64,000 nt of DNA from Marinifilum sp. D714. Its GTDB lineage: Bacteria; Bacteroidota; Bacteroidia; Bacteroidales; Marinifilaceae. Made by a program: the position numbers and the translations under genes. The stretch covers positions 1-64,000 of the forward strand of contig NZ_JALPNU010000010.1 of assembly GCF_030851345.1 (NCBI RefSeq), given 5' to 3'. Shown one piece after another: positions 1 to 64,000 of this stretch (position 1 is its first letter; each line of letters starts with the position of its first letter). The notes under the pieces are model-generated. The model was not told the origin of the DNA and ran no database searches. It saw only the letters and a list, made by a program, of their open reading frames with translations.

Positions 1-27
1 AATCGCCATCCCAATCAAAAGCGGCTG

Positions 28-35
28 CAAAGATA
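28..35 (-). promoter_or_regulatory. Candidate -7 box TATCTTTG reading off the left edge
   Basis: The minus strand reads TATCTTTG followed by GCAGCCGC, fitting the Bacteroidota primary sigma factor -7 element. The transcript would leave the window after about 30 bases, so the gene it serves is unknown. Confidence 0.4.
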
Positions 36-302
36 AATAAATTACTTTCACAATTCCTAATGCTTTCAAAAAAAAACTTTTAAAAATTTCAAAATTGGAT
101 GTTTAGTAGGTGTAAATAATCAATTAAAAAAAAAGATTCCTACGACCACCCTACCGCTGCCTATAAAATACTACTAAACAACCATTTTATAAATCCACTC
201 TCCGTTGAAAGTGGATGCAAATATAATAGACGAAAGTCCAAACTTCCAAACATTTTCAAAAGAAAATACAACGAAAAATTACAAAGTCCTGATTTACAAT
301 TA

Positions 303-333
303 CAAAAAAAAATCGCAATGAGATTGCGATTTT
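303..333 (-). terminator. Intrinsic terminator of the K+ channel gene
   Basis: A 9-bp stem (aatcgcaat / attgcgatt) with a 3-base loop is followed on the minus strand by a T run. It lies just downstream of the stop codon at 361. Confidence 0.8.
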
Positions 334-360
334 AAAATAGATTTATTCTAAGTGTAATTT

Positions 361-1395
361 CTAAATTCCATTCAATAAAAGTTCCTTCAAACTACTTACC
401 TGTTCTTTATTCCCAAGAACAAACAAATGATAGCTTTTCTCTAGCATCAATTCGGGAGAAGGATTGTAAATGTATACACCCTCTCCATCTTTTAAACCAA
501 TGATATTAGCACCTGATCTATTTCGTACATTTAATTCTTTTATTGATTTTCCAGCAAAACATCCAGACAACCCCTGACAACTTACCTCTTCCAGTTTTAC
601 GCCTTTTGTAGATTGTAATAGAATATTATCCAAAAATTCAACCACATCGGGTTGAGCAACCAACTTTGCCATTTGCTGACCTCCCAAACGATCAGGCATT
701 ATTACATTATCAGCTCCAGCTCTTTTCAGTTTACTATCGGATTGACTATTGGACGAGCGAGAAATAATCTTTAAACCAGGATTCATTTCACGAGCAGTTA
801 AAACTACATAAACATTTTCCGCATCGTTGGGAATTGCGGTAATCAATGCTTTAGCTTCAGATATATTAGCCATATCAAGCACTTCTTCCATGGTAGCATC
901 ACCCTGAATAAAAAGAAGATCAGAAAAAGCTCGGACTCTCTCAATCGCAGACTCATTTGAATCTACAACAACAACATCCTCACCATGCTCAATCAACTCC
1001 AAGCTTGCTTGCTTACCATTTCGGCCAAAACCACAAACAATTACATGACCATTTAATTTTTCAATTTTCCTCACAATCCTATAATCTTTTAAATTTCTAC
1101 GAAATACGCCATCTAAAATAAACCTGGTTATTGCAGACGCCAAATAACCAAAAATCCCAAAGCTTATAAATATCAAAAATACGGTAAATATTTTTCCTAC
1201 ATCTGATAATGGATGAACCTCCTGAAAACCAACAGTAGAAATGGTTATTACCGTCATATACAAAGCATCAACAATACTGTAAGCTTCATTGATATACATA
1301 TAACCAGCCGTACCAACCAAAACTGTTAGCACTAAAAAAAACATGGCAATACTTAAAGTTCGGATATTTTCTTCCCAAATTTTTTGTCTATTCAT
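361..1395 (-). CDS. Two-TM potassium channel with RCK (TrkA-N/TrkA-C) domains
   Basis: Inner-membrane K+ channel of the MthK/Kch-like type. Two membrane segments (about residues 13-33 and 64-87) flank a pore loop containing TISTVGF. A Rossmann RCK domain follows from about 115 (HVIVCGFGRNG, the nucleotide-binding glycine motif, with the acidic VVVVDSNE strand), then a TrkA-C domain from about 260. In full the filter reads TVGFQEV rather than the usual TVGYGD, so the third filter glycine is replaced by Gln; selectivity may differ from a canonical K+ channel. The length of 344 aa is normal for the family. The gene stands alone, with its own terminator. The ion conducted cannot be proven from sequence. 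Confidence 0.85.
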   Translation of the reverse strand: MNRQKIWEENIRTLSIAMFFLVLTVLVGTAGYMYINEAYSIVDALYMTVITISTVGFQEVHPLSDVGKIFTVFLIFISFGIFGYLASAITRFILDGVFRRNLKDYRIVRKIEKLNGHVIVCGFGRNGKQASLELIEHGEDVVVVDSNESAIERVRAFSDLLFIQGDATMEEVLDMANISEAKALITAIPNDAENVYVVLTAREMNPGLKIISRSSNSQSDSKLKRAGADNVIMPDRLGGQQMAKLVAQPDVVEFLDNILLQSTKGVKLEEVSCQGLSGCFAGKSIKELNVRNRSGANIIGLKDGEGVYIYNPSPELMLEKSYHLFVLGNKEQVSSLKELLLNGI

Positions 1396-1458
1396 AGGAG
1401 CAAATCAATAATAATCTAAGATAATCAATATCCTTAAATACAATATAGCTGTAGAAAC

Positions 1459-2748
1459 TTATTTGGCATACGCCTGATAATTTCTCAATCGAATAATTCG
1501 ATTGCCAAATTCGCATTGAAGACATCTGTATTCATCACAATAATTCACCTTTAACTGCAATAAAGCTTGAGAATACCAAGCCGATTTCACTTCCACTCCG
1601 CATTCTTTCCATTTATCAATTATAGAATTCTTTTCTTCAGGAGCCTCTTCCAAAAGTTTTAAAGCTTTTTCTTTCATCACCTCATCTTCGTTAATTTCAC
1701 CATAACAAAACAAGATGGGAACAACCGAATTTATAACAATCGAATTGACTGTCATCTTTCCAAGCTGTTTACTTTTGAATTTTGACTCAACACCAAATTG
1801 ATAATGAGTCCTCCAATAATCAGAAATCTGAATTTCGAACAATTGCTGAATATCTTTAAAAGATGTACAGTCCAAAATTTTTGAAAACAGAGAAGAAGAC
1901 TTATGAATAAGAGCTGCCAACTGAGCAATTCGAATCGTTGGAAAATTACCTGGCCTTAACCTCAACCATTTCCATCGATGTAAAGGCAAAGGTTTTAATT
2001 CATATTTATTTGCGAGAAACAAGTATTCTTGCTGTAGGTTTTTATAATAAGCGTCATCAATAGAATCATTCAGCATTCCAGCCTGACCAAACAATAAGGC
2101 TTCCAGTTGCAAAAGCGAGTTCTTTTGACGAGCCAAAATCTTTAAAGGTAAAGCCTGCGCCAATTGCTGAAAGGGATCAGCATTGATCTTCATCCCAAAA
2201 TATCTGGCAATAATCTGATAAAATGTTTCTTCCCATGAATTCTTATTTAGTTTCAACATTTTCTTTACATCAGTAGATTTTCTCTTCAAGCGTTCCAATA
2301 TCATTCGATCCAACCAATTTCGCACAAAGAATTTTTCAACCAAACTGATTTCATCATAACAAGCAATCCACTGAGTGGAATGCATAAGCTGATTGTAATT
2401 TTGGAGCAAACCCGAATCGAATTTCAAAATTAAGCAAGGTAATTTTCTGGTTTCACCTATAAATACATCGGCATCATCTTCATAAACTACATGCAAAATC
2501 ACATTATTATAGGCTGAATCTTGTTGATGTTTGTGCTGATACCAGAATGATGATTTGATATGAACCTCTATATTTCCAGCCCACATCACACCATTAATCT
2601 TAACCCGCGCATCAAAAAAATCCGGACCAGCATCTTTATTTTGCTTCCCAACATTTATAACTTCTATTTTATCTCCCCCAGTAGAGAATAGATTTTGATC
2701 ATCAAAAAGCTTGTACTTCCAGATAAATTGCAGAAATTCCTCATTCAT
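1459..2748 (-). CDS. DUF2851 family protein
   Basis: Full-length (429 aa) member of DUF2851, a family conserved in Bacteroidota whose function is unknown to me. The N-terminal part (GPDFFDARVKING, then GNIEVHIKSSFWYQHKH) is the most recognisable block. It resembles a nuclease-like core with D, E-V-H and K residues, but I treat that as inference only. The C-terminus holds four cysteines (CDEYRCLQC plus an upstream CGVEVK), possibly a metal site. No signal peptide is seen, so it is probably cytoplasmic. It lies downstream of pyrF on the same strand, but a strong terminator separates them. Confidence 0.75.
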   Translation of the reverse strand: MNEEFLQFIWKYKLFDDQNLFSTGGDKIEVINVGKQNKDAGPDFFDARVKINGVMWAGNIEVHIKSSFWYQHKHQQDSAYNNVILHVVYEDDADVFIGETRKLPCLILKFDSGLLQNYNQLMHSTQWIACYDEISLVEKFFVRNWLDRMILERLKRKSTDVKKMLKLNKNSWEETFYQIIARYFGMKINADPFQQLAQALPLKILARQKNSLLQLEALLFGQAGMLNDSIDDAYYKNLQQEYLFLANKYELKPLPLHRWKWLRLRPGNFPTIRIAQLAALIHKSSSLFSKILDCTSFKDIQQLFEIQISDYWRTHYQFGVESKFKSKQLGKMTVNSIVINSVVPILFCYGEINEDEVMKEKALKLLEEAPEEKNSIIDKWKECGVEVKSAWYSQALLQLKVNYCDEYRCLQCEFGNRIIRLRNYQAYAK

Positions 2749-2806
2749 ACCATAATATTTTTACAGTAGATATTCGAAATTTAACAATTCGCTCAGTAAA
2801 AGACAA

Positions 2807-2837
2807 TAAAAAAGCGACGTTTAACAAAACGTCGCTT
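2807..2837 (-). terminator. Intrinsic terminator of pyrF
   Basis: The stem aagcgacgt / acgtcgctt is followed on the minus strand by TTTTTTATT. It lies between the pyrF stop and the DUF2851 start. Confidence 0.85.
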
Positions 2838-2859
2838 CAATATTTTAAAGGCGTACTTA

Positions 2860-3687
2860 CTACAATACCGATTTTTCCTTTAATAATTCTTCCATTTCCA
2901 ATTGTAACTCTTTGGCTTTTTCACCAGCTACTGTTGCAAAATTCTTAGAAGTATCCGCAAAAATAATTCCTCTTGAAGAGTTCACAAGCAATCCACATGA
3001 TTGGTTCATACCATATTTTGCAACCTCCTGAAGACTTCCTCCTTGAGCACCAACACCTGGAACCAATAAGAAATGATCAGGAGCAATCTTTCGAATACCT
3101 CCTAACATTTCAGCTTTTGTGGCTCCAACTACATACATCATGTTTTCTTTGGTTCCCCAATCTTGAGATTTTTCCAGAACTTTCTCGAACAACTTCTGTT
3201 CTCCTTCTTGGAAAAACTGAAGATCGAAAGCTCCTTTGTTCGAAGTTAAAGCCAAAAGAATAACCCATTTGTTTTCATACTCCAAAAATGGAGTTACAGA
3301 ATCCTCACCCATGTATGGTGCAACTGTAATTGAATCGAATTGCATATTTTCTAAAAATGCACTTGCATACATTTTAGATGTATTTCCAATATCCCCTCTT
3401 TTTGCATCAGCAATCAAGAAAATCTCTGGATAATTTTCCTTGATATAGTTTACAGTTTTTTCAAGACTATTCCATCCTTGAGCTCCTCGGCACTCATAAA
3501 AAGCAATGTTTGGCTTGTAAGCAACGGTAAATTCCGCAGTTGCGTCAACAATTTCCTTGTTAAATTCAAATACCGGATCCTGAGAATCTAATAGGTGAGA
3601 TGGAATTTTTTTGATATCGCTATCTAAACCTACGCAAAGGAAACTTTTCTTCTTTTTGATTTGCTCAAATAATGCCTGATAATTCAT
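2860..3687 (-). CDS. pyrF: Orotidine 5'-phosphate decarboxylase (type 2)
   Basis: Catalyses the last step of UMP synthesis, OMP to UMP plus CO2, in the cytoplasm. The catalytic signature [14 protein letters not shown] (Lys and Asp of the DxKxxD array) is present. The N-terminal FLCVGLDSD and the C-terminal [10 protein letters not shown] phosphate-binding loop complete the TIM-barrel landmarks. The 275 aa length is typical of the longer type 2 group. The start is the only ATG before the conserved region. It is flanked on both sides by terminators (its own and that of prfA), so it is transcribed as a single gene. Confidence 0.95.
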
Positions 3688-3723
3688 ATTGAATAAAATT
3701 GGTTGTTTAGTAATATTTTAACA

Positions 3724-3751
3724 CAAAAAAGGCAGTGGAAAAACCACTGCC
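3724..3751 (-). terminator. Intrinsic terminator of prfA
   Basis: The stem ggcagtgg / ccactgcc with a 5-base A loop is followed on the minus strand by TTTTTTGTG, directly after the prfA stop. Confidence 0.85.
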
Positions 3752-3758
3752 AATATCT

Positions 3759-4844
3759 TTATAAACCACTTTCTTTAAGTCGTTCTGCGTTTTCTTCAAT
3801 TTGAAGTTTGTCGATAATTTCCTGAACATCGCCGTCCATAACTGCCGACAAGTTGTATAACGTTAAGTTGATACGATGATCAGTAACACGCCCTTGCGGG
3901 TAATTGTACGTTCTAATTTTAGCTGAACGGTCACCAGTTGAAACCATAGTTTTACGTTTCGATGAAATTTCATCCAAGTATTTTTGATGCTCCATTGCAT
4001 AAATACGTGAACGAAGTTCTACCATCGCCTTTGCCAAGTTCTTCAACTGCGATTTCTGATCCTGACAAGTTACTACAATATTTGTAGGGATGTGAGTCAA
4101 TCGAATTGCCGAATAGGTTGTATTTACCGACTGTCCACCTGGACCAGAAGAACAGTAAGTATCTTTACGGATATCGCTTTCTTTGATATCAACATCAAAT
4201 TCTTCAGCCTCTGGCAATACTGCTACTGATGCAGCACTGGTATGAACACGCCCCTGCGTTTCGGTTTGAGGCACACGCTGCACACGGTGAACTCCAGACT
4301 CATACTTAAGTACTCCATAAACACCTTCACCATTTACATTCATTACAATTTCCTTGTAACCACCTGATGTACCTTCACTAAAGCTTGAAATAGAAACTTT
4401 CCATCCTCTAGCTTCACAATACTTGGTATACATTCTTGCCAAATCACCAGCAAAAATACTTGCCTCATCACCACCAGTTCCAGCTCTAATTTCAAGAATT
4501 GCATTTTTAGAATCCTCAGGATCTGCAGGAACCAATAACAATTTAATGTTTTGTTCCATATCCGGAAGCTTAACTTCTAGATCTTCCAATTCCATTTTTG
4601 CCATTTCTCTCAACTCTTCGTCAGACTCATTTGCAATGATATCTTTCGACTCAGCAATTGTATCAACAGCATTTTTATATTCTTTAGCAGCTTCAGTAAC
4701 TGCTTCCAATTCCTTATATTCTTTGCTCAGTTTTACAAAGCGCTTCATGTCTCCCATCACTTCAGGGTCGGTAATCAATTGACCAACCTCTTTAAATCTG
4801 ATGAAGACACCTTCTAATTTATCTAGGATCAAATTATTGCTCAT
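3759..4844 (-). CDS. prfA: Peptide chain release factor 1
   Basis: Releases finished proteins from the ribosome at UAA and UAG codons. The GGQ loop is present ([12 protein letters not shown]), whose Gln triggers peptidyl-tRNA hydrolysis. The RF1 recognition region reads [10 protein letters not shown], so the PxT tripeptide is PQT. An earlier ATG exists at 4868, but the protein aligns with the family from [10 protein letters not shown], so I place the start at 4844 (361 aa, normal length). The gene has a terminator immediately after it and stands alone. Confidence 0.93.
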
Positions 4845-5248
4845 GCTACAATATTCTAAATTTTGCACAAAATTAGAAAAATAAAACGACTTTAAGACTG
4901 AAGTATGAAATTATAGTTCATCAGTTGTTTAATTTAGATGAAAGTAGAGAGAAAAACTGCAAACAAAAAGCTTACCAAAATCGCTCCTTTTTAAACAAAC
5001 TACGTTAAATTATCATGATTTTAAATTGAAAAAAAATCACTCTTCCTATTTACTTTTTAATCGCCAAAAACTATTTTTATTTTATAGAGAAGAAGCGCGA
5101 ATTCAATAAAACTGTTTACAAAACCAAATACCCTTTAACCAAAATGGTTTTATTGGATTTTATATTTGCAAATAGAGCAAATTGCAACTTCTAATTTTAC
5201 CTGTAATAACAAAATTTTGAATTTGATTAGTTATCATCGCCTAATCCA
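4845..5248. other. Divergent intergenic region upstream of prfA
   Basis: No coding region. It separates the prfA start (minus) from a small plus-strand gene. Apart from the plus-strand promoter box at 5161-5168 I see only AT-rich sequence with no hairpin or repeat of note. Confidence 0.6.
5161..5168 (+). promoter_or_regulatory. Candidate -7 box TATATTTG
   Basis: Exact match to TAnnTTTG, about 80 bases before the small gene at 5249. A clear -33 element is not obvious. Confidence 0.5.
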
Positions 5249-5581
5249 ATGCTTATGGTTAAAGTTAGAATACCCCGGAACGAAGATCAATTATTGGGAT
5301 TGTTAGGAAAAATCAACAAAAGACACGAATGTAATAAGAAAAAAAGTCTTTTGAACGGAGCTGTCGACATGGATCGCCTAGTTGAAAAATCTAAAAAAAT
5401 CAGAAATTTTAAAGATCTCGAGTCAGAACCAAGTGCTAAAAAACAATCCGTTGATCGCTCAAAGAGCAATGATTTAAAATTTATCTCAAGTGAAATTCGC
5501 AGCATTAGAAATTTGCTGCTTGCTGTTTATCCTGACGAGCCCAAAGTAATTAAAGAATGGGGCTTCGAAATAAATGAATAA
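5249..5581 (+). CDS. Small basic hypothetical protein
   Basis: I do not recognise this 110-aa protein. It is rich in Lys, Arg, Ser and Asp, with no signal peptide, membrane segment or cysteine cluster (one Cys only). The middle (residues about 40-80) looks low in hydrophobicity and probably disordered or helical. The C-terminal block (SSEIRSIRNLLLAVYPDEPK) looks like an amphipathic helix. It is supported as a gene by a promoter box upstream and a strong terminator right after its stop. The start could also be the second ATG at 5255. Function unknown. Confidence 0.6.
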   Translation: MLMVKVRIPRNEDQLLGLLGKINKRHECNKKKSLLNGAVDMDRLVEKSKKIRNFKDLESEPSAKKQSVDRSKSNDLKFISSEIRSIRNLLLAVYPDEPKVIKEWGFEINE

Positions 5582-5617
5582 AAAAATGCCACTCAAAATC
5601 TGAGTGGCATTTTTTTA
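5582..5617. terminator. Bidirectional intrinsic terminator
   Basis: The 10-bp stem atgccactca / tgagtggcat is flanked by an A run on the left and a T run on the right. It serves the small plus-strand gene and, on the other strand, purM. Confidence 0.85.
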
Positions 5618-5634
5618 TATTATATGATTTACAA

Positions 5635-6804
5635 TTAGTAAACGAATTCTCCAAACTCGCTCTTAATCGTTAATTTCTTTCCTTCGTAGGTTTCACATTT
5701 ACCAACAATTTGAGCATCTACATTAAACTCTTTTGAGATAGCGATGATATCTTCAGCAATTTCCTGTGGAACATACAATTCATATCGATGTCCCATATTA
5801 AATACTTTGTACATTTCGTCCCAGGCAGTTCCACTTTGCTCATGAATTAGCTTGAATAATGGTGGTACATCGAACATGTTGTCTTTTACCACATGTAAAT
5901 TGTCTACAAAATTCATCACCTTGGTTTGGGCTCCACCTGAACAGTGAATCATTCCATGAATTTTAGAACGATATTTATCTAAGATTTTTTTGATAATTGG
6001 AGCGTAGGTTCTGGTTGCTGACAACACCAATTTTCCTGCATCAATATCTACACCTTCAACTGAATCGGTTAATTTGCAATTCCCCGAATAAACCAAATCT
6101 TCAGGAACAGCATTATCGAAACTTTCAGGATATTTTTCGGCCAAATATTTTGAGAAAACATCGTGGCGAGCAGAAGTTAATCCATTTGAACCCATACCGC
6201 CATTGTACTCCGATTCGTAAGTTGCCTTACCCGATGATGAAAGACCAACAATTACATCGCCAGCCTGAATTTTCTCATTGGTGATTACATCTTCACGTTT
6301 CATACGGCAAGTAACGGTAGAATCAACAATAATGGTTCTTACCAAATCTCCAACATCTGCAGTTTCACCACCAGTTGAGTGAATATTTACACCAAGCTTA
6401 GCATACTCGGCAAGCAACTCTTCAGTTCCATTGATAATTGCAGAAATTACTTCTCCTGGAATCAAATTCTTGTTTCTTCCAATTGTAGACGACAAAAGAA
6501 TATTATCAACCGCACCTACACAAAGCAAATCATCAATATTCATAATTAAAGCATCCTGAGCAATACCTTTCCAAACGGAAATATCACCAGTCTCCTTCCA
6601 ATACATGTATGCCAATGATGATTTTGTTCCAGCTCCATCGGCATGCATAATATTGCAATATTCATCATTGCCAGTTAAATAATCGGGAACCACCTTACAA
6701 AAGGCATTCGGGAATAGACCCTTATCAAGGTCTTTAATTGCACTGTGTACATCTTCCTTCGAAGCAGAAACTCCTCTAAGATTGTATCTTTCGTCTTTTC
6801 TCAT
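5635..6804 (-). CDS. purM: Phosphoribosylformylglycinamidine cyclo-ligase (AIR synthetase)
   Basis: Fifth step of purine synthesis: FGAM plus ATP gives AIR. The N-terminal half has the ATP-binding PurM landmarks (HADGAGTKSSLAYMYW, then DALIMNIDDLLCVGA) and the glycine-rich STGGETADVGDLVRTI. The C-terminal half contains HCSGGAQTK and FNMGHRYELYV, the motif usually written FNMGxG. At 389 aa it matches the longer Bacteroidota form. It is a single gene between its terminator and the PorE-like lipoprotein gene to the right, which ends 28 bases upstream. Confidence 0.92.
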   Translation of the reverse strand: MRKDERYNLRGVSASKEDVHSAIKDLDKGLFPNAFCKVVPDYLTGNDEYCNIMHADGAGTKSSLAYMYWKETGDISVWKGIAQDALIMNIDDLLCVGAVDNILLSSTIGRNKNLIPGEVISAIINGTEELLAEYAKLGVNIHSTGGETADVGDLVRTIIVDSTVTCRMKREDVITNEKIQAGDVIVGLSSSGKATYESEYNGGMGSNGLTSARHDVFSKYLAEKYPESFDNAVPEDLVYSGNCKLTDSVEGVDIDAGKLVLSATRTYAPIIKKILDKYRSKIHGMIHCSGGAQTKVMNFVDNLHVVKDNMFDVPPLFKLIHEQSGTAWDEMYKVFNMGHRYELYVPQEIAEDIIAISKEFNVDAQIVGKCETYEGKKLTIKSEFGEFVY

Positions 6805-6832
6805 GGTTGTTTAGATAAAGTATAAAAGGAAA

Positions 6833-9190
6833 TTACTCCTTCAATTTTTTAGCTTCGGCAAAGGTAATCTTTTTCCCTTTATAGTATGCGATTACGAATG
6901 CTTTAATTCCTTTCTTATTGATCTTTTGTGATTCAAGTTTGGCTTCTTTATAGCTATCGTAAATTCCTGTGGTATATCGAACGGCCGATTGATTAACCGG
7001 AGCTTTGAAAACCACTTTAAAATTTTGAATTACTCCCGGAACCGTATTTTTACCAAAAGCACCAATCTGAATGGTATAAAAGACTCCTTGTACTTTATTC
7101 AAATCTTTAATTAAAGTATTTCCGATCTGATTAGGATCGCTTCCCGGCTTTACTTTGGAATTAGGTCCAGGCACATAATCGGTTGACAGAACTTTAAACT
7201 CAGTTCGCCTATTCAACTGGTTGGCAATTTCTTTTTGCTTAGAAGTAAACTGCCAAATATTTTTCTCGGTAAGAACAGTTTCTTCCGATAAGAAATCATA
7301 TTCATCGGCAATTTCTTTACTCACAACTCTAGGTTGCGATTCTCCATATCCGTGTGCAACCAAACGATCCCAATAAATTCCATTTTCAATTAAATAATCA
7401 ACAACCGACTGTGCTCGTTTCTGAGAAAGGTCTTTATTGGTTGATTCACTCCCAACAAAATCGGTATGCGAACCCAATTCAATGGTAATTTTTGGATTAT
7501 CATTTAGCGTTTCAACCAAACCATCAAGAGCTTCTTTCGATTCTTCGCGAAGGCTCCACTTTCCAAAATCGTAAAAAATATTCGGCAACTCAATTGGTTT
7601 TTCTATTGCCTTCAATCCTATTATCGATTTAAAGTTTCGGCTAACTTGAATTCCCATTGTGCTTACCTGCTCTTTTCCATTCAAGTAACCTTCTTTTGAA
7701 ACCATAGCGATGTATTCCAAGTCAGGTTTCAATTCAAATCGAAAGTTTCCTTTGTCATCTGATTTCACATCCAACTGTTCTCCATCAGATGATACCAAAT
7801 TGATACTAGCTCTTTCTACAGGGGTTTTAGATTCCGAATCCACAACTTGTCCTAAAAATGTAAATTGTAAAGGCACATAATCAAATCGATAGATATCATC
7901 ATTTCCCTTTTTTCGCGAAGATGAGAACATTCCTTTTTCTTTATTCGGCTGAAAATGAATTGCAAAATCATCGGCTGTTGAATTGATTGGATATTTCATA
8001 TTTTCAATTTCCCACAAGCCAGACTCACCTCTTTGTGCCATATAAATATCCAATCCTCCTATTCCTCCATCACGATCTGATGCAAAATAAAGCTTACCAT
8101 TATCACGGATATGCGGAAACAGTTCATCTTTTTCAGAATTGATTGGCTTGCCTAAGTTTTGTGGCTCCGTCCAGCCGCTTCCGCTTTTTTTGCTCATCCA
8201 AATGTCATTTCCTCCATAGCCACCTGGCATATCCGAAACGAAATATAAAATCGTACCATCGGCAGAAATTGACGGATGCGCAACAGACAAAGAATCAGGA
8301 ACCAATTCCTGAAGAGCTACTCTGCCCCATTCTCCATTCTGCCTTTGTACAGCAAAAATTTTTGTTCCTTGATTGTCCTTATTTATTTTTCGCGAAGAAG
8401 TAAAGTAAAAAATATCTCCACTTGAATTAAAACAAGCGGCACCTTCGTTCCATTCAGAATTAATAGTATCCCCAACTGTAGATGGCTTACTCCATTGATA
8501 AGTATCAGTGATTACTTTTCGAGTTTTGGCCTTTCTTCCTTTTTTCTTTCGTGATTTTCGAACCACTTCATTTGAATAGTGCGACTCTAATAAGTTTGTA
8601 AAGTACTTACCCGTAACACCATCTTTTTTGACCTTATCATTTAATTTTCGATTTGATGTAAAAAATATCACATTGGTATCTTGTCCCATATATATTGGAG
8701 CAAAATCGCTAGATGATGAATTAAAATCTTTCAGGATCTCTACCTTGTATCTTCCAGGAAATTCTTCCCAATAGGAAACTCTTTTCAGAATTTTGGCTGC
8801 ATCATCAGCCTGTTCAGCCTCTGGTTTTAAATCCAAATATTCCCAGAAATTTTCTTCCGCTTCCTCAAGTTTATAGTTTTTAAGCTCAGCATAACCCAAT
8901 TTTTTCACAGCTTCCACAAAAGTATCCCTATTCATAATAGCCCTTCGATACCAAGATGCTGCTTTTCGCGGTCTATTGATCTCATCAAAACAATTTGCAT
9001 TCATAAATGCAATTTCAGCTTTTCGCTCCCTGTCTTTCTCTTTTTTATATGCCTTTTCATACATTTCCTGTGCATGAAAATACCTACCAGATTTCAGCAT
9101 TTTATTTCCACGATTAACGTAAGATTGAGATGAACAAGATATTAACAAGCCTATTATACAGAGTAATCCTGCGAAAGAAAGAGTTTTCAT
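6833..9190 (-). CDS. PorE-like lipoprotein: TPR, PD40 propeller, CRD and OmpA domains
   Basis: Outer-membrane, peptidoglycan-binding lipoprotein. I start it at 9190 rather than 9253 because only this start gives a lipoprotein signal (MKTLSFAGLLCIIGLLISC). Order of domains: TPR-like repeats (about 30-130); PD40/WD40-like beta-propeller blades with several repeated FTSNR/FTSSR, YFVSDMPGGYGGNDIW and YFASDRDGGIGGLDIY motifs; a carboxypeptidase regulatory-like domain (FLGQVVDSESKTPVERA); an OmpA_C domain (IELGSHTDFVGS, LSQKRAQSVVDYL); and a C-terminal segment resembling SPOR (YTIQIGAFGKN). This is the architecture of PorE of the type IX secretion system, but many OmpA paralogues share it, and no PorP/SprF gene lies beside it, so the role is inferred. 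Confidence 0.8.
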   Translation of the reverse strand: MKTLSFAGLLCIIGLLISCSSQSYVNRGNKMLKSGRYFHAQEMYEKAYKKEKDRERKAEIAFMNANCFDEINRPRKAASWYRRAIMNRDTFVEAVKKLGYAELKNYKLEEAEENFWEYLDLKPEAEQADDAAKILKRVSYWEEFPGRYKVEILKDFNSSSSDFAPIYMGQDTNVIFFTSNRKLNDKVKKDGVTGKYFTNLLESHYSNEVVRKSRKKKGRKAKTRKVITDTYQWSKPSTVGDTINSEWNEGAACFNSSGDIFYFTSSRKINKDNQGTKIFAVQRQNGEWGRVALQELVPDSLSVAHPSISADGTILYFVSDMPGGYGGNDIWMSKKSGSGWTEPQNLGKPINSEKDELFPHIRDNGKLYFASDRDGGIGGLDIYMAQRGESGLWEIENMKYPINSTADDFAIHFQPNKEKGMFSSSRKKGNDDIYRFDYVPLQFTFLGQVVDSESKTPVERASINLVSSDGEQLDVKSDDKGNFRFELKPDLEYIAMVSKEGYLNGKEQVSTMGIQVSRNFKSIIGLKAIEKPIELPNIFYDFGKWSLREESKEALDGLVETLNDNPKITIELGSHTDFVGSESTNKDLSQKRAQSVVDYLIENGIYWDRLVAHGYGESQPRVVSKEIADEYDFLSEETVLTEKNIWQFTSKQKEIANQLNRRTEFKVLSTDYVPGPNSKVKPGSDPNQIGNTLIKDLNKVQGVFYTIQIGAFGKNTVPGVIQNFKVVFKAPVNQSAVRYTTGIYDSYKEAKLESQKINKKGIKAFVIAYYKGKKITFAEAKKLKE

Positions 9191-9258
9191 TACGTGATAT
9201 GTTCGATTATAAAGTATAAAAATAAATATTTTATTCCATTGGCAGCCTATCAAAACAG

Positions 9259-9292
9259 AAAAGGATGCCCATTATATATGAACATCCTTTTT
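9259..9292 (-). terminator. Probable terminator of glnN
   Basis: The stem aaggatg / catcctt with a long loop lies just after the glutamine synthetase stop, with a short A/T context. It is weaker than the other terminators here. Confidence 0.5.
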
Positions 9293-9313
9293 CTAAAAAT
9301 ATTATAGATTGAA

Positions 9314-11503
9314 CTAGTTATTGAATAACAATTCGCGATATTTTGGCAATGGCCACATTTCATTATCAACAACAAGTTCTAACTTATCAATATGGTAACG
9401 AATATCTTCTAAATATGGACGCACTTTCTGATCGTATGCAAATGCCATTTTGTGTCCATCTTCAATAACATTACATTCTTTACGAGCTTCAACCATTCCT
9501 TTCACCTTCGCTTTAATTGAAGAGATATGACCCGAAATTTCTCTGATCAACTCTTTTCTGGCTCCAGCTAATTCTTCAAACTCATCAGCTGAGAAGATAT
9601 CTCTTAAACCTTGAACATTCTGAATCAATTTGGTTTGGTAAGCCACTGCAGTAGGTACAATATGGTTGATTGCTAAATCACCTAACACACGTGCTTCAAT
9701 CTGTATCTTCATGGTGAATTTTTCCATTTCAACCTCAACACGAGCTTCCAATTCCTTCTCTGTCATTACACCACTTTCAATCAAAGATCTCTTAGCAGGT
9801 GCATCAAGATATTTAGAAAGAGATTCCGGCACACTAGTAATATTAGTTAAACCACGTTTTTTAGCCTCGATTACCCATGCTCCTGAGTAACCATCACCAT
9901 TAAAACGGATTGGCTTAGATTCAATGATCAATTTTTTAAGAACCTGGAAGATCGCTTCATCTTTTTTGATTCCTTCATTGATCAATCGATCTACAGCAGC
10001 TTTAAAATCTTTCAACTGAACTGCCATTGCGGCATTTAAAGCAGTCATAGCTGCAGCGTTGTTTGCAGAAGAACCAACAGCACGGAACTCAAAACGATTA
10101 CCTGTAAAAGCAAATGGAGATGTACGGTTACGATCGGTATTGTCCAAAATAATTTCAGGAATACGACCAATACCTAATTTCAATGCTGTTTTTTCATCTG
10201 GAGTCATTTTCTTCTCTCCAACTTCCTCAACAATTTTCTTCAACATCTTAGATACCTCATCACCCAAGAATACAGAAACAATTGATGGTGGTGCTTCGTT
10301 AGCTCCCAATCTATGACTATTAGATGCAGTAAGAATTGATGCACGAAGAAGATCCTGATTCTTATATACAGCCATTAATGTATTCACAACAAAAGTAAGA
10401 AACTGCATGTTTCCTTTAGGATTTTTACCTGGAGCCATTAGAACAACGCCAGTATCAGTGCTTAACGACCAGTTGTTGTGCTTACCAGATCCATTAACCC
10501 CAGCATATGGTTTTTCGTGGAACAATACACGGAACTTGTGATTACGAGCAACTCTTTTCATTACATCCATCACCAATTGGTTGTGGTCATTAGCCAAGTT
10601 AGCCTCTTCGAAAATTGGAGCCAACTCAAACTGAGAAGGAGCTACCTCATTGTGACGAGTTTTTACAGGAACTCCTAATTTGTGACACTCTACCTCCAAG
10701 TCCATCATGAATTTTGACACACGTTCTGGAATAGAACCAAAATAGTGATCATCCAACTGCTGATCTTTAGATGAAGAATGCCCCATTAATGTACGACCAG
10801 TTAAAGTAAGGTCTGGACGTGCTTGATACAATGCCTCATCAATAAGGAAGTATTCCTGCTCCCAACCTAAATTCGCATGAACTTTGGTTACATTTTTATC
10901 GAAATATTGACAAACATCAACTGCAGCCTCATCAACAGCAGCCAAAGCTTTTAATAATGGTGTTTTATAGTCAAGAGCTTCACCTGTATAAGAAATAAAT
11001 ATAGTAGGAATACAAAGAGTAGTCCCTATAATAAAAGCTGGTGAAGAAACGTCCCAAGCTGTATAACCTCGAGCTTCAAAAGTTTGACGGATCCCTCCCG
11101 AAGGGAATGATGAAGCATCCGGTTCTTGCTGAGCCAATAATTTCCCTGAAAAATTTTCAATCATGTTTCCACCATCACCATAGTCTATAAAGCCATCGTG
11201 TTTTTCTGCGGTACCATCAGTCAATGGTTGAAACCAGTGAGTATAGTGAGTAGCTCCTTTTTCAATTGCCCAAGATTTCATTCCCAAAGCAATCCCATCC
11301 GACATTTTTCTGTCGATTGAACCCCCTTTTTGGTTTGCTGTCATAACAGCCTTAAAAGCATCTTTCGACAGATACTTTCGCATGGATTCTACATTAAAAA
11401 CTAAGTCTCCATAATAATCAGTTACCTTATTAGAAGGCAACGACACCGATTTTGGCTGTCTCGACAGCAATTCATTCAACGCTTGAAATCTAATGGTGGC
11501 CAT
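9314..11503 (-). CDS. glnN: Glutamine synthetase type III
   Basis: ATP-dependent synthesis of glutamine from glutamate and ammonia; main nitrogen assimilation enzyme in the cytoplasm. Type III enzymes are about 730 aa and typical of Bacteroidota; this one is 729 aa. Visible landmarks are the N-terminal RFQALNELLSRQ, the catalytic-face block HANLGWEQEYFLID, KTRHNEVAPSQFELAP, and the ATP/glutamate region NGSGKHNNWSLST, followed by NRTSPFAFTGNRFEFR. The gene is alone between two terminators. The 5' region (11,504-11,670) is AT-rich with no recognised operator. Confidence 0.95.
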   Translation of the reverse strand: MATIRFQALNELLSRQPKSVSLPSNKVTDYYGDLVFNVESMRKYLSKDAFKAVMTANQKGGSIDRKMSDGIALGMKSWAIEKGATHYTHWFQPLTDGTAEKHDGFIDYGDGGNMIENFSGKLLAQQEPDASSFPSGGIRQTFEARGYTAWDVSSPAFIIGTTLCIPTIFISYTGEALDYKTPLLKALAAVDEAAVDVCQYFDKNVTKVHANLGWEQEYFLIDEALYQARPDLTLTGRTLMGHSSSKDQQLDDHYFGSIPERVSKFMMDLEVECHKLGVPVKTRHNEVAPSQFELAPIFEEANLANDHNQLVMDVMKRVARNHKFRVLFHEKPYAGVNGSGKHNNWSLSTDTGVVLMAPGKNPKGNMQFLTFVVNTLMAVYKNQDLLRASILTASNSHRLGANEAPPSIVSVFLGDEVSKMLKKIVEEVGEKKMTPDEKTALKLGIGRIPEIILDNTDRNRTSPFAFTGNRFEFRAVGSSANNAAAMTALNAAMAVQLKDFKAAVDRLINEGIKKDEAIFQVLKKLIIESKPIRFNGDGYSGAWVIEAKKRGLTNITSVPESLSKYLDAPAKRSLIESGVMTEKELEARVEVEMEKFTMKIQIEARVLGDLAINHIVPTAVAYQTKLIQNVQGLRDIFSADEFEELAGARKELIREISGHISSIKAKVKGMVEARKECNVIEDGHKMAFAYDQKVRPYLEDIRYHIDKLELVVDNEMWPLPKYRELLFNN

Positions 11504-11670
11504 AAAATTAAAAATTTTAGTTAATAGTTAATGTTGTCTGTAATTTTTAAGGGGTAATTAGAAAAAAATAGTTGTTTTTTACTAAACACCCCCTCAACTA
11601 CACAATACAAAAATGATGAAAAAAAATAAATATCGCAAGACTACCTGGAAATTGAAAGGGGTATATCACA

Positions 11671-11714
11671 AAAAAAACCGATAAAAATCACAGTAGAACC
11701 CCTGATTTTTATCG
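11671..11714 (-). terminator. Terminator of the kinase-like/phosphatase pair
   Basis: A perfect 12-bp stem (cgataaaaatca / tgatttttatcg) with a 12-base loop is followed on the minus strand by an eight-base T run. It lies 44 bases after the CotH-like gene. Confidence 0.85.
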
Positions 11715-11757
11715 ATTGCGCAAATATTTTTAACTTTTTATAGAAAAAGTCTAATTT

Positions 11758-12852
11758 TTATCGAGTCTTAGGAATTTTTGGAGAATTTTTCTCTATTACC
11801 TCTCGAACATCTCTTTTGGAATTAATTAACCTATAAAATTCTTCTATGTATCCTATTAATTTATTTCGATTTTCATCTTTTAGATAAGTACAACTGCTAA
11901 TAACTTCTAAGAAAGAAGGTTTTAATTCCTTAAAGTTCTCAAAAGCTTGTGCCAGTTCTTCTGAATTCCACCTCATACCTTTATATAAGCGTTTGTATTT
12001 TGCGTCTGGTTCGATTTTAGGTGAAAGAGTATAATACGAATGATTAATTATCCCAGACCAATCAAAATCAAATGGTACTACAACTGGAATACTATGCTCG
12101 CTAACAGATAAAACATCTATATTATGCAATCGGCCAACATCCCAATCGGCATTGCCTATCATTAATTGAAATAAAGAAAGCATTACCATATTTTCTCTCA
12201 ATATCTCATATTGCTTCATGTTCTTGAAGTTCAAAATATTCTTTCCATTTCTTAATGCAACATCCTCCTTGTCTTCAAGAAAAAAGCCAAACTTTGTTAT
12301 TGTATCTGAGGAGTTTACATCTATAAATGCAACTTGAGATAATCGAACACGATAACTGTGATTCGAAATCAAATTATACATCTTATATATAAGATATTCC
12401 TCAATGGTATGCTGCTCATAGTCGTCAACAAAAGACTGGCAATGACTCACATATTTTAATTTTGATTGCCCCTCAAACTCCGTTCCCTTAGCTTCTTTAA
12501 CGGGTATTTTAAACCGTAAAGGGGGAAAATTACAATTTTGTTTTCTACGACGAAAATTACCTCTGGTTTTTACTTTTACCTCAAATACATCTGCCTTTCC
12601 ATTCTCTGATAGCACCTTTAATTCACTTTTATGATATTTCCTCTTTTCTGCAATATCATTTATTAATAATGCTAAATCAGTTTTTAATTCAATCTTTAAA
12701 AGATCTTCATTCTTAAACAATGGTAAATTTAACAGACTATCTCTATCCTTTGCTGTTATTGGATTTGCACTAAGAATATTTCCTGAACAAACCAATAACA
12801 TTAATAGTAAAACAAGATTTCGCCCTTTTCTTATTACGCCCCCATTATCCAT
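11758..12852 (-). CDS. Exported CotH-like atypical kinase-fold protein
   Basis: Hypothetical exported protein of about 364 aa. I place the start at 12852 (MDNGGVIRKG) because it yields a signal peptide (VLLLMLLVCSGNILSA) and lies 13 bases after the upstream stop; the longer 12924 start would overlap that gene. The layout resembles the CotH family of atypical protein kinases: KTRGNFRRR near the N-terminus, EEYLIYKMYNLISNHSYRVR, then an N-x-D motif followed by H-N (IGNADWDVGRLHNID) and a D-x-D motif (VVPFDFDWSG), which would match catalytic-loop and metal-binding segments. This assignment is by motif inspection and is not certain. It follows a secreted phosphatase gene in an apparent two-gene operon. 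Confidence 0.6.
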   Translation of the reverse strand: MDNGGVIRKGRNLVLLLMLLVCSGNILSANPITAKDRDSLLNLPLFKNEDLLKIELKTDLALLINDIAEKRKYHKSELKVLSENGKADVFEVKVKTRGNFRRRKQNCNFPPLRFKIPVKEAKGTEFEGQSKLKYVSHCQSFVDDYEQHTIEEYLIYKMYNLISNHSYRVRLSQVAFIDVNSSDTITKFGFFLEDKEDVALRNGKNILNFKNMKQYEILRENMVMLSLFQLMIGNADWDVGRLHNIDVLSVSEHSIPVVVPFDFDWSGIINHSYYTLSPKIEPDAKYKRLYKGMRWNSEELAQAFENFKELKPSFLEVISSCTYLKDENRNKLIGYIEEFYRLINSKRDVREVIEKNSPKIPKTR

Positions 12853-12865
12853 TTTATAGTAATAT

Positions 12866-14053
12866 TTATTCAATACTTTCTTTTTTCCCATCAATAAATA
12901 TGCGATAGTATTTATCATCTTCAAATAGTAATACCTGTGATTTTATTTCATCATAACCCATTGGGACATTCATTGCAACCAATCTTCCATCTTTTAAAAA
13001 TCTAATCGTTTCTACTTCGGTATGACCAAAGAATATTCTTTTTACCTTATAATAATTTAATACCCTATCCAATTCTTCATCTGTAATTATAGAATAATTA
13101 CGTGTTTTCATTAAATACCCCCTATACCACAGCGGGTTGCCAGGAAAATAAACTTCTTTCATCAATTCAGCCTGCGTTTTTCCATGATCCGGCTTTAAAC
13201 TCATTCTTATTTCTTCATTAATTTGAGTTAAAGACATCTCTTTTTCAATCATTTCAGGCGAAATTCCACCATGAACAAAAAGTAGATCATTAATTTTCAC
13301 AGCAGAATTAAGAGACCTTAACCATTTCCCCAATTCTGTATCCTCCTTAAAAAAACGCGGATAATTTATCATTAAACGTTTGCTCATTTTTTTATACTTC
13401 GGAGCTATATATCGGGCATCATTCATCAATACCATAATTTCGTGATTCCCCAATAAGTAATGCAATCTACCCTTATTTGATTTTGCTTGTTGTTGCAATT
13501 TCTTAATTAAATAAAGACTTTCGGTAACCTTATCACCTCTATCAAAAATATCACCAATGAACACCACATGTCCATCACCCCACAACCAATTCAATTCTTC
13601 ATCAATAACTTTTGCTCCCTGTAATAGTTTAATCAAAGTATCATATTCTCCATGAACATCTCCAACTACCAATATTTTTTCCACATTTTCAAATTCATCC
13701 CTCTGTACAGGATAATTCCCTCTTCTGAGCCAATATCTATTTTTATCACCTTTAAGACCTTTTACCTGTACTGAATCAGACTTTACTTTTAACCTCTTCT
13801 CTCTAATACTAATACTATTCTCTTCATGCGAGTGATCAACATACCACATTCTTACCTCTTTTGAGTCGATCCACGAAAAATGAGGTCCGTCTGAATAGTC
13901 TGGCAAGTTTATGTCATCAATATTTCCTCTAAAAACTTTATCGTATTTAGAAAATGCACCAGAACTTAATTTCTTTTTTTGCGCACTAAGTGGAAACAAA
14001 ACACAAATGCCCAATAAAACCAATAAGAATTTTACATATTGACATGAATTCAT
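12866..14053 (-). CDS. Exported PPP/Shewanella-like metallophosphatase
   Basis: Calcineurin-like phosphoesterase with all PPP-type metal motifs: VVGDVHGEYD, FIGDIFDRGD, LLGNHEIMV, a later VHGG and FGHTEVE. The DARYIAPKY stretch after GNHE is like the Shewanella-like protein phosphatases. A cleavable signal peptide (MNSCQYVKFLLVLLGICVLF, ending in SAQ) sends it to the periplasm or outside. At 395 aa it is slightly longer than plain PPP enzymes because of an N-terminal extension of about 100 residues. It is the first gene of a pair with the CotH-like kinase-fold protein, suggesting opposing phosphorylation and dephosphorylation of an exported target. The substrate is unknown. Confidence 0.82.
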   Translation of the reverse strand: MNSCQYVKFLLVLLGICVLFPLSAQKKKLSSGAFSKYDKVFRGNIDDINLPDYSDGPHFSWIDSKEVRMWYVDHSHEENSISIREKRLKVKSDSVQVKGLKGDKNRYWLRRGNYPVQRDEFENVEKILVVGDVHGEYDTLIKLLQGAKVIDEELNWLWGDGHVVFIGDIFDRGDKVTESLYLIKKLQQQAKSNKGRLHYLLGNHEIMVLMNDARYIAPKYKKMSKRLMINYPRFFKEDTELGKWLRSLNSAVKINDLLFVHGGISPEMIEKEMSLTQINEEIRMSLKPDHGKTQAELMKEVYFPGNPLWYRGYLMKTRNYSIITDEELDRVLNYYKVKRIFFGHTEVETIRFLKDGRLVAMNVPMGYDEIKSQVLLFEDDKYYRIFIDGKKESIE

Positions 14054-14240
14054 AAGACCTAACTTTTTATATCAAACCGAATACCATTTCTCTCAGCTTG
14101 CTTTAAATCAAAAACTAAACCAGAATATTTATTGAAAATCGCACACTAATAATGTTCGAAAGTAAAACACAAGCTGCCCGTTATCGAACAAACAATGAAT
14201 TTGCATGAAGTTAGTAAAAAATATTCAGAGCTAGTTATAC

Positions 14241-14272
14241 AAAAAAACAGGAGCCCTTTCGAACTCCTGTTT
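14241..14272 (-). terminator. Terminator of the SusC/SusD operon
   Basis: The stem acaggag / ctcctgt is followed on the minus strand by a TTTTTTT run, 25 bases after the SusD stop. Confidence 0.8.
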
Positions 14273-14296
14273 CACTACTACTACAATGTACCTGGC

Positions 14297-15922
14297 TTAG
14301 TATCCAGGGTTTTGCTCTATTAATCCTCCACTATTATCAACCTCACTTTGAGGAAGAGGGAAGTATAAATGTTTTGGTAAAGTTAAATTTGTTGCTTTAT
14401 AAACAGGATTTCCCGAATCGGAAACTGTATATGTTCCATCTCCATTACGAGTTAATGAAGCTTTCACTTTATAACCATCAATTTTCAACTCTTGTTCTAT
14501 ACGTCCAGTTCTAACCAAATCGTGGAATCTGTGACCTTCACCACATAACTCAACACGTCTTTCACGATAAATTGCATTTAATAAATCAGCTCCTGATGCA
14601 GTAATATCCGGTAAAATAGTCTCATTGCCTTGTCTTGCTCTTTCTCTCACCTTATTCAAGTAAGTTCTGGCATCACCTTCAGCATTCGTATGGTAACATG
14701 CTTCAGCATATAACAAATAAACATCCGACAAACGAATAATTCTTTCATTGATAGGTGAATTTCTAAAGTTACCAAGAGCTTTATAAGCTTCTTTAGACAA
14801 ATAATGCTTATAGTTACTAAAACCTGTAAGATCTTCCGATACAACACCGGGTGTTTCTCCATCCAATATCCACTGATCAGCAAATTGTAATGAGTTAATC
14901 AAGGAAGCATCACGTCTTGGATCTCCATCTTCAAAAGCAAGATATAAATCATAAGTTGCTTGATAACGACCATAAGGATCTGCTCCACCTAACCATGGCA
15001 TATTTAAGAACGTGGTAAAATTCCCATTATTTGTAAAGGCACCATCATCTTTTGGAGAATCGTAAAATTGCACTTCAAAGATTGACTCTTCATTATTCTC
15101 TTCTGCTTCAGTAAACAAATCGTGGTAATTACCGGTAAACAAATCATATTCGCCCAAAGAAAACAACTTTTCAGCATATGATTTAGCTTCTGCCCATTTC
15201 TCTTCATTGTAAAAATCCTGAGTAGAATATCCAGAGCTTGCCTGAGAAACACATACTTTTACCAACATTGCAAGTGCAGCACCTTTAGTCGCCCTCCCCA
15301 AATCATTTGATTCAAAATATGTAGACTTCAATGGTAATACTTCGGCTGCATCTTTTAAGTCTATTTCTATTTGATTATAGATTTCTTTAGCTGAAGATCT
15401 TGTTTTATTTAATTCATCTCCTAATAACGGAGTAGTAACAAGGGGTACACCTCCAAAATTTTTAACCAAATCGTAATAGTAATAAGCTCTCATAAATTTT
15501 GCTTCTGCTACCACTCTTTTTTGCAACTCCTTATCCTCAACACCAGCAATATCTTTACCTTCAACATTAGCTAAAAGTTTATTTGCTATCAATATTCCAC
15601 GATAATTATATCTGTAATTATATGTGAACAAAAAGGCTGTTGCATCATAGGTATATTCTCTCATCTTCAGATCTTCTCTATCAACAGCATCATCTGTTGT
15701 TGAATTACCAAAGGTCGTACGTCCCCAATTGTAATGGTATTCCCATAAAGGAGCATAGCACGCATTAGCAGCTTTAATTAATTCTGCATCGTTAGAATAA
15801 AAGCTTCCCTCTGTTTGTTCCCCGATTTTTACGGTATCAAGAAACTCTTCATCACAGGCTGTCATTGAAAAGATGACTAATCCTGCTATTAATATATTTC
15901 TTAAATTTTTCATTTTCATCAA
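14297..15922 (-). CDS. SusD/RagB family surface glycan-binding lipoprotein
   Basis: Outer-membrane lipoprotein that caps the SusC transporter and captures ligand. The lipoprotein signal (LVIFSMTAC) precedes a mature N-terminus DEEFLDT typical of SusD. The conserved blocks are present: AEAKFMRAYYYYDLVKNFGGVP (here trimmed to its first words) near residue 140, RIIRLSDVYLLYAEACYH, YRERRVELCGEGHRFHDLVR, and the C-terminal LIEQNPGY. At 541 aa it is normal in length. Its start lies 3 bases after the SusC stop. The position downstream of muropeptide-processing genes suggests a peptidoglycan fragment as ligand, which is inference. Confidence 0.93.
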   Translation of the reverse strand: MMKMKNLRNILIAGLVIFSMTACDEEFLDTVKIGEQTEGSFYSNDAELIKAANACYAPLWEYHYNWGRTTFGNSTTDDAVDREDLKMREYTYDATAFLFTYNYRYNYRGILIANKLLANVEGKDIAGVEDKELQKRVVAEAKFMRAYYYYDLVKNFGGVPLVTTPLLGDELNKTRSSAKEIYNQIEIDLKDAAEVLPLKSTYFESNDLGRATKGAALAMLVKVCVSQASSGYSTQDFYNEEKWAEAKSYAEKLFSLGEYDLFTGNYHDLFTEAEENNEESIFEVQFYDSPKDDGAFTNNGNFTTFLNMPWLGGADPYGRYQATYDLYLAFEDGDPRRDASLINSLQFADQWILDGETPGVVSEDLTGFSNYKHYLSKEAYKALGNFRNSPINERIIRLSDVYLLYAEACYHTNAEGDARTYLNKVRERARQGNETILPDITASGADLLNAIYRERRVELCGEGHRFHDLVRTGRIEQELKIDGYKVKASLTRNGDGTYTVSDSGNPVYKATNLTLPKHLYFPLPQSEVDNSGGLIEQNPGY

Positions 15923-15925
15923 TAA

Positions 15926-18900
15926 TTAGAAAGTTAGATTTGCACCAATTGAGAAAATCCTTGCTTGTGGATAAGTACCATAATCAATTCCTTGACTAAG
16001 AGTTCCACCTCCAATTTCAGGATCTAAACCAGAATAATCGGTAATGGTAAATACATTCTGTCCTGAGAAATATACTCTTACATTTTCCAACCATGGAGTT
16101 ACATCTCTAAATGTATAACCTACTTGGATATTTTTTAGTCTCAAATAAGATCCATCCTCAATGTAAAAATCTGAAGCTCTTAGGTTTCTTTCAACAGTTG
16201 AAGCATTTAATCCAAACATTGTGTTTGAACCATTCTGAGGAGTCCAATGGTTTTTATAATCTTCTGCCAATGCAAATCTTTTTATATCAGCATAGTTATA
16301 ATATTTAAATCCATTAAAGATCTCATTACCTGTAACTCCTTGGAAGAACATGCTCAAATCCCAATTTTTATAGTTTACATCGATATTTACACCATAAAAT
16401 AAATCTGGATTTGGATCACCAATTTGAACACGGTCATCGCCATTAATTACACCATCAGGAGCTTCAAGAACACCATCATTATCTTTATCTGTCCATTGAT
16501 CTTTAAATCTAAAATCACCAGCACCAATTGGCTCTGAAGACTGAGCACTTGAAGCAACTTCCGCATCTGATTGGAATACGCCATCTACTTCATATCCAAA
16601 GAATGCACCAATTGGATATCCCTCTGCAGTTCTTGTTGTATTACCAACCAAACTTACACTACCAGACCAAATAGGAGCTCCTCCTCCTAAACTTGTAACT
16701 TCATTCTCAACATGTGAAGCATTTACATTAACCGTAAACTTAAGATCACTACCTATTTTTCCATGATAACCAAGATTTAACTCGAAACCTTTGTTTTCAA
16801 CAGTACCCGCATTTACATAAGGACTTCCATCGTAACCTGCATATTCCGGAATTGGCACTCTAACCAACATATCCTTGGTTTCTTTCTTAAAGTAATCTGC
16901 TGAGAAAGTAATCTTATCATTCAAAAAGGCAAGATCAAGACCGAAGTTGGTTGATTCTACCGTTTCCCACTGAACCTTAGAATTTGCCATTTTTACAGGA
17001 GCTGCTCCTGCATATTCTTTTCCTGTTAAATAATCCTTTCCTCCAAATACATAACTATACTCAACTCTTGAATCACCAGTTTGAACAGTTGAAGCAAATG
17101 AATAAGGATCAATTTTAGCATTACCTACGCGTCCCCATCCTGCACGAACTTTTATTCTATTCACTAAATCTTCAGGAATAAAATCCATAAATTTCTCACT
17201 TCTTAATTTCCAACCCAAAGACATAGATGGGAAATTCCCGAAGCGCTTATCTGGACCAAATACAGAAGATCCATCTCGTCTAAACGAAGCTGTTAAATAG
17301 TATTTATCAGCATAATCGTAATTTACACGAGCAAGATACGAGTACATTGTTGTTTCTTGTCCAGAGTTCCATGCCCCTGTACTTTCAATGTCTGTAGAAG
17401 CATTTATATATTGTAACTCTTCGTTGTCATTAGGAATATTATTCCTGGATACACTAATATAATCTGATTCATTTTTTTCTGCTGTAAAACCTCCCAGTAC
17501 ATTAAAGCTGTGGTCATCTACATCAAATGTATAAGTAATGGTATTTTCAGTTAGGTAACCATTAAAATCAGATGTTCCTCTTGAAATCTTATTTACTGCA
17601 TTAATTTCCTGCCCGTAGTCAAATGCAGGCAAATAAGTTTTACTCTTCGATCTTGAAACATTTAAACTTACTGCTGATTTAATGAATAAATTTTTTATCG
17701 GCTCGAATTGCAAATATGAATTAGCAAGGATTAACAATGCTTTTCTTTCTCTAACATCTCTATTTAATTGAGCAACAGGATTTCCTAAATCAGAATAAGG
17801 TGTTGATGCATATTCTCCTGATTCCTGAAAGACTGGAGTTAAAGGATCATTTCTTTGAGCTAAAGTAAGAATCCCATTTATTGCATTACCAGTAACCTGG
17901 TGATTGGTCGTGTGTGAAAGCGAAACATTAACTCCAGCCTTCCATTTAGGACTTAAAGTATAGTTGTTATTCAAGCGTGCATTAATTCTTTCGTATTTAG
18001 AATTTAAAACAATCCCTTCATTCTGAAAATATCCAGCACTAAACAAATTATTGTTTTCAGCATCACCTTTAGAAATGGTTGCATTCGCTTTATAGATTTT
18101 TCCCACACGAGTAACTTCATCAAACCAATCTGTGGTTCTATTTACATCATCAGATGGTGATTTTAATTCTAGAGGATGATAAGCTGTTGAACCTGTAAAA
18201 TTAGCAGCATTTGTTTGTGCTGTATTATAAGTTTCCAACCAATCTTTAGAATTCATTAAGTCTGGTTCTGTCCAAGCCTTTTGAATACCAGACATCAATT
18301 CTACTTGTACTTTAACATCTTCAGTGTTACCAGTTTTTGTTGTAATCAATACAACACCATTCGCACCTCTCGAACCATAAATTGCTGTTGCAGATGCATC
18401 TTTTAATACTTCAAGACTCTTAAAGTCACTTGGATTCAAGTGTGAAATATCATCCAGTAAAATTCCATCTACAACATATAATGGAGATGAGTTATTCACG
18501 GTACCAGTACCTCTTACTCTAACCGATAAGCCTGCTCCTGGAGCTCCTGATGTTTGAGTTACCATTACACCCGCTGCTCTACCCTGTAAAAGGGCTGCTG
18601 CATTTGACACTGGTTGATCTTCCAATGCTTTTGCATTTACACTCGCAACAGAACCTGTAATGTCACTCTTTTTCTGAACACCATAACCAACAACTACAAC
18701 TTCGTCCATTGCAAAATTATCAGTTTCTAGTGCTACATTAATTTCTGCTTGAGTCCCAACAGCTACCTCAAACGTTTTCATTCCGATATACGAAAATACT
18801 AAAACAGCATTGTCATTAACTGTCAATTCATACTTTCCATCAAAATCAGTTGTTGTTCCATTGGTTGTACCTTTTTCTACAACCGAAACACCTGGGATTG

Positions 18901-19009
18901 TATACCCATCTTCTGCACCGGTAACTATACCTTTAACCAACACATCCTGTGCAAAGGATACCTGCCAGCCAAGAAGCATAATTAACGCTAAGCATGCAAT
19001 TTTTCTCAT
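15926..19009 (-). CDS. SusC/RagA family TonB-linked outer-membrane transporter
   Basis: TonB-dependent outer-membrane importer paired with SusD. It has a signal peptide (MRKIACLALIMLLGWQVSFA), then a carboxypeptidase-D regulatory-like domain (VLVKGIVTGAEDGYTIPGVS), the family plug start MDEVVVVGYGVQKKSDITGS, the signature RGTGTVNNSSPLYVVDG, KDASATAIYGSRGANGV, and a 22-strand barrel ending in a C-terminal Phe. At 1,027 aa it is a typical size. No anti-sigma/ECF pair or hybrid two-component regulator is adjacent, unlike many polysaccharide loci; control may come from the GntR regulator at 42,464. Confidence 0.95.
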   Translation of the reverse strand: MRKIACLALIMLLGWQVSFAQDVLVKGIVTGAEDGYTIPGVSVVEKGTTNGTTTDFDGKYELTVNDNAVLVFSYIGMKTFEVAVGTQAEINVALETDNFAMDEVVVVGYGVQKKSDITGSVASVNAKALEDQPVSNAAALLQGRAAGVMVTQTSGAPGAGLSVRVRGTGTVNNSSPLYVVDGILLDDISHLNPSDFKSLEVLKDASATAIYGSRGANGVVLITTKTGNTEDVKVQVELMSGIQKAWTEPDLMNSKDWLETYNTAQTNAANFTGSTAYHPLELKSPSDDVNRTTDWFDEVTRVGKIYKANATISKGDAENNNLFSAGYFQNEGIVLNSKYERINARLNNNYTLSPKWKAGVNVSLSHTTNHQVTGNAINGILTLAQRNDPLTPVFQESGEYASTPYSDLGNPVAQLNRDVRERKALLILANSYLQFEPIKNLFIKSAVSLNVSRSKSKTYLPAFDYGQEINAVNKISRGTSDFNGYLTENTITYTFDVDDHSFNVLGGFTAEKNESDYISVSRNNIPNDNEELQYINASTDIESTGAWNSGQETTMYSYLARVNYDYADKYYLTASFRRDGSSVFGPDKRFGNFPSMSLGWKLRSEKFMDFIPEDLVNRIKVRAGWGRVGNAKIDPYSFASTVQTGDSRVEYSYVFGGKDYLTGKEYAGAAPVKMANSKVQWETVESTNFGLDLAFLNDKITFSADYFKKETKDMLVRVPIPEYAGYDGSPYVNAGTVENKGFELNLGYHGKIGSDLKFTVNVNASHVENEVTSLGGGAPIWSGSVSLVGNTTRTAEGYPIGAFFGYEVDGVFQSDAEVASSAQSSEPIGAGDFRFKDQWTDKDNDGVLEAPDGVINGDDRVQIGDPNPDLFYGVNIDVNYKNWDLSMFFQGVTGNEIFNGFKYYNYADIKRFALAEDYKNHWTPQNGSNTMFGLNASTVERNLRASDFYIEDGSYLRLKNIQVGYTFRDVTPWLENVRVYFSGQNVFTITDYSGLDPEIGGGTLSQGIDYGTYPQARIFSIGANLTF

Positions 19010-19048
19010 AGTGTTAAATTTAGATTAGCAAAATTATCTTAATTACAT

Positions 19049-20185
19049 TTAAATTATTCCTATTCCAGAACGATTAGGAAGTATCACCTTTCCATTCTGT
19101 ACAATTACTCCTTCATATGGATCATTAGAAATCAAAAGATTCCCATCCAAATCAGCCCAGTCTACCATAGGTGAAAGTTGAGCTGCAGCACTAACTCCAC
19201 ATGAAGTCTCTGTCATACAACCAATCATCACCTTCATATCCAAAGCTCTAGCAACATTCAGCATCTTATGCGCTTCACGTAAGCCAGTACACTTCATTAA
19301 CTTGATATTAATTCCCGAATAGGCTCCTTTTAATTTTGGAACATCAACCAAGCGTTGAACGCCTTCATCGGCAATTGTTGGAAGCGGACTGTGCTGTGTT
19401 AACCAAGCCATAGTATCCAAATCATACTTATCCATTGGCTGTTCAACAAAAACAACTCCTTGCTCTTTCAACCAATGAATCTTATCCAAAGCTTCGTGCT
19501 TGTCCTTCCATCCTTGATTTACATCTACACACAAAGGAATGTCAGTAACTTTTCTGATGGTATTGATCATTTCCTCATCTGTTCCGCGACCAATTTTTAC
19601 CTTAAGCATTTTATACGGAGCTGCTTCCTTAACCTTCTCTGTTACCATTTCCGGTTTATCAATCCCGATAGTAAAAGTTGTTACTGGTGTATCTTCCTGA
19701 TTGTATCCCCATATTTGAAACCAAGGCTTGTCTACAATCTTTCCAATCAAATCATGTAAAGCAATGTCAACCGATGCTTTTGCTGCACAATTTCCTTTTG
19801 CAACACCATCTACGTAAGCTAAAATCTCGTTCAAACGAAATGGATCGGTAAATTGATCTAGTTTCAGACTACTTAAAAACTTTGTTGCCGTTTCATGAGA
19901 TTCACCCAAATAGGGAGGCATTGAAGCTTCTCCACATCCTACAAATCCCTCCCACTCAATCTTTACCAACATTACTGGTGTTGTAGTTCTGGAAAATGAT
20001 GCTATGGTAAAAACATGCTTTAATTGTAAGTCGAATGGCTCGAAACTCAACTTTAAACCAGAACCTGTATAACTGGATTCCCCTCCTTCTTTTCCACTAT
20101 TACATGCACTAAACAAAGGAAGCAAACATGCTCCTCCTGCAAGTAATCCACCACTTCCTATAAATTTTCTTCTATCTAATTTCAT
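19049..20185 (-). CDS. Dipeptide epimerase, apparently Tat-exported lipoprotein
   Basis: Enolase-superfamily L-Ala-D/L-Glu epimerase type. It converts murein dipeptide L-Ala-D-Glu to L-Ala-L-Glu so that ordinary peptidases can use it. The catalytic K-x-K is visible (MLKVKIGRG), with metal ligands in CVDVNQGW, VFVEQPM and TIADEGV, and the second catalytic Lys in GINIKLMKCTG. The N-terminus is unusual: MKLDRRKFIGSGGLLAGGAC matches a twin-arginine signal, and LFSAC just after is a lipobox, so the enzyme should sit in the periplasm on a membrane anchor. Most characterised homologues (YcjG, YkfB) are cytoplasmic. It is 13 bases downstream of the NlpC/P60 gene, mirroring the ykfB-ykfC pair of Bacillus. 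Confidence 0.88.
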   Translation of the reverse strand: MKLDRRKFIGSGGLLAGGACLLPLFSACNSGKEGGESSYTGSGLKLSFEPFDLQLKHVFTIASFSRTTTPVMLVKIEWEGFVGCGEASMPPYLGESHETATKFLSSLKLDQFTDPFRLNEILAYVDGVAKGNCAAKASVDIALHDLIGKIVDKPWFQIWGYNQEDTPVTTFTIGIDKPEMVTEKVKEAAPYKMLKVKIGRGTDEEMINTIRKVTDIPLCVDVNQGWKDKHEALDKIHWLKEQGVVFVEQPMDKYDLDTMAWLTQHSPLPTIADEGVQRLVDVPKLKGAYSGINIKLMKCTGLREAHKMLNVARALDMKVMIGCMTETSCGVSAAAQLSPMVDWADLDGNLLISNDPYEGVIVQNGKVILPNRSGIGII

Positions 20186-20198
20186 TGCTTTTTCAATC

Positions 20199-21374
20199 TT
20201 AATACCAAGGATGTTCTGAAACTCTTACAATTCCTTCTTTCCCTAATCTATTTAGAACTCTACGGCCACCTAGCCATGTAACTGTCCTGTAATTGCTATA
20301 ATTCTCTGCTTTGGGATCAAAACTGTTTATTTTCACTCTACCCGAGGAGTGAATAAACTCTCCATCCTTTATATACATTCCCACATGAGTGACTTTTTGT
20401 GCTTTATTTTCAGTTGCCTGTCTGCCAAAAAACACCAAATCTCCTTCTTCTAAATATTCAAACCCTTTTTCAGGAGATATGGTGTCTCCATGAAGAAACT
20501 GCAATGAAGCATCTCGAGCCAGTATTATTCCATTCATGAAATACACAGACTTAACAAAACCACTACAATCAACACCCTTAGAGGAAGTTCCTCCCCACAA
20601 GTAGGGTCTCCCCATAAATTCTTTGGCTAATTGAGTAAGTATTGACGGCTCTTTGATTTCTTTTGATTTCCATAAGTCAAAATCGATACAATCTGTCTTA
20701 TTTAATCTGATCTCTCTTTTATCCGGTAGGTTTAACAGCAAATGCTTTGAATTTTCTTTCTGAACTTCCAATATTGATCCTGCCACAATATCTGTTATTG
20801 TTTCCTTGCCTTGTTCATCTTTAGCTACTTGAAAATGTGGCTGAAAAATCACTCTTCTAGCATTTCTCCAATCCGTCATTTCTTCCTTGGTTCGTAGGTT
20901 CAATGCAGCTTCATCTACCCAAGCTATATATTTATCAGGTGTCTGAATTTGGTACCAAGAATTCTTTTTACTTAAAATCTTAACAGGAGTTCCCATTATA
21001 GCTTGCGAAACAAGCTCTGCCGAATGCTTTGGTTGAGACCTAAGATTTACAACACTTAAATTTATCAATCCCCAAATCTTATTTCCCATTTTATCCTCTG
21101 GAAGCATAACCAAGCTATCGACCAAATGAACATTTAATTCTTCCAAAGATGAAAACAACGCTAACTTAGCTTTCGGCAAAGATGTTTCTCCACTAACCAC
21201 CAGACTACCATTGCTACTCATAGAAAAACTTGTAGTATAAATTGCTTCTCTACCATCTGGCGCAAAACGTTTACCAATTTCCTGTGATAACTTACTCGCT
21301 TTTTGAATAGTATCATCCTTACTACCACAAGCAAACAATATCATAATCATCAGTATATAATAAGTATATTTCAT
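20199..21374 (-). CDS. SH3-NlpC/P60 lipoprotein, YkfC-like gamma-D-Glu endopeptidase
   Basis: Probably cleaves the D-Glu-diaminoacid bond of free murein peptides, releasing L-Ala-D-Glu for the epimerase encoded next. It has a lipoprotein signal (MKYTYYILMIMILFAC). Bacterial SH3-like domains occupy about residues 90-245 (INLSVVNLRSQPKHS; VDEAALNLRTKEE). The NlpC/P60 domain occupies about 255-391, with catalytic Cys270 in SKGVDCSGFVKS and the His region THVGMYIKDGEFIHSSG. The length of 391 aa fits the YkfC class. A site shared with the nagB promoter region lies upstream at 21,392-21,410, suggesting this gene starts an operon running through the epimerase to SusC-SusD. Confidence 0.9.
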   Translation of the reverse strand: MKYTYYILMIMILFACGSKDDTIQKASKLSQEIGKRFAPDGREAIYTTSFSMSSNGSLVVSGETSLPKAKLALFSSLEELNVHLVDSLVMLPEDKMGNKIWGLINLSVVNLRSQPKHSAELVSQAIMGTPVKILSKKNSWYQIQTPDKYIAWVDEAALNLRTKEEMTDWRNARRVIFQPHFQVAKDEQGKETITDIVAGSILEVQKENSKHLLLNLPDKREIRLNKTDCIDFDLWKSKEIKEPSILTQLAKEFMGRPYLWGGTSSKGVDCSGFVKSVYFMNGIILARDASLQFLHGDTISPEKGFEYLEEGDLVFFGRQATENKAQKVTHVGMYIKDGEFIHSSGRVKINSFDPKAENYSNYRTVTWLGGRRVLNRLGKEGIVRVSEHPWY

Positions 21375-21391
21375 GTCTTAATTTCAATCAA

Positions 21392-21410
21392 TTGGTATTA
21401 CATATTACAT
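21392..21410. promoter_or_regulatory. Candidate operator, TTGGTATTACATATTACAT
   Basis: This 19-base site upstream of the NlpC/P60 gene matches the site at 40,495-40,513 (TTGGTATTACATGTTATAT) at 17 of 19 positions. Both lie in front of operons of the peptidoglycan locus. The regulator is unknown; the GntR protein at 42,464 is the natural candidate. Confidence 0.4.
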
Positions 21411-21523
21411 GATTCCAAATTTAAAAATGATCAGTTAATTTATTGGATAACACACACATGTTTAAAAACACATATTTGTAATACAAGTGAACATCTTTTA
21501 CGAAAATCGATGAATATCACCTG

Positions 21524-22984
21524 CTAATTATTTACGATTACGTTGCTTTTTTCACTTTCACAATGTCCTTTATTTACAGCACAAACACAGTATTCACCAA
21601 TAGCCTGGCCTCCTTGCAATCTCATCTCAGTTAAACTTGTAATACAAAATACTTTTTCTGATTTTCCTAATTTCTGATAGACCACATAGTATTGTGCATT
21701 TTCAGATTTTGTCCACTTCAACATTTTTCCTTCTAATCTTAACGTAGGACTTTGTGGAATTTCTCCATGATATAAAGTATTTTGCAGATGTAATGCAGGA
21801 GAATTATATACCTCATTTGTTAATGCTTCATTTATCCCCAATTTGTTTTCTACAAAGTTTTTTGCGGAGAAAAACATGCTTCCATCAACATTTTTAAGTT
21901 TTCGGTTCAATTTTATCTGGCGAACAATTTCATCAGCACTGTGCCATGATTTAATACTTGATTCAGGATTTAACCTATATGCTCCTTGACCTATATAGCA
22001 TGGCTTTCCATATGAATTTTTATTCCACCATTTGGCAATCACTCTATAGTTCGCAACTTTTTTACCAATGTGCCAATAGATTTGTGGAGCTACATAATCA
22101 ATCCAATCATTCTTTAACCACAACAACACATCAGCATACAAATCGTCGTAGTTGGTTTGACCAGCTTGAGTTCTTGATCCAGATTTGTCAACACTTTTGT
22201 TTCGCCAAACTCCAAATGGAGAAATACCAAAAGGCATCCAATGCTTTATTGATTTAATAGTATCGTTTATTTGTTTGATTACGAGATTTACATTCTCTCT
22301 TCTCCAATCATCAATTTGATCTGGATAAAATTTCCCACCATGCTTTGTAAAACTTTCTGAATCCGGAAAAGCCTCATCTTTTATTTTGTATGGGTAGAAA
22401 TAATCGTCGAAATGAATGGCATCCACATCATACCTACGAACCACGTCACCTACAATTTTCGATACGTAATCTCTGGTTTCTGGCAATCCAGGGTTAAAAT
22501 ATTTGTGCTTTCCATAAGTCAGAAACAATTCTGGTCGAGTATTGGTAATGTGGTTTGGATCTGTTTTGGCATCCTTGTAAAGAAATACGGCTCTGTATGG
22601 ATTCATCCAAGCATGTATTTCCATGGCTCTTTTGTGACATTCCTCAATGGCAAATTGTAATGGATCATAAGTTGGTTCCGGAGCCTTGCCTTGTTCACCT
22701 GTTAGCCACTGCGACCATGGTTCGTATGGTGAATTGTAAAAAGCATCAGTCGCTGGTCGAACCTGGAATATTACCGTATTCATCCCATTTTTCTTGTGTT
22801 GATCCAAATGAGCAATCAATTCCTTTTTCTGTTCTTCTACACTTAATCCAGGTTTCGATGGCCAATCAATATTATCTACTGTGGCAATCCATACCGCTCT
22901 CATTTCTCTTGTGGGAGATTTCTTCTTGGCAAATACTCCCAAACTTATAGAAACAAGTAATGCTATTGTTATAACTTTCTTCAT
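21524..22984 (-). CDS. GHL10/DUF187 glycoside hydrolase-like protein (DigH/YngK type)
   Basis: Exported glycosidase-like TIM barrel. The start at 22984 gives a clean signal peptide (MKKVITIALLVSISLGVFA) and lies 1 base after the upstream stop; a start at 22993 is possible. The family signature is clear: REMRAVWIATVDNIDWPSK, NTVIFQVRPATDAFY, HAWMNPYRA, DAIHFDDYFYPY and ISPFGVWRN. Relatives include E. coli DigH (YddW), which cuts peptide-free (denuded) peptidoglycan glycan. The C-terminal 80 residues form a separate fibronectin/Big-like domain. The gene is coupled to the transglutaminase-like lipoprotein gene. Action on denuded glycan made by the locus amidases is inferred. Confidence 0.88.
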   Translation of the reverse strand: MKKVITIALLVSISLGVFAKKKSPTREMRAVWIATVDNIDWPSKPGLSVEEQKKELIAHLDQHKKNGMNTVIFQVRPATDAFYNSPYEPWSQWLTGEQGKAPEPTYDPLQFAIEECHKRAMEIHAWMNPYRAVFLYKDAKTDPNHITNTRPELFLTYGKHKYFNPGLPETRDYVSKIVGDVVRRYDVDAIHFDDYFYPYKIKDEAFPDSESFTKHGGKFYPDQIDDWRRENVNLVIKQINDTIKSIKHWMPFGISPFGVWRNKSVDKSGSRTQAGQTNYDDLYADVLLWLKNDWIDYVAPQIYWHIGKKVANYRVIAKWWNKNSYGKPCYIGQGAYRLNPESSIKSWHSADEIVRQIKLNRKLKNVDGSMFFSAKNFVENKLGINEALTNEVYNSPALHLQNTLYHGEIPQSPTLRLEGKMLKWTKSENAQYYVVYQKLGKSEKVFCITSLTEMRLQGGQAIGEYCVCAVNKGHCESEKSNVIVNN

Positions 22985-22985
22985 A

Positions 22986-24419
22986 CTATTCATAGCTAAC
23001 TTTCATTTTGTAAGACCAGTCGCTGAAATACAGGTTACCTCCATTCCATTCCAATTCTCCTCTCTGAAAATCGATAGGTTCACTTCTAGGCCAGTTTTTC
23101 TTTGGGTAAAAGTCTCTTGAGAAATCATCATTTACAATCAATCGATAGGCATCGATTCCTGTTTTGTAGAAATGGCGCACAAAATAGTCTTCACTTTTTT
23201 GCATCTCGAATGATTGATCAAGCGGGACCCAACCAATTCCTTCGTAGTACACCTCGCACCAATCATGAAGATTCACCAATCCAGGATGCAGCATATAGCC
23301 CGATTGCCACTTGACAGGAATTCCACGATAGCGAGCCATACTCATAAACAGTAAGGTTTGCATCCCGCAGTCTCCATGCATGTTATCCAAAACATAGGTT
23401 GGAATTTGAGGCATAACACTATATTCCAATGCACTCGCCCAAGGAATATTGATATCGATCCAGTTGTACAGCAAATCTACCTGCTTTAATGGATCTGCTT
23501 CATCTCCACAAATCTCATCTGCCAGTTTCTTTATCTTATCTGTAAATACGATTTGAGGAGCTCTTTCCTTTGTATTCTCAATATAGATTTGAGAAGATTT
23601 ATCGTACTCTTTCAATTTCATTTTTTCAGGAAAGAATACCTGTGCAAAAGATGTAGTTTTAAACTTTACATTGAATATGGTTTCTTTACCAGCTTCTGTA
23701 ATTTTTTCACAGTAAATGCTTCTTTGTGCCAGAGAATCTGGCGCTATAATATAATTCTCTGAATTAATCGAAATGAATTCTACATTTTGCTGTCTTGCAT
23801 GATTTTCTTTAGGATATGGCATCCAACAACGAACGATTTCACCCGCAGGCACAGCATCAGCTTTTAACTTTATGGTGTAATCAAATACGTTATTAACGGG
23901 ATGAATCAATTCTCCTACTCCGCTTGTTTTTCTTACCAATTCAGTGGTATGATCCAGACAATAAGCAATCAAAGGATCAACACTCTTCCCTTTTAGCTTT
24001 TCTTTTCTGGCTTTGGCAAACTCGTTTACTCTAAAAAGATTTGAAACACCATTCTTAAAATACTTCTTCTGACCATTAATTAGCCTAAACTCTAAAGATT
24101 TATCTGCTTCCCATTTGGGCATATAAAGAGTCGTTGAATCCCCAAAATATTCACTCAAGCGATCAATCACATCTGCCTCGGTTAAAGAGAACTCTCTTTC
24201 TATCCTACGCATCATATCCAACTGATACAAAAATTCTCTTCTTTGTGTTTCGGTGAGAAATTTGTCTTCTAACTTATCATTGATCATGTTAGATACAACA
24301 CTAAAGTCACCTCTTTCAATTAAAAGACTTAACTTGCCATTTTGCTGATCCTTTGATTCACAAGAGAAACAAAGGAACATGATGACAATAATTAAATAGT
24401 GGGTTATGGTTTTTGTCAT
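22986..24419 (-). CDS. Transglutaminase-like lipoprotein
   Basis: Membrane-anchored periplasmic protein (lipoprotein signal IVIMFLCFSC). A papain-like transglutaminase core lies in the C-terminal half, with Cys351 in MHGDCGMQTLLFM, His in NLHDWCEVYYEG and Asp in WVPLDQSF, a complete Cys-His-Asp triad. The first 150 residues are charged and helical. Bacterial members are usually peptidases or unknown rather than crosslinking enzymes. Placed as the first gene of an operon with the DigH-like glycosidase, it may attack murein-derived peptides, but the substrate cannot be read from sequence. Its promoter region is divergent with namZ and contains a candidate operator. Confidence 0.82.
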   Translation of the reverse strand: MTKTITHYLIIVIMFLCFSCESKDQQNGKLSLLIERGDFSVVSNMINDKLEDKFLTETQRREFLYQLDMMRRIEREFSLTEADVIDRLSEYFGDSTTLYMPKWEADKSLEFRLINGQKKYFKNGVSNLFRVNEFAKARKEKLKGKSVDPLIAYCLDHTTELVRKTSGVGELIHPVNNVFDYTIKLKADAVPAGEIVRCWMPYPKENHARQQNVEFISINSENYIIAPDSLAQRSIYCEKITEAGKETIFNVKFKTTSFAQVFFPEKMKLKEYDKSSQIYIENTKERAPQIVFTDKIKKLADEICGDEADPLKQVDLLYNWIDINIPWASALEYSVMPQIPTYVLDNMHGDCGMQTLLFMSMARYRGIPVKWQSGYMLHPGLVNLHDWCEVYYEGIGWVPLDQSFEMQKSEDYFVRHFYKTGIDAYRLIVNDDFSRDFYPKKNWPRSEPIDFQRGELEWNGGNLYFSDWSYKMKVSYE

Positions 24420-24439
24420 TCTAGCATTCCATTAATATG

Positions 24440-24452
24440 TCATACATGTTAC
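24440..24452. promoter_or_regulatory. Candidate operator TCATACATGTTAC
   Basis: Located in the 113-base divergent region between the transglutaminase-like gene and namZ. It matches TCATACATGTTAT at 40,671-40,683, in front of murK, in 12 of 13 positions. The same 11-base core also appears inside the small gene at 55,520, so specificity is unproven. Confidence 0.4.
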
Positions 24453-24469
24453 AAAAATAGAAATTTTAT

Positions 24470-24477
24470 TAGTTTTG
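24470..24477 (+). promoter_or_regulatory. Candidate -7 box TAGTTTTG of namZ
   Basis: Matches TAnnTTTG and lies 55 bases before the namZ start, 18 bases after the candidate operator. Confidence 0.4.
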
Positions 24478-24532
24478 CAATGAAAAAATGTAAAAAACAA
24501 CATTCTAAATTGTTAAAACCGTTATCGATACT

Positions 24533-25807
24533 ATGAAACTGAACAACAAAAAGATGCGCACAACAACTACACTAACAAGTAGAATTGTATTATTCATGCT
24601 CACCTTAGGGCTTTTCCAGTTACAATCTAATGCCCAAACTGTAGAAACTGGAATAGATGTACTACAAAAATCAAATTTTAAAATTTTATCTGGAAAAAGG
24701 ATCGGTATTATCACAAATCCCACTGGAGTGAATAAAAATATTGTTTCAACCATCGATTTGCTACATGAAGCTACAAATGTTGAAGTGAAAGCTTTGTACA
24801 GTCCTGAACATGGAATTAGAGGAGATCATGCTGCAGGTGCCAAAGTTGGAACATATACCGATGAAAAGACCGGTCTAACCGTATATTCTCTTTATGGCAA
24901 AAATAAAAAGCCAAATGCTGAAATGCTAAAAGGATTGGATGCCTTGGTTTACGATATCCAGGACATTGGAGTAAGATCGTACACTTATATCAGTACAATG
25001 GGATTGGCAATGGAAGCTTGTCAGGAAAATGATATTGAATTAATTGTTTTAGATCGTCCTAACCCAATTGGCGGTTTAAAAGTTGAAGGCGGCCTGGTTG
25101 AACCTGACTATATTTCTTTTGTAAGTCAGTTTCCTGTTCCATATGTATATGGATTAACCTGTGGCGAGCTTGCCAATTATTTAAACGAAGAAGGCTTATT
25201 GAAGGATGGCAAAAAATGTAAGCTAACTGTTGTAAAAATGGATGGCTGGAAACGAGATATGATTTTTGCTGAAACAGGTCTGCCATGGGTCCCAACATCA
25301 CCTCACATCCCAAATTCCAATACTGCAATTTACTATGCAATTTCAGGAATTTTAGGAGAACTTTATACAGTATCAATTGGAGTTGGATACACACAACCTT
25401 TTGAACTATTCGCTGCAGAATGGATCAATGCCGACAAATTAGCATCTAATTTAAATGAACTATCTCTACCTGGAGTAATATTCCGTCCGGTACATTACAA
25501 ACCATACTATTCAGTTAGCAAGGGAGAAATGATTCATGGCGTACAGTTACATTTTACCGATGTGACAAAAGCACCACTTTCTTTAATTCAATTCTACGTT
25601 CTGCAAGAACTACACAAATTAAATCCAGACAAAAATGTGTTTGAAATGTGCGATGAAGCTCGCCTAAACATGTTTGATAAAGTTTGCGGAGACAAGAAAA
25701 TCAGAGATGAGTTCTCGAAGAAGTTCTTGGTTAAAGACATTGAAGATCTTTGGAATATTCCTGCAGAAGATTTTAAAGAAAAATCGAAAAAATATTGGTT
25801 ATACTAA
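24533..25807 (+). CDS. namZ: Exo-beta-N-acetylmuramidase NamZ (DUF1343, GH171)
   Basis: DUF1343 protein; the Bacillus member (YbbC/NamZ) removes MurNAc from the non-reducing end of peptidoglycan chains. It has a signal peptide (LFMLTLGLFQLQSNAQ) for export. Family blocks are intact: GKRIGIITNPTGVNK, KALYSPEHGIRGDHAAGA, DALVYDIQDIGVRSYTY, LDRPNPIGG and PWVPTSPHIPN. The 424 aa length is complete. Free MurNAc made by NamZ would be the substrate of the MurK-MurQ route encoded 15 kb away in the same locus. The gene is the only plus-strand member in this part and has its own terminator. Start could be the second Met (24,554). Confidence 0.92.
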   Translation: MKLNNKKMRTTTTLTSRIVLFMLTLGLFQLQSNAQTVETGIDVLQKSNFKILSGKRIGIITNPTGVNKNIVSTIDLLHEATNVEVKALYSPEHGIRGDHAAGAKVGTYTDEKTGLTVYSLYGKNKKPNAEMLKGLDALVYDIQDIGVRSYTYISTMGLAMEACQENDIELIVLDRPNPIGGLKVEGGLVEPDYISFVSQFPVPYVYGLTCGELANYLNEEGLLKDGKKCKLTVVKMDGWKRDMIFAETGLPWVPTSPHIPNSNTAIYYAISGILGELYTVSIGVGYTQPFELFAAEWINADKLASNLNELSLPGVIFRPVHYKPYYSVSKGEMIHGVQLHFTDVTKAPLSLIQFYVLQELHKLNPDKNVFEMCDEARLNMFDKVCGDKKIRDEFSKKFLVKDIEDLWNIPAEDFKEKSKKYWLY

Positions 25808-25816
25808 TACATGTAT

Positions 25817-25838
25817 ATGGTCGCTTTTTAGCGACCAT
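25817..25838 (+). terminator. Intrinsic terminator of namZ
   Basis: The stem atggtcgc / gcgaccat is followed by TTTTTTT, 10 bases after the namZ stop. Confidence 0.88.
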
Positions 25839-25845
25839 TTTTTTA

Positions 25846-25914
25846 CGCTTCCGCAAAAACTTGCGCACCGTTGTGCAAAAAATTGCGTAGCCTTCCGCAA
25901 CTTTTTGCGGAAGG
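25846..25914. repeat. Tandem degenerate TTCCGCAA/TTGCG hairpin cluster
   Basis: Right after the namZ terminator lies a run of related short arms: gcttccgcaa, ttgcgcac, gtgcaaaa, ttgcg, then a perfect 10-bp hairpin ccttccgcaa / ttgcggaagg (25,891-25,914). It is unusually GC-rich for this intergenic DNA and looks like a REP-type element. No second copy was noticed in the window. Confidence 0.5.
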
Positions 25915-26034
25915 TACATTTTAATAAGAGGAAAATTTACTTTGGCTTTTGCATACAGTTTGCAGATACGATTTCTTACTTTGGCTCATTTCAACATTAA
26001 GCTTTAAACGAACTTCTCACTAACTATAAGCAAA

Positions 26035-26066
26035 AAAGAAAGCTTCGGAATTCCGAAGCTTTCTTT
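26035..26066. terminator. Bidirectional terminator at the end of the DUF5009 gene
   Basis: A 32-base perfect palindrome centred at 26,050/26,051 (aaagcttcgg repeated as its complement), with A and T runs at either side, abutting the DUF5009 stop. Confidence 0.85.
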
Positions 26067-27176
26067 TTATATCTTAATAAAAATGCGTTTTCGATACAGG
26101 TACAACACAATCAACCAGTATACTATGATGTGAGAAAGGGCAAAAAACAAAGATCCATTTAATGGTCCAGCCCAGGAAGCAAATGCATTTTGATACAACC
26201 ATGCATATCCCGTTATCAATTTTCCGGAAGAATCGGAAAAATGAACCAAATAAATAATCACTTTTACCCAAACTACAGATAATACAAAAATGAAAAGAGG
26301 ATTCATTCCGAAAACCAAAAATGGGTGAGCCCATTTTTTATAATCCAGCATATCGATAAAGAAAATCATTACGGCCATTACCAATTGAGCCAATCCTGCG
26401 GTATACAGCACATAAGAACTTGACCAAATTGGTTTGTTAATCGGAAATCCAATATTCCAAATCAAACCTGCTATAACACCCAATACACCAAAGATTAGCA
26501 ATCTAGGAACAATCATTTTTCTTTCTGAAGAAGAAATCAAACTACCAGTAAGATATCCTAATACAACGGTCACAATCGCAGGTAGTGTGCTAAACAATCC
26601 TTCCGGGTCAAAAGGAAGGCCAAAACCTTTATACAGATGACTTTCTCCTAAAATTGCAGTATCGAAAGCCATTGTTGGATTTCCTTCCAAACTATATGGT
26701 TGATCACCACCAAGGAAATAAACCAATCCCCAATAGGCAAAAAGTATGGCACCAGAAACAATTAGCAATCTGGTTTTATTCAAAGCAAGACATAACAGAC
26801 TACCCAATCCGTAGGCAAGTGCAATGCGTTGTAGAACTCCCATTATTCTTAGATTCTCCAATTTTAAATGATAAAAAGGGAATGCATTTAGTAACAATCC
26901 GATTCCAAAAATGATTACTGTTCTTTTCAGAATCTTTTTCCCAGCATCGGCATTTAGTTCATGATTAAATTTTTCGAAAGCAAAGAACATTGCCACACCT
27001 ACTGTGAACAGAAAAAAAGGAAATACCAAATCTGTTGGTGTGCAACCATGCCACTTAGAGTGCAAGAGTGGCGCATACACGTGACTCCAACTACCCGGAG
27101 TGTTTACCGTAATCATTGCAGCAATGGTTAATCCCCGAAAGGCATCCAAAGCCATTAATCTTTGCGATTTTCCCAT
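26067..27176 (-). CDS. DUF5009/COG4299 membrane protein (NagX/MurT-like)
   Basis: Polytopic inner-membrane protein with about ten membrane helices. The signature LMALDAFRGLTIAAMITVNT and SKWHGCTPTDLVFPFFLF marks the DUF5009/heparan-alpha-glucosaminide N-acetyltransferase-like family (COG4299). As I recall, members are tied to amino sugar uptake: NagX in GlcNAc catabolism and MurT, a MurNAc transporter reported in Tannerella forsythia next to murK-murQ. Here too it shares a locus with MurK and MurQ, so transport of MurNAc or acyl transfer to imported sugar is plausible. Which of the two cannot be decided from sequence. It starts 4 bases after the SGNH hydrolase stop. Confidence 0.85.
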   Translation of the reverse strand: MGKSQRLMALDAFRGLTIAAMITVNTPGSWSHVYAPLLHSKWHGCTPTDLVFPFFLFTVGVAMFFAFEKFNHELNADAGKKILKRTVIIFGIGLLLNAFPFYHLKLENLRIMGVLQRIALAYGLGSLLCLALNKTRLLIVSGAILFAYWGLVYFLGGDQPYSLEGNPTMAFDTAILGESHLYKGFGLPFDPEGLFSTLPAIVTVVLGYLTGSLISSSERKMIVPRLLIFGVLGVIAGLIWNIGFPINKPIWSSSYVLYTAGLAQLVMAVMIFFIDMLDYKKWAHPFLVFGMNPLFIFVLSVVWVKVIIYLVHFSDSSGKLITGYAWLYQNAFASWAGPLNGSLFFALSHIIVYWLIVLYLYRKRIFIKI

Positions 27177-27180
27177 AATA

Positions 27181-27705
27181 TTAAATTAAATCTTCAGATT
27201 GCAAGCAGTTTTTCCAAACCCGGTATCCTGCATCATTTAAATGAAGCCCGTCATAGGTATATTCTTTCATCAGTTCATTGGAGTAGGTAGAGAAAGATGG
27301 ATACAAATTCACAAAAGTGATATTTTCCTCCTTGCACAGACTTTTCAACAAGCTGTTAATATCTCTTATTTTTACAGAATCAAACACGTTACTAGGAAAC
27401 ATTTCAAAATTAACCGGCAATAAAGACTGTATAACCAAATTGCTTCTGGTTTCATTCTTTACTTTTAGAATCAGCTTCGAAAAGTTCTCAACAATTGCAT
27501 TTGATTCGATACCATCCCCCAAATCGTTAACGCCCATCATTAAAAATATCTGATCGTTTTTTTGATCCAACACTGCGGGCAATCGCATCAGAATATCATT
27601 CGATTTTTCTCCCGGAACACCATGATTGTAGACTTCATGATTGGGAAAGAAATCATCCCATCTTCCTGCGTATGTTAGACTATCTCCTAGAAATGCGATT
27701 TTCAT
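27181..27705 (-). CDS. SGNH/GDSL hydrolase
   Basis: Small cytoplasmic-looking SGNH esterase. I use the start at 27705 because the family begins with MKIAFLGDSLTYAG (block I with the nucleophile Ser); the extra 11 residues of the longer start have no counterpart. Block III is GVNDLGD and block V is DGLHLNDAG with the catalytic Asp and His. About 174 aa, complete. It sits between the AmpG-like permease and DUF5009 genes in one transcription unit, so removal of an acyl group from imported cell-wall sugars (for example O-acetyl-MurNAc) is a reasonable but unproven role. Confidence 0.85.
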   Translation of the reverse strand: MKIAFLGDSLTYAGRWDDFFPNHEVYNHGVPGEKSNDILMRLPAVLDQKNDQIFLMMGVNDLGDGIESNAIVENFSKLILKVKNETRSNLVIQSLLPVNFEMFPSNVFDSVKIRDINSLLKSLCKEENITFVNLYPSFSTYSNELMKEYTYDGLHLNDAGYRVWKNCLQSEDLI

Positions 27706-27775
27706 GATTACTATTGTATGCCATGGGTTAAACTCCATGGCAATTCATATTTGCACAAACTATTTTTGCAAGTAA

Positions 27776-29074
27776 TTACTTCTTTTTGATTCCGTATTGA
27801 GGATCAACCTTAATCAGTTTCACCATTATAAAACTTGGGATGGTACAAAGGATTACCCAAATAAAGAAATGCTGATATCCGATCATTTCCTGAATCCATC
27901 CAGAAACCATACCTGGCACCATCATTCCCAAGGCCATTAAGCCGGTACAAAATGCAAAGTGAGCTGTTTTGTGTTTTCCTTCCGACACATAAATTTGGTA
28001 CAACATGTAAGCCGTGAATCCAAAACCATAACCAAATTGCTCAACTGCTACCGATGCACAAACCAAAACAAATGATTCAGGCAATGCATATGATAGGTAC
28101 ACATATACTAAATTTGGAAGATTAATGGCAATTACCATTGGCCACAACCAATATTTCAAGCCTTTTCTCGAAGCTGCGTATCCACCAAGAATTCCTCCTA
28201 TGGTTAAGAACAAAACTCCAATGGTTCCATAAACAATCCCCACATCACTGGTTGATAAACCTAAACCTCCAACTTCTCTTCCATCTAATAGGAAAGGCGA
28301 AGCCATTTTAACCAACTGAGATTCTCCTAATCGATAGGTTAATAGCACTCCCAAAATCAGTAAGATATCTTTTTTGAAAAAGAATGTCTTGAATGTCTCA
28401 GCAAAATCAGAGAATACATTTGCAAAACTGCTTACTTCTCTTTCCTCATCTTCTTTCGGATGCGGCAAGGCAAACTTGTGGTAGAATGTAAACAACAGGA
28501 ATAAACCAGCCAAAATCACAAAAATCATCGACCAGGCCATTGGAATATTTTCTCCTTTTCCAAACAAATTTGTTGTTTCAAAAATACCAGCTAAATAAAC
28601 CAAAGCTCCCTGACCAACAATCATTGCTAATCGGTAAAAAGTACTCCTGATTCCTATAAAATAAGCCTGTTGATTATCATCAATTCCATACATGTAAAAA
28701 CCATCAGCAGCAATATCGTGAGTTGCTGAACTAAATGCCAACAACCAGAAAAATGCCAGTGTAGATTGAAAAAACAATGATGTTGGAACGGTAAAGGCTA
28801 CTCCAGCCAATCCTGCTCCAATAAACAATTGCATGGTCACAATCCACCAACGCTTGCTTTTCAGAATATCAACCAATGGACTCCAAAATGGTTTAATTAC
28901 CCATGGCAAATACAACCATGATGTGTACAAAGCAATATCGGTATTCGAAATTCCCAATCGTTTGTACATGATTACAGCAACGGTCATCACTACCACATAT
29001 GGAATTCCCTCAGCAAAATACAAGGATGGAATCCATGCCCAAGGCGAGCGAGTTTTTGATTTTGTTTTAGACAT
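27776..29074 (-). CDS. AmpG-like MFS muropeptide permease
   Basis: Inner-membrane major facilitator of 432 aa with twelve predicted helices. The N-terminal SLYFAEGIPYVVVMTVAVIM and SWLYLPWVIKPFWSPLVD are hallmarks of the AmpG branch, which imports GlcNAc-anhydroMurNAc with or without peptides. Cytoplasmic loop after helix 6 is basic and acidic as usual. The C-terminus GIKKK faces the cytoplasm. The gene is followed at 38 bases or more by the SGNH and DUF5009 genes and preceded by a repeat-filled gap. The genomic context of amidases, NamZ and MurQ supports cell-wall fragment import. Confidence 0.9.
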   Translation of the reverse strand: MSKTKSKTRSPWAWIPSLYFAEGIPYVVVMTVAVIMYKRLGISNTDIALYTSWLYLPWVIKPFWSPLVDILKSKRWWIVTMQLFIGAGLAGVAFTVPTSLFFQSTLAFFWLLAFSSATHDIAADGFYMYGIDDNQQAYFIGIRSTFYRLAMIVGQGALVYLAGIFETTNLFGKGENIPMAWSMIFVILAGLFLLFTFYHKFALPHPKEDEEREVSSFANVFSDFAETFKTFFFKKDILLILGVLLTYRLGESQLVKMASPFLLDGREVGGLGLSTSDVGIVYGTIGVLFLTIGGILGGYAASRKGLKYWLWPMVIAINLPNLVYVYLSYALPESFVLVCASVAVEQFGYGFGFTAYMLYQIYVSEGKHKTAHFAFCTGLMALGMMVPGMVSGWIQEMIGYQHFFIWVILCTIPSFIMVKLIKVDPQYGIKKK

Positions 29075-29117
29075 TATTTATATTTTTTCAATCTGACTAA
29101 TAACTTTCAATTTTATA

Positions 29118-29219
29118 TTCTCCCCGTTTTAGGGGAGATCCCGACAGGGAGAGAGGTGCTTTTAATATCTTATCCTACTTTCACCCTTTAGTCTGTCGAC
29201 AGTTCCCCTAAAAGGGAAA
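29118..29219 (-). mobile_element. MITE-like intergenic element, copy 1
   Basis: About 100 bases bounded by related inverted arms (ctccccgttttaggggag at the left, cccctaaaaggga at the right) with internal gacagg/ctgtcgac and caccctt/aggtgctttt segments. The reverse complement aligns along its full length with the element at 63,567-63,690. No coding potential, so a non-autonomous or extragenic repeat. Confidence 0.6.
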
Positions 29220-29340
29220 CATTCATCTAGAAATCTAGATTCAAATTTTGATCCTATCTCTTAGAAAGTACACCAATATGTTTCTTTTACCTCACCCTAA
29301 ATCCCTCGCCCATAGGAGAAGGACTTTCGATGTTTAATTT

Positions 29341-29410
29341 TGGTGCTCTCACTCGAAGTGATGGTACCAATATTTTTTATTGAGAGTCTCACTTAGAGTG
29401 AGAATCTCAA
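29341..29410. repeat. Double-hairpin repeat, copy 1
   Basis: Two hairpins joined by a T-rich linker: ctctcactcgaagtgatgg, then caatattttttattg, then gagagtctcacttagagtgagaatctc. It closely matches 31,692-31,763 and, in its right half, 63,693-63,731. Confidence 0.65.
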
Positions 29411-29418
29411 ATAAGCAA

Positions 29419-30741
29419 TTAATATCTCTTCTCTAATTCAGCTCCTCTAAAATAGTGAAGCAAAATTTCATCGTGTTTATATCCTTTTGCACCCATTACC
29501 GCAGCACCAATCTGACAAAGTCCAACGCCATGCCCCCAACCTGCACCAATCAGTACAAATTTCGAAGGCACTTCATTAACTACATCTAATTTGTCTACCA
29601 CAAATTCAGAACTGTAAAGGTGAGATTCTGAAAGCACTTTGCGGATTTCCAATTCTTTTCCGATAGTTAAGGTACGCTTGCTACCAACAATTTTTAGAGT
29701 GATTAATCTACCCGATTCCCCACGTTCGCCTGGAATCAAATCCAAAATCTGACCAAATTCTTTTCCTGTTTTTCTTTCAATCAGTTCAGCAATTTCCTCT
29801 TGGGTATATTCAACTTTCCAGCGATAGAAATCCATTGTTTCCTGATCGTAATCGTTCAGTACCTGAGATAAAATTTCCTTATCGGTAGTATTACAGAATG
29901 CATCTGGTGAAGTACGAATAAATTTATCTGCAGCTTCCTCCTTGGTCAAATCCATATCATATCCTTCCGGAGCTTGAGGATTATCGATTACAGCTTGCAA
30001 ATATTTATGGTTTTCAGGCTCCCAAACATTCTCAAAGGTTTCTGCTACACCTCCGCAACATTTTGAGAATCTCGCATCACAGATTTTTCCTTCACTGGTC
30101 AATACAAGACCGCGTGTTTCATTAATGGCATCCACCACCAATGGAGTCGACTGCTTTGTCATTCCCTGGTAACGCTGACAATGATCGTCAGCACAAACAT
30201 CAAAATTCACATGATCTTCTCTGTCATACCAACGAATAAAAGAATCTTCTGCTTCTACAATACTCTGATATTGGGTATTTGATTTCTGTAATTCTTCACC
30301 TTTAATTACCTGAGCCATCAACCATGAACGAGAAATAACCGCATGAGCTTTTAGCAACTCTATGCTACTTGTAGCACTCATTTCAGAAGAAATCACACTT
30401 ACCAAATAATCCTCAAGTGATAAAACATTGATTGCAGTTAGCTTTTCATCCTCACAAATAAAATGTAAACTTCCTTTGAATCTCTGATCTTCCTTACGCT
30501 CCCAATGAAATTTAATTCCGATGGTAACTCCGAACAAATCAAAGTTACTTGCATCATACCCTTTAGGATTGAAAATCAATTCTTCCTCAATGATTCCATC
30601 GAATGAGATTTTGCCATCAATATATTTTGCTTCTTGCTTTCCTGTATATTCTTTCCCATTTTGCTTTAGTACGTAGGTTCCGTTCAACTGAAACGAAATC
30701 TCCTTTTCGTACATGATTCCAACTCGTAATTGTGGTTCCAT
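29419..30741 (-). CDS. SpoIID/LytB-domain protein without signal peptide
   Basis: SpoIID-type proteins are lytic transglycosylases acting on denuded glycan. The core is clear: LEDYLVSVISSEMSATSSIE with the catalytic-site Glu, LKAHAVISRSWL, the Cys pair region KCCGGVAETFENVWEP, and the C-terminal GAGWGHGVGLCQIGAAVMGA. It is 440 aa and complete. What is odd is the N-terminus: it begins directly with the domain (MEPQLRVGIMYEKEISF), and an in-frame stop 27 bases upstream rules out a longer form with a signal peptide. It should therefore be cytoplasmic. The neighbours are a GNAT, DUF4922 and the AmpG-like importer, so it may act on imported fragments. Confidence 0.87.
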   Translation of the reverse strand: MEPQLRVGIMYEKEISFQLNGTYVLKQNGKEYTGKQEAKYIDGKISFDGIIEEELIFNPKGYDASNFDLFGVTIGIKFHWERKEDQRFKGSLHFICEDEKLTAINVLSLEDYLVSVISSEMSATSSIELLKAHAVISRSWLMAQVIKGEELQKSNTQYQSIVEAEDSFIRWYDREDHVNFDVCADDHCQRYQGMTKQSTPLVVDAINETRGLVLTSEGKICDARFSKCCGGVAETFENVWEPENHKYLQAVIDNPQAPEGYDMDLTKEEAADKFIRTSPDAFCNTTDKEILSQVLNDYDQETMDFYRWKVEYTQEEIAELIERKTGKEFGQILDLIPGERGESGRLITLKIVGSKRTLTIGKELEIRKVLSESHLYSSEFVVDKLDVVNEVPSKFVLIGAGWGHGVGLCQIGAAVMGAKGYKHDEILLHYFRGAELEKRY

Positions 30742-30763
30742 TTTATTAGATTTTAGGTCTCTT

Positions 30764-31675
30764 TTAGTTCAATTTTTTCTCGTATCTCCAAAATATTCTC
30801 TCTACAACAGCACCTGTATGATGCGAGTAGAAATCAATTGGTCCAACCCAAGGAATTATAGCTGTTTTGTACCCTAAGTTTTTCAAGTCCTCCAAACAAT
30901 GGTACAATAAAACTCTTCCCATTCCTTTTCCTCTTAAATCGGGATGAGTACCCATTGGGCCAAACCATGGCAAGCCTTTGTTGTTTGCAGAATGCGCCGA
31001 AAAAGCACGAATCTTACCATCTAGTTTTGCGATATGAATACTGATTGGTTCAGTTTTGTAAGCCATTTCCAATTCATATTGCCACAACTTCCACTCTTCT
31101 TCAACAAATTCCATTAGCTCTTGCTTGTCTTCGGGTGTAGCCCGACAAACTTCAATTTTATCCGCCTTTAAAGCTTCTATCTTTTTGGGATCATTCCAAT
31201 CTCTATTATCCAGATCTACCAAAAGGTTTGAAGTATCCATGAATCTATCGAATCCCATTCGAATGGCGAAACATAGAGCTGGCGTATATTTAGGATCGAT
31301 GCCCGGCATAAAATAATTCATTGGCACATCGCCCAAACGCATTACATCCACTTTTCTTTGTTTCAGTTCTGTTTCCAATAACTCATACATCGATCTCGCA
31401 ATTCGATTTCTTCTGTATGCATTATCTACAGCCATCATTTTTACATAGCCATAGTTCACTCCTCGAATATCCATTCGACAGGTTCCCATCAGGAATCCAA
31501 CAATTTTATCCTGATCGCATGCAATCCAAACTAATTCTTGCTCATAAAATGGATCCTCGTAGATTTTCTCCTTCAGCAAATCCTCACGAATCACATCCAA
31601 ATGATAACTTTTCTGACACAATGGTAATACTTGTTCAAAATCGGAATCCTGATATTGGCGAATGGTGTAGTTCAT
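30764..31675 (-). CDS. Tandem GNAT acetyltransferase
   Basis: Cytoplasmic acyl-CoA-dependent N-acyltransferase with two GNAT modules. The first (1-150) has VKMMAVDNAYRRNRIARSMY, the Q/RxxGxG/A-type acetyl-CoA loop, and the second (about 160-303) has FGPMGTHPDLRGKGMGRVL, a near-perfect R-G-K-G-M-G loop. The length of 303 aa fits a two-module protein. Its start is 102 bases from DUF4922 with a repeat in between, and its stop is 22 bases from the SpoIID-like start. GNAT genes also occur next to MurNAc catabolic genes in Bacillus (ybbJ near murQ). The acceptor substrate, perhaps an amino sugar or murein peptide, is unknown. Confidence 0.85.
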   Translation of the reverse strand: MNYTIRQYQDSDFEQVLPLCQKSYHLDVIREDLLKEKIYEDPFYEQELVWIACDQDKIVGFLMGTCRMDIRGVNYGYVKMMAVDNAYRRNRIARSMYELLETELKQRKVDVMRLGDVPMNYFMPGIDPKYTPALCFAIRMGFDRFMDTSNLLVDLDNRDWNDPKKIEALKADKIEVCRATPEDKQELMEFVEEEWKLWQYELEMAYKTEPISIHIAKLDGKIRAFSAHSANNKGLPWFGPMGTHPDLRGKGMGRVLLYHCLEDLKNLGYKTAIIPWVGPIDFYSHHTGAVVERIFWRYEKKLN

Positions 31676-31691
31676 AGTCTAATTTTAGAAT

Positions 31692-31763
31692 TTGATGCTC
31701 TCACTTCAAGTGAGGGTATCAATATTTTTTCACTGAGAGCCTCACTTAAAGTGAGACCCTCAG
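31692..31763. repeat. Double-hairpin repeat, copy 2
   Basis: The same arrangement as the copy at 29,341: gctctcacttcaagtgaggg, linker caatattttttcactg, then gagagcctcacttaaagtgagaccctc. It lies in the gap between the GNAT start and the DUF4922 stop. Confidence 0.65.
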
Positions 31764-31777
31764 ATTATTAACTCTGA

Positions 31778-32776
31778 TTAAGATTTTACTTTTTTACAAA
31801 GTGCAGAGAATACTTCTTCATCCACACACACTTGTTTGAATATATCTTCTATATCCTCAGCTTTAATTTTCTCAAAGTCTTCTCTTCTTGGGGTAATAAA
31901 TACACCTCCAAAATCAACAGATGCAGGACTAATCAATATCTGATCATCCCCTTCTGCAAAATATTGAGTTGGACGATGTAATTTTCTTGGGAACAAATGC
32001 ATAATGTATTTACCACCAACATAAGCACAAATCACATTCAACATTGGTTCTTTTTCTTCCGGTTGCATTGCTGCAAATGCATTGTAAAATTTACTTACAA
32101 CAGCTATCAATTCTTCGGCATTAGCAGTTTCAACACTAATCATTCTTCTTAAGTAATGATTGAATGCTCGAACTTCAATATCATCTGATTTCACAAGCAA
32201 ATCAGCACTGTCTTTTAATGCAAAATACTCTTTTTCTACTGGCATAAACCCTTTGTTTCCTCCCTGGAAATGCATGTGATCTGGTGCCGAAGCGCCACAT
32301 TTAGGCCCGTTGTAGAATAGTGTATACCCTTGCATATCCTTCACCAAAGACAACATTCCTTCCAAATTATCCATGAAGGATTGATCCACATGATCAACTT
32401 TTGGAATGGTAAAATGCTGAGGAATAATTGGAAATGGATTCACCAAAACAACATACTCTTTGCCTTGTGCAATTCCTCCCTGCTCTGCTGGTAATTTATC
32501 CAAACACAAGAAACAAGCACGATTTTCAATACTCTTCTTATCTACCTTAGCAGCAGATGAACGAATTCTTTCCGGATTAAATTGAACTTTCATTTTAAAT
32601 CCATCAAAACCAAATTCTTTCTCCTCTACTTTCTCCAATCCTTTAAAATTCCCATTGGCAAGCGGCCAATCTCTAACTTGTTGATTTAAAAAATCACTTA
32701 GTATTTCAACTGAAGATTTCTCTTTCAGTAGATCTTCAATCTTATCTATGCTGTGTAAATCCATTTCTCTGAACAA
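31778..32776 (-). CDS. DUF4922 HIT-like phosphorylase/nucleotidyltransferase
   Basis: Cytoplasmic 332-aa protein of the DUF4922 family. It shows GalT/HIT-superfamily features: a CFLC zinc-type pair (ENRACFLCLDKLP), the NPFPIIPQHFTIP strand seen in Ap4A phosphorylase and GDP-L-galactose phosphorylase, and an H-x-H-x-Q catalytic motif in CGASAPDHMHFQGG. These enzymes transfer a nucleotide or perform phosphorolysis of a sugar nucleotide. The precise substrate of DUF4922 is not known to me. It starts 8 bases after the DUF1460 stop, inside the peptidoglycan operon, so an amino sugar 1-phosphate or nucleotide sugar is a reasonable candidate. An alternative start is Met5. Confidence 0.8.
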   Translation of the reverse strand: MFREMDLHSIDKIEDLLKEKSSVEILSDFLNQQVRDWPLANGNFKGLEKVEEKEFGFDGFKMKVQFNPERIRSSAAKVDKKSIENRACFLCLDKLPAEQGGIAQGKEYVVLVNPFPIIPQHFTIPKVDHVDQSFMDNLEGMLSLVKDMQGYTLFYNGPKCGASAPDHMHFQGGNKGFMPVEKEYFALKDSADLLVKSDDIEVRAFNHYLRRMISVETANAEELIAVVSKFYNAFAAMQPEEKEPMLNVICAYVGGKYIMHLFPRKLHRPTQYFAEGDDQILISPASVDFGGVFITPRREDFEKIKAEDIEDIFKQVCVDEEVFSALCKKVKS

Positions 32777-32784
32777 ACTATTAT

Positions 32785-33666
32785 TTATTGTACTCTGGCA
32801 ACCATTATTCCTGATTGTAATTTGCTTTCCTTTAATATATCGGCTAATGGAATATCTGAGATCACAACTTCTTTTGCCAAGCTGGATGCATGCATTAAGT
32901 GCAGTCTCTCATTTACATGAATCGCAATGCCTACATGCGAAATATCCAAGCCTTTTATTTTTGTAGTTATGGCAATTAAATCTCCGTTATAAATCTTATT
33001 CTCCACATTCTGAACATTATCTTCTGGGATATAGAACAAATCTCGCCCATTGATTGCATTTTCAGTATCTTGAATCGATACAATCAATGAAGAGTCTGCT
33101 TTTAGTGCTGGATACGAATCAACATGCTTACTCATAAAATTGATTTCTTTCATGTATTTTACTCCACCAATTTCTGAAGTAACATTCTTCACAATTCCTT
33201 TCTGTTCATTCTCATAAATCCAATCAGAAAAGTAGTGTAATCGGGAGGTATAATCCTTAATTTCTCCTTTGCGATAACGAAGTTCTTTTAGCTTATTCAG
33301 AAAATCATTTTCAGAAAAATGATCTTGCTTTGAAATTGATGAAAGCACAACTACATTTTCAAGATAAGTGGTACAATCCAGTTCTCTTAAATTCACCACC
33401 AACTTTTCATCACCATCTGCTTCCAGAGTTCCCCCAACATAAGGAGTTAGCAAAAACAATTTTCCTACTTCCAGAATTCGATCGGCACTTTCAAGATTAG
33501 AAAAAGAATTTTCTTGCGCTATCTTTCTTATTGAATTAAAAATAGCCTGATCAATTGTATCTGTCAATTGAACCATCTTGTTTGATTCCTTTTGCTGATC
33601 ATCTTTTCCCTTACATGACACGAGGGCAAACAAAAGAATTAAAATTTGCAAACTGAATAATCTCAT
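32785..33666 (-). CDS. DUF1460 NlpC/P60-type amidase, lipoprotein
   Basis: DUF1460 is an NlpC/P60-related family characterised as amidases of narrow specificity, splitting the MurNAc-L-Ala bond of murein fragments. I start it at 33666, which gives a lipoprotein signal (MRLFSLQILILLFALVSC); the 33732 start adds 22 unneeded residues. The Cys nucleophile is in RELDCTTYLENVVVLS and the His in GLDISHVGIAIHVNERLHLM. Mature length about 275 aa, normal. The gene lies between the GT2 and DUF4922 genes in the minus-strand operon. Peptides freed here would feed the NlpC/P60-epimerase pair. Confidence 0.88.
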   Translation of the reverse strand: MRLFSLQILILLFALVSCKGKDDQQKESNKMVQLTDTIDQAIFNSIRKIAQENSFSNLESADRILEVGKLFLLTPYVGGTLEADGDEKLVVNLRELDCTTYLENVVVLSSISKQDHFSENDFLNKLKELRYRKGEIKDYTSRLHYFSDWIYENEQKGIVKNVTSEIGGVKYMKEINFMSKHVDSYPALKADSSLIVSIQDTENAINGRDLFYIPEDNVQNVENKIYNGDLIAITTKIKGLDISHVGIAIHVNERLHLMHASSLAKEVVISDIPLADILKESKLQSGIMVARVQ

Positions 33667-33765
33667 AACGCTAATTTTATACCGATTTTTTTCTGAAATA
33701 TGAATGCTATAAAAGGAAACAGGAGAACTCACTCCTGATTCCTCACTAACCTTAACTATTCTAAT

Positions 33766-35220
33766 TTACTTCGCTAACAACTTTCTTGCTTTTAGCTCAA
33801 TCGTGCGAACTCTATCTTTGTAGGTGTTGTGTGCGTTCATTTTCTCAATATCCAATGATGCATCTGAATTATCCTCCCAACGACGACACAAATAAATTGG
33901 ATTGTAAATTCTACCAATTTGATAGTTACGAGAGATTGCCAAACCAAGTGCATAATCTTCACCATAGTTCACATTTGGAATAGGATTATTACGAAGAACC
34001 GGAGTGTAGAAAGCACGTGGCGCACCCAAACCGTTAATACGAAGAGCATTATTTCTACCATTCTCAGGTGTCCATTCTCTGTGATCAATAATTCCCGGAG
34101 GAATTTCTTCCAATTTGAAGTTCACCATTTGGTAGGTTCCAACAACCATTGCACAATTTTCTCTGTAGAATGCATCCACCACTTGCTGTACTGTTGTTTC
34201 ATCAGCATACAAATCATCACTATCTAACTGAATGGCAAACTTACCACAAGCTTCATGATTTACCGCTTCATTCCAACATCCTCCAATTCCCAGGTCTTTT
34301 CTCTCTGGGATAATATGTATCAATCTCTCATCTTGTTCTGCATATTTCGCAATGATTTCTGTTGTTCCATCTGTTGAGTAGTTATCAACGATAATCAAGT
34401 TGAAATCTACATTTGCCTTTTGAGAAAGAACTGATTTGATTGCATCCTCAATTGTTTTTACACGATCGCGAACCGGAATTACAACAGAAGCCTCTACTTT
34501 AAAGTCTCCTTCATTAAAAGCTACATCCTTAAATTTAGGCTCTAAATAAGCACCAATTCTCTTCAAATGCTCAGTACACGCTTCTTCCATCTCTATTTGT
34601 ACTGCACGGTTTTTAGGATCAACATAGTCGAAAATCTTTTCACCTGATTTTCTGGTATCCATCTCTTCCTCTGTGTACAATACTTCAGGAATTCTCATGA
34701 ATTCAGAACGAGCCGCTACAGCCAAACGCAATGCATACAAACCTGCATGTTCATATTTTGCATCCACATCTTCTACTGCATACTTAAACATTTTGGCATC
34801 ATAAAAAAGAACTGAACCAAAGTTGAAATCATCTCTCAAGCTACCTTCCTGGTAGTCGATAACCGGTAGATTTTCTACTTTACCTCCTTTAATTGCACGA
34901 TGGTTTGAATAAACCAAACCGCTATTGGTATCAGTTGCTACTTGATAGAAACGCTCAACTGCCAATTGCCCCAAAGTCAATGCACTCGTTTTAGTGTAAA
35001 GCAAAACATATTCTGAATCTGATTTCTCAGCCATTAACTGAATGGTTTTTCCATTCGTCAATGCTTCACAATTCAAAACTTCTGCACCTTTAATTTCTTC
35101 AGCGTTTTTTCCTACAATAAAGATGTTAGATACCAATTCTGATTTTCTTAACTCACTAACAGTAATTGTTGTTTCTTCTTTTGTTCCAAAAGGCAGAAAA
35201 CATGTAATTTTTGCACTCAT
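33766..35220 (-). CDS. Cytoplasmic GT2 glycosyltransferase with duplicated GT-A region
   Basis: A family 2 glycosyltransferase of 484 aa. The C-terminal GT-A domain starts near residue 255 (SVVIPVRDRVKTIEDAIKSV), has IIVDNYSTDGT, and the D-x-D-type metal motif AIQLDSDDLYAD. The first 240 residues look like a second, degenerate GT-A fold (ITCFLPFGTKEETT; GLVYSNHRAIKGG). No signal peptide or membrane helix is seen. It is 30 bases from the amidase stop and within the same operon. A glycosyltransferase is surprising in a degradation locus; acceptor and donor are unknown, and it could be a glycan-binding or salvage enzyme. Confidence 0.8.
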   Translation of the reverse strand: MSAKITCFLPFGTKEETTITVSELRKSELVSNIFIVGKNAEEIKGAEVLNCEALTNGKTIQLMAEKSDSEYVLLYTKTSALTLGQLAVERFYQVATDTNSGLVYSNHRAIKGGKVENLPVIDYQEGSLRDDFNFGSVLFYDAKMFKYAVEDVDAKYEHAGLYALRLAVAARSEFMRIPEVLYTEEEMDTRKSGEKIFDYVDPKNRAVQIEMEEACTEHLKRIGAYLEPKFKDVAFNEGDFKVEASVVIPVRDRVKTIEDAIKSVLSQKANVDFNLIIVDNYSTDGTTEIIAKYAEQDERLIHIIPERKDLGIGGCWNEAVNHEACGKFAIQLDSDDLYADETTVQQVVDAFYRENCAMVVGTYQMVNFKLEEIPPGIIDHREWTPENGRNNALRINGLGAPRAFYTPVLRNNPIPNVNYGEDYALGLAISRNYQIGRIYNPIYLCRRWEDNSDASLDIEKMNAHNTYKDRVRTIELKARKLLAK

Positions 35221-35249
35221 TCTTTTATAATTAAGCTTTTATTATTTTC

Positions 35250-38200
35250 TTATTTATTAAAAAATCGAAAGATCTTACTCATCAAATTATTACGATCTTC
35301 CTTTGTTTTAAGTGTTTCAAAAGGAAATCCTAAAATGATTGACTGATAATCTCCATCATAAACAACACCAGCACTTTTGGTATTGTTAGTGTATCGTAGA
35401 AATACCTTTGCATTCTTACCTACAGGCTCGAGGGCATCCGGAGCTTCTACTTTGTATATCTTTTCATTAAATCCTGTTTCGAATTGATAATTTCCTATGA
35501 AATTTGCTTTTACTTCATTGGGATGAGATATGGCACCAGATTTACTTGCATAATTGGTTCTGAATAAGAAATGCAGTTCATTTTCAGTAAATTCTTTGAT
35601 TAATGTATCTCCACATTCCACAACATCAGTTCCCAGGTATGCTCCCGAAATAATCAATTTTGCATCTTTTGATTGAATGTATTTTCTGATAGCCTTCACC
35701 ATATCTGGTGTATAAATCGTAAAATCTATATTCTCTTTCCCGTATAATTTTTTGGTGGTTTTCTCTTCGCCAAAAATCAAATCCAGTGCTTTGTAATCAG
35801 TTGCTTCCCAATTTCCGCTTTCAAAAGATTCATCACTCATTGATACAAAACCATATCCGGCAGATTTAATAGCTTCACCATGTACATAAGGATAATCAAA
35901 ACTATTTCCTGCAATGATCTTTTCTTCCTGGTCAGCATAACTTGAACCATGACCCGAAGCATCATCATCCAACCATGGTGATTTTCTATCAAAATCATAC
36001 TGATCACCTACATAGGCAATGTTTCTTTTATAAGCTACACCTTCATCCACAGAACTATTGAAACCAGCATATTTCCCATCATCAAAACCTTGTGGCGAAG
36101 CGATTCTGTCAAAACCATTTACTATTAAAACAGGCTTTTCACCATTTTCAGATTTATGATAGGATAAAATCTCGGAGGGGAAACTTTCACCACCCTTGTT
36201 CAAAGCTGTAATCTTAAAACTGTATATATTTTCAGAACTTAAATTTTTAAGTAAGAATTCCTCTTTTCCGACCAGTACACCATTATCAAATCCACCATCA
36301 TTCAATCTGGTGTAAACCTTATATTTCTTTGCAACTGCACTTTCTTCCAACGGATCGGCTACTGCCTTCCAGCTCAGCCTGATTCCATTTTCGTTTTCAT
36401 CAATTCTAAAATGATCAACAGGCAATGGTTGCACTACATAGTCTTTCCCTTCCTGCGAAGTCAAAAATCTCAACACTCCCTTATAATATGCACGGCTAAT
36501 GTGAAATTTAAATTTCGGATCCATTCCTTGGTACATATCAGCAAAATTGTGATGTGATAGCATTTCCGACAACATGGTAGGAACCTTAGGTCGGTAAGCT
36601 TCCGAATATTGCTTGTTCCACATTCCTCTTCTTGTCCATTTTGGCTCGAACAGTTTTCTGATATCTTCTACCACCTGTGTTTGCACAATATCTGTTAAAT
36701 CTCTGCTCGCCCATTTCGACTGTCCATTTACAAACTTATCCGTATTATCACGGGTAGTATTATAAATTGCTAAAGTTCCAACAATGGAATCATTCGGTGT
36801 AAAGCCAGCGTCGGTATGAAATCCCAGAGCCATATCAACAGGAATCCCAAGACCTTTTGCATTTACATGCTTTGTGGGTCCATTAGGTGCACCAATTAAA
36901 TAGTCTACCCATTCACCACGACTCATATAATCATCCTTGTAATCGGTCTTCCCACTTTCTCGCTTTTGAAACTTTGCTGCATCCTTTCCTCTGTTGCTAT
37001 AATCTGCCTTATAATTTTTGTTGATACTATAAACTATTGAATCGGGCATACCAGCATATTGCAGATAATAACGGGCAGCTTCATGGTATCTCGGACGATT
37101 ACTGGTATATCTTTGCCACTTGGAAGAATCCATTGCAAAGCCAAGTTCATTTCTTTCCTGAACCAATTCATTCAATTCATCTACCTTACCTCTGGCAATA
37201 TTTCCTATTCCTCCGCCAAAACGAACAGCATCAGCAGAAACCCAGTTTCCTTCTTCCTTACTTTCATTGGTAAGTACTACTTTACCGCTTTCCGGATTTT
37301 TGCCCTGATCAAACAAGAACGTTCCCAAGTAAATCCAGGTATTTCCACCCATACTCTGATTTACGAGAAAATCGGTTTTTCCTCCAGCATGATGAACTGA
37401 ATAATGAGCATCACTCACATTATCATCATCAACTGAATAGGATACGTAAACAGCATATTCTCCCTTTTCAGGAATATAAGGGGTGTATTCCACTCGTGCA
37501 GTTTCATGTGAAGCGACCTCTGCCTGCATACTACCTCCCATTTCGAATGGATTTTCTCCCTCAACATAAAACGGATACTTGTTATTAAAACCAGGTTGAG
37601 AATTGGTTACCCAATTTCCGGATTCTTTATAATCCGACAGGATCGAGCACCAGTCAGCATCTACAATTACTTCATTGGTTTGAACATCACGTTCTCTTGG
37701 AAATAAAACGTTTGCACCTGCATTTTCCAGCATAGGCGCTATGAAAGGAACCACAAATTCCATGGCCCACATATCTTCAACGGTAGTATACACTCTGGCT
37801 CTTTGCCACTCCCAACGATCTAAAGTATTTTCGTAATACCATCCATGCGAATGCCATAGGGCAATGTGTTTATTTTCTAATCCAAATTGATAGTTTTCAT
37901 TCCCAATTTTCCTAACCAAAGTCTTTATTACATCACTTTCAACAGACAATCGATCTTTTGCCAAAGGAAATGATTCATCTCTGTAGTAATTAGGAATCAA
38001 TTCCCCAATTTCCATTCCCATACTTTCGATACGAACATCGTATTTCTTGAACTTACGACCAAGAATTTCCTTTAACTCATCATGATATTGCTTTACTGCA
38101 TTGGGTCTGAAAGGAAGATAGGAAAAAGTTGAATTTACATATACTGTAATTTCTTTTTTGCCAGAATTCACGTTCAAACTGTCCAACTTAAAGCGATAAA

Positions 38201-38363
38201 CAAACTCATCCGAAGCCTGTTTTAAAAATTCTAAAGCAGCCTTCTCCGCTTTCCTATTCAAACGATCTGATTTCTCAGCTGCCTGAACCGAAAAACCAAT
38301 CAGCAAAAAAATAAATAGTATAAGGATATTCGACTTTGTAAATCTGTTTGATATAGAACTCAT
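35250..38363 (-). CDS. Large exported N-acetylmuramoyl-L-alanine amidase with golvesin-like and Fn3 domains
   Basis: Signal peptide (ILILFIFLLIGFSVQAAE), then a multidomain protein of 1,037 aa. The amidase core is split: an N-terminal part has KHIALWHSHGWYYE, and a later part has DMALGFHTDAGF and EMLSHHNFADM, supplying His/Glu/His zinc-type residues. A golvesin/CBM-like beta domain (about 255-385; YTPYIPEKGEYAVYVSY) is inserted between them. A fibronectin III domain follows (about 690-780; IRLSWKAVADP), then a C-terminal module starting KPVLIVNGFDRI of the kind labelled xanthan lyase-like. It probably strips stem peptides from peptidoglycan at the cell surface. Fold assignment of the core is by inspection. 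Confidence 0.78.
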   Translation of the reverse strand: MSSISNRFTKSNILILFIFLLIGFSVQAAEKSDRLNRKAEKAALEFLKQASDEFVYRFKLDSLNVNSGKKEITVYVNSTFSYLPFRPNAVKQYHDELKEILGRKFKKYDVRIESMGMEIGELIPNYYRDESFPLAKDRLSVESDVIKTLVRKIGNENYQFGLENKHIALWHSHGWYYENTLDRWEWQRARVYTTVEDMWAMEFVVPFIAPMLENAGANVLFPRERDVQTNEVIVDADWCSILSDYKESGNWVTNSQPGFNNKYPFYVEGENPFEMGGSMQAEVASHETARVEYTPYIPEKGEYAVYVSYSVDDDNVSDAHYSVHHAGGKTDFLVNQSMGGNTWIYLGTFLFDQGKNPESGKVVLTNESKEEGNWVSADAVRFGGGIGNIARGKVDELNELVQERNELGFAMDSSKWQRYTSNRPRYHEAARYYLQYAGMPDSIVYSINKNYKADYSNRGKDAAKFQKRESGKTDYKDDYMSRGEWVDYLIGAPNGPTKHVNAKGLGIPVDMALGFHTDAGFTPNDSIVGTLAIYNTTRDNTDKFVNGQSKWASRDLTDIVQTQVVEDIRKLFEPKWTRRGMWNKQYSEAYRPKVPTMLSEMLSHHNFADMYQGMDPKFKFHISRAYYKGVLRFLTSQEGKDYVVQPLPVDHFRIDENENGIRLSWKAVADPLEESAVAKKYKVYTRLNDGGFDNGVLVGKEEFLLKNLSSENIYSFKITALNKGGESFPSEILSYHKSENGEKPVLIVNGFDRIASPQGFDDGKYAGFNSSVDEGVAYKRNIAYVGDQYDFDRKSPWLDDDASGHGSSYADQEEKIIAGNSFDYPYVHGEAIKSAGYGFVSMSDESFESGNWEATDYKALDLIFGEEKTTKKLYGKENIDFTIYTPDMVKAIRKYIQSKDAKLIISGAYLGTDVVECGDTLIKEFTENELHFLFRTNYASKSGAISHPNEVKANFIGNYQFETGFNEKIYKVEAPDALEPVGKNAKVFLRYTNNTKSAGVVYDGDYQSIILGFPFETLKTKEDRNNLMSKIFRFFNK

Positions 38364-38402
38364 ATTCCTAAAATTCAGTGCAATATTATCAATCTATGTA
38401 TG

Positions 38403-38428
38403 ATTGGGCAGAAGAAATTCTGCCCAAT
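38403..38428. other. Intra-operon hairpin between nagB-like and amidase genes
   Basis: A perfect 11-bp stem (attgggcagaa / ttctgcccaat) closed by four bases lies in the 82-base gap. On the minus strand no T run follows, so it is more likely an mRNA processing or stability structure than a terminator. Confidence 0.5.
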
Positions 38429-38445
38429 AAAATGTAATGATAAAT

Positions 38446-40428
38446 CTAAACAATAAACCTGACAAAAGCTTCGATTGCTTCATATTCTGCCAAGCCTAAT
38501 TTATTAAATAAATTGGCCGTTGCTCGATTTCTGGCTTCCGATCTCTGCCAAAACAATCTTGAATCGTTACCCATATATGGAGCACTTTCCATTTGTGATT
38601 GATGACGTAAAATTGCATTTCGCTTGTGTTGCAATTCTTCCGGACTAATTGGTACTGCCATTTGAATTTCATCCAAATCCCACTCTTGCCAAGCTCCTCT
38701 ATATAGCCATACATAGCAATTCTCCATCCACTCTTCATCTTTTACAATCTGGAGTGCCTGGTAAATTCCTTCCCAACAAACTCTGTGAGTTCCATGTGGA
38801 TCAGACCAATCTCCAGCAGCAAAAATCTGCTGTGGCTTCACCTTTCTCAACAAATTCACAATAATTTGAACATCTTCCTTTCCTATTGGATTTTTCTTCA
38901 CTTTACCAGTTTCATAAAACGGAAGATCAAGGAAGTGAAGATTCTTAGAACGAAGACCAACAAAACGACAAGCAGCTTTTGCTTCACCTCTACGAATTAA
39001 AGATTTCATTCTGCGAACTTCAACAGTATCCATCTCGCCCGGAGATTTATTCTCCAATAAAAATTTGCGAATGTCTTCGATCACACTTGGCAAATTGCCT
39101 TCATTGGTGTCGTGAGTTTGCGCAAAACTTTTCACAAACGATAAATATCGAATCGCTTCATCATCCGCAACAGCAATATTACCTGAAGTTTGATAAGCAA
39201 CATGCACTTCATGACTTTGATCAACCAATCTCTTTAGTGTTCCACCCATCGAAATTACATCATCATCAGGATGAGGACTAAATACCAAAACCTTTTTCTG
39301 AGCAGGCTCAGCTCTTTCCGGACGATTCGAATCATCGGCATTTGGCTTACCTCCAGGCCAGCCAGTAATTGTATGCTGTAAGTCGTTGAAAACTTTAATA
39401 TTTACTTCATAAGCCGACCCATACCAAGCAAGAAGTTCACTTAAACCGTTATCATTATAATCTCTATTGGTCAACTTCAAAACTGGTTTTTCCAATTTAT
39501 TACATAGCCAAACCACAGCTTTACGAATCCAGTAACGATCCCATTCTACACTCCCTACCAACCATGGCTGCTTCACTCTTGTTAGTTCGTTAGCTGCTGG
39601 CACATCTAACACAAACTGCACATCATTGTGGCGTTGCAAATAACTAGCAGGAACAGAATCACTCTGCCCTTCCTCTAATGCCTTTTTTACGATAGGAGCT
39701 TTACCTTCTCCCCAAGCCATCAGAATCACACGTTTTGCCTTAAATATAGTACCAACTCCCATTGTAATTGCGGCTTTTGGCACCTTGTTTAATCCGTTAA
39801 AATCTTTTGCAGCATCACGTCTGGTTAAAGCATCAAGCATGATTAAACGGGTCTTTGAATCCAATTGAGAACCCGGCTCGTTAAAACCAATATGTCCTGT
39901 TCTACCAATACCCAATATTTGCATATCAAGCCCGCCGAAAGAATCAATCTTTGCTTCGTATTCCGAACAGTAATTAAAAATTCCTTCCTTGCTCACTTCC
40001 CCGTCAGGTACATTAATTTGATCGCGAGGAATATCTATATGATTGAAAAGAACATCATCCATGTAATAATTATAGCTCTGTGCGCTTTTATTATTCATTG
40101 GATAATATTCATCAAGATTAAATGTAATTACATTTTTAAATGACAAACCTTCCTCTTTGTGCATACGCACCAATTCAGCATATACTCCTAATGGTGTTGC
40201 TCCTGTAGCTAATCCAAGCACACAAACATCTTTTTTCTCTGCCTTCTCTTTAATAAGATTTGCAATTTCATGAGCTACCCACTTTGCACCCTTTTCAGCC
40301 GTAGCAAAAATATCAGCAGGCATTTTCTCATATCTTGTTTTTACCGTTTTATCGAACTCATCCGATGGTTGGTAATACAACTTAGCTTCATCCAGCTCTC
40401 CTCTAAATTGTAATATTTGATTTTCCAT
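38446..40428 (-). CDS. NagB-like deaminase fused to LmbE/PIG-L deacetylase
   Basis: Two enzymes in one chain of 660 aa. Residues 1-300 are NagB-like (LGLATGATPLGVYAEL; FNLDEYYP; GIGRTGHIGFNEPGS). Residues 378-660 are an LmbE/PIG-L deacetylase with the zinc motif VLVFSPHPDDDVISMGG and a later AGDWSDPHGTH. In E. coli NagB the active site is Asp72, Asp141, His143 and Glu148; here the matching residues are Asp106, Thr177, His179 and Glu184, so the second Asp is replaced by Thr. The fusion exists in other Bacteroidota (for example the BT_0258 type). Removing an acetyl group then acting on the amino sugar would bypass NagA, but the altered site leaves deaminase activity uncertain. First gene of the minus-strand operon. 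Confidence 0.87.
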   Translation of the reverse strand: MENQILQFRGELDEAKLYYQPSDEFDKTVKTRYEKMPADIFATAEKGAKWVAHEIANLIKEKAEKKDVCVLGLATGATPLGVYAELVRMHKEEGLSFKNVITFNLDEYYPMNNKSAQSYNYYMDDVLFNHIDIPRDQINVPDGEVSKEGIFNYCSEYEAKIDSFGGLDMQILGIGRTGHIGFNEPGSQLDSKTRLIMLDALTRRDAAKDFNGLNKVPKAAITMGVGTIFKAKRVILMAWGEGKAPIVKKALEEGQSDSVPASYLQRHNDVQFVLDVPAANELTRVKQPWLVGSVEWDRYWIRKAVVWLCNKLEKPVLKLTNRDYNDNGLSELLAWYGSAYEVNIKVFNDLQHTITGWPGGKPNADDSNRPERAEPAQKKVLVFSPHPDDDVISMGGTLKRLVDQSHEVHVAYQTSGNIAVADDEAIRYLSFVKSFAQTHDTNEGNLPSVIEDIRKFLLENKSPGEMDTVEVRRMKSLIRRGEAKAACRFVGLRSKNLHFLDLPFYETGKVKKNPIGKEDVQIIVNLLRKVKPQQIFAAGDWSDPHGTHRVCWEGIYQALQIVKDEEWMENCYVWLYRGAWQEWDLDEIQMAVPISPEELQHKRNAILRHQSQMESAPYMGNDSRLFWQRSEARNRATANLFNKLGLAEYEAIEAFVRFIV

Positions 40429-40494
40429 ATTGCTAACTCCTGATTTAAATTACTTTCGCATCAAAAATAGAACAGAAATTCAAAAAATCCAAAA

Positions 40495-40513
40495 TTGGTA
40501 TTACATGTTATAT
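40495..40513. promoter_or_regulatory. Candidate operator TTGGTATTACATGTTATAT
   Basis: Lies 67 bases upstream of the nagB-like start in the divergent nagB/murK region, next to a plus-strand promoter. It matches 21,392-21,410 at 17 of 19 positions and contains the ACATGTTA core found at the other candidate sites. Confidence 0.45.
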
Positions 40514-40520
40514 AATACTT

Positions 40521-40549
40521 TTTGAATGGGATTAATTTTTCTATATTTG
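40521..40549 (+). promoter_or_regulatory. Promoter TTTG-N17-TATATTTG for murK-murQ
   Basis: A -33 type TTTG (40,521-40,524) is followed after 17 bases by TATATTTG (40,542-40,549), a good Bacteroidota promoter. It would give a leader of about 145 bases before murK, in which the second candidate operator (40,671) lies. Confidence 0.6.
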
Positions 40550-40670
40550 TATCATGAAAGTGAAGTTCCTTTTAATACAGGGTTTTCAATGCCATGATTC
40601 TTTACGACAGCATTAAAACACAAAAACAAGCCCTTCATTAAATTGTAATTTTATTTTCCTGCAACACTCA

Positions 40671-40683
40671 TCATACATGTTAT
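40671..40683. promoter_or_regulatory. Candidate operator TCATACATGTTAT
   Basis: Seventeen bases before the murK start, inside the predicted leader. It matches the namZ-side site (24,440) in 12 of 13 positions. A regulator bound here would block transcription or elongation into murK. Confidence 0.42.
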
Positions 40684-40699
40684 AAAAACAAAAGCGGAT

Positions 40700-41530
40700 A
40701 TGATTTTAATTGCCGAGAGCGGATCAACAAAAACAGACTGGGTTCTATTAAAAGAGGGCAAAATCCAAAAGCAACAGCAAACTTTAGGAATAAATCCTTT
40801 TCACATGGACATCAGTTCGATTATCGATAATATCAAATCACTTGAAAATTTTCACCCAGTTGAACAAATCTTTTTTTATGGTGCTGGTTGTGCAACTGAC
40901 GAAACAAAACAAAAGGTGAAAGATGCATTGTTGGAAGTATTTCCTTCTGCCTCTTGTGAAATTCATAGCGATGTACTTGCCGCTGCAAGGTCGGTATGCG
41001 GAAGAGAAAAAGGAATTGCCTGCATTATAGGTACAGGATCAAATTCATGCTTATATGATGGTAAAGATATCACTCTCAATGTTCGTCCCTTAGGATATAT
41101 ACTGGGAGATGAAGGAAGTGGAGCTGTACTAGGAAAAAGACTTATTGCAGACATATTAAAAGGTGTTGCTCCTGAAGACATTACTACTGCTTTTTATAAA
41201 AAGCACGACCTAGAATATGCTTATATCATAAACAAAGTATACAGAGAAGAAGCTCCTAGTCGATTTTTGGCACAGTTCACAGTTTTCCTTTCGGAAAATA
41301 TTGAGCATCCATATGTATCAAACCTGCTTCAGGAAGAGTTTACCAAGTTCTTTGAACGAAACATCAAACAATACGATGGACATTCAAGCCTTCCAATTCA
41401 TTTTATTGGTAGCATAGCATACTACTTTAAGAAGGAATTAATTAGAGCGGCTGAAAAATTAAACTTACAGACTGGAAAAATCATCAAAAGTCCACTTGAA
41501 GGCTTGATTGAATTCCATATTGCAGAATAA
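40700..41530 (+). CDS. murK: BadF/BadG-type amino sugar kinase, probable MurNAc/GlcNAc kinase
   Basis: Cytoplasmic ASKHA-fold kinase of 276 aa. The ATP phosphate-1 loop is MILIAESGSTKTDWVLL, and CIIGTGSNSCLYDG and LGYILGDEGSGAVLGKRLI form the phosphate-2 and sugar-binding region. MurK of Clostridium and of Tannerella forsythia belongs to this BadF/BadG group and phosphorylates MurNAc (and GlcNAc) at O6. Being 10 bases in front of murQ, whose substrate is MurNAc-6-phosphate, strongly favours the MurK role, with GlcNAc kinase as the alternative. It forms a two-gene operon with murQ. Confidence 0.85.
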   Translation: MILIAESGSTKTDWVLLKEGKIQKQQQTLGINPFHMDISSIIDNIKSLENFHPVEQIFFYGAGCATDETKQKVKDALLEVFPSASCEIHSDVLAAARSVCGREKGIACIIGTGSNSCLYDGKDITLNVRPLGYILGDEGSGAVLGKRLIADILKGVAPEDITTAFYKKHDLEYAYIINKVYREEAPSRFLAQFTVFLSENIEHPYVSNLLQEEFTKFFERNIKQYDGHSSLPIHFIGSIAYYFKKELIRAAEKLNLQTGKIIKSPLEGLIEFHIAE

Positions 41531-41540
41531 AATTTGAATC

Positions 41541-42377
41541 ATGAATAACACACCAAATAAGAAAACCAACAACAAAATAACAGAAGCACCTTCAAACTTT
41601 TCCAACCTGGAGAAAATGTCGGTGAGTGAATTATTATATGGAATTAATCAGGAAGATGGACAAATTCACCTAGCCGTTAATAAAGCCATTCCTGCTATAG
41701 AAAAATTTGTAAGTCTGTTAATTGACAGAATTAAATCAGGCGGACGATTGTTTTACCTTGGAGCAGGAACAAGTGGCAGACTTGGAGTACTTGATGCATC
41801 CGAGCTTCCTCCAACATTTGGTGTACCTGCCAATATTGTGATTGGTTTAATTGCTGGAGGAGAAAAAGCATTAAGAAGCGCTGTTGAATCTGCCGAAGAT
41901 GATCCAGAAAAAGCATGGCAAGAACTTCAAGACTACGATATCAATGAAGATGATTCTGTTTTAGGGATTGCTGCATCTGGAACAACTCCATATGTTATTG
42001 GTGGTGTGAAGAAAGCCAGAGAAAATGGATTGCTAACTGCCTGTATCACTTGTAATCCTGATGCTCCCGTTTCAAAAGAAGCGGAAATTGTGATTGAAGC
42101 CGTTGTAGGTCCTGAATTCGTAACAGGAAGCACAAGGCTGAAAGCTGGAACTGCTCAAAAAATGATCTTGAACATGATCACAACCAGTTTAATGATTAAA
42201 TTGGGACGAGTGAAAGGAAACAAAATGGTAAACATGCAACTAACCAATAAAAAATTAGTTGAAAGAGGAACTTTAATGATAATGGAGGAATTAAAACTTG
42301 ACAAAGAAACCTCCAAAAGTTTATTACTTGAACATGGTTCTGTAAAGAAAGCAATTGAAGCTTATAGAAAATCTTAA
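41541..42377 (+). CDS. murQ: N-acetylmuramic acid 6-phosphate etherase
   Basis: Splits MurNAc-6-phosphate into GlcNAc-6-phosphate and D-lactate. The SIS-domain signature is intact (YLGAGTSGRLGVLDASELPP), followed by GLIAGGEKALRSAVESAEDD with the catalytic Glu, and VGPEFVTGSTRLKAGTAQKM. The 278 aa length is typical. With MurK before it, this completes the classical MurNAc salvage module. A bidirectional terminator separates it from the convergent GntR regulator gene. Confidence 0.95.
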   Translation: MNNTPNKKTNNKITEAPSNFSNLEKMSVSELLYGINQEDGQIHLAVNKAIPAIEKFVSLLIDRIKSGGRLFYLGAGTSGRLGVLDASELPPTFGVPANIVIGLIAGGEKALRSAVESAEDDPEKAWQELQDYDINEDDSVLGIAASGTTPYVIGGVKKARENGLLTACITCNPDAPVSKEAEIVIEAVVGPEFVTGSTRLKAGTAQKMILNMITTSLMIKLGRVKGNKMVNMQLTNKKLVERGTLMIMEELKLDKETSKSLLLEHGSVKKAIEAYRKS

Positions 42378-42401
42378 ATAAGTACCACACACATAAATAC
42401 G

Positions 42402-42441
42402 AAAAGCGGAGTCTGAAAAATTATTTTCAAGCTCCGCTTTT
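42402..42441. terminator. Bidirectional terminator between murQ and the GntR gene
   Basis: The 10-bp stem aaaagcggag / ctccgctttt with a 20-base loop. A and T runs at both ends suit both convergent transcripts. Confidence 0.8.
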
Positions 42442-42463
42442 TCATTTACCCAAATTTCGAGTG

Positions 42464-43180
42464 TTACTTCAAGTATTGAGTATATATTTCTAAGGTACGA
42501 TCAATTTGTCCAGCCATTTCCTTGTATGCTTGCTCACCATCCTTATCGCGAATGGCTTCATAAATTGCACGATGTGCTTTTACAGTAAAATCCTTTTCAC
42601 CATCCACATTGGCATAAATTAAATTACGCATTCTTGGCAGTAATGAATAGATAGGCTCCATCGAAATAATCATCACCTTATTTCCTGTTGCCTTAGCTAC
42701 GTTTAAGTGAAACTTATTAATGATATCAGCTTCCATCTGCGTATTATCAGGATCACAATCGGCAAGGTCTGCAATATTTTTATTCAAAGCTGTTAAATCC
42801 TCATCCGTTCTATTCGCAGCTGCAATTCTTGCAATTTCAGGCTCGAAAACTCTTCGAACTTCAATAATCTGAGAAATCAAATCGCTATCAAAACTAAGGT
42901 CATAATACAGATTTAAAGATTCAATCGCATCTTCAATCCTCAGTTCACTAACGAACATTCCACTACCTTTCTTGATTTGAATTAATCCTCGAGCACTTAA
43001 TCGACGTAAGGCTTCTCGCAATGCTGTTCTACTCACAGCAAACATTTCACAAAGCTCACGCTCCGAAGGCAATTTTGTTCCTACAAGCAATTTTTTTTGT
43101 CGGATTGCTTCTTCAATTCGACGCTCAATTTTCTGGCTGAGAGTTTGAGCAGTACCAATTTTTCCAAATATTTCGTCCAT
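42464..43180 (-). CDS. FadR-type GntR transcriptional regulator
   Basis: A winged helix-turn-helix lies at about residues 12-80 (GTKLPSERELCEMFAVSRTA, then LREALRRLSARGLIQIKKGSG), followed by an all-helical FCD ligand-binding domain (VRRVFEPEIARIAA; NKFHLNVAKATGN; HRAIYEAIRDKDG) with the metal-type Asp/His residues of that family. At 238 aa it is complete. Regulators of this class bind short palindromes and release on a metabolite. It lies convergently beside murQ, so it is the natural candidate for control of the peptidoglycan locus, possibly sensing an amino sugar phosphate. Autoregulation is suggested by a diverged site at 43,196-43,208. Confidence 0.88.
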   Translation of the reverse strand: MDEIFGKIGTAQTLSQKIERRIEEAIRQKKLLVGTKLPSERELCEMFAVSRTALREALRRLSARGLIQIKKGSGMFVSELRIEDAIESLNLYYDLSFDSDLISQIIEVRRVFEPEIARIAAANRTDEDLTALNKNIADLADCDPDNTQMEADIINKFHLNVAKATGNKVMIISMEPIYSLLPRMRNLIYANVDGEKDFTVKAHRAIYEAIRDKDGEQAYKEMAGQIDRTLEIYTQYLK

Positions 43181-43195
43181 GTATTCAAATTTACT

Positions 43196-43208
43196 TCAAC
43201 TTGTATGA
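43196..43208 (-). promoter_or_regulatory. Diverged candidate operator in front of the GntR gene
   Basis: On the minus strand the sequence is TCATACAAGTTGA, differing from the TCATACATGTTAY sites at 24,440 and 40,671 by a few bases. It lies 16 bases before the GntR start, where self-repression is common. Confidence 0.3.
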
Positions 43209-43452
43209 TCTCTAATTTTTTATCATGTTTTTACTCGTTCATTGAAGATAAAACATGAATATTACCACACAGAAACACACAATACTAATTTAGCTATAAA
43301 TCCTGCGAAATCCAACATTATCAATAGACATCAGATCATTTAACCAAATCACAAAGGAAATATAATAATTATTTTCTCAAAAGTGTGAAGAATACTACAT
43401 ACTTTATAGCAGCATACAAAGTTATCATACCAAAATTTAAATTCCAATAAAA

Positions 43453-43479
43453 AAGGGTATTTCTAATTGAAATACCCTT
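43453..43479 (-). terminator. Terminator of the M20 peptidase gene
   Basis: The 11-bp stem aagggtatttc / gaaataccctt with a 5-base loop is followed on the minus strand by a T run. Confidence 0.85.
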
Positions 43480-43503
43480 AATTTATAGTCATTTAATGAA
43501 TTA

Positions 43504-44874
43504 TTATTTCATCATCTCTGCATAATTCTTGTAGAACAATGGAATTGAGTTAATACCATTAAAGAATTGTTCCAATGGATAGTTCTCGTTTGGAGAGTGA
43601 ATAGCATTTGACTCTAAACCGAATCCCATCAACACCGACTTAACTCCTAAAATTTGTTCGAAAGTAGAAATAATTGGAATAGATCCACCACTACGAACAG
43701 GTACCGGACGCTTGCCATATACCTCTTCTAATGCTTTTTCTGCAGCTTTATATGCTGTTAAGTCGATTGGACACCCATAAGCTTGTCCACCGTGCAAATG
43801 CTCTACTTTAATCTTCACGCTCTTAGGTGCGATAGACTCGAAATGCTTGCAGAACAATTCAGCAATTTTCTCATGATTTTGATCTGGAACCAAACGAGAA
43901 GAAATCTTAGCATAAGCCTTAGATGGCAATACTGTTTTAGCTCCGTCTCCTTGATAACCACCCCAGATACCACAAATATCAAATGATGGACGAATTCCTG
44001 TACGCTCGTTAGTAGTAAATCCTTTTTCACCAGCTAACTCTTCAACATCCAATGCTTTTTTATATTCTTCTTCGCTAAATGGAGCTTGAGCCATCATAGC
44101 ACGCTCTTCATCTGACACTTCGATTACATCATCGTAGAATCCAGGAACAGTAATATGTCCATTCTCATCAACCATTTGTGTAATCATCTTTGCCAATACG
44201 TTAATTGGGTTAGCTACAGCACCACCAAACAATCCAGAGTGCAAATCGCGATTAGGACCGGTTACTTCAACTTCCCAGTAACACAACCCACGCAAACCAG
44301 TTGTAATTGTAGGAACATCAGGAGCAATCATACCTGTATCTGAAACTAAAATCACATCTGATTTCAACAATTCTTTATTATCCTCACAGAATTTAGGTAA
44401 GCTAGGCGAACCTACTTCTTCCTCACCCTCGATCAAGAACTTAACATTGCATTTTAACTGATTTGTTTTCACAAGATATTCAAATGCTTTGGTATGCATG
44501 AAACCTTGTCCTTTATCATCATCAGCACCACGCGCCCAAATTTTCCCATCACGAACTTCCGGCTCAAATGGAGGTGTTGTCCACAACTCCAATGGTTCAG
44601 CTGGCTGCACATCGTAGTGAGCATATACTAAAACTGTTGGATAAGAAGGATCAATAAACTTTTCTCCGAATACAACCGGATTTCCCTCTGTTTCCATTAC
44701 TTCGGCTTTATCAGCACCACCTTCAAGCAAAAACTTTTTCCAAAGCTCAGCACAACGGTACATGTCATCTTTATGCTCAGGCTTTGAACTGATTGAAGGA
44801 ATTCTAATTAATTCAAAAAGTTCATCTAGGAACCTTTCCTTATTCTCTTCGATATATGTTTTAAGATTATCCAT
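43504..44874 (-). CDS. M20 family dipeptidase
   Basis: Cytoplasmic zinc dipeptidase (PepV/carnosinase-like), 456 aa. Metal-binding and catalytic blocks are visible: VLVYAHYDVQPAEP (His, Asp), ARGADDDKGQ (bridging Asp), IEGEEEVGSPSL (catalytic and metal Glu), VSDTGM and the C-terminal LESNAIHSPNENY (His). The lid domain lies between about 190 and 320. It ends one operon before the DUF3109 gene and starts its own transcript. Its position next to the GntR gene suggests use of the dipeptides released by the murein peptidases, although generic peptide breakdown is equally possible. Confidence 0.92.
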   Translation of the reverse strand: MDNLKTYIEENKERFLDELFELIRIPSISSKPEHKDDMYRCAELWKKFLLEGGADKAEVMETEGNPVVFGEKFIDPSYPTVLVYAHYDVQPAEPLELWTTPPFEPEVRDGKIWARGADDDKGQGFMHTKAFEYLVKTNQLKCNVKFLIEGEEEVGSPSLPKFCEDNKELLKSDVILVSDTGMIAPDVPTITTGLRGLCYWEVEVTGPNRDLHSGLFGGAVANPINVLAKMITQMVDENGHITVPGFYDDVIEVSDEERAMMAQAPFSEEEYKKALDVEELAGEKGFTTNERTGIRPSFDICGIWGGYQGDGAKTVLPSKAYAKISSRLVPDQNHEKIAELFCKHFESIAPKSVKIKVEHLHGGQAYGCPIDLTAYKAAEKALEEVYGKRPVPVRSGGSIPIISTFEQILGVKSVLMGFGLESNAIHSPNENYPLEQFFNGINSIPLFYKNYAEMMK

Positions 44875-45264
44875 ATTAAAGTGTTTATTGGATTTAAATA
44901 TTTACGGAAGGTAAATATACAATAGATCACGAGAATACAAATATGTTCTTGCAAGATTTATGGCAAAATAAACCTAGCAGCCTATTACATCAAGATTAAT
45001 ACTTTCAATATTTTAATCTCCAGGTTTCTTATAAAATCCTTCAATTTTTATCATTTTTGATATATATCTAAATCCTCCTTAATATATATTGTATGTTTTC
45101 TTATTATATATTATAATAGTTTATAATATATATCCAACACAAATAATTTGGAGTATTCAAATTGCTATTTTGCTGATATTTCAAAATACTACTCCTTACA
45201 AACCAAAAAAAACAGCAACCTACATGGTTACTGTTTCTTTAAAATTTTATCCTGGAAAATTCTA
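44875..45264. other. AT-rich intergenic region
   Basis: No gene is supported. The section from about 45,060 to 45,140 is almost pure A/T with TATATA repeats. The right side holds the DUF3109 terminator. I saw no RNA gene or conserved motif. Confidence 0.55.
45209..45237 (-). terminator. Terminator of the DUF3109 gene
   Basis: The stem aacagcaacc / ggttactgtt (one mismatch) is followed on the minus strand by a T run. Confidence 0.7.
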
Positions 45265-45846
45265 TTATCTCATTTTCATGATTTCGCCAATATTCTCAGC
45301 TGCATATTCCAATTCTTTATACCAATCTTCGCCATATTTTCGAATCAATGGTTCTTTTAGAAATTTATACACAGGAGTTCCATTTTTAAAACCAAGCTCT
45401 CTGGCTGGTTTGCAGATATCCCATTTATTGTAATTCACAGCATCAAATTCCGCATACTTATCAATTCGAATAGGATATAACTGACAGGAAATCGGTTTGC
45501 GATACGAAACCTTACCATCAAAAAAGGCCTTTTCGATCCCGCACATGGCATTGCCATTCTCAAAAATGGTATAGACACATTCCTTGCCATCAATAATAGG
45601 AGTTACCAAATCACCATCGCTATCAATTACCGATGTTCCTTGCTTTTCAATTTCTTCAATTCCTCTTTTGGTAAGATATTCTTTAATATCAGAATAGATA
45701 TCTTCAATGATTTGTTTCTCTCCCTCATCCAATGGAGCTCCCGAATCTCCTTCAACGCAACAAGCTCCACAACATTTTGAAATATCGCAAATGAACTTTT
45801 TCTCAATCACATCAAGACTAACTATGGCTTTCCCTATCTGTAACAC
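45265..45846 (-). CDS. DUF3109 Cys-rich protein
   Basis: DUF3109 proteins (193 aa here) are conserved in Bacteroidota. They resemble the YkgJ-type CxxCxxCC family that binds zinc or an iron-sulfur cluster. Cysteines are grouped at DISKCCGACCVEG, at GKECVYTIFENGNAMCGIEK, in SCQLYPIRI and in WDICKPAREL, a pattern suited to metal binding. No signal peptide. The function is unknown. It lies between the M20 peptidase and gpmI as a separate transcript. Confidence 0.8.
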   Translation of the reverse strand: MLQIGKAIVSLDVIEKKFICDISKCCGACCVEGDSGAPLDEGEKQIIEDIYSDIKEYLTKRGIEEIEKQGTSVIDSDGDLVTPIIDGKECVYTIFENGNAMCGIEKAFFDGKVSYRKPISCQLYPIRIDKYAEFDAVNYNKWDICKPARELGFKNGTPVYKFLKEPLIRKYGEDWYKELEYAAENIGEIMKMR

Positions 45847-45882
45847 TATTTCCCTATTTAAATTGTATTCGTTATACGAATA

Positions 45883-45916
45883 AAAAATCCGTACTATCGT
45901 GCAAAGATAGTACGGA
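45883..45916 (-). terminator. Terminator of gpmI
   Basis: The 11-bp stem tccgtactatc / gatagtacgga, followed on the minus strand by a TTTTTTA run. Confidence 0.8.
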
Positions 45917-45941
45917 ATGTTTTATATACAGTTACAATCTT

Positions 45942-47471
45942 CTATTTTATCAAAGATTTTCCGGTCATCTCTTCAGGCTTATCAATCCCCATGATATCCA
46001 ACAAGGTAGGTGCAACATCAGCCAAAATACCATTCTCCAATTCTTTTGGATTTTCAGTTACCCAAATACAAGGAACCGGATTTAATGAGTGAGCTGTATT
46101 TGGAGAACCATCAGCATTCACCGCAAAATCAGCATTACCATGGTCTGCAATAATGATTACATCATATCCATTTGCTTTAGCAGCTTCTACAACTTGTTCT
46201 GCACACTTGTCTACAGCCTGAACAGCTTTTGAAATCGCTTCGTACACTCCTGTGTGTCCAACCATATCGCCATTAGCAAAGTTCAAACAAACAAAATCAG
46301 CCGATTGAGCGTTCAACTCAGCAGTAATTTTATCTGCAACTTCAGGAGCCGACATTTCTGGTTGAAGATCGTAAGTAGCCACTTTTGGAGATGCTACCAA
46401 CAAACGGCTTTCACCTTCGAACTCATCTTCACGACCACCCGAGAAGAAGAAAGTTACGTGAGCATATTTTTCAGTTTCTGCAATACGAATTTGCTTCTTA
46501 CCTGCAGCTGCCACAACTTCACCCATTGTGTTCTGAACGTTCTCCTTATCGTAGATTACATTCACACCTTTAAAGTTAGCATTGTAACAAGTCATTGTGT
46601 ACCACTCCACATTCATGGTGTGCATTCCAAATTCCTGCTTGTCTTCCTGAGTGAACACAGTTGTCATTTGACGCAAACGGTCGGTACGGAAATTAAAACA
46701 AATCACAACATCTCCTTCTTCTATTTTAGCCAAAGGAGCACCAGCTTCATCAACCACCACTACTGGCTTGATAAATTCATCGGTTACACCTTCTGCATAT
46801 GATTCCTCGATTGCAGCAACAACATCTGTAGTAGCTTTACCTTCTCCTTTAGTATAAAGATTGTAAGCCAACTTAACGCGATCCCAGTTGCTATCGCGAT
46901 CCATACCATAGTAACGACCAATTAAAGAAGCAAATTTTGCAGTTCCTTTGTTTGTAATATCATTTACAAAAGTCTTAACGAAATCCAATCCTGATTTAGG
47001 GTCAGTATCACGTCCATCTGTTAAACCATGCACGAATACATCCTCCACTCCAAATGCTTTTGCAGCATCACAAAGAGCCAAAGCGTGCTTACTTAAAGAG
47101 TGAACCCCACCATCACCAATCAAACCGATTAAGTGAACTTTCTTTCCATTTTCCTTAGCGTGAGCGAATGCTTTAACAACTTGCTCGTTATCTTTTAAAG
47201 TATCTTGCTCAACCGCCATATTGATCTTTACCAAATCCTGATAAACAACACGTCCTGCACCAATATTCAAGTGACCAACTTCTGAGTTACCCATCTGTCC
47301 TTCTGGTAATCCAACAAATCTACCTGCAGCTTGCAATTGCGAATTTGGATATTTTTCCAATAATCCATCCATATAAGGAGTTGCAACTGAAGAAATCACA
47401 TCTGAATTCGATTTGTCACCGATCCCCCATCCGTCAAGGATCATCAATAAAGCTTTTTTGCTATCTGCCAT
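45942..47471 (-). CDS. gpmI: 2,3-bisphosphoglycerate-independent phosphoglycerate mutase
   Basis: Interconverts 3- and 2-phosphoglycerate in glycolysis. An alkaline phosphatase-type metal centre is visible: [13 protein letters not shown] (Asp), [15 protein letters not shown] with the catalytic Ser, [12 protein letters not shown], and the C-terminal [11 protein letters not shown] and [10 protein letters not shown]. At 509 aa it is full length. It carries its own promoter box at 47,521-47,528 and terminator, so it is a single gene. Confidence 0.95.
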
Positions 47472-47520
47472 TTTAAAGTATTTTATATCTTAAATTCTGT
47501 TTTACTTGATCTTAGTCATG

Positions 47521-47528
47521 CAAAAATA
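47521..47528 (-). promoter_or_regulatory. Candidate -7 box of gpmI
   Basis: The minus strand reads TATTTTTG, matching TAnnTTTG, 50 bases before the gpmI start. Confidence 0.5.
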
Positions 47529-47687
47529 TCGTATTAATTCTAATAAAAAAAGCAGTTAGACGGTTGAAAGTCTTTATTTTAGATCGAAAACGTTTGTAAT
47601 TTAAAAATTGTTCAAAGACGAACAGAATAAGTATCAGAAATTGAGGAGAAAATACTCAAACGACCAACTCATTCCCCAATAGAAAAC

Positions 47688-47714
47688 AAAAAAGCCGATC
47701 AGATGATCGGCTTT
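47688..47714 (-). terminator. Terminator of tRNA-Phe copy 1
   Basis: The stem aaagccgatc / gatcggcttt with a 4-base loop is followed on the minus strand by TTTTTTG, 2 bases after the tRNA 3' end. Confidence 0.85.
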
Positions 47715-47716
47715 CG

Positions 47717-47789
47717 TGGTACCACCTGGAATCGAACCAGGGACACATGGATTTTCAGTCCATTGCTCTACCAACTGAGCTATGGTACC
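47717..47789 (-). tRNA. tRNA-Phe (GAA), copy 1
   Basis: A 73-base cloverleaf: acceptor GGTACCA pairing with TGGTACC, D-arm GCTC/GAGC, anticodon loop CTGAAAA with anticodon GAA, T-arm CCTGG with TTCGATT, discriminator A. CCA is not encoded. A promoter (TACTTTTG at 47,806-47,813) and terminator flank it. Confidence 0.96.
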
Positions 47790-47805
47790 CTTTGTTTTGG
47801 TGCTA

Positions 47806-47813
47806 CAAAAGTA
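47806..47813 (-). promoter_or_regulatory. -7 box TACTTTTG of tRNA-Phe copy 1
   Basis: TACTTTTG on the minus strand, preceded at 18 bases by TTTG, is a good Bacteroidota promoter 16 bases before the tRNA. Confidence 0.6.
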
Positions 47814-48033
47814 AGCAAAAATCCTTTTCTGCAAAATAAATTATGCTGTACATTTTCAAAAATTACGAATGCAATTCTGAAAATAGTTCAGAATCAATTT
47901 TTTCTATACAATTTAGATTTATTACAAATATTTATTTTCTATGCAATACACTTTTTCATGATTCGTTTAAATTAAACTAGGTATAGTTTTTGTTATTTTT
48001 ATATCCGTTCATTAATCACTAAATCAACAATCA

Positions 48034-49332
48034 ATGACAGAAAATAGATTATTCAAATCATTTAAGTTTTTTCTTTCTCTTTTTATCTTCTCATTATTTA
48101 TTATTGCCTGCAGCGATGATGACAACAATAACTTCGAAAGAGAAACCAAAACCATTTACGAAACCATAGATCAAACGATGAATGAATGGTATTTATGGAA
48201 CGAAGACTTACCCAATATTAATACATCAAATTATTCTTCTGTAAATGAATATTTTGAAGCATTACTGACAAATCAAGACCGATGGAGCTATATTGCTAAC
48301 CTAGATGCATTGATTGCATATTTGGAAAACGGAACATATAAAGGATATGGTTTGGCATTCAAATATGATTCCGAAGATAATCTTAGAGTAAAGTTGATTT
48401 TCGATGAATCTCCTCTTGCTTCAAAAGGAATTACTCGAGGATGGAAATTGATAAACATCAATGGACTTAACATTGCAGATTTAACCGAAAATGATGTATT
48501 GGATGAGTTAGATAAGAATACTTCAATATTTATATTTGAAAACAATTTAGGAGAACAAAAGGAAATTACCGCAAATAAGCAGGAAATAGACCAAAACTCA
48601 GTATTAAAAAGAGAAGTACTAAATTACGAAGGTAAGAAAGTAGCTTACTTAGCATTTGATAGTTTTTTGGGAAGTTCAGAGGATGCTTTGAATGAAGCTT
48701 TTGATTATTTTAAAGCCAACGAAGCTAATGAGTTGGTTTTGGATTTACGATATAATGGTGGAGGTAGTACAACCATATCAAATCAGCTTTCAAGTTTAAT
48801 TACAGGTAATCTTTACGAAGGAGAAATTTACTCCAAAGTATTCCACAATGATTCCAAAAGTGATGAAAACTTCACCTACGCATTTAGCAACCAATCCTCC
48901 GCTCATGGTTTCGAAAGAGTTTTTATAATAACAACAGACAGAACAGCATCAGCCAGCGAAATGGTAATAAATGGCTTAAAACCATATTTAGGTAATGACA
49001 AGGTAATTTTAATTGGTAGCAACACACACGGAAAGCCAGTGGGAATGTATGTTTTTGAAGAACCCAAATTCAACTTGGCCATTGTACCAATTAGTTTTTC
49101 GATAACCAATGCAAACAATGAAGGTGAATACTTTGAAGGAATTCCTGTCGATTTTGAAATTTCTGACGACTTAAATCATGATTTTGGTGATCCAGAAGAG
49201 AGCAATCTTCATGCAGCACTCCAATACATTAGCCAAGGTAATTTCCCAGCCATTACTACAGCCAAAGCTCTATCTACAACCGAGAGAGAGTTTAAAAAGA
49301 AAGGATTTGAGTTATTGATTGACGCAAACTAA
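48034..49332 (+). CDS. S41 family C-terminal processing peptidase-like lipoprotein
   Basis: Lipoprotein (signal SLFIFSLFIIAC followed by SDDDNNN) of 432 aa with an S41 (tail-specific protease-like) domain. A PDZ-like region occupies about 105-190 (SPLASKGITRGWKLININGL). The S41 core has ELVLDLRYNGGGSTTIS and RTASASEMVINGLKP with the catalytic Ser, plus a Lys downstream in SNTHGKPVGM. It should face the periplasm or outside. It stands alone between two tRNA-Phe loci, with a strong terminator after it. Substrate unknown. Confidence 0.87.
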   Translation: MTENRLFKSFKFFLSLFIFSLFIIACSDDDNNNFERETKTIYETIDQTMNEWYLWNEDLPNINTSNYSSVNEYFEALLTNQDRWSYIANLDALIAYLENGTYKGYGLAFKYDSEDNLRVKLIFDESPLASKGITRGWKLININGLNIADLTENDVLDELDKNTSIFIFENNLGEQKEITANKQEIDQNSVLKREVLNYEGKKVAYLAFDSFLGSSEDALNEAFDYFKANEANELVLDLRYNGGGSTTISNQLSSLITGNLYEGEIYSKVFHNDSKSDENFTYAFSNQSSAHGFERVFIITTDRTASASEMVINGLKPYLGNDKVILIGSNTHGKPVGMYVFEEPKFNLAIVPISFSITNANNEGEYFEGIPVDFEISDDLNHDFGDPEESNLHAALQYISQGNFPAITTAKALSTTEREFKKKGFELLIDAN

Positions 49333-49344
49333 AAAAGCTCAGAT

Positions 49345-49377
49345 ACAAAAAAGCCGATCAAACGATCGGCTTTTTTT
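49345..49377 (+). terminator. Terminator of the S41 peptidase gene
   Basis: The stem aagccgatc / gatcggctt followed by TTTTTTT. Its stem sequence is nearly that of the tRNA terminator at 47,688. Confidence 0.88.
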
Positions 49378-49390
49378 GTTACCCCCTGGC

Positions 49391-49406
49391 CCCGAAAGCT
49401 TTCGGG
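49391..49406. repeat. Perfect palindrome ccccgaaagctttcgggg
   Basis: A short GC-rich palindrome just after the S41 terminator and before the end of the GIY-YIG pseudogene; possible weak terminator or repeat relic. Confidence 0.4.
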
Positions 49407-49418
49407 GCGAACCAGAGG

Positions 49419-49707
49419 CTACCCATATTTTTCTAAAAGACGCTCTGTGATTTCAGAATAGAGCTTTAAATTTTCCAAATACTCCTTACTTTTCATTTTC
49501 TTTAAATGCATCTCAATTCTGCGAGCCTGAGCAATACTTTTGCACCTTATTGTGTAATAATACCTCCCAATCTTTATAATTAGAAGTATATGAATTTTCG
49601 AACACTCCTGTTTGATGAAGATCTAAACGATTTTTTAAATCTTTTGTGTAGCCAATATAATATCGATTGGCTGTTATACTATGCAATATGTAAACTTCAA
49701 TTTTCAT
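49419..49707 (-). pseudogene. GIY-YIG nuclease-domain gene, frameshifted
   Basis: The intact frame begins MKIEVYILHSITANRYYIGY, the GIY-YIG motif of the UvrC/URI-type small nucleases, and runs to LLHNKVQKYCSGSQN before a stop at 49,513. In another frame the expected C-terminus follows at once: SIAQARRIEMHLKKMKSKEY, LENLKLYSEI and so on, ending at 49,419-49,421. A single-base shift near 49,545, at a run of four A residues, would restore a protein of about 95 aa, the usual family size. It is thus either a recent pseudogene or a sequencing error. It lies between tRNA-Phe copies. Confidence 0.75.
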
Positions 49708-49711
49708 AAAT

Positions 49712-49750
49712 AAAAAAGAGGAGAAGATTAATTAAATCTTCCCCTCTTTC
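49712..49750 (-). terminator. Terminator of the tRNA-Phe pair
   Basis: The stem agaggagaagatt / aatcttcccctct with an AATTA loop, followed on the minus strand by TTTTTTA. Confidence 0.8.
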
Positions 49751-49752
49751 TG

Positions 49753-49825
49753 TGGTACCACCTGGAATCGAACCAGGGACACATGGATTTTCAGTCCATT
49801 GCTCTACCAACTGAGCTATGGTACC
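49753..49825 (-). tRNA. tRNA-Phe (GAA), copy 2
   Basis: Identical over all 73 bases to the copies at 47,717 and 49,858. It is the second gene of a two-tRNA transcript, 32 bases after copy 3. Confidence 0.96.
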
Positions 49826-49857
49826 CCTTGGTATTAATTACTCGAAGAAAAAAGATG

Positions 49858-49930
49858 TGGTACCACCTGGAATCGAACCAGGGACACATGGATTTTCAGT
49901 CCATTGCTCTACCAACTGAGCTATGGTACC
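49858..49930 (-). tRNA. tRNA-Phe (GAA), copy 3
   Basis: Identical to the other two copies; anticodon GAA in the loop CTGAAAA, 7-bp acceptor stem. First gene of the pair, with TACTTTTG promoter box at 49,949-49,956. Confidence 0.96.
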
Positions 49931-49948
49931 CTCTTTACTTGAGCGATG

Positions 49949-49956
49949 CAAAAGTA
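49949..49956 (-). promoter_or_regulatory. -7 box TACTTTTG of the tRNA-Phe pair
   Basis: The same -7 sequence as in front of copy 1, 18 bases before the tRNA. Confidence 0.55.
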
Positions 49957-50030
49957 CGTAAAAAATTTACATCACCAAATAAAATCAAGAAAAATAGAAA
50001 GGAATTTTAATCGGATTCTAAACTTCTTGT

Positions 50031-50038
50031 TACCTTTG
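50031..50038 (+). promoter_or_regulatory. -7 box TACCTTTG of the M16 peptidase gene
   Basis: Matches TAnnTTTG, 19 bases before the start codon of the M16 gene. Confidence 0.55.
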
Positions 50039-50057
50039 CAGCCTAATAAAAAAGTAT

Positions 50058-51278
50058 ATGGTATTCGAAACTTACACATTATCAAATGGTATCCGGTTAA
50101 TCCATCGACCGGTTAAGGCAAATGTTGCACATTGCGGAATTATTTTGAATACCGGTTCCCGTGATGAGAAAGAGGACGAATGGGGAATTGCTCACTTTAT
50201 AGAGCATGTTGTGTTTAAAGGGACAACAAAACGTAAAGCATATCACATACTTAGCCGCATGGAAGATGTAGGTGGAGAACTAAATGCCTACACTACCAAG
50301 GAAGAAACATGTGTTTACACTACTTTTTTGGATAAAGATTACAAAAGAGCTCTTGAGTTAATAAGCGATATCACATTTAATTCTGTTTTCCCGGAAAAAG
50401 AACTGGAAAAAGAGAAAGAGGTAATTCTCGACGAAATCAATTCATATAAAGATTCTCCGTCAGAACTGATTTTTGATGATTTTGAGGAATTAATTTTCAA
50501 AAAAGATCCGATAGGAAGAAATATTTTAGGTACACCCAAACATATTAAAGCCTTCAAACGAGATGATATCTTAAACTTCATCAGAAATAATTATCACACA
50601 GATCAGATGGTTATTAGTTCTGTGGGAAATATTCCTTTCAAGAAGTTGGTAAAGATGGTTGAAAAGTATTTTGGAGGAATTGCAGAAAACATACGTGTAG
50701 ACAAGAGAAAAAAGCCAAATTCCTACAAACCAAGAACTCAAACCTTGATAAAAAATACTTACCAAAGACACTGTGTTTTGGGAAATGTTGCCTATGATGC
50801 AAATGATGATCGCCGAATTCCGTTATCACTTTTAACAAATATACTTGGTGGCCCAGGAATGAATTCGCGACTGAATCTTTCATTGCGCGAAAAGCACGGA
50901 TTAGCCTATAATATTGAAGCAAACTACACGCCATATGCCGATACCGGAGTTTTTAGCATTTATTTTGGTACTGATAAGGGATATTTAGACAAATGCCTTA
51001 GCCTTATCCATAAGGAAATGGATTTGCTTTGTACAAAAAAGCTAGGACCAGGACAGTTGACCAAAGCAAAAAATCAGATGATTGGACAAATTGCAATATC
51101 ATCGGAAAACAACGAGAACTTAATGCTTAATGTTGGCAAAAGCTTCTTGTTGTACAATCGAGTTGATTCTTTGGAAGAGATTTACCAAAAAGTAGAGTCG
51201 ATAACTGCAGAGCAATTAATGGAAGTTGCCAACGAAATTTTGAATAAAGATAGATTAACCACTTTGATGTATAAATAA
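50058..51278 (+). CDS. M16 family zinc peptidase
   Basis: Insulinase-family processing peptidase (406 aa). The inverted zinc motif HFIEH occupies residues 46-50, and the more distant Glu is in the TKEETCVYTTF region. The second M16_C half has the RYRGxG-like region and NILGGPGMNSRLNLSLREKH, GLAYNIEANY. No signal peptide is seen, so it is probably cytoplasmic. It is 3 bases from the downstream O-methyltransferase gene and likely co-transcribed. Confidence 0.92.
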   Translation: MVFETYTLSNGIRLIHRPVKANVAHCGIILNTGSRDEKEDEWGIAHFIEHVVFKGTTKRKAYHILSRMEDVGGELNAYTTKEETCVYTTFLDKDYKRALELISDITFNSVFPEKELEKEKEVILDEINSYKDSPSELIFDDFEELIFKKDPIGRNILGTPKHIKAFKRDDILNFIRNNYHTDQMVISSVGNIPFKKLVKMVEKYFGGIAENIRVDKRKKPNSYKPRTQTLIKNTYQRHCVLGNVAYDANDDRRIPLSLLTNILGGPGMNSRLNLSLREKHGLAYNIEANYTPYADTGVFSIYFGTDKGYLDKCLSLIHKEMDLLCTKKLGPGQLTKAKNQMIGQIAISSENNENLMLNVGKSFLLYNRVDSLEEIYQKVESITAEQLMEVANEILNKDRLTTLMYK

Positions 51279-51281
51279 GTC

Positions 51282-51923
51282 ATGTTGGAGATTAATAAAG
51301 AGCTGGAAGAATACATCCTTACACATACCGAAACTGAAGATCAAATTTTAAAAGATCTCACTCGCGAGACCCATGTTAAAATGCTACGTCCAAGAATGTT
51401 ATCGGGGCACATGCAGGGCAAGTTTCTGAAAATGATTTGCCAAATGATGAATCCAAAGCGAGTTTTAGAAATTGGAACTTACACTGGTTATTCGGCAATT
51501 AGCATGGCAATGGGAACATCAAATGATTGTGTAATTCATACCATTGATTGCAATGACGAATTGGAATATTTCACTCGTAAATTCATCAAGCAATCAGGCT
51601 GTGAAGGCAAAATAGAGTTTCACATTGGCGAGGCATTAGATATCATTCCAAACATCAATGAAGAATTTGATTTGGTTTTTATAGATGCCGACAAAAGACA
51701 GTACATCGAATATTTCGAGGCTATTTACCCAAAACTAAAGCAAGGAGGTTTTGTATTGGCTGATGATGTTTTGTGGGATGGTAAAGTTTTAGAGGAAGTC
51801 GAATCAAAAGACAAGCAAACACAAGGTATTCTAGCTTTTAATAATTTTATTCAGAATGATGAAAGAGTTGAAAATTTAATGCTTCCTATCCGTCATGGTC
51901 TGATGATGATTCGAAAAAAATAA
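51282..51923 (+). CDS. Class I SAM-dependent O-methyltransferase (family 3)
   Basis: A 213-aa COMT/CCoAOMT-type methyltransferase. SAM-binding motif I is VLEIGTYTGYSAISMAMG. Then HTIDCNDELEYFTRKF, the metal-site FDLVFIDADKRQYIEYF, and GGFVLADDVLWDGKV, with Asp and Asn ligands for a divalent metal. It follows the M16 peptidase gene at 3 bases. The methyl acceptor is unknown. Confidence 0.9.
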   Translation: MLEINKELEEYILTHTETEDQILKDLTRETHVKMLRPRMLSGHMQGKFLKMICQMMNPKRVLEIGTYTGYSAISMAMGTSNDCVIHTIDCNDELEYFTRKFIKQSGCEGKIEFHIGEALDIIPNINEEFDLVFIDADKRQYIEYFEAIYPKLKQGGFVLADDVLWDGKVLEEVESKDKQTQGILAFNNFIQNDERVENLMLPIRHGLMMIRKK

Positions 51924-51927
51924 CTTT

Positions 51928-52710
51928 CTATTCTAAATCAACAATCTTAACAAGAACCGTTGCTCCCAGGTTGGTTTGTCCGTTTTTTTGAATGACTTGC
52001 CAGCCTTGTTTTTTTAATTGTTTTTCTAATCCATGGTTCAACATGCCATGGGCAACCAGAACTGCAGTTTCTTCTTTTTCTGCAACCTTTATCAAATTCT
52101 CAACGGCATACTTTACTCTTTGTTTTGCCTCTTTCCTACTTTCAATTCCTTTGTGATTAAAACCCAACAACCAACTACCACGGCTAAAAAATTGCCAAAT
52201 CGGCAAAGGCAATCTAATAATGCTAGTGGCTTTTACCACTTTAATTTCATATTCTCTAAAAATAGAATCCGATACCACAGTAAAATCTTTTCCAAATATT
52301 GCCAATGCTGTTTCTTGCGAACGTGGCAAATTTGAACAATAGATAAAATGATTAGGATTTAGATTGACTTTTATCATTTTAGGATCGAAGGGAACAATTG
52401 ACACTGAATTGTAATCATAAACGTACTGCTGAGCCTGTTTTGCTGAATAAAACAGTTTCTTTTTCAGATTGGGCTTGGCATGTCGAATCAAGTAAATCTG
52501 TAATTTTCGTTTGCCCTGTTTTTGAAGTTCCAACTGTTCACTTGCACCCACCTCATTTACACATGTAAATGCATCGCAAGTATTTACAGATTGCAGATAT
52601 CTATTCTGTGTAACACATGATTGTATTACAAAACCGCAAATAATCAGCAACAAATATTTTATCGGAGCAAACTTTTTCAATCCTCTATCATGTAAATTCA
52701 CAAATATCAA
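51928..52710 (-). CDS. Histidine phosphatase family lipoprotein
   Basis: A phosphoglycerate mutase-like (histidine phosphatase) fold with the phosphohistidine motif IYLIRHAKPN and the second His in VLVAHGMLNHGLEKQ. An N-terminal segment with a hydrophobic stretch and a lipobox (YLLLIICGFVIQSC) implies anchoring in a membrane, outside the cytoplasm. About 260 aa. Convergent with the O-methyltransferase gene (4-base gap). Substrate unknown. Confidence 0.8.
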   Translation of the reverse strand: MIFVNLHDRGLKKFAPIKYLLLIICGFVIQSCVTQNRYLQSVNTCDAFTCVNEVGASEQLELQKQGKRKLQIYLIRHAKPNLKKKLFYSAKQAQQYVYDYNSVSIVPFDPKMIKVNLNPNHFIYCSNLPRSQETALAIFGKDFTVVSDSIFREYEIKVVKATSIIRLPLPIWQFFSRGSWLLGFNHKGIESRKEAKQRVKYAVENLIKVAEKEETAVLVAHGMLNHGLEKQLKKQGWQVIQKNGQTNLGATVLVKIVDLE

Positions 52711-52795
52711 ATTTAAGAGATTTTACTCATCTCGAGCAAATAAATATTGTGAAAATTAGACCTTAAGTTGAATGACAACCAATATTAAAAAGTGA

Positions 52796-52803
52796 TATCT
52801 TTG
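52796..52803 (+). promoter_or_regulatory. -7 box TATCTTTG of selD
   Basis: Matches TAnnTTTG, 28 bases before the selD start codon. Confidence 0.55.
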
Positions 52804-52831
52804 CCAGATAATTTAACAGATTACAAAAACA

Positions 52832-53872
52832 ATGGAAACAAAGAAACTGACACAGTTTAGTCCGGGAGCCGGATGTGGATGTAAAATCTCACCGAAAGAT
52901 TTAGAATGCATTTTAAAAAGCAGCACACCAAGAATTCCCAATCCGAACTTGCTGGTTGGTAACGATACGAAGGATGACGCTGCAGTTTACGACTTGGGTA
53001 ACGGTCAAGCTCTGATTAGTACAACCGATTTCTTTACTCCAATTGTAGATGATCCATACGATTTTGGTCGAATTGCTGCTACAAATGCCATAAGCGACAT
53101 TTATGCAATGGGTGGAAAACCAATTATGGCTTTGGCCATTCTTGCCTGGCCTTTGGAAAAACTTTCTACCGATATTGCTCAGAAAGTAGTTGAAGGTGCC
53201 AGAGATGTGTGTGCAAATGCTGGAATTCAATTGGCAGGTGGACACTCTATCGACATTGGCGATCCTGTTTTTGGCTTATCGGTTAACGGAATTGTTGCAA
53301 CCGAAAGAGTAAAGAAAAACAATACAGCCAGTCCAAACTGTACCTTATTCCTAACCAAACCACTTGGTATTGGCGTTTTAACCACTGCTGAGAAAAAGAA
53401 ATTAATCGCTCACGAAAACAATCAAATTGCAGTTGATTTAATGTGTAGTTTGAATAAAGTTGGAGTTGTTTTTGGCGAGCAAGAATACATCAAATCGATG
53501 ACTGATGTTACTGGTTTTGGTTTGTTGGGTCACTTAAGCGAAATCTGTGAAGGAAGTAATGTAAACGCAGTAATCAACTACAATGATGTTCCTAAAATTG
53601 AAGGTGTGGAAGAATTGATTCAGAAAGGAAGTACTCCTGGAGGAACAAGAAGAAACTGGGCTTCATACGGACATTTAATTGGTGAAATTACCGAAGATCA
53701 GAAGGCATTACTTTGCGATCCGCAAACAAGTGGTGGATTATTGGTTGCTGTTGACGACAATCATATTGAAGAGTTTATCAGCTTGGCTAAAAGAGAAGGA
53801 TTTGATTTAAATCCAATTGGAAAATTGGTAGAAAGAATAAACAGTAACGAACCTTATATCAGCATAAATTAA
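52832..53872 (+). CDS. selD: Selenide, water dikinase
   Basis: Makes selenophosphate from selenide and ATP. The N-terminal active-site block is [13 protein letters not shown], with the catalytic position equal to E. coli Cys17 (here Cys15) and Lys20 (here Lys18); it is Cys, not selenocysteine. Other landmarks: [49 protein letters not shown], and [10 protein letters not shown]. The length of 346 aa is normal. The yedF gene follows 2 bases later. No selA, selB or tRNA-Sec is in the window. Confidence 0.95.
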
Positions 53873-53874
53873 TC

Positions 53875-54216
53875 ATGCACAGAAATACATTGATTCAAGT
53901 TACTCAAAATGGAATGGGTAATGGTAATGAAGAATTGGGCTTAAAATTGGCTACTAATTACTTTAAACTATTGGATGCAGAAAACAGATTACCAAAAATA
54001 ATTGTATTCTACAATGCTGGTGTAAAGTTGATTTGTGAAGATTCTCCAGCCTTGGAAGGTTTACAAAACCTGGCAAATAAAGGAGTAAGTATGCTGGCCT
54101 GCAAAACCTGTCTTGATCATTACAATTTACTGGATAAAGTAAAAGTTGGTAATGTTGGTAGCATGCCTGACATTATAACACTTCAGGCCGATGCCGATAA
54201 GGTGATTAATCTTTAA
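53875..54216 (+). CDS. yedF: YedF-like DsrE-family selenium metabolism protein
   Basis: A 113-aa DsrE/F-like domain protein of the sulfurtransferase-like selenium metabolism group. The C-x-x-C in MLACKTCLDHYNL is the likely active site, and GVKLICEDSPALEGL marks the DsrE fold. The N-terminal TusA domain found in longer YedF proteins is absent. Adjacency to selD (2 bases) is the main support for a role in selenium handling; delivery of selenium to SelD is inferred. Confidence 0.85.
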   Translation: MHRNTLIQVTQNGMGNGNEELGLKLATNYFKLLDAENRLPKIIVFYNAGVKLICEDSPALEGLQNLANKGVSMLACKTCLDHYNLLDKVKVGNVGSMPDIITLQADADKVINL

Positions 54217-54234
54217 AAACATAACTGAAGTATT

Positions 54235-54300
54235 TAAAGGGAATGGATTGAGTTCTCCACTAAAATAACCAAGGTGGAATCCCAATCCATTCCTTTAAAA
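54235..54300. terminator. Long convergent terminator of yedF and the EEP gene
   Basis: A long stem (outer aaagggaatggattg / caatccattccttt, inner ttctccac / gtggaat) with A/T runs at both ends, between two convergent genes. Confidence 0.7.
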
Positions 54301-54320
54301 TTTTATATCCTCAACTGTTA

Positions 54321-55358
54321 CTAATTTTTCAAATTGAATGTGGCCAATATTGCTTTGTGATCAGTAGGCCAAACATCCAATGGCTGGAGAAAAACATCTT
54401 GAGATGTTTCTACAATTCTCTGGTTTCGACTTACCGACCCTTTGGGGCCAACAATAGCAACCTCTTTTAAACTTAGGTTTGCATTGGGATAATAAAAAAT
54501 AAAATCGATACGATCCCTGTCATCCGCCTCCGGACTCCATGCCAAACGCTTAATATCAACTAATGGATTATCGGCTGGGTAAGTAAATCCCGGGTGACTT
54601 ATTGGATTAGGATATATTTCTCTGTACGCATCAATAAAACCTGAATTTTCAAGAGAAAGTGTATTATGCCACTTCATCACAACCCCATTATGATCGTACA
54701 AATTTTTATTTTCTTCCACCCAATCCCTATGTGAAGGTTCATTAAAGTCTCCTCCTAAGAAAACCAATCTTCCTTTTTCCAATTCTTTTTTAGCATCGGA
54801 TAAAAACACCTGAATAGCATCATCTCGTTTTGAAGCCAGATTATCTTCTCTAATTACATTCAAATCGGTTTGAGGTGCATCTAGTTTTTCCCAACTCGAA
54901 CCATCATATCCTCTTGGTAAGTACAATGCACAATTTCTATAGTCCAAATGCGCACTATAGAAAGCAATCTTCCTGCCATTCATATCAATGAGTGCTTTGT
55001 ATACTGATCCCCTGTCGTCTTTCACTGGATAAATAGCCTCCTGATACGTAATGGGATAGCGCGACAATATACCAGAATCCTGACTTTTCAGAGAGTAATA
55101 CTCAAATCCCTTCTTCTTAAGGGATGCAACCAATCGTTCTGACAAATTGGTATTGTTATAATTTCGAACCTCACTCAAAGCAATTAAATCAGCTTTCGTC
55201 CTGATAATCTCTTTAATAATGGCATCATATCCCCCTTCTACCTGGGTTCCCTCTTGCCAAATATTAAACTGCAATACTCTTAATTCCTCCGTGTATTTTT
55301 TTCCCGAACAAGATGCAACAAACACCGACAGCAGGAACAATATCAAAAATTTATTCAT
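54321..55358 (-). CDS. Endonuclease/exonuclease/phosphatase family lipoprotein
   Basis: Exported EEP-fold protein of 345 aa (lipoprotein signal FLLSVFVASC). Metal and catalytic motifs: VLQFNIWQEGTQ, LIALSEV with Glu, ALIDMNGRKIAFYSAHLDY, the LGGDFNEPSH block with Asp and Asn, DRIDFIFYYP, and the terminal DVWPTDHKAILATF with Asp-His. It may be a phosphodiesterase, nuclease or lipid phosphatase. The gene is divergent from the small Cys protein gene; no operon partner. Confidence 0.85.
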   Translation of the reverse strand: MNKFLILFLLSVFVASCSGKKYTEELRVLQFNIWQEGTQVEGGYDAIIKEIIRTKADLIALSEVRNYNNTNLSERLVASLKKKGFEYYSLKSQDSGILSRYPITYQEAIYPVKDDRGSVYKALIDMNGRKIAFYSAHLDYRNCALYLPRGYDGSSWEKLDAPQTDLNVIREDNLASKRDDAIQVFLSDAKKELEKGRLVFLGGDFNEPSHRDWVEENKNLYDHNGVVMKWHNTLSLENSGFIDAYREIYPNPISHPGFTYPADNPLVDIKRLAWSPEADDRDRIDFIFYYPNANLSLKEVAIVGPKGSVSRNQRIVETSQDVFLQPLDVWPTDHKAILATFNLKN

Positions 55359-55503
55359 GTTCTATTCATTTTTCAAAACCATCAAAATTCTTAAATTCAA
55401 AGTTGATCTGCAAATAATTTTCTTTCTTCTTCTGTTTTTACATAGATTTTTTTGATTTAAAATCTTTAAATTTACTACTTAACCATCCAACTTATAATAC
55501 TTA

Positions 55504-55884
55504 TTGAAACATTTCCTCACATACATGTTAATACTGATACTCTCCGTTCAATCAACTGGGAATATCATTATCATTTTACATTATAAATTCAATCAGGATT
55601 TCTTTGCCGAGATTTGTGAAAACAAAGATAAACCGGAAATGGAGTGTAATGGAAAATGTCACCTTAAAAAACAACTAAAGCAACAAGAGGAAAATGAGTC
55701 GGAAAAGAAAAAAATCAATATCGAAAAAGAGAACTTGAACTTCATTTCAAGCTGTTTTGATTTAATTCCAGAACCAAAAATTTCAGATGCTATAACTGAT
55801 GAAAATCTTCTTCATTTTCAGCTTATAAAAAAGCATGTATCAGATATTTTTCATCCTCCACAAAACATCTCATTTTTATTTTAA
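55504..55884 (+). CDS. Small membrane-anchored Cys-rich protein next to a copper receptor
   Basis: A 126-aa protein with an N-terminal membrane segment (YMLILILSVQSTGNIIII), then a short outside-facing region with FAEICENKDKPEMECNGKCH, three cysteines and a His, followed by a charged helix of KQLKQQEENESEKKK type and a hydrophobic tail. The reading frame begins at TTG (55,504); an ATG at 55,525 is the alternative, since a stop lies just before. It is 91 bases in front of a copper-type TonB receptor, so a role in copper capture or delivery is inferred from the cysteines and context. Confidence 0.62.
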   Translation: MKHFLTYMLILILSVQSTGNIIIILHYKFNQDFFAEICENKDKPEMECNGKCHLKKQLKQQEENESEKKKINIEKENLNFISSCFDLIPEPKISDAITDENLLHFQLIKKHVSDIFHPPQNISFLF

Positions 55885-55975
55885 TGGATTCAATATTGTA
55901 AATCTTACAGTATTGCGATTTTTTGTGCACTAATAATTCTGATGCACAATAGTTTCGAACACATAAAAACGAAGG

Positions 55976-58213
55976 ATGAAAAAAATAATTACTGCTTGTA
56001 TGCTATGCATTTACATACAGGTATATTCTCAAAATACAATTCAGTTATTAGATCAGGAAACTGAGCATCCCATTGCATTTGCTCACTTTCTTTATCAAAA
56101 CCAGAAAGGTAATACCAATGCAAATGGTAAATTTACAATCAACTTTATCGAAGGAGAAAAGCTTTACCTTTCACATATAAACTATGGCAAAATTTCTCTT
56201 ACCGATAGTGAATTAAAAGCTGTATTACAATCTGGCAAGCTTTATATGAACAAAACCTACATTAGCTTGTTACCAACCACTGTCATTGCACGAAAAAGGA
56301 CAGCAAAAGAATCTGAAACCATGCAAATCAATTCAAGTGATAAATTATCGCATGATGCTGGTGAATTCTTAAGTCAATCGGGTTTAATTGGTGGAATTCG
56401 CAAAAGTGGAAGTTATGGTTTCGATCCTGTAATGCGAGGTTTTAAATACGATCAGTTAAACATTGTAATGGATAATGGAATGAGTGCTACGGCAGCTTGT
56501 CCCAACCGAATGGATCCTCCCATTAGTCAAATTCCTTTAAACATGGTAGACAGGGTAGAAATCATGAAAGGTCCTCATTCATTACGATATGGTAATTCCT
56601 TTGGCGGCAGCATCCATTTTAAATCATCGACCAATGGATTTATTGATAAAGCAAGCGCATTTGGTCGTGCAACAGGAAGCTATGAAGGCAACGGAGAAAT
56701 ATTCAGAACCGAAGCATTGGCCGGTGCAAAAGGCAAGTTCTACAATTTCGGTGTTTTTGGCGCATACAGCAAGGGTTCAGACTATGAAGATGGCAATGGC
56801 GATAAAGTAGCTTCGGGTTTTAACAGAAGAAACATTGGAATCGCCACCAATTTTAAACTTTCCAATTCTCAAAATATCCAGGTATCTGCCAATAGCAACT
56901 ATGCCGAAGATGTTGATTTTCCCGCCTTAAATATGGATTTGCGAGAAGATGACACCAAGATGATCAGTCTTGGACACAAAATCACTTTCAAGAATTCAGC
57001 CTTGGCTTCCATTTCAACATCGGCAAATGCATCTTTCGTTGATCATGAAATGGATAATCTGACAAAGAATTTAAATCCACGAAAAGTAAATGCGATTACC
57101 AAGGCAGAAACAAAAAACTATGCTTTTAGATCGGAAGCTGCTTTTCAATTTAAGGAAAGTTCTTTATTTGCAGGCGCTGATTACAAAAAGGAGGAAGCGG
57201 ATGGCACTCGTTCTCGTGAAATGCTAATGGGTCCAATGGCTGGCAAAACAGTTTACGACAACATTTGGCAAGACAGCAAAATTGAAAAAATCGGTATTTT
57301 TGGAGAGTATCATTTTGCGGTGAACGAGACTTATTTCATAGCCTCAACAAGATTAGAACAAAATTCGGCAGAAAGTAAAGATAAAGCTGAAAACTTTACC
57401 AGTATCAATCCAAATGATCCCTCAGATGAATTCGATTTCTCTTTTAGCATTGGAGCTAGCAAAGATTTATCGGAAAACCTTAGAATGGGGATTTGGTTTG
57501 GAAGAGCAGAAAGAAGTGGAAGTTTAACCGAACGATTCATCAACCACATACCTGTTGATGTTGATCCTTACGAAAGAGTTGGAAATCCTGATTTAGACCC
57601 AGAAATTAACTATCAAATTGATTATAATATTAATTGGAATACGAAATATTTTTCCTTGAATATTAACCTGTTTAATTCTTGGTTACGCGATTATATCAGT
57701 TCTGAAATAAGACCAAATCTTACTCCATTAATGGCTACAGCGCCTGGAGTAAAACAATTTGTAAACATCAATAAAGCTGTGATGCGAGGATTCGAAATCA
57801 GTTTTAATCAATCCATCACAAATAACCTGTATCACAGATTGAATCTGGCTTATACCTATGGTAAAAACAAGATGATCAATCAGCCATTACCTGAGATTCC
57901 ACCTTTGGATATTCGATACAGCTTGGGGGCACATTTGTGTAAGCAAAAGTTTACACCTGAATTAATGGTAAGATACGCAGCCAAACAGGATCAGATTGCA
58001 GAAAATTATGGAGAAACGGAAACGCCTGATTTTACTGTTTTGGATTTTAAAGCAAGCTATTTGTTTTCCGATCATTTTCAAATTATTGGAGGAATCAGAA
58101 ATTTATTCGATGAAGCTTACTACGAACACTTGAGTCGATCGGTAAAAAGCAGTAATCAGGCAATTTATGCGCCAGGAAGAAGCTTTTACCTTACACTTAG
58201 CTTAAATTTGTAA
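55976..58213 (+). CDS. TonB-dependent receptor of the OprC/NosA copper type
   Basis: Outer-membrane TonB-dependent receptor, 745 aa. It has a signal peptide and a short carboxypeptidase-like N-terminal domain (NTIQLLDQETEHPIAFAHF). The plug domain has VMRGFKYDQLNIVMDNG and the copper signature ACPNRMDPP with Cys175 and Met179. Later DHEMDN gives His357 and Met359. Pseudomonas OprC binds copper through exactly a CxxxM plus HxM set, so the pattern here is strong evidence for copper. The C-terminus ends in LNL, as barrels in this phylum often do. It forms a likely unit with the small Cys protein before it. Confidence 0.9.
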   Translation: MKKIITACMLCIYIQVYSQNTIQLLDQETEHPIAFAHFLYQNQKGNTNANGKFTINFIEGEKLYLSHINYGKISLTDSELKAVLQSGKLYMNKTYISLLPTTVIARKRTAKESETMQINSSDKLSHDAGEFLSQSGLIGGIRKSGSYGFDPVMRGFKYDQLNIVMDNGMSATAACPNRMDPPISQIPLNMVDRVEIMKGPHSLRYGNSFGGSIHFKSSTNGFIDKASAFGRATGSYEGNGEIFRTEALAGAKGKFYNFGVFGAYSKGSDYEDGNGDKVASGFNRRNIGIATNFKLSNSQNIQVSANSNYAEDVDFPALNMDLREDDTKMISLGHKITFKNSALASISTSANASFVDHEMDNLTKNLNPRKVNAITKAETKNYAFRSEAAFQFKESSLFAGADYKKEEADGTRSREMLMGPMAGKTVYDNIWQDSKIEKIGIFGEYHFAVNETYFIASTRLEQNSAESKDKAENFTSINPNDPSDEFDFSFSIGASKDLSENLRMGIWFGRAERSGSLTERFINHIPVDVDPYERVGNPDLDPEINYQIDYNINWNTKYFSLNINLFNSWLRDYISSEIRPNLTPLMATAPGVKQFVNINKAVMRGFEISFNQSITNNLYHRLNLAYTYGKNKMINQPLPEIPPLDIRYSLGAHLCKQKFTPELMVRYAAKQDQIAENYGETETPDFTVLDFKASYLFSDHFQIIGGIRNLFDEAYYEHLSRSVKSSNQAIYAPGRSFYLTLSLNL

Positions 58214-58214
58214 A

Positions 58215-59639
58215 CTACTCACGAACAATCATGAATCGGCCTTGTACCTTTGGGTGCAAGGCTTTTTGTTTTTTGCAGTACTGACGCAATACTTCGTAGT
58301 CTTCTTTGGCATTTGCATCGGTTTCATCAATTAAAACATCACATTCCACATCAAGCTTTTTCAGAAAATAATTGTTCAAGGAAACAGTTAGCAATTCATC
58401 ATCAGAAAGTTCCTTATCTTTCCATTTTACTTGAATTGAATCTGTTTTCTGATCGTATTGATACGAAATGCCTGACACATGTAGCAATTGTCCTTTGGTA
58501 TTGCCAGCATATTTCTTTAGCAAAGATTTGAGTTCTTTTCCTGCTATTAGAATCTGGCAGATTTTATTACCGAATGGCAATAATGATCGGGCCGACTTTA
58601 AAGTAAAATCACCTTTGGGAATATCAGTTCTAATTCCTCCTCCGTTGATTAAGCCAACGTCAGATTTGTGCCATTCCCTATAGGCATCGCTCACCAAATT
58701 TCCAGCCGCACTTTCCTTGGTAATCCCATCTTTACAATTCAATGGAACCTCCAAGTAAGAAATCTTTTCAGCCAATTTCAGTTCCATGTCTCTTTTATAG
58801 TAGATTTCCATATCTCGCAAATACTTTTCCGATGCAATATTTTCATCTAATGGAATGATATCAATCAAAGGTCTTTTATCTTTTTGCAAACTAACCTTGG
58901 CAACCGAACTCATGTTACCTGCTGTAGCCGCAATGGGCTTGTTTCCTTTGTAAAACACATTGCTTTCGTATTCGTATTGCTCCTCGGTAAGCACCAAATC
59001 GATATCCGGAAATTGCTCCAAAAGTTTTCGGTTGGTTTCTAAATCCGTTTGGGTAATGGCAATTAAAAAATCCACATTTTGCAGGTCTTCGATAATATCA
59101 GAAATTGCAATTGATAAATCTTCCTGTATTACTCGATTGCTTTTCATGGTAGAATTCATTGCATCGGTTAAACCGATAAATGCAATTTTAATTCCACCAA
59201 TTTTCTTAATCAGATACTTTGGTAACTTGCCAAAAGGCTCACCATCTCTGTTTTTCAGATTAGAGCTAAACCATTCCGATTTTGATTTACTTAAAAGTTC
59301 CAATGTATGATCTACCCCAAAATCAAACTCGTGCTGACCAAAATTACAGATGTCGACAGGAACTTCATTAAAAGCCTCAATCATAGGCAAACCTTTGTAC
59401 ATTCCGCCAAACAGAACGCCTCCACACAAGTCGCCACCATGAATTACCAGGGTATTTGAATTATCCGATTTGCTTTTATCTACAATGGTCTTCAAACGCG
59501 CCACTCCACCTCGACCTCCTTCTACATCATCAACAGGAAAAATACGGTGAGCATCGGTAAAATAAAGAATATCTACCTTTTGAGCTGATAAATTGATGTT
59601 TACCAGAAGTAATAGTAGTAAAATTAAAGGTCTGTGCAT
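58215..59639 (-). CDS. Exported 5'-nucleotidase/metallophosphoesterase
   Basis: Periplasmic bifunctional UshA-type nucleotidase, 474 aa, with signal peptide (ILLLLLLVNINLSA). The N-terminal metallophosphoesterase has ILYFTDAHRIFP, TLVIHGGDLCGG, ICNFGQHEFDFG. The C-terminal nucleotide-binding domain has GLINGGGIRTDIPKGDF and LLPFGNKICQILIAG. The family releases phosphate from extracellular nucleotides. Its 3' end meets the TonB receptor gene 1 base apart (convergent). Confidence 0.9.
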   Translation of the reverse strand: MHRPLILLLLLLVNINLSAQKVDILYFTDAHRIFPVDDVEGGRGGVARLKTIVDKSKSDNSNTLVIHGGDLCGGVLFGGMYKGLPMIEAFNEVPVDICNFGQHEFDFGVDHTLELLSKSKSEWFSSNLKNRDGEPFGKLPKYLIKKIGGIKIAFIGLTDAMNSTMKSNRVIQEDLSIAISDIIEDLQNVDFLIAITQTDLETNRKLLEQFPDIDLVLTEEQYEYESNVFYKGNKPIAATAGNMSSVAKVSLQKDKRPLIDIIPLDENIASEKYLRDMEIYYKRDMELKLAEKISYLEVPLNCKDGITKESAAGNLVSDAYREWHKSDVGLINGGGIRTDIPKGDFTLKSARSLLPFGNKICQILIAGKELKSLLKKYAGNTKGQLLHVSGISYQYDQKTDSIQVKWKDKELSDDELLTVSLNNYFLKKLDVECDVLIDETDANAKEDYEVLRQYCKKQKALHPKVQGRFMIVRE

Positions 59640-59703
59640 CAGGATTTATTTTTCACTAAAATTACAAAAATGATCAGCTTATTACATTAATGAATTATCA
59701 ATT

Positions 59704-61536
59704 TTATTCCACGATAATCATTCCCTCATCACCAACCAAAAGAAATAACTGTAGCGTGCAAGATTCATTTAACAGCTGTTGACAATTTTTCAGGCATTTC
59801 TGAGCTACCAAATTGTAGAATGCTTCATTCTCTGAAAAAGGAATGATATCCAAAATGGCATTGGCCAATTTCAACTCTTTAATTTGATTTTGGATTTCAT
59901 CAGAATTTCCAGCTTGCTTGGCCAAACCAGCAACAAAATCAGCATTAAAAACCACATTCTTACTGTGGGTATTCATGTTTCCTTCTGCAAGCTTTACCGA
60001 TTTTCCAAACATGATGGCCACATTAATTTTCTCCATTCCCTCATCAACTGCCAACTTTATGGTATCGCCAACCAAGTTGCCAAAGTGAATGTAGGCTACC
60101 TGTGGCAAGTATGGAAATTTATCTTTCAGCCTGTTTTCACTTCTTTTTCCTGAAGTCAGAACAATTTCGGCACATTGATTTCCTTTGGCCACCTTCACCT
60201 GTTGTTTGATGCTGGCTAAAAATGCCTCATTCGATAAAGGCTTTACAATTCCCGTTGTCCCTATGATTGAAATGCCACCTTCCACTCCAATTCTTGGATT
60301 AAAAGTTAGTTTGGCCAACTCTTCTCCTTCAGGAATAAAGGCCTTCACCTCAAAAGCCAAGTCCATTTCGTATTGTTCAGACAATTTTTCCAAAACATTG
60401 GAAACCATTTGTCGTGGAACCGGATTAATGGCTGGTTCACCAACAGGAACCTGTAAACCAGGCAAAGTAACCACACCTAAACCTTTTCCTCTTATAAACT
60501 GAACTCCTGACTGATCCATAACAGACAATTCACAACCAATTTCTTTGCCATGAATCACATCCGGATCATCACCTGCATCTTTTATTACCACACAAGAAGC
60601 TGATTTACTTGATAAATTCTCTGGAAAAATAGCATACCTGGCTTTTTCTCCTCCCGGTAGCTCCACCTCAACCCATTTGGGAAATTCCTTTTCTGCCAAG
60701 GCAATAAGGCAAGCTTTTGTAGCCGCAGTTAAGCAGGTTCCGGTAGTAAATCCACTTCGCAATTGTCCATCAATTTTTAGGCTCGTTTTCTTTACCTGGT
60801 AGAATTGCTGCAGGAAAGATTTGGCATCATCCACCACATAATCGAAAGCAGGCAACTCTGGTCGCTTCACTACCCATAAAGGTATATTCAACTGTTCGGC
60901 AACTTTCTCTTTTGTTTCAAACAAACCCGATTCTCCACTCTCTTTCGAAAGTAAAATTTCAGCATTCAACTTCTTTGTTAAAATCGCCAATTCCTCAACT
61001 CCTGCCTTTGGATCCATTGGAATTACATACTGATAATCCAGATCTGTTTCCCTTGCCTTTTGTCGACTAAGATCAGTATCTAAAATTCTAAAATAACAAG
61101 TTCGTTGACTCCAAAGCGGCTTTAATTTGTTGATAGTTTGAACACCTGTTAAGGCCAATATATTCTGATACTCTTCTTGTAAAAGTACCTCTGTCATGCA
61201 CTCGTAGGAATCGAACAAGCGCACCTGTTTGAATGATTTGATTTCTGGAAACTTTCGCTCGTAGCGAATGGTTGAAATTCCCAATTCCTGAGCTGCCCGA
61301 TAAATGTTATCATGCAAATAAACGGCAAAAGGGTGAGCCGCATCAACAATCAATCGAATATCCTTTTTTTGACAGAACTCCTTTATTTTAGAGCTGTCCA
61401 TATCTCCAAAAACACGCTCGCCTTTAATTTGTTTGTGTGAATCGGTTTTTGTGGAATAGAAATATTGCTGATCTATAATGTCGAATAGTTCAGCAACTCT
61501 TTTTCCTTCTGTTGTTCCGCCAAAAATTAGTACCAT
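59704..61536 (-). CDS. Fused cobalt-precorrin-6A reductase (CbiJ) and CbiD methyltransferase
   Basis: Two corrin-ring enzymes joined in 610 aa. The N-terminal domain (1-245) is CbiJ/CobK: MVLIFGGTTEGKRVAELF, LIVDAAHPFAVYLHDNI and ILALTGVQTINKL. The C-terminal domain (255-610) is CbiD: LRSGFTTGTCLTAATKACL, then SCVVIKDAGDDPDVIHG and GEPAINPVPRQMVSNV, and HFGNLVGDTIKLAVDEG. CbiD adds the C1 methyl group in the early-cobalt (anaerobic) pathway. The gene follows CbiG-CobM after a 168-base gap with a hairpin. Confidence 0.9.
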   Translation of the reverse strand: MVLIFGGTTEGKRVAELFDIIDQQYFYSTKTDSHKQIKGERVFGDMDSSKIKEFCQKKDIRLIVDAAHPFAVYLHDNIYRAAQELGISTIRYERKFPEIKSFKQVRLFDSYECMTEVLLQEEYQNILALTGVQTINKLKPLWSQRTCYFRILDTDLSRQKARETDLDYQYVIPMDPKAGVEELAILTKKLNAEILLSKESGESGLFETKEKVAEQLNIPLWVVKRPELPAFDYVVDDAKSFLQQFYQVKKTSLKIDGQLRSGFTTGTCLTAATKACLIALAEKEFPKWVEVELPGGEKARYAIFPENLSSKSASCVVIKDAGDDPDVIHGKEIGCELSVMDQSGVQFIRGKGLGVVTLPGLQVPVGEPAINPVPRQMVSNVLEKLSEQYEMDLAFEVKAFIPEGEELAKLTFNPRIGVEGGISIIGTTGIVKPLSNEAFLASIKQQVKVAKGNQCAEIVLTSGKRSENRLKDKFPYLPQVAYIHFGNLVGDTIKLAVDEGMEKINVAIMFGKSVKLAEGNMNTHSKNVVFNADFVAGLAKQAGNSDEIQNQIKELKLANAILDIIPFSENEAFYNLVAQKCLKNCQQLLNESCTLQLFLLVGDEGMIIVE

Positions 61537-61654
61537 ATCAGTAAAGTCTTGAATAGTTGAAATAGTGAAAAAGTAGAAAAGTCCTGAAATGTAAAATCAA
61601 AATAATTAGCTCAATCAGGTAATTCTCATTCCTAATTCACACAATTAAGGTAAA

Positions 61655-61695
61655 ACTTTCATGACAGCAGGTGATTCTCATTCCATCATGAAAGT
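61655..61695. other. Ten-bp hairpin between cobalamin genes, with a 14-base direct repeat
   Basis: Perfect stem actttcatga / tcatgaaagt with a 21-base loop. The sequence gtgattctcattcc inside the loop nearly repeats gtaattctcattcc at 61,619-61,632. No B12-box was recognised, so this is not called a cobalamin riboswitch. Confidence 0.4.
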
Positions 61696-61704
61696 ATTTA
61701 CAAT

Positions 61705-63477
61705 CTATTTCCCCTCACGAAATGCGTGAGTAAATTTCTTATCGTACAGTTTTGAAAATCCCGATCGGTTGTCGATGGCTTTCCCCACAACAATCATGGT
61801 AGTCATTTTCAAATTGTTTTCCTCTACTGTTTTTGCCAAAGTTTCCAGCGTACAACGGTAGATTTTTTCATCCTTCCAGGTTAGCTTGTAGCAAACCGCC
61901 ACAGGTGTTTCCGGTGGATAATGCTCCAAAAGTTGTGCCTGAACTTTTTCGGCAATGGAAGCACTCAGGTAAATACACATGGTACTTTGCGATCTGGCCA
62001 ATTTGTTCAATTGCTCACGATCTGGAATTGGCGTTCTTCCCTCACCACGAGTTAGTATGATGGTTTGCACCTCTTCTGGAATGGTAAACTGGGATTCCAA
62101 AGCTGCTGCTGCTGCCTGGAATGAAGAAATTCCCGGAGTAATGTGATAGCTCCATTTCAACTGATCCATAATGGCCATTTGTTCTTGAATAGCGCCATAA
62201 ATACAAGGATCACCAGTATGCAAACGCACCACAAACAATCCACGATCGTAATATGGTTTCATGCTTTCAATCTGAGTGATCAAATCCATGCCAGCCGAGC
62301 TATTTACCACACATCCAGGCTTTGCATAATTGGTCAATTCTTTTGGAACCAAGCTACCTGCATACAGAATCATATCTGCCGTTTGAAGCATTCTTTTTCC
62401 ACGAACAGAAACCAGTTCCGGATCGCCGGGACCTGCCCCAACAAACTCTACAAAACCTTTACGCTCGCTATTCTTATCCATTGCCAAAGCAAAAGTGAAA
62501 TGTTTATCACCAGCCTTTGCTTTTTGTTTTTCTACCAACAAAGCATTTCCCGAAAGGTGCATAGCAGCAGCTTCGGAAACGCTGTAACTTCCCGTTACCT
62601 CGCTTACTTTTTGCGATGGATTTGGAATATCATATTGTGATAATACTTCTTCGCCAAATGTATTCATTGGAATGTTCCATTTTTCGGATAATTCAATCAA
62701 TGCCTTTTCATCGGCTTTTAAATCAACCGTTCCGATAGCAGCAATAGACAGAGGAGAAATTTGCTGCGATTTCAATTTTGAAAGCAATTCCGTTTCGAAA
62801 GCCTCAAAAGGAAGATCGCGCTGACAACCTACGCCCAATTGTACAACTTTAGGACGGTAGTAAATCACTTTAGCTCCAAAATCATAAACGAATGGGGTTA
62901 CGGCCAAAATTAGCTGGTACTCTTCTAGCTTTATTTCCTCGGCACTAAAAAATACATCTACATGATCAGGTTTTTCTGTTTCCAAAACCAGACTTCCTTT
63001 ATCACGAACCTCAAGCAGCAAAGCTGTTTTTTGTCTGTTCACAAAAGCTGCCATCAATTGGGTAAGATTGCCTTTACAATCAAGGGTCCAATTGTGTTTT
63101 TCCGGCAATAAATCCAATGCCCACAATCCTGATGTATCACTAATAGTAGTAACAACAGGTGTTGCTCCCAACAGACGAGAAATATCTTCCGACAATTGAT
63201 TTGCCCCTCCCAAATGTCCCGAAACAACAGGCTGAACAAATTGTCCGTTGGCATCGATATTGATTACCGCAGGATCTGTTTTTTTATCATTTAAAAATGC
63301 TGCAATCTCGCGCACGCAAATGCCCAAAGCTCCAATAAAAATTAACGCTTCGTATTTATCCCAAAGCTCTTCGTAGTTCTTTGGCGAGCGTATAATTTCA
63401 GCCTCCAAGCCATTACTGGTAATCTGTTTGGCAAGCGCCTCTCCCTTATCGGAATGTGTGATTATTATTTTTGACAT
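61705..63477 (-). CDS. Fused CbiG and precorrin-4 C11-methyltransferase (CobM/CbiF)
   Basis: A bifunctional corrin enzyme of 590 aa. Residues 1-330 are CbiG (cobalt-precorrin-5A hydrolase): LIFIGALGICVREIAAFLND, VVSGHLGGANQLSEDISR, and QLGVGCQRDLPFE. Residues 345-590 are CobM/CbiF: FVEFVGAGPGDPELVSVRGK, VVRLHTGDPCIYGAIQEQMA, YHITPGISSFQAAAAALE and ILTRGEGRTPIP. Together they perform C11 methylation and the later ring-opening step. Such fusions are common in Bacteroidota. The gene lies between CbiJ-CbiD and CbiT in the cobalamin run. Confidence 0.9.
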   Translation of the reverse strand: MSKIIITHSDKGEALAKQITSNGLEAEIIRSPKNYEELWDKYEALIFIGALGICVREIAAFLNDKKTDPAVINIDANGQFVQPVVSGHLGGANQLSEDISRLLGATPVVTTISDTSGLWALDLLPEKHNWTLDCKGNLTQLMAAFVNRQKTALLLEVRDKGSLVLETEKPDHVDVFFSAEEIKLEEYQLILAVTPFVYDFGAKVIYYRPKVVQLGVGCQRDLPFEAFETELLSKLKSQQISPLSIAAIGTVDLKADEKALIELSEKWNIPMNTFGEEVLSQYDIPNPSQKVSEVTGSYSVSEAAAMHLSGNALLVEKQKAKAGDKHFTFALAMDKNSERKGFVEFVGAGPGDPELVSVRGKRMLQTADMILYAGSLVPKELTNYAKPGCVVNSSAGMDLITQIESMKPYYDRGLFVVRLHTGDPCIYGAIQEQMAIMDQLKWSYHITPGISSFQAAAAALESQFTIPEEVQTIILTRGEGRTPIPDREQLNKLARSQSTMCIYLSASIAEKVQAQLLEHYPPETPVAVCYKLTWKDEKIYRCTLETLAKTVEENNLKMTTMIVVGKAIDNRSGFSKLYDKKFTHAFREGK

Positions 63478-63566
63478 GATGTATTTTGTTCTGTTTTGGT
63501 CTTTACTTACTACTTATTGTTTCTCGTTGGAAACTGCAAAAAATCATCTCCCGTTTCAAATTAAGT

Positions 63567-63690
63567 TTTTCCCTTTTAGGGAATCCGCGATAACTATCGG
63601 GACTCGACAGGAAAAAGGGTGAAATAAGAAAAATATAATCAAAAAGCACCCTTCTGGCTGTCGCCATCTCCCCTAAAAGGGGAGAATTCT
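63567..63690 (+). mobile_element. MITE-like intergenic element, copy 2
   Basis: Bounded by tttcccttttaggga on the left and cccctaaaaggggag on the right, with cgacagg, aaagggtga and aaaagcaccctt inside. It aligns with the reverse complement of 29,118-29,219. The 13 central extra bases (cgcgataactatc) have no equivalent in copy 1. Confidence 0.6.
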
Positions 63691-63692
63691 AA

Positions 63693-63731
63693 TTTTTTTA
63701 TTGAGAGCCTCACTTGAAGTGAGACCCTCAA
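63693..63731. repeat. Double-hairpin repeat, copy 3 (right half only)
   Basis: Matches the second hairpin of the copies at 29,341 and 31,692: attttttta ttgagagcct, then cacttgaagtgagaccctc. Its last bases contain the stop codon of the neighbouring CbiT gene. Confidence 0.6.
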
Positions 63732-64000
63732 AATATATCTAATTTTCCTTCTTTTTTCTCGGCTATTAATATCGTTATCGGATTAAATTCATCAACACTC
63801 ACCAGCATTTCATGCGTTCTGTGATAGGAATTTGTTTTGCACCACTGCTTAAATCCAAGTTTGCTTTTTTCGCTCACCGAATTGAATGCAATGATTCCAC
63901 CTTCCAGCAAATGCAAATGAATATCATCCAGAACTGCATCCATTTTTCCACCATAACCGCCAACAAAAACGGCATCTGGTTTTTCTATTTCTGCCTTATC
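63728..64000 (-). CDS. Precorrin-6Y methyltransferase, CbiT part (partial, 3' end)
   Basis: C-terminal 90 residues of a CbiT domain, running off the right edge of the window: DAVFVGGYGGKMDAVLDDIH and LEGGIIAFNSVSEKSK are the CbiT methyltransferase core (the family reads DAVFIGGSGG). The last codon before the stop (TTT TGA) lies at 63,728-63,733. Whether it is fused to CbiE (CobL form) cannot be seen. It is the third cobalamin gene in this run. Confidence 0.82.
   Translation of the reverse strand, partial: DKAEIEKPDAVFVGGYGGKMDAVLDDIHLHLLEGGIIAFNSVSEKSKLGFKQWCKTNSYHRTHEMLVSVDEFNPITILIAEKKEGKLDIF

Follow-up and report, generated by a model that had tools for sequence, protein, structure and literature searches.

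Gene Organization of the Locus

The window, the whole stretch of 64,000 nucleotides that was analysed, was found to contain two open reading frames in the same direction on the minus strand, one at 12866–14053 followed by one at 11758–12852. The features of the locus were as follows.

12866–14053, minus strand: gene 1 of the pair, a probably exported Shelph-like PPP phosphatase of 395 amino acids (PF00149, similarity to 2z72/1v73, PPP motifs)
12853–12865, minus strand: intergenic gap of 13 bases (all 15 orthologous loci, L012-L026, have the phosphatase immediately upstream)
11758–12852, minus strand: gene 2 of the pair, a probably exported CotH-like atypical kinase of 364 amino acids (AlphaFold2 fold, conserved D236, N244 and D262)
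12121–12153, minus strand: N234-x-D236 ... H243-N244 motif of the 364-aa protein (aligned with N-x-D ... H-N of CotH)
12061–12069, minus strand: D262-F-D264 motif of the 364-aa protein (aligned with the DxN/DxD position of CotH)
about 11670–11716, minus strand: intrinsic-terminator-like hairpin with an 8-U tract, 3' of the gene pair (folding energy compared with shuffles)

The sequence-only reading had described two genes 13 bases apart that share a terminator; the spacing was confirmed, and a terminator-like hairpin was located. The hairpin had a folding energy of −21.1 kcal/mol (z −5.8), and none of 200 shuffles was equally stable; it was absent from the list of the stock terminator scan. 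The promoter scans stayed at chance level. The kinase and the phosphatase are probably translated from one message. The 364 amino acids were counted from an ATG; on mechanical grounds the same open reading frame could also start at a TTG at 12924. The pair is preceded upstream by what we take to be a SusC/SusD-like pair and followed downstream, in the same direction, by a gene that is presumably glutamine-synthetase-like. The closest named relatives of the 364-aa protein were found in four Marinifilum genomes, with 88–90% identity, which marks the window as Marinifilum-like.

Sequence and Fold of the CotH-Like Protein

The 364-aa protein had no match in Pfam, NCBIfam or the PDB sequences, and it fell below detection at the curated cut-off of the Pfam CotH family (PF08757). 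No direct sequence link to solved kinases was found. The genome contained three kinase copies, the window copy and paralogues on contig 15 (39% identity) and contig 10 (35%), and the contig-10 paralogue scored above the Pfam CotH cut-off (32.5 vs. 23.8 bits). Among 70 kinase relatives, 12 matched Pfam CotH at E 0.01 or better, and none matched a Fam20 family at E 0.01, nor did the 364-aa protein itself. Profile-profile comparison with CotH (hhalign) gave a weak match with a probability of 17% and E 0.0014 (10% for the C-lobe alone), and this alignment was used solely for the register of the motifs.

The AlphaFold2 model, built from the 70-sequence alignment, had a mean pLDDT of 89.0 and a pTM of 0.85. 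A comparison with CotH and Fam20-type kinases had been proposed, and in it CotH came out on top by a wide margin. The best solved matches in Foldseek were Bacillus cereus CotH (5jd9, E 8.8e-8), followed by Fam20C (4kqb, 5.0e-5) and HipT (5.0e-4). VIA-align gave Z 19.9 (5jd9) and 19.5 for CotH, then 12.9 for CtkA, 12.7 for HipT, about 12 for the lipid kinase PI4KII and about 11 for Fam20C. The model and 5jd9 aligned at 3.2 Å over 267 residues, with 15% identity in the structural alignment. The name CotH-like, rather than CotH, was chosen because the fold and the catalytic residues agree with CotH while the Pfam threshold was missed. The 364-aa protein is probably a CotH-like atypical kinase, and it may share the ability of CotH to phosphorylate protein Ser with ATP.

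Conserved Residues of the CotH-Like Protein

The N-x-D / H-N and D-x-D motifs noticed in the sequence were located as N234-x-D236, H243-N244 and D262-F-D264. In the weak hhalign register, N234-x-D236, H243-N244 and D262 fell on the N-x-D, H-N and D of CotH, respectively. According to passages in PMC7821199, the Bacillus subtilis CotH variants D228Q and D251A are inactive, and a section of PMC12189002 states that CotH retains the equivalents of D166, N171 and D184 of PKA. In our reading, which matches residue to residue, D236, N244 and D262 would correspond in order to the catalytic Asp (D228), the Asn and the metal Asp (D251) of CotH.

D236, N244 and D262 were kept in all of the 70 aligned sequences; the invariance of motifs in this set is partly circular, as the two search patterns contained the EYLIYK and DFD motifs. 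A second set of 68 relatives was fetched by profile to escape that circularity, and there the three residues were present in all 67 sequences that have a residue at the position. In the same set C107 was found in 68/68, C138 in 67/67, D264 in 66/67, N234 in 64/67, R170 in 61 and F126 in 47 relatives, and because of such exceptions some invariants of the 70-sequence set do not hold. The 70-sequence alignment contained 17 invariant columns and no lysine among them, with K133 present in 67 of 70 sequences. The C107 and C138 residues would fit a disulfide. For the alignment A4, L084 was dropped with a stop inside its matched range, and L013, L014, L015, L017, L020, L026, L029, L032, L033 and L050 were left out against redundancy.

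The Shelph-Like PPP Phosphatase

The 395-aa protein was described beforehand as having complete PPP motifs, and each was located: GDVHG at 131–135, GDIFDRG at 167–173, GNHE at 202–205, HGG at 261–263 and GHT at 343–345. It scored 71.2 bits against PF00149. Its residues 114–394 matched the cold-active tyrosine phosphatase of Shewanella (2z72) at E 9e-62, and the next PDB match was at 4.1e-5. Its AlphaFold2 model aligned with 1v73 at a TM of 0.89 by target length over 346 alignment columns. The parts of PMC535813 at hand name the Shelph group, describe the Shewanella enzyme as Tyr-specific and bacterial PPP members as of broad specificity or possibly Tyr-specific, and state that all bacterial-type PPPs conserve an (I/L/V)D(S/T)G motif; in PMC9769683, a Shelph of Toxoplasma is located to the endoplasmic reticulum. 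In place of (I/L/V)D(S/T)G, the 395-aa protein reads MNVPMG, and the Shewanella prototype reads VDSS at the aligned position. The label Shelph-like was used because the PPP signature is present and the Shewanella enzyme is closest, but the (I/L/V)D(S/T)G motif is missing; closeness here refers to PDB sequence and fold matches. From its sequence, the 395-aa protein is best described as a probably exported Shelph-like PPP phosphatase with predicted catalysis.

N-terminal ankyrin repeats were found in three of four distant phosphatases scanned. An identity as Ap4A hydrolase was rejected, the NCBIfam model giving 52 bits against a cut-off of 176. An anti-phage origin was likewise rejected: in PADLOC the kinase had no match and the phosphatase a single marginal one, to an orphan methyltransferase (E 0.013). 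So was a phage origin, with one weak PHROGs match for the kinase, to an 'acetyltransferase' family (E 0.0016), and eight for the phosphatase, mostly to generic phosphoesterase families.

Probable Export of the Two Proteins

The best 10-residue Kyte-Doolittle means at the N-termini of the two proteins were 3.6 and 3.4. A strong N-terminal hydrophobic stretch, called by a hydrophobicity heuristic on mechanically chosen starts, was present in 58 of 76 open reading frames for the kinase, in 27 of 32 for the phosphatase and in 147 of 477 others. Where signal peptides had been assigned to both proteins, a signal-peptide-like hydrophobic stretch was found, which may be a cleavable signal. Both proteins are probably exported, since their N-termini are hydrophobic, and the conserved cysteine pair of the kinase fits such a location.

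Conservation of the Pair Within the GTDB Family

In the GTDB family of the window, the kinase was found in 24 of 56 genomes (59 matches) and the phosphatase in 35 of 56 (68 matches). All 24 kinase genomes also contained the phosphatase (Fisher p 1.1e-7), and 11 of the 56 genomes contained the phosphatase without the kinase. The phosphatase was located upstream on the same strand for 45 of the 59 kinase matches, directly for 22 and with one gene in between for 23. The intervening gene matched the DUF4956 profile in 23/23 cases and was confirmed by Pfam in the window genome. Among the 80 loci fetched, all 15 orthologous loci (L012-L026) had the phosphatase directly upstream, and 12 of them had a gene of 729–750 aa downstream of the pair. 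Of the other 14 kinase matches, ten lay beside another metallophosphoesterase, two (G038:C351 and G031:C302) began at a contig end, and two (L130 and L131) had neither phosphatase type upstream. In G038, a single kinase may account for two matches, a full gene and a fragment lying at different contig ends. The ten were paralogues directly 3' of a metallophosphoesterase of the 624-aa class (PF00149, another subfamily), on contig 10 and in L122-L129 and L231. Conversely, 23 of the 68 phosphatase matches had no adjacent kinase, and ten of these were inspected.

Trees were built for 57 adjacent pairs. In them, Marinifilaceae pairs of the direct type and of the DUF4956 type fell into the same two well supported clades for the kinase and for the phosphatase, the phosphatase tree being a quick one and the deeper branches weak in both. 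Because the clades agree, partners have apparently not been swapped since the two types split.

Three further arrangements were observed. On contig 15 of the same genome (L009:5937-8897), a PPP phosphatase, a DUF4956 gene and a CotH-like kinase follow one another, the phosphatase being where some relatives have VTC, and a gene that we assume to be RNase HII-like comes after them. On contig 10 (L011:6035-9038), the third kinase paralogue overlaps the 624-aa metallophosphoesterase, and the same was seen in nine further genomes. A direct-pair phosphatase at G037:C19:72225-73388 has one in-frame TAA in the assembly, and its kinase partner has none.

Conservation of the Pair Beyond the Family

At the order level, 295 genomes contained the kinase in 44, the phosphatase in 38 and both in 31 cases (Fisher 5e-25). 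Relatedness was handled by counting families only, and of 119 families (the highest family number encountered) the kinase was present in 25, the phosphatase in 21 and the two together in 18 (p 6e-13). The phosphatase was within 1.5 kb of 24 of the 69 non-own kinase matches, against about 0.08 expected for genomes of 4 Mb; the short fragment G281:C194, one of the 69, was not fetched. The copy numbers are lower bounds, as at most 5 or 7 candidates were scored per genome. Adjacency was seen in 12 families besides that of the window, and the order varied, with the phosphatase before or after the kinase, in the same or the reverse orientation, or flanked by two kinase genes.

The pair is thus more than a chance neighbourhood because its adjacency is conserved elsewhere, and chance was ruled out by the 45 of 59 matches in the family together with the order-level excess. 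Two findings could have overturned the sequence-only reading, a fold unrelated to kinases and a lack of co-occurrence; the model has a kinase fold and the genes co-occur, which supports that reading. The idea of a kinase-phosphatase couple held as far as conservation goes, but the couple is part of a larger gene family that also has DUF4956 and VTC as partners, and many members lack a recognised partner.

DUF4956, VTC, and Other Neighbours

Neighbours were counted within two called genes of the kinase with our own profiles, in the 80 loci and in a set of 60 order-level loci; the two sets overlap (e.g., L043/L171, L064/L172 and L087/L195, with identical proteins). The 80 loci comprised 32 with PPP (13 also with DUF4956), 11 with VTC (3 also with DUF4956), 20 with no PPP, VTC, DUF4956 or metallophosphoesterase, 11 likewise without any of these but truncated by an end, and 6 in which simple gene calling gave no kinase open reading frame. 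The 60 loci comprised 22 with PPP (4 with DUF4956 and VTC, 4 with DUF4956, 1 with VTC), 5 with DUF4956 alone, 20 with none and 13 with none but cut by an end. A recognised partner was therefore absent from 31 of the 80 (11 cut by a stretch or contig end) and 33 of the 60 loci (13 cut). VTC was near the kinase in 11/80 and 5/60 loci and DUF4956 in at least 16/80 and at least 13/60, the latter being lower bounds since the profile missed a Pfam-found DUF4956 beside the L084 kinase relative.

Pfam confirmed VTC in five upstream genes (L052, L066, L035, L036 and L082). The order VTC, DUF4956, CotH-like was present in Bacteroidota in L035, L036, L082, L180, L200, L212 and L218, and some relatives had clusters of VTC (polyphosphate polymerase), DUF4956, kinase and phosphatase. 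In the window genome no VTC match was found, and no DUF4956 gene lay beside the window pair. According to PMC7112168, Pel exopolysaccharide loci in streptococci and clostridia are bordered by genes for a CotH-like protein, a polyphosphate polymerase and DUF4956. Passages of PMC12345266 describe SIR_1594 of Streptococcus intermedius as CotH-like and predicted to be secreted, and report that mutants of SIR_1594 and of the membrane protein SIR_1592, which we infer to correspond to DUF4956, had changed Pel levels and reduced aggregation; by the authors' own account, they did not encounter the three-gene arrangement away from the Pel locus. Among five Pfam-annotated neighbours in four of our VTC-DUF4956-CotH-like loci, there was no Pel gene.

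Other neighbourhoods were also recorded. On contig 13 of the same genome (L010:4882-11349), a true CotH lies among a family-2 glycosyltransferase, a HEAT-repeat protein and a YaiO-type barrel, with the look of an exopolysaccharide locus. In L087:413-4767, L194 and L195, a DUF4956 gene is followed by kinase, PPP phosphatase and a second kinase; the kinases have diverged, and the L087 phosphatase has ankyrin repeats. In L084:1460-2551, a Gemmatimonadota record, DUF4956 directly precedes the kinase relative, so that the link may cross phyla. In L063:2518-3723, an HD-domain and Pycsar-effector-like (PycTM) protein was found upstream of the kinase relative.

Discussion

We propose, with a probability of about 0.6, that the two genes form a unit in which a PPP phosphatase would oppose an exported CotH-like kinase on substrates of the envelope. 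The 364-aa protein, probably exported and with a predicted CotH-like fold, would phosphorylate one or more periplasmic or surface proteins, and the co-exported Shelph-like phosphatase would strip those phosphates. The contig-15 unit of the same genome may work alike, coupled to the DUF4956 membrane protein. Opposition is argued mainly from the frequency with which a phosphatase neighbours the kinase, one branch having another phosphatase in that place. Against the proposal stand the missing Pfam match of the 364-aa protein and its weak profile match to CotH, the many loci with no recognised partner, the phosphatase matches and phosphatase genomes that lack a kinase, the broad specificity possible in bacterial PPP enzymes, and a call of export made by a hydrophobicity heuristic. 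The mechanism is weakest where it needs a phosphoryl donor outside the cytoplasm. To our knowledge, ATP is not normally available in the periplasm. Polyphosphate is a candidate donor because of the VTC and DUF4956 neighbours, but the window genome has no VTC match.

The substrate may instead be a glycan or lipid of the envelope, phosphorylated by the CotH-like enzyme and trimmed by the phosphatase, so that the unit would tune an exopolysaccharide or surface polymer. We consider this possible but unlikely. Lipid kinases share the fold, as the Z value of PI4KII shows, and the true CotH of the same genome sits with a glycosyltransferase and a YaiO barrel; the gene company at Pel loci (PMC7112168, in part) and the mutant phenotypes of SIR_1594 and SIR_1592 (PMC12345266, in part) also agree with it. 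However, CotH, the closest fold, phosphorylates proteins according to passages of PMC7821199, the Shewanella relative of the phosphatase is Tyr-specific in the account of PMC535813 at hand, and no polysaccharide synthesis gene recurred among the Pfam-annotated neighbours, which were a minority of the neighbours.

The VTC and DUF4956 counts, and the different metallophosphoesterase beside ten kinase paralogues, would also suit a housekeeping role, in which phosphate release falls to the phosphatases and the handling of polyphosphate or nucleotides to the CotH-like protein. We regard such a role as rather improbable, since the window genome has no VTC match and the window pair no DUF4956 neighbour, and the consulted parts of PMC535813 and PMC9769683 treat Shelph-type enzymes as protein phosphatases.

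Some atypical kinase-fold proteins are known to do other chemistry. The CotH-like protein might accordingly bind a nucleotide and carry out another transfer (e.g., of AMP), or be a pseudokinase that only binds; the lack of a lysine in the invariant columns, despite the frequent K133, fits such a role. Conservation of the Asp-Asn-Asp set and the recurrence of a phosphatase as partner make this very unlikely. That the linkage is an inherited gene order with no functional meaning is hardly credible: other Marinifilaceae neighbours are kept too, such as the gene downstream of the pair, but the association persists in the 12 further families despite differing order, strand and intervening genes.

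The proposal of an opposed kinase and phosphatase can be extended to a modular signalling cassette of the Bacteroidota envelope. VTC and DUF4956 might provide a phosphoryl donor or carry it over the inner membrane. The exported CotH-like kinase might phosphorylate envelope proteins from polyphosphate or some other donor than ATP, and the PPP phosphatase, which in some cases bears ankyrin repeats, might reverse the reaction. This extension is speculative, and we would bet against it; if true, it would explain how a kinase acts where ATP is absent.

Exported kinases are a familiar feature of the eukaryotic secretory pathway, and CotH-like proteins predicted to be secreted have been described in bacteria. 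The open-licence literature searched yielded no account of a bacterial exported kinase matched with an exported phosphatase, or of a CotH-like/PPP pair. If the opposed kinase and phosphatase are real, the locus would be a genetically simple system of reversible phosphorylation outside the cytoplasm; it would raise the question of the phosphate donor there and give a functional hint for the co-travelling DUF4956, VTC and CotH-like genes. The conserved pairing makes extracytoplasmic reversible phosphorylation a testable idea.

Among known systems, the CotH spore-coat kinases (PF08757; B. cereus 5jd9/5jda and B. subtilis) resemble the 364-aa protein in fold (Z 19.9), in the motif order RGN/KGE ... 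NxD ... HN ... D-x-D/N and in the Asp-Asn-Asp positions. The 364-aa protein differs from them in its 15% structural identity, below Pfam detection, and in its place beside a PPP phosphatase, and its group in having two near-invariant cysteines. Fam20C (4kqb) is a kinase of an exported compartment, as the 364-aa protein would be, and has a similar fold (Foldseek E 5e-5, Z about 11), whereas the 364-aa protein has no Fam20 family match by sequence and is clearly more distant from it than from CotH. The Shelphs of Shewanella (2z72/1v73) share with the 395-aa protein the sequence match at E 9e-62, the whole-length fold (TM 0.89) and the PPP motifs; the 395-aa protein differs in the coupling of its gene to a kinase-like gene and in MNVPMG at the (I/L/V)D(S/T)G position. 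The accessory genes of Gram-positive Pel loci belong to the same partner families as those of the Bacteroidota loci (CotH-like, polyphosphate polymerase and DUF4956), whereas in the Bacteroidota a PPP phosphatase is added or is found where VTC stands, and the CotH-like protein belongs to a distant group.
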